Origin: Aliarcobacter sp.
GTDB lineage: Bacteria > Campylobacterota > Campylobacteria > Campylobacterales > Arcobacteraceae
Assembly: GCA_017995775.1 (NCBI GenBank)
Contig: JAGOIF010000012.1
Location: 1-38,514 of the forward strand
DNA: 38,514 nt
Direction of reading: 5' to 3'
A program made the translations under genes and the position numbers. Below are positions 1 through 38,514 of this stretch, piece after piece. Below the pieces are notes generated by a model. That model searched no databases and was not told the DNA's origin. It saw nothing but the letters and a program-made list of their open reading frames with translations. Positions within the stretch are counted from its first letter, which is position 1. Each line of letters begins with the position of its first letter.

Positions 1-458
1 CCAGTTTGCTCATTTCCATCAGAATCAATAGCAACAGTCCATGGAGTAGCTAAACCTTGTTTACCAGCAGTGATTGTAGTATTTGCAATACCTGTATAAC
101 CAAAGTTAGCATGAGATAAAGTTAATGCTGGATTTTCATCACCTTCATTTTGATTATCCATTCCACTTGGCTTTGTTTCATCAGCTTGAGCAAATGATCC
201 AGATGAATTAGCAACTAAAAATCTTGAGTTAAATTTAACATCTTCATTTACTTTTGAAGATAAGTTTAATGCAACTTTATAGTTGTTGTTTGTATCAGAA
301 CCATCAGTAACATCGTTTTTATAGTCATTATATCTGTAAACAACAGAACCTGATGTTTCTACGTTTTTAATTGCATCTTCTAAAGATTGAGCGTTAGCTG
401 TAGTTAAACCAGCAACTGCAACAGCTGCTACTAAACTTAATTTTGCGATTTTTTTCAT
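1..458 (-). CDS. Major outer-membrane porin, N-terminal part (Campylobacter MOMP-like)
   Basis: This is the first 152 residues of a gene that runs off the left edge of the window. The ATG at 458 has a clear ribosome site (AGGAG) a few bases upstream. The protein opens with a classical Sec signal peptide: MKK, a hydrophobic stretch around residues 8-18, then an ANA-Q cleavage site near residue 23. The mature part begins SLEDAIKNVETSGSVVYRYN and continues with alternating polar and aromatic residues (SKVNEDVKFNSRFLV, LSHANFGYTG, TITAGKQG), as expected of outer-membrane beta strands. This resembles the Campylobacter major porin family, which forms a general diffusion pore for small solutes. The family call rests on the signal peptide and strand style; the C-terminal half is not visible. 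The leader and upstream region are unusual and are described separately. Confidence 0.85.
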   Translation of the reverse strand, partial: MKKIAKLSLVAAVAVAGLTTANAQSLEDAIKNVETSGSVVYRYNDYKNDVTDGSDTNNNYKVALNLSSKVNEDVKFNSRFLVANSSGSFAQADETKPSGMDNQNEGDENPALTLSHANFGYTGIANTTITAGKQGLATPWTVAIDSDGNEQT

Positions 459-568
459 TTGTTCTCCTAAAATTTCGAAATCTTTTTCAGTTTACCGGAG
501 CGCGCGAACTTTGGCTAAAACTTGAGGTCTTAAACCTTTTCCGATATACCGTTACAGCCATTCTACAC
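459..568 (-). promoter_or_regulatory. GC-rich structured 5' leader of the porin gene
   Basis: The stretch between the porin start and its likely promoter is far richer in G and C (about half over 491-560) than the flanking DNA, which is about one quarter or less. On the minus strand, TGGCTGTAAC (560-551) can pair with GTTTTAGCCA (521-512) in 9 of 10 positions. Inside that loop AGGT/ACCT forms a small hairpin (537-525). A second helix can form between TATCGGA (546-540) and TCCGGTA (499-493), with one G-U pair. It crosses the first helix, so the fold would be a pseudoknot. A GCGCGC run lies at 506-501. I do not recognise a named RNA family. The pairings were found by eye, without energy calculation or alignment. 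Confidence 0.45.
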
Positions 569-580
569 CACTAAATTTTA
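560..580 (-). promoter_or_regulatory. Candidate -10 elements of the porin promoter
   Basis: Two -10-like hexamers face the porin gene: TAAAAT (580-575) and TAGAAT (565-560). No good -35 is visible, which is normal for sigma-70 promoters in this group. Use of the first would give a leader of about 110 nt that includes all of the pairing elements. Use of the second would start inside the first helix. Start-site mapping would decide between them. Confidence 0.4.
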
Positions 581-596
581 AAGTTTTCTTAAAGTT

Positions 597-667
597 GTTA
601 ATCCAAGGTTAATTAACTGTTAATTTAAGGTTATTTTTACATTATTTCGTATTAATGCTTCGTTAAT
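597..667. promoter_or_regulatory. Array of seven GTTAAT-like hexamers at 11-bp spacing upstream of the porin
   Basis: On the plus strand GTTAAT occurs at 597, 608, 619 and 662, with GTTATT at 630, ATTATT at 641 and ATTAAT at 651. The spacings are 11, 11, 11, 11, 10 and 11 bp, so all copies lie on one face of the helix. The array lies directly upstream of the candidate porin promoters. Head-to-tail half-sites at about 11 bp are known for OmpR/PhoB-type response regulators, so this may be a multi-site operator. The regulator is inferred only, and the AT-rich background makes TTAA common. Confidence 0.45.
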
Positions 668-672
668 GCTAT

Positions 673-695
673 TTTAGGACTTTTTTTGTCCTAAA
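673..695. repeat. 8-bp inverted repeat with a T7 loop between folB and porin
   Basis: TTTAGGAC (673-680) and GTCCTAAA (688-695) are perfect complements around seven T residues (A7 on the minus strand). It lies about 50 bp past the folB stop. Read leftward, the arm is followed by ATAGC rather than a U-tract, so it is a poor intrinsic terminator. It could act as an RNA 3' stem or as a protein site. Confidence 0.4.
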
Positions 696-746
696 TCATA
701 TATTTTGATTGGATATATAAATAAAAAAAGAAGTTTTGTATAATTC

Positions 747-1058
747 TTAGTTAGAAAGAGTAACTATACAATCTTTTAAGATATCTGGTTTTGAGATTTG
801 AATAGATAGATTTTGTATTTTGTACTTAGTATTTAAAAGATTTTCTAGATGTAAAATAGCATCTTCAAGTAGTAAAAATTCCTCTTTTTTCATAGTTGTT
901 TTTACAAGTTTTGAAACCTCTGCATAGTCTATGAACTTATCTTTTGAAAATTCATATTCAAAAGATAGGTTTATTATAACTTTTTGTTTTTTGATTCTTT
1001 CAAAATCAAGTATTCCTATAATGGCTTTAAAAGTTAGATTTGAAATTTGTATTTTCAT
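747..1058 (-). CDS. folB: Dihydroneopterin aldolase
   Basis: FolB cleaves 7,8-dihydroneopterin to 6-hydroxymethyl-dihydropterin and glycolaldehyde in folate synthesis. At 103 residues it is slightly shorter than the usual 115-125. The family signatures are visible: the early strand followed by GILDFERIKKQ (residues 15-25, with the conserved ER pair), DYAEVSKLV in the middle, the FLLLEDA segment carrying the pterin-binding glutamate, and a C-terminal SKPDIL. The start codon overlaps the plsY stop as ATGA (1058/1055), so the two genes are translationally coupled and share the promoter upstream of plsY. The pairing with a phospholipid gene is probably organisational rather than functional. I am confident of the family from these motifs. 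Confidence 0.88.
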   Translation of the reverse strand: MKIQISNLTFKAIIGILDFERIKKQKVIINLSFEYEFSKDKFIDYAEVSKLVKTTMKKEEFLLLEDAILHLENLLNTKYKIQNLSIQISKPDILKDCIVTLSN

Positions 1059-1678
1059 ATAACTTTTTTCTCTTCACCTTTTATCATTCTTACAATATTT
1101 GGGATATGTTTATAAAAGATTATAAAAGCAATTATATACATAGGTACGTTTGAACCTACATTTAAACCATTGTTTAAAAAACTAGCACTTATACAAACAG
1201 CAATTAGTCCAAGAAGTGAAGATAAAGAAGATATTTTTAAAACTTTTGCACAAACTATCCAAACAACAGCTCCAATAATAGTAGGAATTGGAATAAGAAC
1301 TAAATAAACACCAAGTCCAGTTGCAACTCCTTTTCCACCTTCAAGTCCTAAATAAATAGAATAACAATGACCAAGAACTGCCAAAATTGCTATTCCCCAA
1401 AGTGTAGATTCACTAACACCATAATACATAGCGATTAATAAAACTAAAGTTCCTTTTAATGCATCTAAAATAACAGTAGCAAGTCCTAGTTTTTTTGCTA
1501 GTTTTGGGTTTGTTTCTTTTACAACTCTTAAAACATTTGTAGCACCAATAGATTTACTTCCTGCACTTGTGATATCAACACCTGCAAAAGTTTTTGCTAG
1601 GATTGAACCAAAAGGAATAGAACCCACTAAGTATGCTGCTAGAAAAAATAAAATGTTAGTATTTGTGAAAAAATCCAT
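1055..1678 (-). CDS. plsY: Acyl-phosphate:glycerol-3-phosphate acyltransferase PlsY
   Basis: PlsY is an inner-membrane enzyme that moves an acyl group from acyl-phosphate to glycerol-3-phosphate, the first step of phospholipid synthesis. The 207-residue length is normal. Three family motifs are present: GSIPFGSILAK (residues 19-29), SAGSKSIGATNVLR (38-51, the glycerol-phosphate loop) and GLEGGKGVATGLGV (111-124). Several hydrophobic segments surround them, at about 8-24, 66-86, 93-110, 125-145 and 150-190. It is the first gene of the plsY-folB pair and is divergent from nadA. A TATAAT at 1719-1714 gives a leader of about 29 nt. Confidence 0.95.
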   Translation of the reverse strand: MDFFTNTNILFFLAAYLVGSIPFGSILAKTFAGVDITSAGSKSIGATNVLRVVKETNPKLAKKLGLATVILDALKGTLVLLIAMYYGVSESTLWGIAILAVLGHCYSIYLGLEGGKGVATGLGVYLVLIPIPTIIGAVVWIVCAKVLKISSLSSLLGLIAVCISASFLNNGLNVGSNVPMYIIAFIIFYKHIPNIVRMIKGEEKKVI

Positions 1679-1710
1679 ATATTACCTTTGTTTAAACTCT
1701 TTAATTAAAT

Positions 1711-1741
1711 GAGATTATAACTAAAATTTTGTTATATTCTC
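1711..1741. promoter_or_regulatory. Overlapping divergent promoters of plsY and nadA in an inverted repeat
   Basis: GAGATTATAAC (1711-1721) and GTTATATTCTC (1731-1741) form an inverted repeat with one mismatch and a 9-bp spacer. Each arm carries a -10 facing its own gene: TATAAT on the minus strand (1719-1714, plsY) and TATATT on the plus strand (1733-1738, nadA). The -35 zone of each promoter falls on the -10 of the other, so two polymerases could not occupy the site at once. Confidence 0.55.
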
Positions 1742-1767
1742 ATATATTAAAAATTTGAAGGCTTATT

Positions 1768-2757
1768 TTGAATTTAAAAGAAGAAATAATTAAACTAAAA
1801 AAAGAACTAGATGTTACGCTAGTTGCACACTTCTATCAAAGAGATGAAGTATTTGATTTAGCTGATATTACAGGTGATTCACTTGAACTTGCTAAAAAAG
1901 TAATGTTGACTGATTCAAAATATGTAGTATTTTGTGGAGTTGGATTTATGGGCGAAAGCGTAAAAGTTATGAGTCCTGAAAAAACTGTACTTATGCCAAA
2001 AATTGCATGTTGTGCAATGGCTAGAATGATTGATGTTGGATATTTTGAAGAGAATCTAAAAAAGATAAATGAAGCTGGAATTTCTAACGATGATATTTTA
2101 CCAATTACATACATAAATTCAAGTGCTGCTGTTAAAGCAAAAGTTGGACAAATGGGTGGAATGGTTTGTACTTCTTCTAATGCTTATAAGATTATTGAAA
2201 AAGGTTTGAAATCAGGTAAAAAGATATTTTTTGTTCCAGATAGATGTTTGGGACAAAACTTTGCAAAATCTTTAAATCTAAAATCTGCAATTGTAGGTGA
2301 TGGAAGTGATTTAAATGAAGCTGATATTATTTGTTATAACGGTTTTTGTTCTGTTCATCAACAATTTTCAGTTGAAGATATAGAGTTTTATAGACAAAAA
2401 TTTCCAGATATTTTAATCGCTGTTCATCCTGAATGTGATCCAAGTGTTTGTGATGCAGCTGATTTTGTGGGATCTACTTCACAACTTATTACATATATAA
2501 AAGAGTTACCAGAAGATCAAAAAATAGCAGTTGGGACGGAATTTAATATGGTTAGTAGACTAAGAAGTAAAAATACATATATATTAAGTTCAACAAAACC
2601 TGAGTGTCCTACTATGAATGAAACAACATTACAAGATGTTTACAATACTTTAAAATCTATAAAAGATGGTAAAATTAGTAAAGAAACAGAAATAACAGTA
2701 TCCCAAGAGACGGCTATTTGGGCTAAAGTAGCATTAGAAAGGATGTTTGAAGTATGA
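1768..2757 (+). CDS. nadA: Quinolinate synthase
   Basis: NadA condenses iminoaspartate with dihydroxyacetone phosphate to quinolinate, using a 4Fe-4S cluster, in de novo NAD synthesis. The start is TTG at 1768, preceded by GAAGG. The 329-residue length fits the shorter NadA class. Visible motifs are AHFYQRDEVFDLADITGDS (from residue 20), FCGVGFMGES (55-64), SPEKTVLMP (69-77), GTEFNMV and PTMNETTL. Likely cluster ligands are C81 or C82, C194 (GFCSVHQ) and C280 (CPTMNE), inferred from alignment with known NadA. The 4-bp overlap with nadC (ATGA) couples the two consecutive pathway steps. No nadB (aspartate oxidase) is in the window. Confidence 0.95.
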   Translation: MNLKEEIIKLKKELDVTLVAHFYQRDEVFDLADITGDSLELAKKVMLTDSKYVVFCGVGFMGESVKVMSPEKTVLMPKIACCAMARMIDVGYFEENLKKINEAGISNDDILPITYINSSAAVKAKVGQMGGMVCTSSNAYKIIEKGLKSGKKIFFVPDRCLGQNFAKSLNLKSAIVGDGSDLNEADIICYNGFCSVHQQFSVEDIEFYRQKFPDILIAVHPECDPSVCDAADFVGSTSQLITYIKELPEDQKIAVGTEFNMVSRLRSKNTYILSSTKPECPTMNETTLQDVYNTLKSIKDGKISKETEITVSQETAIWAKVALERMFEV

Positions 2758-3575
2758 TTAATATCAAGAAATTTGTAAAAAATGCCATTATTGAAGATAA
2801 TGGAAGAGGAGATTTATTCTTCGACGTTGCTCCAAAAGGAAGATTTACAGCTCGTGTTGTTTGTAAGTCAGATGGAATCTTAGCTGGTGTTCAATATGGA
2901 AGAGTATTAGCAAGAACTGAAAAGTTTGATTGCAAGTTTCTAAAAAATGATGGCGATGTAATAAAAAAAGGTGATGTTTTAGCAGAACTTGAAGGAAAAG
3001 CTTCTGTTTTACTTTCATGCGAAAGAACTTTTTTAAATATTCTTCAACACGCAAGTGGAATTGCTACAATGGCAAATAAATACGCAAAACTAATAGAAGG
3101 AACAGGTGTAGTTTTACTAGATACTAGAAAAACAAGACCACAACTTAGAGATTTTGAAAAATATGCATCAAGGGTTGGTGGAGCTATAAATCATAGACTT
3201 GGACTTGATGATTGTTTGATGTTAAAAGATACACACTTAAGAACTATTGAAAATCTTGAAGAGTTTATAAAAAAAGCTAGAAAAAGAATCTCTTGGGTTA
3301 CAAAAATAGAAATAGAGTGTGAAACTTTTGATCAAGTAAAAGAAGCAATGCATGCAGGTGGAGATATTATAATGTGTGATAATATGACACCTGAACAAAT
3401 AAAAGAAGTTGTAATTTTTAGAGATACAAATTATCCTCATATTTTATTAGAAGCAAGTGGAAATATAAATCTTGATACTATTAGAATGTATGCACAAACA
3501 GGTGTTGATGCTGTTAGTAGTGGAAGTATAATCCATCAAGCAACTTGGCTTGATTTTTCAATGAAGTTTGATTAG
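2754..3575 (+). CDS. nadC: Nicotinate-nucleotide diphosphorylase (carboxylating)
   Basis: NadC converts quinolinate and PRPP to nicotinate mononucleotide, carbon dioxide and pyrophosphate, the step after NadA. At 273 residues the length is normal. The N-terminal part holds the hammerhead-like domain. The barrel then shows CERTFLNILQHASGIAT (from residue 89), LLDTRKTRPQLR (121-132, basic substrate-binding residues), NHRLGLDDCLMLKDTH, IEIECET and LEASGNI near the end. Its ATG overlaps the nadA TGA. The downstream gap of 8 bp and the TTG start of the next gene suggest that transcription continues into the DHH phosphoesterase. Confidence 0.96.
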   Translation: MINIKKFVKNAIIEDNGRGDLFFDVAPKGRFTARVVCKSDGILAGVQYGRVLARTEKFDCKFLKNDGDVIKKGDVLAELEGKASVLLSCERTFLNILQHASGIATMANKYAKLIEGTGVVLLDTRKTRPQLRDFEKYASRVGGAINHRLGLDDCLMLKDTHLRTIENLEEFIKKARKRISWVTKIEIECETFDQVKEAMHAGGDIIMCDNMTPEQIKEVVIFRDTNYPHILLEASGNINLDTIRMYAQTGVDAVSSGSIIHQATWLDFSMKFD

Positions 3576-3583
3576 GATTTGAT

Positions 3584-4570
3584 TTGAAAAAAGATTTTAT
3601 ATTAAGTAATAAAGTTGATATGTCTGAATATACAAAAGCTTTAGAGCTTATTGAAAAAAGCAGATATATTTTGATTGTTACTCATGTGAATCCTGATCCT
3701 GATTCTATTGGTTCTGCATTAGCTTTGTCAAATTTGTTTTATGAAAATAAGATAAAACACAAGGTTTATAATATCAGCTCTGATTTACCTATGAATCTTG
3801 ATTTTATTTCAAGATTTGATAAGATTTCAGATCAATTACCAGCTTTTTTTGATTTGATTATTACAGTTGATTGTGGAAGTTATAAAAGATTAGGATTTAA
3901 ACCTGATCCAATGATTCCTATTATAAATATTGATCATCATAAATCAAACGAAAATTTTGGAGTGGTTAATATAGTTGATTCAATGAAAAGCTCTACGGCT
4001 GAATTAGTGTTTGAATTCTTTAAACATAATGGATTATATATCACAAAAAATTCAGCAACAGCACTTTATGTAGGAATTTATGATGATACTTTAGCTTTTT
4101 CATTAGGACGATGTGATGAGCGAACTTTTGAGAAAATAAATTTTCTAGTAGAGTGTGGAGCTAGTCCTTCTGATATTGCAAATAAGCTTTTAAGAAGAGA
4201 TTCTTTGGCAAAATATAGAATCATTCCAAAAGTTTTAGATAGTTTAGAACTTTTTAAAGAAGGGGAAATCGCTTCGATTATTGCAAAAGAGGAGTGGTTT
4301 AAACAAACAGGGGCTCATAATAGAGATTGTGAAGATGCTTTAGATATGGTTATGAGTATAGCAGTAGTAAAAATTGCTTTTTTTGTAAGAGTTGTAAATG
4401 GTATTTCAAGAATATCATTACGTTCAAAGGGAAAAATTGATGTTGCAAAAATAGCAGCAGTCTTTGAAGGCGGTGGTCATTTTAATGCCGCTGGTTGTAG
4501 TATAGACACCCTTGATGTAGAAAAAGCAAAACAAATAGTATTAAAGGAAATTTTTGAAGTTTACAAATAA
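3584..4570 (+). CDS. DHH/DHHA1 family phosphoesterase (NrnA-like)
   Basis: This 328-residue protein has the two-domain build of NrnA-like phosphoesterases, which degrade nanoRNA and short linear dinucleotides or dephosphorylate pAp. The N-terminal DHH domain shows VTHVNPDPDSIGSALALS (residues 32-49; metal ligands H34, D38, D40), TVDCGS (D96), the signature NIDHHKSNENFG (D117-H118-H119) and YDDTLAFS (166-173). The C-terminal DHHA1 domain ends with EGGGHFNAAGCS (GGGH at 296-299), the nucleic-acid or phosphate-binding loop. The first motif reads PDPDSIGS rather than the common PDGD(A/S)xGS. The start is TTG at 3584 after AGGAT. Its end overlaps the M23 peptidase start by 17 bp. The exact substrate cannot be read from the sequence. 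Confidence 0.85.
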   Translation: MKKDFILSNKVDMSEYTKALELIEKSRYILIVTHVNPDPDSIGSALALSNLFYENKIKHKVYNISSDLPMNLDFISRFDKISDQLPAFFDLIITVDCGSYKRLGFKPDPMIPIINIDHHKSNENFGVVNIVDSMKSSTAELVFEFFKHNGLYITKNSATALYVGIYDDTLAFSLGRCDERTFEKINFLVECGASPSDIANKLLRRDSLAKYRIIPKVLDSLELFKEGEIASIIAKEEWFKQTGAHNRDCEDALDMVMSIAVVKIAFFVRVVNGISRISLRSKGKIDVAKIAAVFEGGGHFNAAGCSIDTLDVEKAKQIVLKEIFEVYK

Positions 4571-5933
4571 TAAAAATAGTATAAAAGGTTTATGGATTTA
4601 CATAGCACTAATAGTTTTTTTGATTGCAGTTATATTTATGTTATTTTCTTCTATGTTTGAAAGAAATGCACCAAAGATAAAAGTACAAAATGAAATTTAT
4701 TGGAATTTTCAAAAACCAATCAATGTTACGATTTCAGATAATATAAAGATAAAATCTTATGAAATGGTTTTTGTTGATGGTGATAAAAAGATTAAATTAG
4801 ATACAAAAGTTATAAAAGAAGAAAATGGTGCTATTGATCTTGAAGTTTTACCTCCACAATTTGATGAGTTTTATAAACCTAAAGAGGGAAGTTTAAGAAT
4901 TGAAGCATTTGATACAAGTAGTTGGAATTTCTTTAAAGGAAATCAAAGTGTTTCAAATTCTAAAATAATTATTGATAAAAAAAGTCCTGTTGCAAATGTG
5001 ATAACAAATTCATATTTATTAAGACAAGGTGGAAGTGGAATTATTATTGTTGAGATTCTTGATGAAAACTTGAAAGATTATTATGTTTCATTTAACGATG
5101 AAGAGTTATTTGAGCTTTTCCCTTTTCAAAAAAAGAATTTTTATATGTCAATTATCACATGGCCTATTGATATAAAAGAGTTTAAAAGAGTAAATGTAGT
5201 TGCGATTGATTTAGCTGGAAATAAAACAGAAACAAAAGTGCCATTTTATATTAAAAGTTTCAAAGAAAAAATTGATGATATAAAAATATCAGATGAATTT
5301 GTAAATAGCGTAAGTAAACATGTTTTAGAAAATAGTAATATGAATGTTCCATCTAGTATCGTAGAAACTTTTGTAAAAACAAATAAAGAGTTAAGAGAAA
5401 AAAATCTTCAAACTATTAAAGAAGTTGTTAAAAAGAATCTTCCAAATGCAGCTGATAATCCTTTTGATGTAAAACCATTTATAAGATTACCAAATGCAGC
5501 AACTTTTGCACAATTCGGAGAAAGAAGACACTACTTCTACAATGAGCAAAAAATAGATGAAGCTTGGCATTTAGGTATGGATTGGGCAAGTGTTAAAAGA
5601 GCGGATGTTCTTATTTCAAATCCTGGAAAAGTAATTTTCAAAGATTATTTAGGAATTTATGGAGATACAGTTATTGTTGATCATGGATATGGATTAGGAA
5701 CATTATATGCACATACAAGTAGCATAAGAGTGAATGTGGATGATAATGTAGTTGCAGGACAACATATTGCAAATACTGGATCAACAGGTGCAGTTTTTGG
5801 GGATCATTTACATTTTGGAGTTTTAGTTCAAGGTATTGAAGTAAATCCAAATGAATGGCTTGATTTTACTTGGATGAAAACAAATGTTACAAAAACAATT
5901 AATGATGCAATGAAAGTGATAAACGCTAAATGA
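4554..5933 (+). CDS. Membrane-anchored M23-family peptidoglycan endopeptidase
   Basis: The 459-residue protein has a short cytoplasmic N-terminus, one membrane anchor (about residues 13-36, GLWIYIALIVFLIAVIFML) and a long periplasmic part. Residues about 40-240 form a beta-rich region of unknown role, followed by a charged linker. The C-terminal LytM domain carries the zinc motifs HLGMD (H339, D343) and HLHFG (H418, H420) with YAHTSS between them, so the catalytic set looks intact. Such enzymes cut peptide stems of peptidoglycan; in Campylobacter and Helicobacter, M23 enzymes shape the cell. The start is TTG at 4554, inside the previous gene, after AAAGGAAAT. Its TGA overlaps the lpxC ATG, coupling two envelope functions. 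A similar peptidase precedes lpxC in C. jejuni, as I recall. Confidence 0.9.
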   Translation: MKFTNNKNSIKGLWIYIALIVFLIAVIFMLFSSMFERNAPKIKVQNEIYWNFQKPINVTISDNIKIKSYEMVFVDGDKKIKLDTKVIKEENGAIDLEVLPPQFDEFYKPKEGSLRIEAFDTSSWNFFKGNQSVSNSKIIIDKKSPVANVITNSYLLRQGGSGIIIVEILDENLKDYYVSFNDEELFELFPFQKKNFYMSIITWPIDIKEFKRVNVVAIDLAGNKTETKVPFYIKSFKEKIDDIKISDEFVNSVSKHVLENSNMNVPSSIVETFVKTNKELREKNLQTIKEVVKKNLPNAADNPFDVKPFIRLPNAATFAQFGERRHYFYNEQKIDEAWHLGMDWASVKRADVLISNPGKVIFKDYLGIYGDTVIVDHGYGLGTLYAHTSSIRVNVDDNVVAGQHIANTGSTGAVFGDHLHFGVLVQGIEVNPNEWLDFTWMKTNVTKTINDAMKVINAK

Positions 5934-6835
5934 AACAAAGAACAATAGCAAAAAGTATTGAGATACTTGGGATTGGATTACATAAAGGCGTTCCAGTTAA
6001 AATGAGACTTGAACCGCTTGATAGTGATATGGGAATAGTTTTTTACAGATCAGATGCAGGGGTTACAATTCCACTTAAAAGAGAAAATGTAGTTGATACT
6101 AAAATGGCTACAGTTATTGGAAAAGATGGGGTTGTTATTTCAACAATTGAGCATCTTTTATCTGCTGTTTATGCTTATGGAATTGATAATTTAAGAGTTG
6201 TAATTGATAATGATGAGGTTCCTGTTTTAGATGGAAGTTCTGCTGGATATTGTATGCTGATTGAAGAAGCTGGAATTAAAGAGCTTGATAAATCAAAAAA
6301 AGCAATAAAAATTAAAAAACAAGTAGATGTTACTACTCCTGATGGGAAAAGAGTTACTTTAAAACCATCAAATAGAATTGTTTATGATTTTGAAATAGAT
6401 TTTGAGCATCCAGTTATTGGAAAGCAAAATTTTCATTTTGATTACTCAATTGCTGAATATAAAGAAAATATTAGCCGTGCTAGAACATTTGGTTTTTTAC
6501 ATGAAGTTCAATACTTAAGAAGTATAGGTCTTGCACAAGGTGGAAGTATGGAAAATGCAATCGTACTTGACCAATCAAAAGTTCTAAATCCGGAAGGCTT
6601 AAGATATGACGATGAGTTTGTAAGACATAAAATTTTAGATGCAATCGGTGATATGGCACTTTTAGAATATACTTTAGTTGGTGAGTATGATGCAGTTGCT
6701 GGAAGTCATCATTTAAATCATTTACTTACAAAAAAACTTTATGAAGATGAAGCGAATTATGAAATAATTGATTTAGAAGAAGCTACAAGTGAATCTGTTG
6801 TATTTGAAATGGCTTATGCTAAAGCTGAGAATTAA
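5930..6835 (+). CDS. lpxC: UDP-3-O-acyl-N-acetylglucosamine deacetylase
   Basis: LpxC is the zinc enzyme of the committed step in lipid A synthesis, removing acetate from UDP-3-O-acyl-GlcNAc. At 301 residues it is complete. Zinc ligands can be placed: H75 in STIEHLLSAVYAYGIDN, then H233 and D237 in RHKILDAIGD. The catalytic E74 is adjacent to H75, and the late histidine is H260 in AGSHHLNH. Other family motifs are VLDGSSAGY (100-107) and SRARTFGF (192-199 region). It begins with an ATGA overlap with the M23 peptidase. Its presence confirms a lipid A-bearing outer membrane. Confidence 0.97.
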   Translation: MKQRTIAKSIEILGIGLHKGVPVKMRLEPLDSDMGIVFYRSDAGVTIPLKRENVVDTKMATVIGKDGVVISTIEHLLSAVYAYGIDNLRVVIDNDEVPVLDGSSAGYCMLIEEAGIKELDKSKKAIKIKKQVDVTTPDGKRVTLKPSNRIVYDFEIDFEHPVIGKQNFHFDYSIAEYKENISRARTFGFLHEVQYLRSIGLAQGGSMENAIVLDQSKVLNPEGLRYDDEFVRHKILDAIGDMALLEYTLVGEYDAVAGSHHLNHLLTKKLYEDEANYEIIDLEEATSESVVFEMAYAKAEN

Positions 6836-6846
6836 GGTTTGATTTT

Positions 6847-7299
6847 TTGATAGAAATTTTAACAATAACTATTTCAAATCCTTTATTAGTAGGGATTTAT
6901 GAAAATAAAAAACTAATAAAAGAGTATAAATTAGATGGTAAAACATCTGATTTATTACCAAGCTTATTTTCTAAACTTTTAGAAGAATATGATATAAAAA
7001 CAATTACTTACGTAAATTCTCCTGGATCTTTTATGGCTATTAAAGTGGCTTATATCTTTTTAAAAACTATTTGTATTGTAAAAAATATTGAATTAAGAGC
7101 AATTGATGGTTTTGAATTCAATGAAAATTCACCAATAAAAGCCCTTGGGAAAAAGTATTTTTTAAAAGAGAATAATGAAATTAAAGTAGATTTTTTAAAA
7201 AAAGATAGTATAATCCGCGACTTTAAATTACCTATGTGTATAGAAAAATATAATTTTAATGAAGAAACACTGCCAATATATAATTTACCAGCTGTTTAA
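6847..7299 (+). CDS. Reduced TsaB-like protein (tRNA t6A system)
   Basis: The 150-residue product resembles a shortened TsaB, the partner that supports TsaD in making threonylcarbamoyladenosine (t6A37) in tRNA. The most telling piece is YVNSPGSFMAIKVAYIFLKTI (PGSF at residues 59-62), which matches the TsaB pattern GPGSFTGLRIG followed by a helix. The N-terminal strands (ILTITISNPLLVGIYENKKL) match the start of the ASKHA fold, but the DTS-type motif common in TsaB is not seen. TsaB is usually about 220-230 residues, so the C-terminal half is much reduced. The start is TTG at 6847 with AAGG upstream. In C. jejuni a short gene sits at the same place between lpxC and thrB, as I recall. The function is inferred from one motif and context. 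Confidence 0.6.
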   Translation: MIEILTITISNPLLVGIYENKKLIKEYKLDGKTSDLLPSLFSKLLEEYDIKTITYVNSPGSFMAIKVAYIFLKTICIVKNIELRAIDGFEFNENSPIKALGKKYFLKENNEIKVDFLKKDSIIRDFKLPMCIEKYNFNEETLPIYNLPAV

Positions 7300-7313
7300 A
7301 AAGAAGGAAATAG

Positions 7314-8195
7314 ATGAAAGTAAGCGTTCCAGCTACTAGTGCAAATTTAGGCCCAGGCTTTGATTGCTTAGGTTTAGCAATATCTATGAAAAATCAAGTA
7401 ATAATCAGACCATCGAAATTTCATAGTGTATCTTTAAAAGGTGAGGGTGCAAATAACCCAGCACTTAAAGATAATAATATGTTCATATCAATATTTAATG
7501 ATTTTTATCATAATTTATCATATAAAAAAAGACATTTTAGATTTGAATTTCTAAATGAAATTCCATTATCAAGAGGACTTGGAAGTTCTTCTGCTGTTAT
7601 TGTTTCTGCAATTGCAAGTGCATACGCAATTGAAGGAATAAAACTTGAAAAAGATAAACTTTTAAATCTAGCACTTGCTTATGAAAGTCATCCTGATAAT
7701 ATTACACCTGCTGTAATGGGCGGATTTAATGTAGCTTGCGTTCAAGAAAATGAAGTAAAGTATATTAACAAGGCAATACCAAAAAGTTTAAAAGCAGTTA
7801 TTGTTGTACCAAATAGAGCAATATCTACACAATTATCAAGAAAAACACTGCCATTTAAGTACTCTAAAGAAGATACAGTTTTTAATATTTCTCATTCTTC
7901 TTTATTAACAGCTGCTTTTATGGCGGAAGATTGGCAAATGCTTAAAAATGCTTCATTGGATCAAGTTCATCAAAAATATAGAATGAAACAAATGCCAGAA
8001 CTTTTTGATGTACAAAAAACATCATTAAAAGAGGGTGCTTTAATGAGTACATTATCAGGTTCAGGTTCAACTCTTTTTTCAATGTCTTATGCAGATGATA
8101 GTAAAAATCTGGAAAAAGCTTTAAAGCTTAGATTTCCTCATTTTAAAGTATTTACTGCTGATTTTGATAATACAGGTGTGAGAGTAGAAATTTGA
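7314..8195 (+). CDS. thrB: Homoserine kinase (GHMP family)
   Basis: ThrB phosphorylates L-homoserine with ATP, supplying threonine synthase; thrC lies elsewhere in this window (33689-35170). The 293-residue protein shows the GHMP layout: the opening [18 protein letters not shown] (residues 5-22), the ATP loop [15 protein letters not shown] (84-98), [15 protein letters not shown], and the C-terminal [12 protein letters not shown]. The ATG at 7314 follows AGAAGGAAATAG. No pathway neighbour is adjacent; the position before infB is one I recall from Campylobacter. Confidence 0.96.
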
Positions 8196-8199
8196 TAAT

Positions 8200-8229
8200 T
8201 TATCATATTAAGAATATTTTAGGTATAAT
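8200..8229 (+). promoter_or_regulatory. Candidate promoter for ylxR-infB-rbfA-rimP
   Basis: TATAAT at 8224-8229 has TTATCA (8200-8205) 18 bp upstream as a possible -35. The -10 ends only 2 bp before the assigned TTG start of ylxR, so transcripts from it would begin inside the first codons and would translate ylxR from M6 (8247) or only infB. Confidence 0.35.
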
Positions 8230-8231
8230 GC

Positions 8232-8507
8232 TTGGCTAATACAAAAATGACCTTAAGAACTTGCATCATTTGCCGTGGTAAATTCGATCAAAAAGAGTTG
8301 TTAAGATTAAAATGTGAAGATAAAAAATTATTGTTATACAATAATTATGGAAGAAGTTTTTATATTTGTTGTAACTGTCAAACGTTATTACACACAGATG
8401 TAAAGTTAAAAGAATATAAGAAAATTGAAAAATCACTTTGTAGAGAGTGTAAAAATAAAGATGAGTATGCTACACAACTTAAGGAGATGCTAACAGATGT
8501 CAGATAA
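8232..8507 (+). CDS. YlxR-family RNA-binding protein (DUF448)
   Basis: This 91-residue basic protein carries the DUF448 signature RTCIICRGKFDQKELLRLK (from residue 9) and YGRSFYICCNC, with paired cysteines also at LCRECK near the C-terminus. The cysteine pairs (CIIC, CCNC, CREC) could bind zinc, although many YlxR proteins lack them. YlxR is usually found in the nusA-infB operon and binds RNA; its role is poorly defined. Here it sits directly before infB, overlapping it by 11 bp. The start is assigned to TTG at 8232 after an AGG; the nearby ATG at 8228 is out of frame and hits a stop at once. M6 (8247) is the alternative start. Confidence 0.8.
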   Translation: MANTKMTLRTCIICRGKFDQKELLRLKCEDKKLLLYNNYGRSFYICCNCQTLLHTDVKLKEYKKIEKSLCRECKNKDEYATQLKEMLTDVR

Positions 8508-11187
8508 AGTAAGAGTTTATGAGATTGCAGAAGAAGCGGGTGCAACAAGTGCAGAAGTAATTACGAAAGCAAAAGATTTAAACATAGAATTAAAATCACC
8601 ACAAAGTGCGGTGTCATTTGAAGATGCTGAAGAAATAACTAAATATATAATGACTGGGAAAAGTTCTAAAATAGAAGTTAAAACTGAAGAAAAACCAAAA
8701 AAAGTTATTAAAAAAGTAGTTAAAGAAAATACTGAAATTGTAAAAGAAGATTCAGTATTAAATGAAAATAAAATTGAAGCTCTAGAAAATAAAGAAGCTG
8801 AGATTGAAAAAAAACCTGAATTAAAAAAAGTAGTAATTTCAAAACCTATCGCAAAACCTGTGCAATCGAAAACTCAAGAAGAATTAGACAAGCCTGAAAT
8901 TAATCCTGATAATGCTAATAAAATAGTACCTAAACGAAGAGGTTTAGTTATTATTAAAAAGAAAGTACCAAAAGTTGAAGAAGTAGTTACAAAATCTTTC
9001 GATGCAGATTTACAACCTAGAAAACAAATGAAATCTTTAAGTGAAATCTTAGGTGGAAATGAAGAGGAATCAAATTCAGATACTTCAAAAAATAATTTAG
9101 AAGAAGCAAAAAAGAATAGAATCAAAAAAGAAAAAAAGAAAACAATTGTTAAAGCACAAGATCATGGAAAAAAACTAGAAGTTCCTAGAAGTTATGCTGA
9201 CGATTTTTCTAGTTCTGATGATTCACTTTTAGGCGAAGAAGTTGTTTTATTAGATATGGGATTAAATGACAATTTAAAAATATTTGATGAGCCAAAACCT
9301 CAAAATCCTGCAAAACAATCAAGAAGTTCAAGACCAGCTGCATTTGGAAATGCTCCTCAAGGTTTAAAAAGAGGAAAGAGAAAGAAAAGAATTGCAAGAA
9401 CTCAAGAAACAATTGATGTTACAGAAGTTTCAATTCCTGAAGATATCAGAGTTTATGAGTTTGCAGAAGCTTGTGGAAAAACTACGTCTGAAGTTATTAC
9501 AGTATTATTTTCATTAGGAATGTTAGTTACAAAAAATGACTTCTTAAAACAAGATGAATTAGAAATTCTTGGTGAAGAGTTTGGAATTGAAGTAACAGTT
9601 AGAGACGCTTTAGAAGATGTAAATTATGTAGATGATTATTTAGAAGAAGATTCAGATGAATCTACATTTGTAACAAGACCTCCAGTTGTAACAATTATGG
9701 GACACGTAGATCATGGTAAAACTTCATTATTAGATAAAATCAGATCAACAAAAGTTGCAAAAGGTGAAGCGGGAGGAATTACTCAACATATTTCTTCTTA
9801 CACTGTTGAAAAAAATGGACAAAAAATCACTTTCGTTGATACTCCAGGTCACGCCGCTTTCTCAGCTATGAGAACAAGAGGAACTGCGATTACTGATATT
9901 ATTATTATTGTTGTTGCTTCTGATGATGGTGTAAAACCACAAACAGAAGAAGTAATTTCACATGCAAAAGCAAGTGGTTGTCCAATAATAATTGCTATGA
10001 ATAAAATTGATAAAGAAACTGCAAATATTGATATGGTAAAAGCTCAAATGGCTGAAAAAGGTATGACTCCAATGGATTGGGGTGGAAATACTGAGTTTAT
10101 TGGAGTTTCTGCAAAAACAGGTGAGGGTATTGAAGAATTATTAGAAAATATCTTAATCCAAGCAGAACTTCTTGAACTTAAAGCTGATCCACATGCAAAA
10201 GCAAAGGCTGCTGTTATTGAATCTTCTTTAGAAAAAGGAAGAGGACCAGTTGCAACAGTTATTGTTCAAAATGGTACTTTAAGAATTGGTGATAATATTG
10301 TTTGTGATACTACTTTTGGTAGAGTAAAAGCAATAACAGATGATAATGGAAATGCAGTTAAGGAATTAGGTTTATCTGAAACTGGTACAGTTTTAGGATT
10401 AAATGATGTTCCAATTACTGGTTCTGTTATGGTTGCTATGGACACTGATAAAGAAGCAAGAGATATTGCAACTACTAGAGCTGAACATGCACGAGCAAAA
10501 GAATTATCTAAGTCTACAAAAGTATCACTTGAAGAGATGAGTGGATTAATTGCAGAAGGTAAGATAAAACAACTACCAGTTATTATTAAAACTGACGTTG
10601 GTGGATCTTTAGAAGCTATTAAAGGTTCATTAGAAAAAATTGCAAATGACGAAGTAAAAGTAAAAATTATTCACTCAGCAGTAGGTGGAATCACTGAATC
10701 TGATATCGTTCTTGCAGGTGCATCTGAGGGATGTATCATCTTAGGATTTAATGTAAGACCAACAGGTTCTATTAAAGCTAAGGCTAAAGCTGATGGTATT
10801 GAAATCAATACTTATACAATTATTTATGATTTAATTGATGATGTTAAAGATGCATTATCAGGAATGATGAGTGCTGTTATAAGAGAAGAAAATACAGGTC
10901 AAGCAGAAGTTAGAGATACATTCGTTGTTCCAAAAGTAGGAACTGTTGCTGGATGTTTAGTAACTGATGGAAAAGTAATCAGAGGTGGACATGCTCGAAT
11001 TATTAGAGATGGTATTATTACATATACTGGTAAAATCTCAAGTCTGAAAAGATTTAAAGATGATGCTAAAGAAGTTGCTAATGGTTATGAGTGTGGAATT
11101 ATGTTTGATAGATTCAATGATATTAAAGTTGGAGATTTTATTGAAACATTTATTCAAATTGAAGAAAAAGTATCAGTAGATAAGTAA
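8497..11187 (+). CDS. infB: Translation initiation factor IF-2
   Basis: IF-2 is the GTPase that brings initiator fMet-tRNA to the 30S subunit and promotes subunit joining. The 896-residue protein has an IF2_N domain at about residues 3-50 (VRVYEIAEEAGATSAEV), then a long Lys/Glu-rich low-complexity linker (about 55-310). A second IF2_N copy follows at about 317-370 (DIRVYEFAEACGKTTSEV). The G domain has G1 GHVDHGKT (402-409), G3 DTPGH (448-452) and G4 NKID (502-505), followed by the C1 and C2 domains. AAGGAG upstream supports the ATG at 8497. It overlaps ylxR and is followed 2 bp later by rbfA. Confidence 0.98.
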   Translation: MSDKVRVYEIAEEAGATSAEVITKAKDLNIELKSPQSAVSFEDAEEITKYIMTGKSSKIEVKTEEKPKKVIKKVVKENTEIVKEDSVLNENKIEALENKEAEIEKKPELKKVVISKPIAKPVQSKTQEELDKPEINPDNANKIVPKRRGLVIIKKKVPKVEEVVTKSFDADLQPRKQMKSLSEILGGNEEESNSDTSKNNLEEAKKNRIKKEKKKTIVKAQDHGKKLEVPRSYADDFSSSDDSLLGEEVVLLDMGLNDNLKIFDEPKPQNPAKQSRSSRPAAFGNAPQGLKRGKRKKRIARTQETIDVTEVSIPEDIRVYEFAEACGKTTSEVITVLFSLGMLVTKNDFLKQDELEILGEEFGIEVTVRDALEDVNYVDDYLEEDSDESTFVTRPPVVTIMGHVDHGKTSLLDKIRSTKVAKGEAGGITQHISSYTVEKNGQKITFVDTPGHAAFSAMRTRGTAITDIIIIVVASDDGVKPQTEEVISHAKASGCPIIIAMNKIDKETANIDMVKAQMAEKGMTPMDWGGNTEFIGVSAKTGEGIEELLENILIQAELLELKADPHAKAKAAVIESSLEKGRGPVATVIVQNGTLRIGDNIVCDTTFGRVKAITDDNGNAVKELGLSETGTVLGLNDVPITGSVMVAMDTDKEARDIATTRAEHARAKELSKSTKVSLEEMSGLIAEGKIKQLPVIIKTDVGGSLEAIKGSLEKIANDEVKVKIIHSAVGGITESDIVLAGASEGCIILGFNVRPTGSIKAKAKADGIEINTYTIIYDLIDDVKDALSGMMSAVIREENTGQAEVRDTFVVPKVGTVAGCLVTDGKVIRGGHARIIRDGIITYTGKISSLKRFKDDAKEVANGYECGIMFDRFNDIKVGDFIETFIQIEEKVSVDK

Positions 11188-11189
11188 TA

Positions 11190-11549
11190 ATGAAAAGTAT
11201 TAATCTTCAAAGAACAGAATCATTATTAGTTGAGTTGATTCCAGAAGCTTTATCAAATTTGGCAGATAGCAGAATCAACTCTCTGCCAATAACAGCGGTA
11301 AACTGTAAAAATGGTAAGTACGATGCAATCGTATATTTTGATGGTTCTGATTATGATAAAAATGAATTAAAAGAGATTGTTTCTTTATTAAATAAAGCAA
11401 ATGGAAGATTAAAGACGCATATATTAGCAAGTACAGGTTGGTATAAGTGTCCAAACTTTACTTTTTTACATGATACATCTTTAGAAAAATCAAAGCATAT
11501 GGAAACATTATTTGCTCAAATTAGAAAAACAAAAAGTGAAGAACAATGA
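11190..11549 (+). CDS. rbfA: Ribosome-binding factor A
   Basis: RbfA is a small KH-fold protein that binds the 30S subunit and helps mature the 5' end of 16S rRNA. The 119 residues match the family in size and layout: an N-terminal helix ([18 protein letters not shown]), strands around [19 protein letters not shown], a helix ([18 protein letters not shown]) and a closing [19 protein letters not shown], where a Phe-x-xD/H-x-S pattern is typical. It starts 2 bp after infB and overlaps rimP as ATGA. The infB-rbfA-rimP arrangement supports the call where identity is modest. Confidence 0.9.
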
Positions 11550-11974
11550 GTTTAGAACAATCAATTAAATTAGCAGTAGAAAGTTTAGGTGCTAAACTAT
11601 ATGACATAGTTAATGCAAAAGAACATGATAGAAATATTTTCAGAGTACTTGTGACTGCTGAAAAGGGAATAAGCCTAGATAAATGTGCAGAAATTTCAAG
11701 AATGATTTCACCTATTTTAGATATAGATGAGCCTATGAATGGTGAGTATATACTAGAAGTAAGTTCTCCTGGAATAGAAAGAAAGCTTAGAAATAAAGAT
11801 CATTTCAAAGGTTCTATTGGTGAAAAAGTTAAGATTAAAAACTTTGAAACAGTAGTATTTAAAGGTGAATTAATTTTAGCCGATAATGAAAAAATAATAG
11901 TAAAAACACCAGATGGTGATGAAGAAATACCTTACGATAATATCCTAGCAGCAGCTACTTATTTTGAGTGGTAA
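11546..11974 (+). CDS. rimP: Ribosome maturation factor RimP
   Basis: RimP assists assembly of the 30S head. The 142-residue protein has the typical two-domain form: an N-terminal alpha/beta domain ([18 protein letters not shown], then [26 protein letters not shown]) ending in the diagnostic [13 protein letters not shown] (about residues 70-82). An Sm-like C-terminal domain follows ([21 protein letters not shown]). Its ATG overlaps the rbfA TGA. It is the last gene of the long rightward run and is followed at once by a hairpin terminator. Confidence 0.93.
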
Positions 11975-12005
11975 AAGCAAATAAAGATCTTCTTTATTGC
12001 TTTTT
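11975..12005 (+). terminator. Intrinsic terminator after rimP
   Basis: AAGCAA-TAAAGA (11975-11987, one bulged A) pairs with TCTTTATTGCTT (11991-12002) around a 3-nt loop. The 3' arm runs into a T5 tract (12001-12005). It closes the nadA-to-rimP transcription run. The next 65 bp are very AT-rich and must hold the ribD promoter, though I see no clear hexamers there. Confidence 0.75.
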
Positions 12006-12070
12006 CACCACTAATTAAAACAACTTAATATATACTCCTTTTTTTAAATTTTAATTAAAGTGAACTAATA

Positions 12071-13078
12071 ATGAAAATAGATAATAATTTTTATATGAAA
12101 TTAGCAATTGATGAAGCCTGGAAATATCAACTTTTAACCTATCCAAATCCAGCTGTTGGTTGTGTCGTTGTAAAAGATGGGAAGCTTTTATCAGTAGAAG
12201 CCCATAAAGAAGCTGGAACACCTCATGCAGAAGTTAATGCGCTCAAAGCTGCATATTTAAAAATATATCCAAATTCAGTACTAAAAACAAAAAATAACCC
12301 TAACGAAATCCATGAGTATTTAATAGAAAATCATAACAACTTTTTTAATGATTGTGAAATTTATATAACTCTTGAACCATGCAATCACGTAGGTAAAACT
12401 CCTTCATGTGCAAATCTTTTAAAAGAGTTAAAACCAAAAAAAGTAATAATAGCCCATGAAGATACAAATGAAGTAGCTAATGGCGGTCTAGAAACGCTTA
12501 AAAATGCAAATATTGAATGTGAGCTAGGTTGTATGAAGAAAGAAGCTTATGACCTTTTATATCCATTTTTAAAATGGAATAGTGGAACGTTTATTTTTTA
12601 TAAGATGGCTCAAACTTTAAATGGTTCTATTGATGGAAAAATTTCAGGAAATTCTGCAAAAGCATATGTTCATGCACTTAGAGACAAAACTGATTTATTA
12701 TTAATTGGTGGAAATACAGTTAGAAATGACAAACCAACATTAGATGCAAGATATATAGTTGGAAATGCACCTAATGTAATGATATATAGTAAAAATAAAA
12801 TATTTGATAATAATATACCGCTTTTCAAAATACCAAATAGAGAAGTGTTTATAAGTAATGATTTATTTAAACTACTTGATTATAAATTTGTTATGGTTGA
12901 GGGAACTTATAATTTATTGAATATATTAAAAGAGAAATTAGATTATATTGTGTTACTTATCAATCCAAAGATTCGAAATGGTGCAAATGCATTAAATGAA
13001 ATAGATATTGATTTTGAAATAATACATGAGAATTTTATAGGGAAAGAAAAAGTTGTATATTTAAAAAGAATTAGTTAA
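12071..13078 (+). CDS. ribD: Bifunctional diaminohydroxyphosphoribosylaminopyrimidine deaminase / reductase
   Basis: RibD carries out the second and third steps of riboflavin synthesis. The N-terminal deaminase domain has the zinc motif HAEVNAL (H52, E54) and TLEPCNHVGKTPSC (C104, C113). Between these lies an insertion of roughly 25 residues (about 60-90, rich in Asn), longer than in E. coli RibD. The reductase domain begins near residue 170 with FIFYKMAQTLNGSIDG and continues with LLIGGNTVRNDKPTLDAR. The 335-residue length is slightly short, with a compact reductase end. It is a single gene between two hairpin terminators. Confidence 0.95.
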   Translation: MKIDNNFYMKLAIDEAWKYQLLTYPNPAVGCVVVKDGKLLSVEAHKEAGTPHAEVNALKAAYLKIYPNSVLKTKNNPNEIHEYLIENHNNFFNDCEIYITLEPCNHVGKTPSCANLLKELKPKKVIIAHEDTNEVANGGLETLKNANIECELGCMKKEAYDLLYPFLKWNSGTFIFYKMAQTLNGSIDGKISGNSAKAYVHALRDKTDLLLIGGNTVRNDKPTLDARYIVGNAPNVMIYSKNKIFDNNIPLFKIPNREVFISNDLFKLLDYKFVMVEGTYNLLNILKEKLDYIVLLINPKIRNGANALNEIDIDFEIIHENFIGKEKVVYLKRIS

Positions 13079-13084
13079 TAAAAG

Positions 13085-13118
13085 AAATCTTTATCGCAAT
13101 TTATAGCGATAAAGATTT
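13085..13118. terminator. Bidirectional terminator between ribD and efp
   Basis: AAATCTTTATCGC (13085-13097) and GCGATAAAGATTT (13106-13118) are perfect 13-bp complements with an 8-nt loop. T residues follow on both strands (TTTTC rightward, TTTCTTTT leftward). It lies between convergent genes and can serve both. Confidence 0.85.
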
Positions 13119-13124
13119 TCATTG

Positions 13125-13685
13125 TTATTTTACTTTTTCTAGGTATTCACCAGTTCTTGTGTCACATCTAATAACGTCACCTTCAAGAATATGAAAAGGA
13201 ATTTGTACAACAGCACCTGATTCTAAAGTAGCAGGTTTTCTACCACCTTGAGAATCACCTTTAAAGTTTGGTGGTGTTTCTACAATTTTTAATTCAACAA
13301 CCATTGGAGGTTCAACTGTGATAGCTTTTCCATTGTAATACATCATATCACAAGTCATACCGTCAATAATCCAATCAAAAGCTTCACCTACTTGATCGTA
13401 AGTTAAACCTTCTTGCTCATATGTAGAGTTATCCATAAATTGTAATAACTCACCATCATCATATAAAAATTGCATTTGTTTTTGTTGTAAATTAGGAGTT
13501 TCACATTTGTCACCTGCGTGAAATGTTCTTTCTATTACTTTTCCATTTAAAAATGATCTAATTTTACATCTAACAAATGCTGCACCTTTACCAGGTTTTA
13601 CATGTTGATATTCAGTAATTTTATAAGGAATACCATCAACTTCGATTTTAAGTCCTTTTTTTAACTCACTCATCCCAATTGCCAT
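13125..13685 (-). CDS. efp: Elongation factor P
   Basis: EF-P enters the ribosome E site and rescues stalling at polyproline. The protein is 186 residues, the standard length, with three beta-barrel domains. The tip loop of domain I is KPGKGAAF, placing the lysine that is normally modified at K33 (K34 in E. coli); the modification enzyme is not in this window. Other markers are [14 protein letters not shown] (about 51-64) and the C-terminal [25 protein letters not shown]. It lies 9 bp after serA at the end of the leftward pheS-to-efp run and ends at a bidirectional terminator. Confidence 0.97.
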
Positions 13686-13694
13686 ATTTTCTCC

Positions 13695-15278
13695 TTATAT
13701 TTCTGCATAAGCAACAGCGATTGCTGCTTCTAAATTACCAAGTTTTTTCAATACATCAGAACTTGCTTTTTCATCAATAAGAATTACAGCTAAAGCGCCT
13801 TCTTTCCCTCTTGATAATCTAAAGTCTGCGATATTAATATTGTTATCGCCTAATATTTTACCAACTTCTCCAATAACACCTGGAACATCATTGTTTCTCA
13901 TAACAAGCATTTTACCTTTTGGTTCAATGTCTAAAGGAAAACCATTTATTTCAACGATTCTTTGAACATCTTCATTAAATACAGTTCCAGAAATAGTTTT
14001 AACACCTGTTGGCGTTGTAATTTTAATTGAAACTTTATTTTGGTAGCCACTATGATTTGAAAATTCTGATGTTGTTAATTCAATATTTTTTTCTTTTGCA
14101 ATAAAACTAGCATTAACATAATTCACTTCACTACCACTACTAACAGCTAAAACACCAACTGTTGCAAATGTTTGTAAAGAATCTAAATATTCAGATATAG
14201 CACCTTCTGCTGCAATGTTAATTGATCTAATTTCGCTTTTACTTAATTGTGCAATTAAAAAAGCCATTTTTTGAGTAAGCTCAATATATGGTTTTACAAA
14301 TGCTGGGATTTTACTCTCATCAATTGGTAAATTTAAAGCATTTGGATATGCAATTCCTCGTGCTGATTCAATTGCATTATTTGCAGCTTGAACTGAAATT
14401 TCCCTTTGAGATTCTTTTGTATTTGCCCCTAAGTGAGCAGTAACTGTAACATTTGGTAAATCTAATAATGGATGATTTGTTGCAGGTTCTTTTATAAATA
14501 CATCAATTCCAGCCATTGCAATTTTCCCAGATTTAAGGTTTTCATATAATGCATCTTCATTATATAATCCACCTCTTGCACAGTTAATTAAAACTACACC
14601 ATCTTTCATTCTTGCAATTTCTTCAAAACCAATCATGTTGATTGTTTCTTTATTTTTTGGAGTATGAATTGTAATCATATCACAAGATAAAATATCTTCA
14701 AAATTTGTTGTATATTTTATACCTAAATCAGTTGCTTTTGTTGAAGGAATATATGGGTCATATGTAACAACATCCATTTCAAATGATTTAGCTCTAAGTG
14801 CAACTCTATGTCCAATGTTACCAAAACCGATAACACCTAGTTTTTTACCATAAAGTTCATTACCATACCAGTCTTCTCTTTTCCAAACTCTATCAATTTT
14901 TAATTGATTATGAGCATAAGGAAATCTTCTCATACAAGATAGCATATGTGTCATAGTTAATTCAACTGCTGCTATTGTGTTTGCAGTAGGAACATTCATT
15001 GCGATTATTCCTCTTTTACTACAACCTTCCATATCAACATTGTCATAACCAACACCAGCTCTAATGATAGCTTTTAAATTAATAGCTGCATTTAAAAACT
15101 TTTCATCAACATCTGTTGATGATCTTGTAATTGCTACATGGGCATCTTTAATAATATCTAATAGCTCTGTTTTATTTACATCTGCTGCATATACGTAGTT
15201 TATATCTTCAGTATTTTGAAGAATTTGTAAACCAGCGTCGTGTATATGATCGCAAACTACAATTGTATGTTTACTCAT
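13695..15278 (-). CDS. serA: D-3-phosphoglycerate dehydrogenase (long form with ACT domain)
   Basis: SerA oxidises 3-phosphoglycerate to 3-phosphohydroxypyruvate, opening serine synthesis. The 527-residue protein is the long form. The NAD-binding motif is GFGNIG (151-156). The catalytic triad can be placed as R235 (NCARGG), E264 (IKEP) and H282 (TAHLGA). An intervening domain covers about 320-445, and a C-terminal ACT domain starts near 453 (MLVMRNNDVPGVIGEVGKIL), the usual site for serine feedback. It sits 14 bp after rpsA and 9 bp before efp in the same leftward run. Confidence 0.96.
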   Translation of the reverse strand: MSKHTIVVCDHIHDAGLQILQNTEDINYVYAADVNKTELLDIIKDAHVAITRSSTDVDEKFLNAAINLKAIIRAGVGYDNVDMEGCSKRGIIAMNVPTANTIAAVELTMTHMLSCMRRFPYAHNQLKIDRVWKREDWYGNELYGKKLGVIGFGNIGHRVALRAKSFEMDVVTYDPYIPSTKATDLGIKYTTNFEDILSCDMITIHTPKNKETINMIGFEEIARMKDGVVLINCARGGLYNEDALYENLKSGKIAMAGIDVFIKEPATNHPLLDLPNVTVTAHLGANTKESQREISVQAANNAIESARGIAYPNALNLPIDESKIPAFVKPYIELTQKMAFLIAQLSKSEIRSINIAAEGAISEYLDSLQTFATVGVLAVSSGSEVNYVNASFIAKEKNIELTTSEFSNHSGYQNKVSIKITTPTGVKTISGTVFNEDVQRIVEINGFPLDIEPKGKMLVMRNNDVPGVIGEVGKILGDNNINIADFRLSRGKEGALAVILIDEKASSDVLKKLGNLEAAIAVAYAEI

Positions 15279-15292
15279 TTAAATAAATCCTA

Positions 15293-16945
15293 TTATTTCA
15301 TTTGATCTTTTAAGATGTCACCTAATGTCATAGCTGAATCATCATTAACAGATTTTAAAACTTCTCTTTCTAATTGTTGCTCTAATCTTCTAACTGATAA
15401 TCTTACTCTATTTTTCTTAGTATCAATATTTACAACAACAGCTTCAATCTCATCACCATTTTTAACTTCATCAGCTACTAACGGTCCAAAATCTTCATTT
15501 CTAATTAAACCATCAAGATTATTTTCTAACTTAATAAAAATTCCGAAATCTTTTGTATCTTTAACTATACCTTTTACAATATCACCAATTTTGTATGCAT
15601 TTTGGAATTTTTTTGCTGGAGAATCTGCAATCTCTTTAATTGATAATGAAATATTTTCTTTTTCTCTATCAATTTTAATGATTTTAACTTCTACATCATC
15701 ACCTTTTTTGAATAGTGTTTTACATTTTGCATTTGCTTCCCATGAAGCTTCTTCATTATGTAATAAACCATCAACATCACCAATACTTACGAATGCACCA
15801 AAGTCAGTTAATGTAGCAATTTTACCTTTAATTATGTCACCAACTTTATGTTCATTAGTAAATTTAGCAAAAGGTTTTTCTTGAAGATTTTTTAAAGATA
15901 CTCTTAATCTTTTTTGTTCAATATTTAATTCAATAACTTCAACGTTGATTTCTTCACCAATTGTTAAAAGTTCTTTTGGATTTTTTAAGTTTTTATTCCA
16001 TGTGATTTCTGAAATATGTAATAAACCTTCAATGTCATTTCCTAAATCAACAAATGCACCATAAGATTCAAAATTAGAAACAGTAACAGTAATTGTATCA
16101 CCAACTTCTAACTCATCTTTAATTTCTTCCCAAGGATTAGAAAGTGCTGCTTTAATTGATAAACTTAAGTGTTGTTTTGCTTTGTCGTAAGATAATACTA
16201 CAACAGAAACTTCGTCACCTTCGTTATAATAATTTGCAGGATTTACAGGACCTTTGTATGAGATTTCATTGTAGTTTACTAAACCATCAATTCCACCTAA
16301 ATCTACAAACATTCCATAAGAAGTAATTTTTTTGATAATACCAACAACTGCTTCTTTATTTTCTAAAATTTCAGTTACTTTATTGTCTTTTACAGCTTTT
16401 GACTCTTCAATTAATTTTTTTCTTGAAACAATTATTGAATTTTGAGGTTTGTTTACTTTAATAACTTTTGCTTTAACTGTCTTACCAATTGCACCAATAG
16501 TTTTTAAGTATGATTGAGCCATAGGCATGAAATATTCACAACCATCTGCATCTTCAATTATAAATCCACCTCTTTGTTTTACAGAAACAATTTTTCCTTC
16601 GATTGTAACATCTTCGAAATCATCACCATGAGCTTTTTCAAAAGCATCAAATTTTTCTTTTTGTAAAACTTTTTTATGTGAAATACTTGGTCTTTCACCT
16701 CTGCTTCCCATTAACATAACAGGAATTGTGTCACCAACTTTATATTTTACTTCACCACCAATTGTAATTTCAGATATATTTAATTGACCTTCTATTTTTT
16801 GACCAACGTCAACTAGAACTCTCTCACTATTAATCTCAACAATTACACCATCAACTACAGAATTATTTTCCGCATTCTCGAAAGACTCATTAAGCATTTG
16901 CTCAAAATCAAAGTCTTCACCTAAATCAATATCTTCGATACCCAT
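15293..16945 (-). CDS. rpsA: 30S ribosomal protein S1
   Basis: S1 binds mRNA and helps 30S subunits start on weakly marked messages. The 550-residue protein has six S1 (OB-fold) repeats, at about residues 30-95, 110-180, 198-265, 283-352, 367-437 and 453-523. They are recognisable by recurring phrases such as GVIVEINSERVLVDVG, GMFVDLGGIDGLVNY, GAFVDLGNDIEGLLHISEI, GAFVSIGDVDGLLH and GIFIKLENNLDGLI. It is preceded by its own strong promoter (TATAAT at 16990-16985), although it lies in line with ispH upstream and serA downstream. Confidence 0.97.
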   Translation of the reverse strand: MGIEDIDLGEDFDFEQMLNESFENAENNSVVDGVIVEINSERVLVDVGQKIEGQLNISEITIGGEVKYKVGDTIPVMLMGSRGERPSISHKKVLQKEKFDAFEKAHGDDFEDVTIEGKIVSVKQRGGFIIEDADGCEYFMPMAQSYLKTIGAIGKTVKAKVIKVNKPQNSIIVSRKKLIEESKAVKDNKVTEILENKEAVVGIIKKITSYGMFVDLGGIDGLVNYNEISYKGPVNPANYYNEGDEVSVVVLSYDKAKQHLSLSIKAALSNPWEEIKDELEVGDTITVTVSNFESYGAFVDLGNDIEGLLHISEITWNKNLKNPKELLTIGEEINVEVIELNIEQKRLRVSLKNLQEKPFAKFTNEHKVGDIIKGKIATLTDFGAFVSIGDVDGLLHNEEASWEANAKCKTLFKKGDDVEVKIIKIDREKENISLSIKEIADSPAKKFQNAYKIGDIVKGIVKDTKDFGIFIKLENNLDGLIRNEDFGPLVADEVKNGDEIEAVVVNIDTKKNRVRLSVRRLEQQLEREVLKSVNDDSAMTLGDILKDQMK

Positions 16946-16984
16946 TTTATTCCTTCATATTCACTAGTTTTATTAAATTCACTT

Positions 16985-17000
16985 ATTATACAAAAAAGTG
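16985..17000 (-). promoter_or_regulatory. Promoter of rpsA
   Basis: On the minus strand a T6 tract followed by G leads straight into TATAAT (16990-16985). This matches the Campylobacter sigma-70 pattern of T-rich DNA before a strong -10. The predicted leader is about 33 nt and carries GAAGGAATAAA before the ATG. Confidence 0.6.
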
Positions 17001-17012
17001 GCTTAAAAATAC

Positions 17013-17849
17013 TTAGTTAAATGATTCGATTTTGCCCACAACTTGTTGAATTATCCAGTCAGGAGTACTAGCTCCGGCTGTTATTCCACATAATTTTTTA
17101 TTTACAAACCAAGAACTATCTAATTCTGTATCATTTTCAATTAGATAAGAATTTGTACAATTTTCTAAACAAATTGAGTGTAATTGTTTTGTATTAGATG
17201 AATTTTTTCCACCAATGACTATCATCACATCTACTTCTTTTGATAAATCTCTTGCTGCATCTTGATTTTCAAATGTTGCATCACAAATGGTATTAAATAC
17301 TCTTACTTCTTTGTTTTTTAATACAAGTGCATTTACAATTTCAAGATATTTTTCTTTCTTTTTTGTTGTTTGAGCAACGGTTGCAATTTTATTATTTTTA
17401 AAAATCAAATCTTTTATTTCTGAAGGTTCTAAAATAATATGTACATCATCTTGATCTTCTCCATAAGATTGAACACCTTTAACTTCTGGGTGTTCTGCGT
17501 CTCCAAAAATCAATATTGAGTATCCTTCTTTTGACATTTTTTTAACAATTTGTTGTGGAGTTGTAACAAATGGGCATGTTGCATTTATTATTTTTGCTTT
17601 TTGTAATCTAAGATTTTTTAAATCATCTTTTGGAATACCATGGGTTCTAATAATTACAGTATCATTATCTTTAACATCACTTAGCTTTGTATATAAGCCT
17701 ACATTAAAATCATTTTGTAATCTATTTATTTCATCTTGATTATGAATTAATGGTCCCATTGTAGAAGAGTTTTTATAATCCTCAGCTATTTTTATAGCTC
17801 TTTTAACTCCAAAACAAAATCCATAATTAGATGCTAATTTTATTTTCAT
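17013..17849 (-). CDS. ispH: 4-hydroxy-3-methylbut-2-enyl diphosphate reductase
   Basis: IspH is the last enzyme of the MEP pathway, reducing HMBPP to IPP and DMAPP with an iron-sulphur cluster. The 278-residue length is slightly short but complete. The three cluster cysteines are visible: C12 (YGFCFGVKRAI), C92 (NATCPFVTTPQ) and C189 (NTICDAT). Further conserved pieces are RTHGIP (68-73), GDAEHPEVKG (116-125), QTTKKKE and GGKNSSNTKQL. It lies between aroA (9 bp upstream) and rpsA (67 bp downstream). Confidence 0.97.
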   Translation of the reverse strand: MKIKLASNYGFCFGVKRAIKIAEDYKNSSTMGPLIHNQDEINRLQNDFNVGLYTKLSDVKDNDTVIIRTHGIPKDDLKNLRLQKAKIINATCPFVTTPQQIVKKMSKEGYSILIFGDAEHPEVKGVQSYGEDQDDVHIILEPSEIKDLIFKNNKIATVAQTTKKKEKYLEIVNALVLKNKEVRVFNTICDATFENQDAARDLSKEVDVMIVIGGKNSSNTKQLHSICLENCTNSYLIENDTELDSSWFVNKKLCGITAGASTPDWIIQQVVGKIESFN

Positions 17850-17858
17850 TTATAACCT

Positions 17859-19139
17859 TTATTTATATAAAGAATCCAATATTTCTTTAAAATTAGGAAA
17901 TGATGTTTCAATACATTGAATATCTTCAATTTCCATATTACAATTAAGCCCAGCAACTGCAAAACTCATTGCAATTCTATGATCACCGTGTGAATTTATG
18001 ACAGCTTTATTCATCGTCCCACCTGTAATTTCATAACCATCATCAAACTCTGTATAATTTACACCACAAAGTTTTAAGTTATCTACAACAGCAGAAATCC
18101 TATCAGATTCTTTTACTCTTAGTTCTTTTGCATTTGAAACTTTTGATTTTCCTTTTGCTAAACTCATAGCAATAGATAAAGCTGGTAATTCATCAATTAA
18201 CCAAGATATATTTTCACTTACGTCAACACCGTTTAGTTCATTGTGTATTATTTCAATATCACCAATTGGTTCGTAAATATTCTCTTTTTCAATGAAATTT
18301 ACAGTTACTCCCATTTTCTTTAAAACCACATAAGCTTCAATTCTTGTAGGATTTAGTGTTACATTTTTAATTAAAACCCTTGAATTTGGAGTAATTGCAG
18401 TTGCAAGGGCAAAGAAAAATGCAGATGAAGGATCAGTTGGAACTGTAATATTTAAAGGTTTTAAATCACCTGTTAATGGATGAATATTTATAAAGCCATC
18501 AGAATCATTTTCAAGTTTTGCACCCATTCCTTTTAACATTCTTTCTGTATGGTCACGGGTGAGTTCATTTTCTTTATACTTTGATACTCCATTAGCTCTT
18601 AATGCTGCTAAAATCATAGCTGATTTAACTTGTGCAGAATCAACGGGCGAGTGATAAGTAAATGGTTGGAGCTCTTTTACTCCACGTATAAATAAAGGAG
18701 CTTTGTTTCCATTTTCTCTTCCATCTATTAATGCACCAATACTTCGTAAAGGAACAGCAACTCTATTCATAGGTCTATTTCTTAGGTACTTATCACCACT
18801 TAGTATAAAAGATCCATCAATACTTGCCAACAAACCACAAAATAGTCTCATGGCAGTTCCTGAGTTTCCACAATCAAGAACATCAGAAGGTTCAGTTAAT
18901 TTTTTTGTTGGAGTTATTTCAACTGTACTTCCATCTCTTTTAATAACAGCCCCTAATTGCTCTACAATGCTAAGAGTATTTAGTGTATCTTCTGCTGTTA
19001 AATAGTTTTTAATATAAGAAGTTTGCGAAGAAAAAAGTGAAAACATAGCACATCTATGAGATATTGATTTATCACTTGCAATTGTGTCTATTTCTACATC
19101 AAAAGCTTTTGTTAATTTGTTTATAGTAAATTTTTCCAC
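17859..19139 (-). CDS. aroA: 3-phosphoshikimate 1-carboxyvinyltransferase (EPSP synthase)
   Basis: AroA joins phosphoenolpyruvate to shikimate-3-phosphate in aromatic amino acid synthesis. The 426-residue protein has the expected motifs: [16 protein letters not shown] (K24, S25 and R29 region), [12 protein letters not shown], the RPM loop (RNRPMNR), [35 protein letters not shown] and the C-terminal [16 protein letters not shown]. The start codon is GTG at 19139, preceded by AAAGGGAAAAA. It follows pheT by 14 bp; the pheST-aroA-ispH order is also found in Campylobacter, as I recall. Confidence 0.97.
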
Positions 19140-19153
19140 TTTTTCCCTTTTTT

Positions 19154-21478
19154 TTATTGTCTTAAGCCAATTGATAATTTTTCATTTAATACACTTAAAA
19201 TTGCATTCATTGTTGTTGTAATATCTTCTTCTTCCATAGTTTTTTCATCATTTTGTAAAACAAATCTGATTGTTAAACTTTCATTTTCAGCTAATTTCTC
19301 ATCACTATAAATATCAATTAAATTAAATTGTTTTATATTTTTGTCGTTTAGTGAATTGATAACTTTTTTTATCTCTTTATATTGTAAAGATTTTGGAGCA
19401 ATAATACTTAAATCTTTTTTAGATGATTGGAATTTTGAATAGGAACCGGTTTTAATAATCTCATGTTTAATTGCTTCAAAATCTATTTCAGCAATAAATG
19501 TATCATTTAAATCATAATCTTCACAAACACTTGGATGTAATTTACAAATATATCCAACTACTTTCCCATCAATTAAAACATTTGCATTTTGATATGGATG
19601 AACAAATAAATTATCTATTTGTGTCATTGGTTCTAAATCAAACTTTCCAATTGTGTTTAATACTTTTTTTGAAAAAGTGAAGAAATCAATATTCTTTGGT
19701 TTTCCAGCATTTGAAATCTCTTCTTGTTCAATTGAACCTGTTTGAATAAATGAAATCTTTTTAGATTCATTTCTATTCTCATCAAAAATAGTTCCTATTT
19801 CAAAAAATGCAGTTGATCTTGCACCCACTTTGAAATTATTTGCACAAGCTTCTACTAAATTTAATAAAATTGTACTTCTAAAAGTATTTAGTTCTTTTAC
19901 AATTGGGTTTATTAAATCAAGTTCATTTTTTACTGTTTTAAAACCATATTTTTCTAAACTTTCTTTTGAAGAAAAAACATAAGTTAATGTTTCATAAAAA
20001 CCATTTTCAATAGCTTTAAATCTTAGTCTATTTTTTTTGATTAAGTCATTTGAAGTTTTATTAACTCTATTTACTTCATCAATTTGTAAAGGTTTTGCAA
20101 TGATGTTATCAATTCCAATAATTCTTACAATCTCTTCTGTAACATCGGCAATATTTTTTATATCATGTCTATAATGTGGTACTTTAACTACAAAAACATT
20201 ATCAATTGTATCTTTTACTTCAAAACCTAAAGATGCAAGTATTTTTTCAATATCAATTTTTTCAATATTTTGACCAATTATCGAATTTACTTTTTTAATA
20301 CTTATATCAAGTGTTAATTTTTCTTTATCTTCAATAAATGTTTCATTTCCCCTATAAATTAAAGCTCCATATTTAGAAACTAAATTACAAAAGTAATCCA
20401 TTCCAAATTCGATATCTGGTTCACTTCCTCTTGATGTTTTATAGTAAACATCTCCTGTCGTTACTTTTGTATCATAAACTTTTTTAGAGATAAACTCAGG
20501 ATTAATATAAGATGCTTCAAGAATAAAATTTGTGTCATTTGAACTTATATCTTTGTATTCAATACAAATTTTACTTAATTGTTCAGTTCCGTAAATGTTA
20601 TCAAAACCTTGTTCATCTTTTTCTATTTTTAAATGACTAAGATTATTGTTTTTTATTGTTTTATCAAGGGGATAAACATTTAAAATAACACCTGTTGTAT
20701 GAGTTACATAAGTTAGTATATTTTTAATATTATTGTCTTCTTTAAATTTACCCAAAATCCCTGTTCTTAATTTATGTAATACATTTAATTTAAAAGCTGT
20801 AAAATCAACAGCTTTAAATAAAACAGAAGCATCTATGTTTCCATCACATTGTATTTCTAAAAATTGACCAATACTTAAATCATTGTTTTTAGCTTGTTTA
20901 TCTAATTCAAACATTGGAATATTATAATATGCACCTAATTCTCTAGCAACACCATGAATACTTAGACAATCGCCTCTGTTTGCAGTTAAATCAACTTCAA
21001 TAATGTCATCATTTAATTTTGGATATTCTCTTAACTCTTTTCCAAGAATTAATTTTCCAATAGATTCGTCAAGTTCTAAAATACCATCATTTAATTTTGC
21101 AAGTCCTAATTCAGTAGAAGAACAAATCATTCCATTTGATTCAGTACCTCTTAGTTTTGCAGCTTTGATTATAAAATTGTCTCCTAAATCGCAACCAACA
21201 ACGGCAACTGGTACAAATTGACCAGCTTCTACGTTTTTTGCTCCACAAACAATCTGTACAGTTTCATTTCCTAAATCAACTTGACAAATATTTAATTTAT
21301 CAGCATCTGGATGTTTGATTTTTTCTAAAACTTTTCCAACTACAACTTTAGGTGCAATTGATATTTTATTTAAACTATCAACTTCTAATCCAATTGAGTT
21401 TAATGTTTTGCAAATATCGTCTGTTGAAATTTTTGATATATCAATAAATTCTTCTAACCAAGTTCTAGTAATTATCAT
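19154..21478 (-). CDS. pheT: Phenylalanyl-tRNA synthetase beta chain
   Basis: The beta subunit completes the alpha2-beta2 enzyme that charges tRNA-Phe and carries the editing site. The 774-residue protein starts with the usual [12 protein letters not shown]. An EMAP/OB tRNA-binding domain follows at about 38-150 ([26 protein letters not shown]), then [23 protein letters not shown], a B3/B4 editing region (about 205-370), B5 (about 395-470), and a C-terminal anticodon-binding FDX-ACB domain (about 680-774, beginning [15 protein letters not shown]). Its ATG overlaps the end of pheS as ATGA, consistent with equal subunit production. Confidence 0.96.
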
Positions 21479-22467
21479 TTGAATTGTCCTAATAGTCTTG
21501 TATCACTTTCAAATAGTGATCTTAAATCTCCAATATTGTGAATAAGCATCGCGAATCTTTCAACTCCCAATCCAAATGCATAACCAGATTTATTTTCATA
21601 ACCTACTGCTTTAAATACATTTTCATCAACAATACCACAACCTAAAACTTCAAGCCATCCTGTTTGTGAACAAACTCTACATCCATTTCCTTTACAAAAC
21701 ACGCACGAAATATCAACTTCAGCAGAAGGTTCTGTGAATGGGAAAAATGAAGGTCTAAATCTTACTTCTACATCACCAAACATATGTTGTAAAAACTCAA
21801 CTAAAATATGTTTTAAATTAGCAAAAGAAACCTTATCCGCCTCATCCACAACTAAAGCTTCAACTTGGTGAAACATTGGAGTGTGAGTAATATCAAAATC
21901 TCTTCTAAAAACAGTCCCTGGAGCTATCATTCTAATAGGTGTTTTTTGGCTTAGCATTGTTCTTATTTGAACAGGAGATGTATGAGTTCTTAATAGTGTG
22001 AAGTCTTTATTATAAAATGTATCTTGCATATCCCTTGCAGGATGATATTTTGGAAGATTTAAAGCTTCAAAGTTATGGAAATCACTTTCTACTAATGGAC
22101 CTTCTTCAACAGCAAAATTTAGATTTTGAAAATATTGAATAATTCTATCCATCGTTTCAACTACTGGATGTGTTGCACCACAAGATAATTCGTTATTAAA
22201 TCTTGTAACGTCAATTTTTTCACTTTCTAATTTTTTGTTAAGAGCAAGTTTTTCTAAAATCTCTTTTTTTGATTCTATTGCATCTGTTATTAAAGTTTTC
22301 TGTTTATTTAAATTTTCTGCAAACTCTTTTTTCTCTTCGTTTGGAACACTTTTCATCTTTGCAAATTCTAAAGTTAGAACACCTTTTTTCCCTAAGGTAT
22401 CAATTCTTAAGTTTTCTAACTCTTCAAGTGATGTTGCATTGCTTATTTTTTCAATCCACTGTGTCAC
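21475..22467 (-). CDS. pheS: Phenylalanyl-tRNA synthetase alpha chain
   Basis: The alpha subunit holds the class II catalytic core for Phe activation. The 330-residue protein has an N-terminal coiled-coil arm (about 1-85). Motif 2 appears as [20 protein letters not shown] and motif 3 as [21 protein letters not shown] near the C-terminus. A cysteine-rich insert, [17 protein letters not shown], precedes motif 3. It starts with GTG at 22467, preceded by GGGAGAAAAA. It is the first gene of the leftward run, and the 131-bp gap to the HIT gene holds promoters for both directions. I see no leader peptide or T-box in that gap. Confidence 0.97.
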
Positions 22468-22533
22468 TTTTTCTCCCTAATTTTTAATAATTATTCTATG
22501 AAATAAATTATTTTTTTATGTATATATTCACGG

Positions 22534-22569
22534 ATTATACTTAAAGATTTATTAGAGTTTGGTTATAAT
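22534..22569. promoter_or_regulatory. Divergent promoters for pheS (leftward) and the HIT gene (rightward)
   Basis: For the HIT gene, TATAAT lies at 22564-22569 with TTAAAG (22541-22546) 17 bp upstream, giving a leader of about 23 nt. For pheS, TATAAT reads on the minus strand at 22539-22534, giving a leader of about 60 nt. The two promoters are back to back and overlap at their -35 zones. Confidence 0.5.
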
Positions 22570-22598
22570 ATTTTACTATTTAATTTGAAGGAAAAATA

Positions 22599-22928
22599 AT
22601 GTGTATATTCTGTAAGATTGTAAAAGGTGAGATTCCAAATCAAACTATTTTAGAAGATGAAAACTTTTTAGCATTTAATGATATTAATCCAACAAGAAAA
22701 ATTCATGTATTAATTATTCCAAAAAAACATTATGAATCTTTTGATGTTACACCACCTGAAGTTATGGCTGGTATGACTGAATTTATTCAAAAAGTTGCTT
22801 TAAAACTAGATGTTAAAGAAAGTGGTTATAGATTAATTACAAATATTGGAAACGATGGTGGTCAAGAAGTACATCATTTACATTTTCATTTAATTGGTGG
22901 AGAACCTGCTGGTAGGTTAGTTAGATAA
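22599..22928 (+). CDS. HIT family (histidine triad) nucleotide-binding protein
   Basis: This 109-residue protein belongs to the HINT branch of the histidine-triad hydrolases, which cleave purine nucleoside phosphoramidates and acyl-adenylates. The triad HxHxH is at H93-H95-H97 (VHHLHFHLIGG). The N-terminus CIFCKIVKGEIP and the middle segment HVLIIPKKHYESF are typical. The ATG at 22599 follows GAAGGAAAAATA. It stands alone on the plus strand, divergent from pheS and convergent with accA. The natural substrate of such proteins is uncertain; the neighbouring tRNA synthetase genes fit a role in clearing adenylates, but this is only context. Confidence 0.93.
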   Translation: MCIFCKIVKGEIPNQTILEDENFLAFNDINPTRKIHVLIIPKKHYESFDVTPPEVMAGMTEFIQKVALKLDVKESGYRLITNIGNDGGQEVHHLHFHLIGGEPAGRLVR

Positions 22929-22951
22929 CAAGAAGTTAAATACTTCTTGTT
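22927..22951. terminator. Stem-loop between the HIT gene and accA
   Basis: AACAAGAAGT (22927-22936) and ACTTCTTGTT (22942-22951) form a perfect 10-bp stem with a 5-nt loop, starting on the HIT stop codon. T-tracts are weak on both sides, so it may act as a factor-assisted terminator or a 3' end stabiliser for both convergent genes. Confidence 0.6.
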
Positions 22952-22959
22952 CAAGAGAA

Positions 22960-23898
22960 TTATTTTTCTAAAAAAGAACCTAGATTCATAATTTTTTGAT
23001 ATTTTTTCTCAAGTCTTTCTTGGGGACTTAATTTTTTTAATTCTTCTAAAGATGTTAAAAAATACTCTTTTAAAGCTTGAATTGCTTCTTCTTTTTTTCT
23101 ATGAGCACCAATTAATGGCTCATTTATAACATCATCAATTAGATTTAATTCTTTTAGATTTTCAGCTGTGATTTTTAATGCATTTGCTGCTGTTTCTACT
23201 TTTGTAGGGTCATTCCATAAAATTGCACTACAACCTTCAGGTGAGATTACAGCATAAACAGAGTATCTCATCATTGCTAATTTATCAGCAACAGAAATAG
23301 CTAAAGCACCACCTGAACCACCTTCTCCAATAACTACAGATACTGTAGGTGTTGTTAAATCAGCAAATTCATATAAGTTTCTAGCAATTGCTTCACTTTG
23401 ATTTCTCTCTTCGGCTCCAATACCTGGATATGCACCTGGAGTATCAACAAGCATTAAAATTGGAATTTGGAATTTATCAGCCATTTTAGCAGCTCTTAAA
23501 GCTTTTCTATATCCCTCAGGACTTGGCATTCCAAAATTTCTGTAAAGTTTATCTTTTGTTCCTCTTCCTTTTTGTTCACCAATTACTAATACTTTTTGCT
23601 CACCGATAAAACCTAAATAACAAACAATTGCATGATCATCAACATAATGTCTGTCACCATGAATTTCATAAGCATTAGTTAATAAGCCATTTATATAATC
23701 GAGAGAATAAGGTCTATCTGGATGACGTGCTAGTTGAAGTTTTTGATAATCACTTAAATTTTTAAAAGTTTTTTCAACTTCTTTTTCTAGTTTTTTTTCT
23801 AAAATTTCAACAGCATGTTCATCTGATTTAGTTTTAGCTATTATAATATCATCTTCGATTTTTTTTATTTTGTCTTCAAATTCTAAGTAAGCTGCCAA
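22960..23898 (-). CDS. accA: Acetyl-CoA carboxylase carboxyltransferase subunit alpha
   Basis: AccA and AccD form the carboxyltransferase that makes malonyl-CoA from acetyl-CoA and carboxybiotin. The 312-residue length is normal. Recognisable parts are the N-terminal helical segment ([14 protein letters not shown]), [25 protein letters not shown], the [13 protein letters not shown] loop, [15 protein letters not shown], the oxyanion region [24 protein letters not shown] and [14 protein letters not shown]. The start is TTG at 23898, preceded by AAAAAGGGAAAA. It lies just after a strong terminator that follows fabF, leaving almost no room for its own promoter. Confidence 0.96.
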
Positions 23899-23908
23899 TA
23901 TTTTCCCT

Positions 23909-23943
23909 TTTTAAAAAAGAACTAATTTAACATTAGTTCTTTT
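23909..23943 (-). terminator. Strong terminator between fabF and accA
   Basis: Read leftward, AAAAGAACTAAT and ATTAGTTCTTTT (23943-23932 and 23926-23915) make a perfect 12-bp stem with a 5-nt loop, and the 3' arm runs into T6. This is a textbook intrinsic terminator for fabF. The accA start codon is only about 15 bp beyond the U-tract, so accA would depend on read-through or on a promoter hidden in or before the hairpin. Confidence 0.8.
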
Positions 23944-23959
23944 ACGGTTAGATTTTTAA

Positions 23960-25219
23960 TTATTTTGTATATTTTCTAAAAATAACAGAACCGTTTGTTC
24001 CACCAAAACCAAAATTATTACTCATTACTGTTGTTAATTCTACTTTTCTTGCAACATTTGCAATATAATCTAAATCACATTCAGGGTCTTGATTTTCAAT
24101 ATTAATTGTTGGAGGAATAATTCCTTCATTTAATGCTTTAATTGTGAAAATTGCTTCAATAGCTCCAGCTGCACCTAAACAATGTCCAATTTGACCTTTT
24201 GTTGAAGATACTAATGGTGCATTTTCTTTTCCACCAAATAGTGCTTTAATAGCAGCTGTTTCATTTTTATCACCAACAGGTGTAGAAGTTCCATGTGCAT
24301 TTATATAATCAATCTTTGGATATTCACCAGTGATATTTTTAGCCATTTCAAATGCAGCTTGCATTGCTCTTAATGGACCATCCATAACCGGAGATGTTAT
24401 ATGATTTGCATCCCCTGATTCACCAAAACCTATAATTTCAGCATAAATCTTAGCACCTCTTGCAAGTGCTAGTTCTAAATCTTCAACAACAAGTGCCCCC
24501 GCACCTTCTCCCATTACAAAACCATCTCTATCAATATCAAATGGTCTTGATGATTTTTTTGGATCATCATTTCTTGTAGATAATGCTTTCATCGCTGCAA
24601 ATCCAGCAACACCAGCAGCACAAATAGCTGATTCTGCCCCAACAACTAAAATTCTGTCTGCTCCACCTATCATTATAGTTTTTACAGCATCATTTAATGC
24701 ATGAGTAGAAGCAGCACAAGCAGTTACATGTGATAAAGAAGGTCCTCTTAAATTATGTTCGATAGATATGAATCCACTTAACATATTTGCAAGTGATGAA
24801 GGAATAAAGAAAGGAGAAACTTTTCTTGAACCTTTTGTCTCACAAACAACAGAATTTCTTTCAATTGTTGATAATCCACCAATTCCAGAACCTGAAATCA
24901 TTCCAAATCTATCAGCTATTGAAGCATCTACTTTTTTATCTTCTTGGCTTACATAACCTGAATCAATCATTGCTTCAAGAGCTGCTTTAATACCTAATTG
25001 AATAAATCTATCAGCTTTTTTTACTTCTTTTTTGTCCATTACAGTTGTTGGATCAAAATCTTTTACTTCACCAGCAATTTTTACAGAAAATTCACTTGCA
25101 TCAAATAGTGTTATAGTATCAATACCACAAACACCATTTACAACAGCTTCAAAAGAATCTTTTACATTATGTCCTGTAGAATTAATAGTACCAATACCCG
25201 TTACAACAACTCTTTTCAT
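23960..25219 (-). CDS. fabF: Beta-ketoacyl-[acyl-carrier-protein] synthase II
   Basis: FabF elongates acyl-ACP with malonyl-ACP and handles the step that raises cis-vaccenate. The 419-residue protein has the Cys-His-His set of condensing enzymes: C168 in VTACAASTHAL, His in AHGTSTPVGD and His in KGQIGHCLGAAGAIEA. Also typical are the start RVVVTGIGTINSTG, DRDGFVMGEGAGALV and the final NNFGFGGTNGSVIF. It lies 114 bp after acpP, with an 11-bp hairpin in the gap, and is followed by a strong terminator. Confidence 0.97.
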   Translation of the reverse strand: MKRVVVTGIGTINSTGHNVKDSFEAVVNGVCGIDTITLFDASEFSVKIAGEVKDFDPTTVMDKKEVKKADRFIQLGIKAALEAMIDSGYVSQEDKKVDASIADRFGMISGSGIGGLSTIERNSVVCETKGSRKVSPFFIPSSLANMLSGFISIEHNLRGPSLSHVTACAASTHALNDAVKTIMIGGADRILVVGAESAICAAGVAGFAAMKALSTRNDDPKKSSRPFDIDRDGFVMGEGAGALVVEDLELALARGAKIYAEIIGFGESGDANHITSPVMDGPLRAMQAAFEMAKNITGEYPKIDYINAHGTSTPVGDKNETAAIKALFGGKENAPLVSSTKGQIGHCLGAAGAIEAIFTIKALNEGIIPPTINIENQDPECDLDYIANVARKVELTTVMSNNFGFGGTNGSVIFRKYTK

Positions 25220-25293
25220 TAAACTTGCTCCATGTTTTTATTATTTGAATTATTCAATTTTCTTATAAAAAACTCAATAGTTAAAATCTTAAA

Positions 25294-25321
25294 TAAATAG
25301 AAGATTTTAGTCTTCTATTTA
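25294..25321 (-). terminator. Hairpin between acpP and fabF
   Basis: TAAATAGAAGA (25294-25304) and TCTTCTATTTA (25311-25321) pair perfectly over 11 bp with a 6-nt loop, 12 bp beyond the acpP stop. The leftward flank is TTTAAG, so the U-tract is short. Partial termination here would give more acpP than fabF mRNA, as is common for this gene pair. Confidence 0.6.
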
Positions 25322-25333
25322 AAAACCTATAAA

Positions 25334-25564
25334 TTACGCGTTATTTTCAATATACTTAATAGCGTCTGCAACTGTTAAGATTTTTTCAGCATCTTCATCA
25401 GGGATTTCAATGTCGAATTTCTCTTCTAAAGCCATAACTAATTCAACAACGTCTAATGAATCAGCACCTAAATCTTCAATAAATTTTGAATCTTCTTTTA
25501 CTTCTGCTGGATCACAATCTAATTGCTCAATTACTACTTCTTTAACGTCATCTAATAATGCCAT
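25334..25564 (-). CDS. acpP: Acyl carrier protein
   Basis: ACP carries growing acyl chains on a phosphopantetheine arm. The 76-residue acidic protein has the attachment motif [18 protein letters not shown], with the modified serine at S36, and the expected four-helix pattern ([44 protein letters not shown]). The ATG at 25564 follows AAAAGGAAATAA. It has its own strong promoter (TATAAT at 25600-25595) despite being only 82 bp from fabG, fitting its usual very high expression. Confidence 0.98.
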
Positions 25565-25594
25565 ATTTATTTCCTTTTATAAAATTATTCTCGT

Positions 25595-25621
25595 ATTATA
25601 ACAAAAAAGTTTTTAAAAACT
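25595..25621 (-). promoter_or_regulatory. acpP promoter with a 14-bp palindrome in its -35/spacer region
   Basis: The -10 is TATAAT (25600-25595). Just upstream, AGTTTTTAAAAACT (25608-25621) is a perfect palindrome covering the spacer and the edge of the -35 zone. It could be an operator. Because it is followed leftward by T6, it could instead be a weak terminator for fabG. Confidence 0.45.
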
Positions 25622-25646
25622 CTTTTAAATTAATTATTATTAAAAT

Positions 25647-26390
25647 TTAAACGTATAATCCACCGTTAACTTTTAATATTTCACCTGTAATATATGAAGC
25701 ATGATCACTTAATAAAAATGCAACTGCATCAGCAATTTCACTTGGTTTTCCAAATCTTGATAAAGGAATATTTTTTTCATATTCAGCTTTAACTTCTGCT
25801 TTTAATTCATCTGTCATATCAGTTTGAATAAACCCTGGAGTTACTGCGTTATATCTAATTCCTCTTGAAGCTGCTTCTTTTGCAAATGATTTTGTCATTG
25901 CATTTAAACCACCTTTTGAAGCTGAATAGTTAGTTTGTCCAGCATTTCCCATCTCTCCTACTATTGAAGAGATATTAACAACTGATCCAAATCTTTTTTT
26001 ACTCATAACTTTTAAAGCCTCTTTACAACCAATAAATCCAGATGTTAAATTAGCACTAATTACATCATTAAAATCAGCAACACTCATTCTTAAAGCTAAT
26101 TTATCTTTTGTAATTCCTGCATTATTAACTAAATAAGATAATTCGCCATCTGCATCAATTATAGTTTTTATAGCATTTGAAAACTCTTCTTCATTTGTTA
26201 CATCAGCTTTAATAATTGCAGCATTTCCACCTGCTTTTTCAATCTCTTCTTTTACTTTTTCTGCTGCATCTGCACCACTTCTGTAATTAATCCAAACTTT
26301 TAGTCCAAAAGATGCAAGAGTTTTTGCAATTTCTGCTCCAATTCCTCTGCTTGCTCCTGTTATTAATACATTAGAACCTGTAAATTTCAT
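25647..26390 (-). CDS. fabG: 3-oxoacyl-[acyl-carrier-protein] reductase
   Basis: FabG reduces 3-ketoacyl-ACP with NADPH in each elongation cycle. The 247-residue protein is a classical short-chain dehydrogenase: TGASRGIGAEIAK (N-terminal nucleotide loop), NNAGITKDKLALRM, the catalytic Ser in VVNISSIVGEMG, YSASKGGLNAMTK (Tyr and Lys) and the C-terminal GEILKVNGGLYV. It opens the fabG-acpP-fabF-accA cluster. A TATAAT at 26429-26424 gives a leader of about 27 nt with AAGGATTAAA before the ATG. Confidence 0.97.
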   Translation of the reverse strand: MKFTGSNVLITGASRGIGAEIAKTLASFGLKVWINYRSGADAAEKVKEEIEKAGGNAAIIKADVTNEEEFSNAIKTIIDADGELSYLVNNAGITKDKLALRMSVADFNDVISANLTSGFIGCKEALKVMSKKRFGSVVNISSIVGEMGNAGQTNYSASKGGLNAMTKSFAKEAASRGIRYNAVTPGFIQTDMTDELKAEVKAEYEKNIPLSRFGKPSEIADAVAFLLSDHASYITGEILKVNGGLYV

Positions 26391-26423
26391 TTTAATCCTT
26401 TTAATTTTTTACATTAGTTTTTT

Positions 26424-26429
26424 ATTATA
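26424..26429 (-). promoter_or_regulatory. -10 element of fabG
   Basis: TATAAT on the minus strand (26429-26424) lies 34 bp before the fabG ATG. No convincing -35 is visible. The 72-bp gap to queE has no clear terminator, so read-through from the que genes is possible. Confidence 0.5.
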
Positions 26430-26462
26430 TCAACACTTTTATAAAATAAAACATCGATATAA

Positions 26463-27227
26463 TTAAACACCTCTTTTATTATCCCAAACTCTTATATGTA
26501 ATCTATCACAATATTTAAAACCATTTTGTATTGCCATATTTATTACATCTTCACAATTTTTATTTATTTCATCGGCTGTATCACCTAAAGGCATCAAGTA
26601 AACATCAGATTTTGGAATATCTTTTAAAATCTCGTGTATTTCACTATTCGCTTCTTCTAAAAAGTCTTTTCCAATAACAAATTTTAAATAAGATTCATTT
26701 GTATTTGTTAGAATTTTTGTAATAGTTTCTTTATTTATTCTTTTCTTTAATGGCTCTAGAGAGTTACTTAATTTTACACTCATAGAAAATAAAATTTCTT
26801 TTTGGTAATCAAATTCAAAATTTAAATTTAAAGAAGCATTTGTTTCAATAGTTACTTTATGGCCTTCATTTATATAATGTTCAAGTAGTTTTTGAAACTC
26901 GATCTTATTCCAATATAATAGTGGCTCACCACCTGTGATTACAATATCTATTTTGTAGTTATATTTATATGAAGAGATTAATTTATCAACTTCATTTACA
27001 ATCTCTTCATAAGATTTATATTTTGTCCAAGTATCTTTAAATTCTGTATCAACTGCATAATATGAATCGCAAGCACATTTTTTAATTCCACTTGGTGTTT
27101 CGTACTCAACTCCAAAACCTACACATTTAAAATTGCATTTTCCAAATCTAATAAATATAGATGGAGTTCCTACAAGTTTTCCTTCACCTTGGATTGTTGG
27201 ACCAAATATCTCATTTATTTCAAGCAT
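26463..27227 (-). CDS. queE: 7-carboxy-7-deazaguanine synthase (radical SAM)
   Basis: QueE rearranges 6-carboxytetrahydropterin to 7-carboxy-7-deazaguanine in preQ0/queuosine synthesis. The 254-residue protein has the QueE opening EIFGPTIQGEGKLVGTPSIF, then a cysteine cluster that differs from the plain CxxxCxxC: C31, C35, C51 and C53 (CNFKC, a 15-residue insert, then CAC). It continues with VITGGEPLLYW (the GGE SAM motif), VTIETNASL and FVIGKDF. The start overlaps queD by 8 bp. QueD and QueC, the enzymes before and after it in the pathway, are encoded immediately upstream. Confidence 0.9.
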   Translation of the reverse strand: MLEINEIFGPTIQGEGKLVGTPSIFIRFGKCNFKCVGFGVEYETPSGIKKCACDSYYAVDTEFKDTWTKYKSYEEIVNEVDKLISSYKYNYKIDIVITGGEPLLYWNKIEFQKLLEHYINEGHKVTIETNASLNLNFEFDYQKEILFSMSVKLSNSLEPLKKRINKETITKILTNTNESYLKFVIGKDFLEEANSEIHEILKDIPKSDVYLMPLGDTADEINKNCEDVINMAIQNGFKYCDRLHIRVWDNKRGV

Positions 27228-27753
27228 AAAAAGTGCTTTTGCTTTTTGGTGTTTCTAAAAACTCTATGTGAGAAACTTTTACATTTAATTTTTGCATTTT
27301 ATTTTGAACTATTCTTAAAAACCAAGCTGAAAGATTCTCACTTGTTGGAACAAAATCTACAATAATATAACCTTCATATAACTCTTTTATATGAATTTCT
27401 TCATTTGTAAATTTTGTTAAATCAACAATACTATAAGCTTCTGGAAATTTAACTAATTCTTCTTTTTTTACAAGTGGAAGTAGGGTTGAAAACAATGGAT
27501 CATTTATGTCTAGAATAAATTTATGATCAAGAACATCATCTATAAATTGTTTAAACCAATTTAGATGTTTAAAGTCTGTAACCATTCCATTATGTAATTC
27601 ATCTGCTTCTAAATAAACTAATATTTTTCCTTGATGACCATGTAAATGTCTACATTTTAAACAAGAATCTAGTGAAAACTCTGGGTTTAGTGTTTGAGAC
27701 CAAACTCTATGTCCATAACAGAAATCAAATTCTTTTGATATTTTCCAATGCAT
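27220..27753 (-). CDS. queD: 6-carboxy-5,6,7,8-tetrahydropterin synthase
   Basis: QueD turns dihydroneopterin triphosphate into 6-carboxytetrahydropterin, the first committed step to queuosine. The zinc histidines are H15 (YGHRVW), H38 and H40 (HLHGHQ), and the catalytic cysteine is C34 in CxxxHGH. PTSENLSAWFL and the end motif EFLETP are also typical of the fold. At 177 residues it is longer than the usual 120 or so; the extra length lies between about residues 80 and 130. It overlaps queC by one base (TAATG) and queE by 8 bp. Confidence 0.93.
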   Translation of the reverse strand: MHWKISKEFDFCYGHRVWSQTLNPEFSLDSCLKCRHLHGHQGKILVYLEADELHNGMVTDFKHLNWFKQFIDDVLDHKFILDINDPLFSTLLPLVKKEELVKFPEAYSIVDLTKFTNEEIHIKELYEGYIIVDFVPTSENLSAWFLRIVQNKMQKLNVKVSHIEFLETPKSKSTFYA

Positions 27754-28436
27754 TATAAAGTCTTGTAAGGAATTGGATCTATTTGATTTGCAATTTTAAA
27801 TCCATTTAATCTTAATCTGCATGAGTCACAAACACCACAAGCTTCTGATTCTTCTTTATAACAAGACCATGTATGTTCTAATGGAACCTTTAATTTTATT
27901 GCTTCTTGTACAATTTGAGCTTTTGATAAATGAACTAAAGGAGTGATAATATTAATATGTGTATCTTCTTTTGTTCCTTGATTTATAGCTTTTTTCATAT
28001 CATTTATAAAATCATCTGTACAATCAGGGTATCCTGAACTATCTTCTTGAACAACACCTATATACATAGCAGTTGCTTCTTCTTTTTCTGCAACAGCTGC
28101 TGCGATTGATAAAAATATACCATTTCTAAAAGGTACATAAGTAACAGGAACTCCAACTTCAATACCATTTGTTGGAACATCAATATTTTTATCAGTTAAT
28201 GCACTAGCTCCAATTTGTGTAAAAAATGGAATATCAATCTCATATTTTTCTAATATTTTTAAATCATTGCAAATATCTCTAAATGCTTTAAGTTCTCTAT
28301 CTTGAGTTCTTTGCCCATAATTAAAATGAACGGCAATTATTTCATAACCATCATTTTTTGCAATATATGAAGCTAAAGTGGAATCCATACCACCACTTAA
28401 AATGCATATTGCTTTTTTTTGCGCTATCTTAGCCAT
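27753..28436 (-). CDS. queC: 7-cyano-7-deazaguanine synthase (preQ0 synthase)
   Basis: QueC uses ATP and ammonia to convert 7-carboxy-7-deazaguanine to preQ0. The 227-residue protein has the PP-loop LSGGMDSTLASYIA (SGGMDS at 14-19), HFNYGQRTQDREL, VPFRNGIFLSIAAAVAE and a C-terminal zinc site with C192, C200, C203 and C206 (the last three in CGVCDSC). Its start overlaps the end of moeA by 8 bp, so all three que genes appear to be expressed from the moeA promoter. Confidence 0.97.
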   Translation of the reverse strand: MAKIAQKKAICILSGGMDSTLASYIAKNDGYEIIAVHFNYGQRTQDRELKAFRDICNDLKILEKYEIDIPFFTQIGASALTDKNIDVPTNGIEVGVPVTYVPFRNGIFLSIAAAVAEKEEATAMYIGVVQEDSSGYPDCTDDFINDMKKAINQGTKEDTHINIITPLVHLSKAQIVQEAIKLKVPLEHTWSCYKEESEACGVCDSCRLRLNGFKIANQIDPIPYKTL

Positions 28437-29652
28437 GTGTAAAAAAATCCTTTTTAATTTTGCTAAAAAATTTCCAGTTTATTGGTAAAATTTTTACTAA
28501 ACTATCTTTTTGTAAGTTTTCAACTTCTTCATCAATTACAATCATTGAATTACAAGAACTTAATACGGATACCATTCCTGCTGATCTATTTGGTGCAACT
28601 GAAAAATATTCACCATCAAACATTCCTGGAAGCATTGTAATTCTTCCTTTTCTTGTTTTAAATTCATTATCTAATTTCCCTAAAATAAAATTCGGATGAA
28701 TTTCATTTGAAGCTAATAGTTTTTGTATAATTATTTTTCCAAACATCTCAAATATCATAGATGCAGCAAGTGGATTTCCTGGCAGATTCAGGATATAAGT
28801 ATCTTTTATTTTTCCAAATATTGTAGGTTTTCCTGGCTTTACCATGATTCCTTCAAAAATTATTTCAAAATCAAGTTTGGAAAATGCTTCTTTTGTAAAA
28901 TCTGCATCACCAACTGAAACACCACCTGATGTGATTATTAAATCAGCACCAAGACAATTTGTTGTTAAATTTTTAATATCTTCTACTGTATCTTTTGCTT
29001 GACCAATAAATGTAACATCACAACCTAACTCTTTTGCTCGTGCTATAAATGTAGGAGTGTTTGAATTATAGATTTGATAATCTTCGATTTTTTCATAATG
29101 TAATTTTAACTCTTCACCACTTGCAAATACAACAATTTTTGGTTTTCTAAAAACTTGAATATGGGAAAAACCTTGAGATGCAAGAAGTGTAATTTTTGAA
29201 AAATTTATTTCATCACCAACATCAATTAATAGTTTATCTTTTTGTATATCTTCACCAATATATCTAATGTGTTGAAATTCTTTAACATTTTGTTTAATTT
29301 TAATTTTATTATCATTAAGTTTTTCTGTATCTTCTATTGGAATAATTGCTGTTGCATTTGCAGGGATTCTAGCTCCAGTCATTATTTTGATGCAGCAATT
29401 TTCTTTTAAAAGTTTTTCATTATTATCACCTGCAAAAATAGTGTCAATAATTTCTAAATTATTGTTTTTATTTTCATAAATTATTGCGTAACCATCCATT
29501 GCTGAATTATTAAATTTTGGTAAATAGCTAGTTGCATTTATTGCTTTAGCACAAATTCTAGATACAGAACTTTCAATTGGAATAATTTCAAAATTAGTAT
29601 TAATATTTATATTTGAAATTAAATCTATTGCTTTTTGTACAGAAATAGCCAT
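28429..29652 (-). CDS. moeA: Molybdopterin molybdenumtransferase
   Basis: MoeA inserts molybdate into adenylated molybdopterin to finish the molybdenum cofactor, needed by enzymes such as nitrate reductase and formate dehydrogenase. The 407-residue protein shows FNNSAMDGYAI, IMTGARIPANATAIIPIEDTE, YIGEDI, VVFASGEEL, ITSGGVSVGDADFTKEA, MVKPGKPTIFGK and LPGNPLAASMIFEMF, in the expected order. The C-terminal beta domain follows (GRITMLPGMFDG, VAPNRSAGMVSVLSS). It heads the moeA-queC-queD-queE run; the only link I see with queuosine is co-transcription. Confidence 0.95.
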   Translation of the reverse strand: MAISVQKAIDLISNININTNFEIIPIESSVSRICAKAINATSYLPKFNNSAMDGYAIIYENKNNNLEIIDTIFAGDNNEKLLKENCCIKIMTGARIPANATAIIPIEDTEKLNDNKIKIKQNVKEFQHIRYIGEDIQKDKLLIDVGDEINFSKITLLASQGFSHIQVFRKPKIVVFASGEELKLHYEKIEDYQIYNSNTPTFIARAKELGCDVTFIGQAKDTVEDIKNLTTNCLGADLIITSGGVSVGDADFTKEAFSKLDFEIIFEGIMVKPGKPTIFGKIKDTYILNLPGNPLAASMIFEMFGKIIIQKLLASNEIHPNFILGKLDNEFKTRKGRITMLPGMFDGEYFSVAPNRSAGMVSVLSSCNSMIVIDEEVENLQKDSLVKILPINWKFFSKIKKDFFTHG

Positions 29653-29697
29653 GTTATTCCTTTTGTAGTTAAAATAAAAACCTTATGACAAGTTAGA

Positions 29698-29704
29698 TAT
29701 AATA
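29698..29704. promoter_or_regulatory. Shared -10 region for moeA and the divergent membrane-protein gene
   Basis: TATAAT reads rightward at 29698-29703 (leader about 26 nt to 29736), and TATTAT reads leftward at 29704-29699 (leader about 40 nt to moeA). The same bases could serve either direction but not both at once. No good -35 is seen for either. Confidence 0.4.
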
Positions 29705-29735
29705 CCAAAATTTTTTAAAAGTGAGATAAACAGAT

Positions 29736-30140
29736 ATGGAATTAATGCAAAGTGCGGTTCAAACCCACGTTTATACAATATATTTTTTCTTAGCAATTAT
29801 GTTATTTAATTTATATTCAGTTTCAAGAGAGAAAAACTTTATTGTTTTAGCAAAACGATTAAGATTTCTAACACCTATGTATCATTTAACAAATGCAATT
29901 GTTATTTATACAGGAACAATTGTTGCATTTTATGCTCAAACATTTAGTCCTACAATAGCTTTAATGATACCTGCTTCTATTTTTCTATTAGTGATTGAAA
30001 TTAAAAGATACAAAAAAATGAGAGTTATAAAACATGATCAACTTCAATTACAAGATGATTTTTTTGCATATGCAAGAAAAATATATACAATTGAAATTTG
30101 TGTAATTATTTTTGTTTATATTGTATCAAAGATATTTTAA
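29736..30140 (+). CDS. Unrecognised small integral membrane protein
   Basis: I do not recognise this 134-residue protein. It has four probable membrane helices at about residues 10-27, 48-66, 70-87 and 112-131. A basic loop (SREKNFIVLAKRLRF) follows the first helix and another basic stretch (EIKRYKKMRVIKHD) precedes the last. Histidines occur near the membrane (H11 in QTHVYT, H51 in MYHLTN), which could hint at haem or metal binding, but no known motif is complete. It overlaps rsmE by one base (TAATG), so the two are co-translated. The start at 29736 has only a weak ribosome site (GTGAG). Confidence 0.7.
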   Translation: MELMQSAVQTHVYTIYFFLAIMLFNLYSVSREKNFIVLAKRLRFLTPMYHLTNAIVIYTGTIVAFYAQTFSPTIALMIPASIFLLVIEIKRYKKMRVIKHDQLQLQDDFFAYARKIYTIEICVIIFVYIVSKIF

Positions 30141-30811
30141 TGCAGTTTACTTATGATGAATTTTGTGGAACAAATATTTTAGAAATAAAAGATGAAGTTT
30201 ATAATTACTTAGTTAAAGCAAGACGACATAAAATTGATGATGAGATATATTTTAGAAATTTAAAAGATAACAATATTTATTTATATAAAATCGATATGAT
30301 TGATAAAAAGAAAGCAATATTAACTTTGATTTCAAGTGAAGAAAAAATTATACTAAGTCAAAAGAAACTTCATCTTGGATGGAGTGTTGTTGATCCTAAA
30401 ACAATAGAAAAATACATTTCATCACTAAATGAAATGGGAGTAGAAAAAATCACTTTTATATATAGTGATTTTTCTCAAAAAAACTTTAAAATAAATATAG
30501 AAAAATTAGAAAAAATATTGATAAACTCTTCATGCCAATGTGGAAGATCAAATATTATAAAACTAGCTGTTTGTAAAAATATAGAAACTTTTATTAAAGA
30601 AAATGATGATGTTTATTTTTTAGATTTTTCAAATACTTCAATTGATGAAAAAAGTGATCTAATTAAAACTTTAGTTATTGGATGTGAAGGTGGTTTTTCA
30701 AATAAGGAAAGAGAAATATTTAATAAAAATAATATCGTAGGATTTAATTCTAATTTAATACTTCGTTCTGAAACTGCTATAATATCAGCTAGTTCAAAAA
30801 TTCTTCTATAA
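30140..30811 (+). CDS. rsmE: 16S rRNA (uracil1498-N3)-methyltransferase
   Basis: RsmE methylates U1498 in helix 44 of 16S rRNA. The 223-residue protein has the N-terminal PUA-like part (YNYLVKARRHKIDDEIYFRN) and the SPOUT domain: LHLGWSVVDPKTIEKYISSL, GVEKITFIYSDFSQ, SSCQCGRSNII, LVIGCEGGFSNKERE and the end motif ILRSETAIISASSKILL, which forms the knotted SAM site. I place the start at 30140 rather than the in-frame ATG at 30098, because the family N-terminus is MQFTYDEF and the upstream extension would lie inside the membrane-protein gene. Confidence 0.92.
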   Translation: MQFTYDEFCGTNILEIKDEVYNYLVKARRHKIDDEIYFRNLKDNNIYLYKIDMIDKKKAILTLISSEEKIILSQKKLHLGWSVVDPKTIEKYISSLNEMGVEKITFIYSDFSQKNFKINIEKLEKILINSSCQCGRSNIIKLAVCKNIETFIKENDDVYFLDFSNTSIDEKSDLIKTLVIGCEGGFSNKEREIFNKNNIVGFNSNLILRSETAIISASSKILL

Positions 30812-30812
30812 A

Positions 30813-30842
30813 AAAAGGGATAGATTTAAATCTATCCCTTTT
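30813..30842. terminator. 30-bp perfect palindrome, bidirectional terminator
   Basis: AAAAGGGATAGATTT (30813-30827) is followed directly by its exact complement AAATCTATCCCTTTT (30828-30842). It starts just past the rsmE stop and lies 32 bp beyond the petC stop on the other strand. The A4 and T4 ends give U-rich 3' ends in both directions. Confidence 0.85.
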
Positions 30843-30873
30843 CTTTTACTACTAATTTTATGAAGAAATGTTC

Positions 30874-31758
30874 TTAGTGAACATCTCTCCATTTACTTGC
30901 TTTCCATAAGAAACCAAATATTGCAAATATAACTAAATAGATTAGGAATTTAGGTGCTAAATCTTCTCTTTGAGCTTTTTTAGAATCACCGATTTCTTCT
31001 AAGTAAGAAATTACTTGAGCTTGAGATTCTTCATTTAATCCAACTCTAGGCATCGCTGTACCTTCAAGGTGTTTTTCAGGACTATTAATGAAAGTTTCTA
31101 AATAATGGTGTCCTCTTGATTTAATATATTGAGATAAGTCAGGAGGTAATTTACCCATGTAATGTTTAACATCATCTTTTGGTGTAAATGCAGCCATTGA
31201 TCCACCCTTCATATCAGCATATTTAATTGCGTGACATCTTTGACAAGAATCAGTAAATACTTCTTTATTAGTCATCTCTTTTGGAGCAATAGATTTTAAA
31301 TATGCAACCATATCAGCAATCTCTTGAGGTTGCATCCAGTTATAAGAAGGCATTGGATGAGCTCTACCATCAACAAATTTATGAGCTACTCTTGATGCTG
31401 TTGCAGGATCTTTAATAAACGCAGCTAAATAAGTTGCATTATATAATTTTCCAGCACTTCCTAAATCAGGAGGAGTAACACCATAAGCAGATCCGCTACT
31501 TGCGTTATCCATAACTTGAGGAAAACCTTTTGATTCAATTGAGTGACAAGCAGTACAGTTAGCTGTTACTAATGCTTCACCACTTGTTGCATTTCCTTCA
31601 AGTGCTGTTACATCTGCAACACTCTCTTTTACATCAGAGAATGCAAAATCAGCAGGAGCAACAGGTGGGTGCATTTCATGGTGAGCGTAAGGCTCAACAC
31701 CCCAGTAAGTAATAAGCGTTAAAGCTACTACTACTGCTAAAATTTTTAATTCTCTCAT
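30874..31758 (-). CDS. petC: Cytochrome bc complex di-haem cytochrome c subunit
   Basis: This subunit accepts electrons from the Rieske protein and passes them to soluble cytochrome c. The 294-residue protein has an N-terminal membrane segment or signal (about 4-20, LKILAVVVALTLITYWG), two c-type haem sites CTACH (68-72) and CQRCH (172-176), and a C-terminal anchor (about 268-286, FLIYLVIFAIFGFLW). Met candidates for axial ligands are in HPMPSYNWM (about 134-142) and GTAMPRVG. The two-haem form differs from mono-haem cytochrome c1 and is known for Campylobacterota. Its ATG overlaps the petB stop as ATGA. Confidence 0.92.
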   Translation of the reverse strand: MRELKILAVVVALTLITYWGVEPYAHHEMHPPVAPADFAFSDVKESVADVTALEGNATSGEALVTANCTACHSIESKGFPQVMDNASSGSAYGVTPPDLGSAGKLYNATYLAAFIKDPATASRVAHKFVDGRAHPMPSYNWMQPQEIADMVAYLKSIAPKEMTNKEVFTDSCQRCHAIKYADMKGGSMAAFTPKDDVKHYMGKLPPDLSQYIKSRGHHYLETFINSPEKHLEGTAMPRVGLNEESQAQVISYLEEIGDSKKAQREDLAPKFLIYLVIFAIFGFLWKASKWRDVH

Positions 31759-33005
31759 AGTGATCCCCTTTTCTTAGCGTCAATTTTAGTAACGATTGGA
31801 AGTACAATAAATAATACAATAAATCCTACCGCTGCATAGAATCCAACCCATGCGTTTGTACCCGTTGGAGGTAATTTACCATAAACAGTTAATACAATTA
31901 AGTCAGCCATTAATACCCAGAACCAAATAAAGAACACAGGTCTTTTATGAGCAGGTAAAATTTTAGGATCTCTATCTAACCATGGTAATACTAAGAAGAT
32001 ACCATTTGCGAATGCAAATGCAATTAAACCAATATCAAATGCTTTAAATCCAGCAATATCAAAGAAGAAACCTCTTAATACTTCATATGACCATAGGAAA
32101 TACCACTCAGGATAAATATGAGCAGGTGTAACCATATTATCAGCAGGATCGAAGTTAACTGGATCCATTGCAAAGTTATAATGGAAGAATACAAGATAGA
32201 AATAGAAAATTAAGAATACACCAAGTACAGCTAAATCTTTAGAAATAAAGATAGGCCAGAAAGGTATAACTTTTGATTCTTTTTTGTTTCCAGCTAAATA
32301 TTTTTCAGCTTCTTCATCAAAATCAAATTCTTCTGAACTTTGATTATTTACGTGAGGAATTCTTAGTGTATAAAAGTGTAAACCAATAAGACCCATAATT
32401 ACAACAGGTAATAAGAAAACGTGTAACATAAAGAATCTAGTTAAAGTAGCATCGGCTACGTTAAAGTCACCTCTAATCCATACAACTAAAGCATCTCCAA
32501 TAACAGGAACTCCACCAAATAAGTTAGTAATAACCATTGCAGCCCAGTAAGACATTTGTCCCCATGGTAACATATATCCAGAGAATCCAGCAGCACTGAA
32601 CGTCATAAATAATAACATACCAGAAATCCAGATCATCTCTCTACCTTGTTTATAAGAACCATAATAGATACCTGTAAACATGTGGATATAAATAATTAAG
32701 AATACAACAGAAGCAGCAACACCATGCATATGTCTAAATAACCAACCAAATGCAACTTCTTGCATAATTGTATAGTTAACAGAGTCAAATGCTAAGTTAA
32801 TATCAGGCTTGTAGTACATCATTAAGAAAATACCAGAAACTATTAAAATACTAAATGTAGTAGCTAATAATACTCCCATTGCCCATAAGAAGTTAATATC
32901 TTTAGGAATCCAATACTCAGTCATCATAACTTTGTTGAAAGTAGTTAGATTTAATCTTTGATCTAACCATTCACCAACAGAGTTAGCTTTTTCAAATTTT
33001 GCCAT
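31755..33005 (-). CDS. petB: Cytochrome b subunit of the bc complex
   Basis: Cytochrome b holds the quinol-oxidising and quinone-reducing sites and two b haems in the inner membrane. The 416-residue protein has about eight hydrophobic helices. The haem histidines are H94 and H108 (RHMHGVAAS, IYIHMF) and H195 and H210 (MLHVFLL, LIGLHFY). The spacing is thus 14 in the first pair and 15 in the second; 15 is the spacing I recall for cytochrome b6, whereas classical bc1 has 14. The Qo motif PEWYFLWSYEVLR is intact. A charged loop (SSEEFDFDEEAEKYLAG, near residues 222-238) separates the two halves. It lies 10 bp after petA and overlaps petC. Confidence 0.95.
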   Translation of the reverse strand: MAKFEKANSVGEWLDQRLNLTTFNKVMMTEYWIPKDINFLWAMGVLLATTFSILIVSGIFLMMYYKPDINLAFDSVNYTIMQEVAFGWLFRHMHGVAASVVFLIIYIHMFTGIYYGSYKQGREMIWISGMLLFMTFSAAGFSGYMLPWGQMSYWAAMVITNLFGGVPVIGDALVVWIRGDFNVADATLTRFFMLHVFLLPVVIMGLIGLHFYTLRIPHVNNQSSEEFDFDEEAEKYLAGNKKESKVIPFWPIFISKDLAVLGVFLIFYFYLVFFHYNFAMDPVNFDPADNMVTPAHIYPEWYFLWSYEVLRGFFFDIAGFKAFDIGLIAFAFANGIFLVLPWLDRDPKILPAHKRPVFFIWFWVLMADLIVLTVYGKLPPTGTNAWVGFYAAVGFIVLFIVLPIVTKIDAKKRGSL

Positions 33006-33015
33006 TTATAACTCC

Positions 33016-33516
33016 TTATGCCAGCATCGCAGCTGCGATTGCTTTGTATTCTGGTCCTTCTTCACCTAAAACGATAGAATTTCCTTTTACACTAAATGGA
33101 GGTAAGTCAAGAGGTCTAGGAGGTGGTCCAAATGTTTGTTTTGCACTTGCATTGAATTCTCCCCCATGACATGCGCATTTCCACATATCTTTTTTCCACG
33201 CAGGAATACAACCTAAGTGTGTGCAAAGACCAATAGCAACAGTGAATCTTTCTTCACCAATTACTAAATCTCTACTAGCTTTTTCCATATCTGCACCTTT
33301 TTTAAGTACAAATATTGGTTTACCTCTCCATGTAAAAGTTTCTGGAGTTCCAGCTTTTAATGGTGTAAGATCAATCTCAGTAAATCCACCTGCAAGTACG
33401 CTTGGAAGTGGATCCCAAGCTTGTTTCATACCAACAAGTGACGCAGCACCACCTACTGCAGCAACTGCAGCAAATGAATAACCAATAAAATCTCGTCTAT
33501 TTGTTTCTTTAGACAT
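33016..33516 (-). CDS. petA: Rieske iron-sulphur subunit of the bc complex
   Basis: The Rieske protein takes the first electron from quinol. The 166-residue protein has an N-terminal twin-arginine type signal and anchor (NRRDFIGYSFAAVAAVGG, residues 6-23). The cluster motifs are CTHLGC (C98, H100, C103) and CACHGGEF (C114, C116, H117). By family analogy C98, H100, C114 and H117 bind the 2Fe-2S cluster and C103-C116 form the disulphide. PPPRPLD near residue 131 is the usual proline loop. It is the first gene of petABC and has a clear TATAAT 36 bp upstream. Confidence 0.96.
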   Translation of the reverse strand: MSKETNRRDFIGYSFAAVAAVGGAASLVGMKQAWDPLPSVLAGGFTEIDLTPLKAGTPETFTWRGKPIFVLKKGADMEKASRDLVIGEERFTVAIGLCTHLGCIPAWKKDMWKCACHGGEFNASAKQTFGPPPRPLDLPPFSVKGNSIVLGEEGPEYKAIAAAMLA

Positions 33517-33551
33517 ATTTGGCTTCCTTTTTTTAAATTTAGAATTCGTAC

Positions 33552-33593
33552 ATTATAATACTAAAATACTTAAAATGAATTGACCTATGTCAT
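33552..33593 (-). promoter_or_regulatory. petABC promoter with a CRP/FNR-like box near -41.5
   Basis: On the minus strand TATAAT lies at 33557-33552, placing the transcript start near 33545. The sequence TTGACCTATGTCAT at 33580-33593 has a perfect TGAC-N4-GTCA core, close to the TTGAC/T-N4-A/GTCAA sites bound by CRP/FNR-family regulators. Its centre (33586.5) is about 41.5 bp upstream of that start, the classical class II activator position. The regulator itself is not in the window. Confidence 0.55.
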
Positions 33594-33674
33594 ATTAGAG
33601 GGTTTAATTAAGGAAAATATGAGAATAAACTACACAATATAAGATATATGTGTAAAATAAAAATTTGATAGATA

Positions 33675-33706
33675 TTTATTAGAAAATCTTATGATTCTCT
33701 AATAAA
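33675..33706 (-). repeat. 9-bp inverted repeat over the thrC stop codon
   Basis: TTTATTAGA (33675-33683) and TCTAATAAA (33698-33706) are complements separated by 14 bases that include the thrC stop. It could fold at the 3' end of the thrC mRNA, but no U-tract follows directly, so it is at best a weak terminator. Confidence 0.3.
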
Positions 33707-35170
33707 TTTAACGATTTCAGTTTCAATATTATCTTTTTCAATAACCATAGGATGGTTGATTTTTGAATTAAATAAATCTTGAATACTTTGTGGTAAAAAA
33801 GCATTGTATTTACTTGATATCTCATCAAGTGCCTCTTTATCGCTGTATTTGATATTATTTTGATTTAATGCATTTAATACTGTTGGTGAAAATTTTGTCC
33901 ATTCAGCAGTTGAATAAATTACTGTTTTTAAAGGTTTTTCTCTTAATTCATCATATGCTTTAATACAAGTTGCTGTATGTGGATCCATTAGATAATCATT
34001 ATCCAAAAACTCTTTAATTGTTTTTGTCCCAAAAGTATCATCTGAATAAACCGCAGAGAAATATTTTTGAAGATTTTTTGTTTCATTTTCACTCAACTTA
34101 AAAATATTATCATTATTTAAATTTTCCATCAACTCTTTTGTTCTAGGAGCTCCAAATAGTGAATAGATTACTCTTTCGATATTTGAAGATTTTAAAATAT
34201 CCATCGCAGGAGATTTTGTAAGTTTTAAGGCTTTTCCTCTGATATCATAAATACCTGTTTTAATCCATTGTGTTAAAATATTGTTTTCGTTTGATGCAAC
34301 AAGTAGTTTTTCAATTGGTAATCCCATTTCTTGAGCATAAAATGCACCCAATACATTTCCAAAATTTCCCGATGGAACAACTAAGTATATTTTTTCATCT
34401 TTAACTATTTCTTCTTGTTTTAAAAGTTGAATATATGACCAGAAATGATAGATTATTTGAAAAATAATTCTTCCAAAGTTTACAGAGTTTGCAGCACTTA
34501 ATTTAATATTATCTTTTTGTAATTCAGCTTTAAATGTTTTTGAATCAAGTAATCTTTTTAGTGCATTTTGTGCATCATCAAAATTTCCTTTGATTCCAAG
34601 AACTTTTAGATTCTTCCCATCTTCACAAACCATTTGAAGTCTTTGAACATCAGATGTTCCACCCTCAGGATACAAACAAACAACTTGAATATTTTCTTTA
34701 TTTCTAAATGTACTAAGTGCGGCTGGTCCTGTATCTCCAGAAGTTGCTGCTAAGATTAGATATTTTTCATCTCTTTTTTTTGCAATCGAAGAAAGAATTG
34801 ATCCAAAAGGTTGTAATGCCATATCTTTAAAAGCTCTTGTAGGTCCATGATATTGTTCATGAACAAATAAATCATCTTTTACTTTTACAACAGGACAAGG
34901 ATTTAAAATATCATCAAAATTATCATATAAATCTAAAGCTTTATTGATTTCAGACTCATCAATATCAATTTCGAATGCTTTTAAAATATCAAAAGCTAAT
35001 TCTTTATATGAAGAATTAACATGATTTAAAACAAAATTATTTTCTAATTTTGGTAAATATGCAGGTACATATAATCCACCAAATGAAGTAATTGGGTTTA
35101 AAATTGCTTCACTAAATGGTACTTCAACTGGTTTAATACCATCATTTCCTCTAGTTTCTATAAAATTCAT
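33689..35170 (-). CDS. thrC: Threonine synthase
   Basis: ThrC makes threonine from O-phosphohomoserine with pyridoxal phosphate, using the product of ThrB (encoded at 7314-8195). The 493-residue protein belongs to the longer proteobacterial and yeast-type class. Motifs are the N-terminal GLYVPAYLPKL, the cofactor lysine K115 in GPTRAFKDMALQPFG, AATSGDTGPAAL, LYPEGGTSDVQRLQM, SANSVNFGRIIFQI, VVPSGNFGNVLGAFYA and DPHTATCIKAY. It starts 10 bp after argB and is probably co-transcribed with it. The 172-bp gap to petA holds only the petABC promoter and a weak inverted repeat. Confidence 0.96.
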   Translation of the reverse strand: MNFIETRGNDGIKPVEVPFSEAILNPITSFGGLYVPAYLPKLENNFVLNHVNSSYKELAFDILKAFEIDIDESEINKALDLYDNFDDILNPCPVVKVKDDLFVHEQYHGPTRAFKDMALQPFGSILSSIAKKRDEKYLILAATSGDTGPAALSTFRNKENIQVVCLYPEGGTSDVQRLQMVCEDGKNLKVLGIKGNFDDAQNALKRLLDSKTFKAELQKDNIKLSAANSVNFGRIIFQIIYHFWSYIQLLKQEEIVKDEKIYLVVPSGNFGNVLGAFYAQEMGLPIEKLLVASNENNILTQWIKTGIYDIRGKALKLTKSPAMDILKSSNIERVIYSLFGAPRTKELMENLNNDNIFKLSENETKNLQKYFSAVYSDDTFGTKTIKEFLDNDYLMDPHTATCIKAYDELREKPLKTVIYSTAEWTKFSPTVLNALNQNNIKYSDKEALDEISSKYNAFLPQSIQDLFNSKINHPMVIEKDNIETEIVKFIRES

Positions 35171-35180
35171 TTTTTCCCTT

Positions 35181-36080
35181 TTAGTCGTTTAATAATTTTT
35201 CCATATCAATCCCATTATTAGGATTGTCTTTTCTAATAAATTGAGTTCCAATTCCATCACTTGTAAATAATTCAAGTAAGATTGAATGTTCAACTCTTCC
35301 ATCAATTATGTGTGCCTTATTTACACCATTATGTATGGCATCTATACAAGAATCAACTTTTGGTATCATTCCTCCTGCGATTGTTCCATCTTTTTTATAA
35401 TCTTCAACACTTTGTTTGTCTAAAGTTTGGATTAAATTTCCTTCTTTGTCTAAAACACCAATAGTATCAGTTAAAAATAGAACTTTTTGAGCACCAACTG
35501 CTGCTGCGATTTCACAAGCTGCCACATCTGCATTTATATTAAATCCTGGATGATCAGGTTCTGCACTATCTGCAATTGGAGCGATTACTGGAATAAATCC
35601 TTCTTTGATAAGATTATTTATCATGGTTCCATTTACTTTTGTAATTTCACCTGTGTAACCAAATCTTCCACCATCTTTTGGAACAGCATTTATCATACTA
35701 GAATCTTTTCCAGAAATTCCAATAGCTTTTGCTCCATGATGGTTTAGTAAAGATGTTAAATTTTTATTTATTTCACCACTTAAAACCATCTCAACAACTC
35801 TCATACTTTCTTTGCAAGTAACTCTATGTCCTTCTACAAAGTGTGAAGGAATTTCTAGTTTTGTTAATAATTCAGTGATTCGTGCACCTCCACCATGAAC
35901 AATAACTGGCTTAATTCCTAACAAAGAAAGAAGAACGATATCTTGAGCAAATTTTTCTTTTAAATCAGGGCTTGTTTGAGCTGAACCACCATATTTAATA
36001 ACAATTACTTTTCCAAAAAATTTTTTGATATATGGAATTGCATCAAGTAAGGTTTGTACTTTTTGATGTTTCTTTTGCAT
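35181..36080 (-). CDS. argB: Acetylglutamate kinase
   Basis: ArgB phosphorylates N-acetylglutamate, the second step of arginine synthesis. The 299-residue protein has VIKYGGSAQ (K29), VIVHGGGARITELL (G63-G65), FVEGHRVTCKESMRVVEMVLSG, AIGISGKDSSMI, PGFNINADVAACEIA, FLTDTIGVLD and GGMIPKVDSCIDAI. An N-terminal helix before the kinase fold (KKHQKVQTLLDAIPYIKKFF) is of the type found in arginine-inhibited hexameric enzymes. TATAAT at 36117-36112 gives a leader of about 25 nt containing AGGAT. Confidence 0.97.
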   Translation of the reverse strand: MQKKHQKVQTLLDAIPYIKKFFGKVIVIKYGGSAQTSPDLKEKFAQDIVLLSLLGIKPVIVHGGGARITELLTKLEIPSHFVEGHRVTCKESMRVVEMVLSGEINKNLTSLLNHHGAKAIGISGKDSSMINAVPKDGGRFGYTGEITKVNGTMINNLIKEGFIPVIAPIADSAEPDHPGFNINADVAACEIAAAVGAQKVLFLTDTIGVLDKEGNLIQTLDKQSVEDYKKDGTIAGGMIPKVDSCIDAIHNGVNKAHIIDGRVEHSILLELFTSDGIGTQFIRKDNPNNGIDMEKLLND

Positions 36081-36111
36081 CTTTATAATCCTAAGTGATT
36101 TTTGAAGGAAG

Positions 36112-36117
36112 ATTATA
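36112..36117 (-). promoter_or_regulatory. -10 element of argB-thrC
   Basis: TATAAT on the minus strand (36117-36112) faces argB. The 80-bp gap to the divergent helicase gene must also hold the rightward promoter; the best candidate there is TATCAT at 36149-36154. Confidence 0.5.
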
Positions 36118-36160
36118 TCTAAAAGAATCTTATTAATAAAAACTTTAGTATCATTAGACC

Positions 36161-38514
36161 ATGAAAAAATACTTAGCCCTAAAAGCTAGTGCTGGAAGTG
36201 GAAAAACTTTTGCACTAACTGTACGATATATAACACTTTTGTTACTTGGTGCAAAACCAAATGAGATTTTAACTCTTACTTTTACTAATAAAGCTGCAAA
36301 TGAGATGAGTGAAAGAATTTATAAAACTCTTTTAACTTTAGGTGATGATGAGGCATATTTAAATGCAATTATTGAACAATCAGGAATAACAAAACAAGAG
36401 ATTCTTGGAAGAAAAGGTTTTTTAGTAAAATCATTTTCAAGTGCAACATTATCTATTTTTACTATTGATAAGTTTATAAATAAAATCTTGCGTGAATTTT
36501 GTGGATATATTGGAATTTCAGATGATTTTGAAATAAAAGAAGATGATATTGAAACATTAAGTATGAAGTTTTTACAATCCCTTGATTCAAAACAGTTTGA
36601 AGCATTGATTGATTTTTCACACTACGAAAAAAGAAAGTTTAATTCTATTTTTGATTTATTTAAGAACTTACTTGAGAAAAATGAAACGATTGATATTTTA
36701 AATATTGATGCAAAATTAATAGACTTACAAAAAGATATGGTTTTACAAAATGCATTTAAAATAAAAGAGGCAATTTTAAATTGTAGTGTTGCAAGTAATA
36801 GTGCAATTAAAGCTGTAGATTTTGAAAAGTTTGATGATTTATTTGGACGAACTTGGCTTGAAAAAGATACATTAGCTGAATATTCATATTTTAAAAAATG
36901 TGCTAATGAGACAATAGAATCATATTTTTCTTCTTTAAAGGATCAAATTGCTATATATTATAAATTAAGAGCTGGATATAGTTTAAGTAAGTTATTTGAA
37001 TTATATTTAATGTTTAAAGATTTTAAATTTACATTTAATAAAAATAAAAACTATTTAGAATTTAATGATATTTCAAACTTAGTTTATGAATTATTATCAA
37101 CTAAAATTGATAAAGAGTTTTTATATTTTAGACTTGATTCATCTTTTTCACATATTTTAATGGATGAATTTCAAGATACTTCACTTTTACAATATAGAAT
37201 TATTGAGCCACTTATAAAAGAGATTCTTTCAGGGGATGAAACAAAGTTTAAAACCTTTTTTTATGTGGGAGATACTAAACAATCTATTTATAGATTTAGA
37301 GGTGGGAAAAGAGAACTTTTTGATTATGTTGCAAATACAAATAAACTTCTTGAAGTTGAAGTATTAAACACAAATTATCGTTCTTGTGAAAATATTATTT
37401 CTTATGTGAACTCACTTTTTTTAAAGCTTCCCAACTATGAGTATTTCGAGCAAGAATCTGTGGCAAAAGATGGATATGTGGAAGTTATAGTTGATAGTGC
37501 ATTTGATGAGGATGAGAAGTTTATAAATGTAGCTTCAAAGATAGCATCTTTGATAAAAGAGGGCGTAAACTCAAACGATATTGCAATTTTAACATATACA
37601 AATGCTGATGTTTTAAATCTGTACTATTATTTAAAACAAAAATTTCCAAGTTTAAAAATCTCAACAGAAATGACATCAAAACTAATAAATCAGCAAAATG
37701 TAAAAGCTGTGATTAATGCCATCAAATATATTTATTTTAAAGAAAATATCTATAAAGAAAATCTAAATGCACTTATTGGAAAACCAATATTAAATGATAT
37801 TGATTTAAATATTGATTTAAAAGAAAAATCAGTTCAAGAAATCATAAAAGAACTTGCAAGTAATCTTAAAATAATAGATGAAAACATAATCAAGCTTATT
37901 GAAGTAAGCAATGTCTTTAACAATATTGTAGATTTTGTTTATGAAATAGATAAGCTTGATGCAAATATGGTAAATAGTGAAACTATTGGACTTCAAATAT
38001 TAACTATTTTTAAATCAAAAGGTTTGGAGTTTAATACTGTAATTTTACTTGATAGAATAAAAAGAAAGAACATTGATAAATCATCCTTACTTTTTGAGTA
38101 TGAAAGTGTTGAATTAAAAAATATATTTTATAAAATCAAAGGTTATGAAAATTACAATAAAGAGTATGAAAAAGCTTTAAAAAAAGAAAAAGCTTTAGGT
38201 ATTGAAGATGAGATAAATATTTTATATGTGGCACTTACACGAGCTAAAAATAATATGATTATATTTAAAAAAGAAAAATCATCAGTTTTTGATATTTTAA
38301 ATATGAGCCCATGTAAAGTTGGAACTATAAAAGAAAGTATTAATATTTCTAAAAACTATGAAAAAGTTGAGAAAGTAATATATACACCATTAAATTTAGG
38401 AACACAAGAAAAACAACTTTCAAAAGAAAAAGAGCTTGATCAAAATCATCTTTATTCAAAATATTATGGAATTGCAACTCACTATTGTCTTGAAATGATG
38501 AATGATTTTAATTT
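36161..38514 (+). CDS. RecB/AddA-like UvrD-family helicase-nuclease, N-terminal part
   Basis: The gene runs off the right edge after 784 codons. It has a full set of superfamily 1A helicase motifs: Walker A LKASAGSGKT (residues 7-16), LTFTNKAANEM (motif Ia), LMDEFQDTS (motif II), YVGDTKQSIYRFRGG (motif III), LNTNYRS (motif IV), TIFKSKGLEFNTVIL (motif V) and NILYVALTRAKNN (motif VI). Near the edge, YGIATHYCLEMMND resembles the opening of the RecB-type nuclease domain (G-x-x-x-H-x-x-LE), so a nuclease probably follows. This fits the AddA-like recombination helicase-nuclease of Campylobacterota, which acts with AddB on double-strand breaks. No ribosome site is visible before the ATG, which follows TTAGACC directly. 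Confidence 0.88.
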   Translation, partial: MKKYLALKASAGSGKTFALTVRYITLLLLGAKPNEILTLTFTNKAANEMSERIYKTLLTLGDDEAYLNAIIEQSGITKQEILGRKGFLVKSFSSATLSIFTIDKFINKILREFCGYIGISDDFEIKEDDIETLSMKFLQSLDSKQFEALIDFSHYEKRKFNSIFDLFKNLLEKNETIDILNIDAKLIDLQKDMVLQNAFKIKEAILNCSVASNSAIKAVDFEKFDDLFGRTWLEKDTLAEYSYFKKCANETIESYFSSLKDQIAIYYKLRAGYSLSKLFELYLMFKDFKFTFNKNKNYLEFNDISNLVYELLSTKIDKEFLYFRLDSSFSHILMDEFQDTSLLQYRIIEPLIKEILSGDETKFKTFFYVGDTKQSIYRFRGGKRELFDYVANTNKLLEVEVLNTNYRSCENIISYVNSLFLKLPNYEYFEQESVAKDGYVEVIVDSAFDEDEKFINVASKIASLIKEGVNSNDIAILTYTNADVLNLYYYLKQKFPSLKISTEMTSKLINQQNVKAVINAIKYIYFKENIYKENLNALIGKPILNDIDLNIDLKEKSVQEIIKELASNLKIIDENIIKLIEVSNVFNNIVDFVYEIDKLDANMVNSETIGLQILTIFKSKGLEFNTVILLDRIKRKNIDKSSLLFEYESVELKNIFYKIKGYENYNKEYEKALKKEKALGIEDEINILYVALTRAKNNMIIFKKEKSSVFDILNMSPCKVGTIKESINISKNYEKVEKVIYTPLNLGTQEKQLSKEKELDQNHLYSKYYGIATHYCLEMMNDFN

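Follow-up and report, generated by a model that had tools for sequence, protein, structure and literature searches.

The DNA analyzed here, referred to as the window, is a 38,514-nt stretch whose source genome belongs, as judged by its congeners, to the GTDB genus Aliarcobacter. At its start lies the N-terminal part (152 aa, beginning MKKIAKLSLVAAVAVAGLTTANAQ...) of an Arcobacter-type major porin, encoded on the minus strand at 1–458 with its ATG at 458–456 and truncated by the contig end. Homologs of this porin with 52–78% identity were detected in 29 of the 31 congeners (A. cryaerophilus, A. vitoriensis, A. caeni, and A. vandammei are among the species concerned), and across the family homologs were found in 74 of 104 genomes. 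A ribosome-binding site (AGGAG, 464–468, minus strand) is preceded by an approximately 100-nt leader, a −10 element (560–567, minus strand), a box at 578–593, a series of ATTAAC-like hexamers at 597–667 and a hairpin at 673–695. The −10 element, TGTAGAAT, comprises a hexamer at 560–565 with TG immediately before it, and both its position and its sequence (TGTAGAAT/TATAAAAT) are conserved among relatives, as is the ribosome-binding site in their alignment. Because the porin is carried on the minus strand, the hexamers read ATTAAC in the direction of the gene. The hairpin, TTTAGGAC-N7-GTCCTAAA, is terminator-like and separates the array from the 3′ end of a folB-like gene (747–1058, minus strand). 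A TTAG at 674, which had been proposed to continue the period of the array on its far side, is an arm of this hairpin and was ruled out as an additional repeat; the hairpin is the upstream boundary of the element. Relatives retain AGTCCTAAAATAGC in its place.

The porin 5′ leader (456–556, minus strand) contains the blocks AACGG..CGG, GTTCGCGCG(C)TCCGG, ACTGA, and AGGAG, which are conserved across genera of the Arcobacteraceae despite diverged coding sequences. Comparison of the leader with Rfam yielded no match, its folding energy was not unusual, and no covarying pairs were found in a MAFFT alignment.

The box nearest to the −10 element consists of two half-sites on the minus strand, TTTAAG (588–593), which is conserved in relatives and matches the HP1043 consensus, and TTTAAA (577–582), identified from the sequence and from relatives as the second half of a CosR/HsrA-type box. 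Together they give TTTAAG-AAAAC-TTTAA (TTTAAGAAAACTTTAA, 578–593), which occupies the −35 position; 12 bp separate its TTAA core at 578–581 from the TAGAAT −10 hexamer, and the same geometry is seen in relatives. The core TTAAG-AAAA-S-TTTAA is identical in all 28 congeneric porin promoters, with ATTAAG replacing TTTAAG in one of them, and of the 23 porin promoters sampled from other Arcobacteraceae genera, 20 have TTAAG-N5-TTT[AT]A upstream of, and near, the −10. The box occurs once in the source genome and is nearly porin-specific in the family; the 16-mer TTTAAGAAAASTTTWA has one copy in most Aliarcobacter genomes, located at the porin promoter, and the paralogous porins (L087, L089, and C102 of the source genome) are without the box.

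Upstream of the box, TTAAC half-sites carry on for some seven more turns without leaving its helical face. The original prediction placed seven GTTAAT-like hexamers here (as read on the plus strand), and all seven were found where it put them: exact at 597, 608, 619, and 662, with one mismatch at 630 and 651 and with two at 641 (ATTATT). Expressed relative to the first proximal TTAA and in the orientation of the porin, the exact half-sites are ATTAAC at 597–602 (9 bp core-to-core from the proximal box, and occupied in some relatives only), at 608–613 and 619–624 (cores at −20 and −31, each in 15/15 close relatives; 608–629 reads CTTAAATTAACAGTTAATTAAC) and at 662–667 (core at −74, 11/15). An ATTAAT lies at 651–656 (core at −63, 12/15; 651–670 reads AGCATTAACGAAGCATTAAT). 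The copies at 630 and 641 are weak in the window, where they take the forms AATAACC (629–635) and AATAAT (641–646), and relatives have TTAA-like cores there in the same register: at about −41 in 10 of 15, and as GTTAATT at about −52 in 14 of 15. All of these half-sites lie on the minus strand. The spacing had been described as steps of 11 bp with one of 10; it does not form a single uniform 11-bp series, since 9- and 10-bp steps are present. The two copies of TTAAAGTT (578 and 589), which had been taken to carry the same series toward the promoter, are 11 bp apart but follow the distal series at a distance of 9 bp, core to core (589 to 598). They belong to the other type of half-site, TTTAAG. 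What remains is a run of more than two head-to-tail half-sites at helical-turn steps, composed of seven exact or degenerate hexamers and the proximal pair. Scored as a chain, the seven hexamers reach 17, and no other chain in the 38.5 kb exceeds 5. The original prediction was open to the objection that shuffled sequence might yield equally long phased runs, and such runs were absent: the best score in dinucleotide shuffles was 10, and 17 was reached in none of 3000 shuffles of the intergenic region (459–746) and in none of 200 of the whole window. The triple TTAAS-N5/6-TTAAS-N5/6-TTAAS has a single occurrence in the 2.5-Mb genome, at the porin promoter.

Conservation of phase was assessed in an alignment of the porin upstream regions of 28 congeneric genomes, the source genome among them. 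In 15 close relatives, TTAA-like cores are found at −74, −63, −52, −41, −31, −20, 0, and +11, together with one off-register core column at −24; a core at −9 is restricted to some relatives, including the source genome. Spacers and some half-sites vary among these 15 genomes while the register is kept; phase, whose absence in close relatives would have counted against the original prediction, is maintained, with a best period of 10.55 bp for the register columns, the off-register −24 included. Compared with randomly placed columns the register gives p = 0.0006 if the period is fixed at 10.5 bp and p = 0.05 if it may take any value between 8 and 14 bp, values that describe the register and not independent events since the genomes are related by descent. 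Distal half-sites are more conserved than spacers by a modest difference (0.90 vs 0.80, p = 0.04). Autocorrelation and periodogram analysis of column conservation lacked a peak at 10–11 bp, because conservation declines with distance from the promoter, and the analysis relied on register positions. In more distant congeners the proximal box is retained and the ATTAAC-like sites are fewer or more degenerate. The full array is also found in one genome of genus g16 (L188, G083), and shorter arrays occur in genera g19 and g13. At L188 the porin promoter with its full array is almost unchanged while the downstream porin has strongly diverged from that of the window, as if promoter and coding region may have had different histories.

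The proximal box equals the consensus given for HP1043/HsrA in two H. pylori studies, ttTAAG-5bp-tTTAAg, in which two TTTAAG hexamers with a 5-bp spacer replace the −35 box (PMC5253667; PMC8345958); in published footprints, HP1043 protects this type of motif. Judged by its sequence, it is a further member of this known CosR/HsrA promoter type. CosR (HsrA/HP1043) is an OmpR/PhoB-family regulator specific to the Campylobacterota, and an ortholog is present in 29 of 31 congeners. The source genome encodes 28 Trans_reg_C proteins, among them one CosR ortholog (C180:27567–28259, L108) whose best PDB matches are the CosR structures 8uvx/8uuz (~1e-115), followed by HP1043 2hqr (3e-84). Its DNA-binding domain is identical to that of C. 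jejuni CosR at 86 of 98 positions and its recognition helix at 16 of 16. C. jejuni CosR recognizes TTAAC/TTAAG half-sites 10 or 11 bp apart and binds TATTAACCAAAATTAAGATAT with a Kd of 4.5 nM and the rearranged AATTAAGATATTATTAACCAA with a Kd of 2.5 nM; both DNAs have been crystallized, and in the DNA1 crystal the duplexes are stacked end-to-end with CosR dimers bridging neighbors (PMC10936212). Taken as a continuous duplex, this lattice would resemble the porin array. The proposal that OmpR/PhoB-family proteins bind the porin array in tandem is the best-supported reading, upheld by the relatives, and can be narrowed to one candidate, CosR.

The surroundings of cosR itself contain related motifs. 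TTTAAG-N5-TTTAA lies on the non-coding strand near the start codon, an arrangement also reported for hp1043. The upstream region further contains a conserved GTTAAT-N5-GTTRAT-like pair; read toward the divergent gene, this pair becomes ATTAAC-N5-ATTAAC before TAAAAT (L109–L136). From its sequence we take the divergent gene to encode a periplasmic PPIase-like protein of the PEB4/SurA type, a chaperone of outer-membrane proteins, and the porin and a porin chaperone may be under common control. In the cosR leader (L108, L109–L136), a conserved TTAA-rich block (AAATTTAAACTTAACTTAAATTTAAGGA) overlaps the ribosome-binding site and a CTTAAA...CTTTAAA box lies upstream of the −10, an arrangement that suggests autoregulation by CosR.

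Beyond the porin, the pattern TTAAS-N5-WTTAA-N10-13-TANAAT has nine matches in the source genome and its mirror image has three. All nine lie outside ORFs and most are 52–68 bp before the next gene on the same strand, the exceptions being one immediately ahead of a tRNA-like sequence and another whose gene is 167 bp away. Inspection of translations, which involved no family search, gave NosL-like, ResB/CcsB-type cytochrome c biogenesis, AroQ, and DksA-type proteins, a small protein encoded ahead of an outer-membrane efflux gene, a lipoprotein, and the porin as products of the genes that follow. Some 400 bp from the match before the outer-membrane efflux operon (L144, G000:C126) is a divergent gene that seems to encode a type II, Cas9-like protein. 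ATTAAC-N5-ATTAAC also occupies the −35 position of other promoters, including that of the gene divergent from cosR. In relatives, TTAAS triple arrays with 10–11 bp steps precede metH, a NosL-like gene, rpmB, hflK, and genes for a degP-type protease, an MFS transporter, and an iron-sulfur protein (L147–L153); they are co-oriented with the gene, lie 59–99 bp before it, and in several cases mix TTAAC and TTAAG in one register. Such mixed promoters point to, without proving, the reading of both half-site types by one protein. Genome-wide, TTAAS triples were not enriched over a mirror-image control. The intergenic location of these triples was discarded as evidence, because TTAA contains a stop codon and a triple whose steps are both 11 bp or both 10 bp places a copy in every frame; only strand and distance to the gene were used.

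Taken together, the element is probably the control region through which CosR acts on the σ70 promoter of the major porin, with an upstream array of half-sites extending the usual box. From the position of the box and the HP1043 precedent, a CosR dimer bound there would touch RNA polymerase and strongly activate the porin gene. Further CosR dimers would be spaced along the ATTAAC half-sites upstream, with a subunit every ~10.5 bp, and would raise occupancy of the proximal box cooperatively, so that porin output would become sensitive to the level or state of CosR. We infer that CosR fills the distal half-sites as well, and does so cooperatively, and both this cooperativity and the activating sign are extrapolated from position and from the precedents of HP1043 and ArcA. 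In E. coli, occupancy of multi-repeat ArcA sites is often cooperative (PMC3798270), which indicates that such an architecture works in this protein family. A bolder form, in which CosR/HsrA, an essential orphan regulator modeled as a dimer on a two-repeat box, polymerizes head-to-tail along about nine half-sites with the porin as a direct and cooperatively tuned target, is put forward only tentatively. The original prediction's suggestion of filament-like, cooperative occupancy that adjusts porin output may likewise apply.

The strongest rival is that two regulators share the region. CosR would then serve as basal activator on the proximal box and a signal-responsive OmpR-type protein (RacR-, ArcA-, or OmpR-like) would bind the distal ATTAAC array and adjust porin output to oxygen or osmolarity; we consider this rather unlikely. 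The distal half-site differs from the proximal one, being ATTAAC/GTTAAT and not TTTAAG, the junction between the two shows a 9-bp phase slip, and the length of the distal part differs from species to species, with few or degenerate sites in distant congeners, while the proximal part is constant, so that different proteins could be involved. The source genome also encodes 27 other proteins with the same DNA-binding domain. The distal half-site further resembles the E. coli ArcA repeat, WGTTAATTAW, the core of which is GTTAAT-like, and ArcA sites have 2–5 direct repeats at 11 bp (PMC3798270). The head-to-head model of HP1043 (PMC8345958) would not obviously tile along such a series, a further point against CosR alone. 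However, C. jejuni CosR recognizes TTAAC as well as TTAAG (PMC10936212), other promoters combine both half-sites within a single register, and ATTAAC-N5-ATTAAC is found at the −35 of promoters other than that of the porin, including the one facing away from cosR.

It is improbable, by comparison, that no dedicated protein is involved and that the array is an instance of the general periodic A/T-rich signal of epsilonproteobacterial promoters (PMC3656092), which replaces the −35 of σ70 promoters, and would act through DNA bending or as a UP-like element. The period of the array does equal the helical repeat, as such a signal would have it, but a specific 16-mer with fixed G and C positions is kept across genera, conservation of the hexamers exceeds what the general signal needs, the GTTAAT chain scores 17 against 5 for the next best in 38.5 kb, and the array reaches ~60 bp past the core promoter; published HP1043 footprints cover this kind of motif. 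Chance repetition in intergenic DNA that is AT-rich and in which TTAA is frequent was rejected on the shuffle results and has a negligible probability: no shuffle matches the array (0/3000 and 0/200), and its register is common to 15 genomes with differing spacers and recurs at the porin promoter of L188, in another genus and before a much diverged porin.

At ompF and ompC of E. coli the half-site sequence is a different one, and OmpR, phosphorylated by EnvZ, has three to four dimer sites. The likeness to the array considered here as CosR-bound lies in having OmpR/PhoB-family sites arranged in tandem ahead of a major porin gene (as summarized in PMC3139631). E. coli ArcA sites are similar in having more than two head-to-tail repeats at 11 bp, but are limited to two to five, depend on phosphorylation, and mostly mediate repression (PMC3798270), and an ArcA ortholog was not identified here. 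Closer parallels are found within the Campylobacterota. As in the H. pylori HP1043/HsrA promoters covered by the accessible text of PMC5253667 and PMC8345958, the porin promoter carries, on the coding strand, TTTAAG-N5-TTTAA as a direct repeat at the site of the −35, and tRNA and ribosomal-protein genes, prominent among HP1043 targets there, are among the other likely targets here; unlike the porin array, the sites described in that text consist of one box, or two at rpoD; runs of about nine half-sites are absent from it, as is any porin target. The C. jejuni CosR site at cmeABC shares TTAAC and TTAAG half-sites 10–11 bp apart, recognized through an identical helix (PMC10936212), whereas the known C. 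jejuni sites (cmeABC, sodB, and ahpC) are 21 bp long, with cmeABC and sodB repressed, and the porin site is at an activating −35 position and extended upstream (PMC10936212; PMC3139631). The original prediction, which knew of no described array of this kind in the group, therefore needs qualification, as the related HP1043/CosR box is already known from this bacterial class, but neither so long an array nor a porin target was found. In a literature search that most subscription journals lay beyond, no studies of Arcobacter porin promoters were found, and within that reach a conserved array of this length and a porin as putative CosR target appear to be new. One entry of the HP1043 ChIP list, hofC, is an outer-membrane protein gene.

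Campylobacter and Helicobacter both depend on CosR/HsrA for viability, and the regulator is being pursued as a narrow-spectrum drug target, while the manner in which its dimer reads DNA is debated between the head-to-head model of HP1043 and the asymmetric dimer of the CosR crystals. The natural and conserved array described here, with about nine half-sites facing the same side of the helix, offers a clean substrate for deciding how CosR tiles along DNA. For the Arcobacter group, the array provides a concrete hypothesis, with a single candidate regulator, for control of the main porin. Should CosR indeed polymerize along it, outer-membrane permeability would be coupled to the central housekeeping and redox regulator of the cell.
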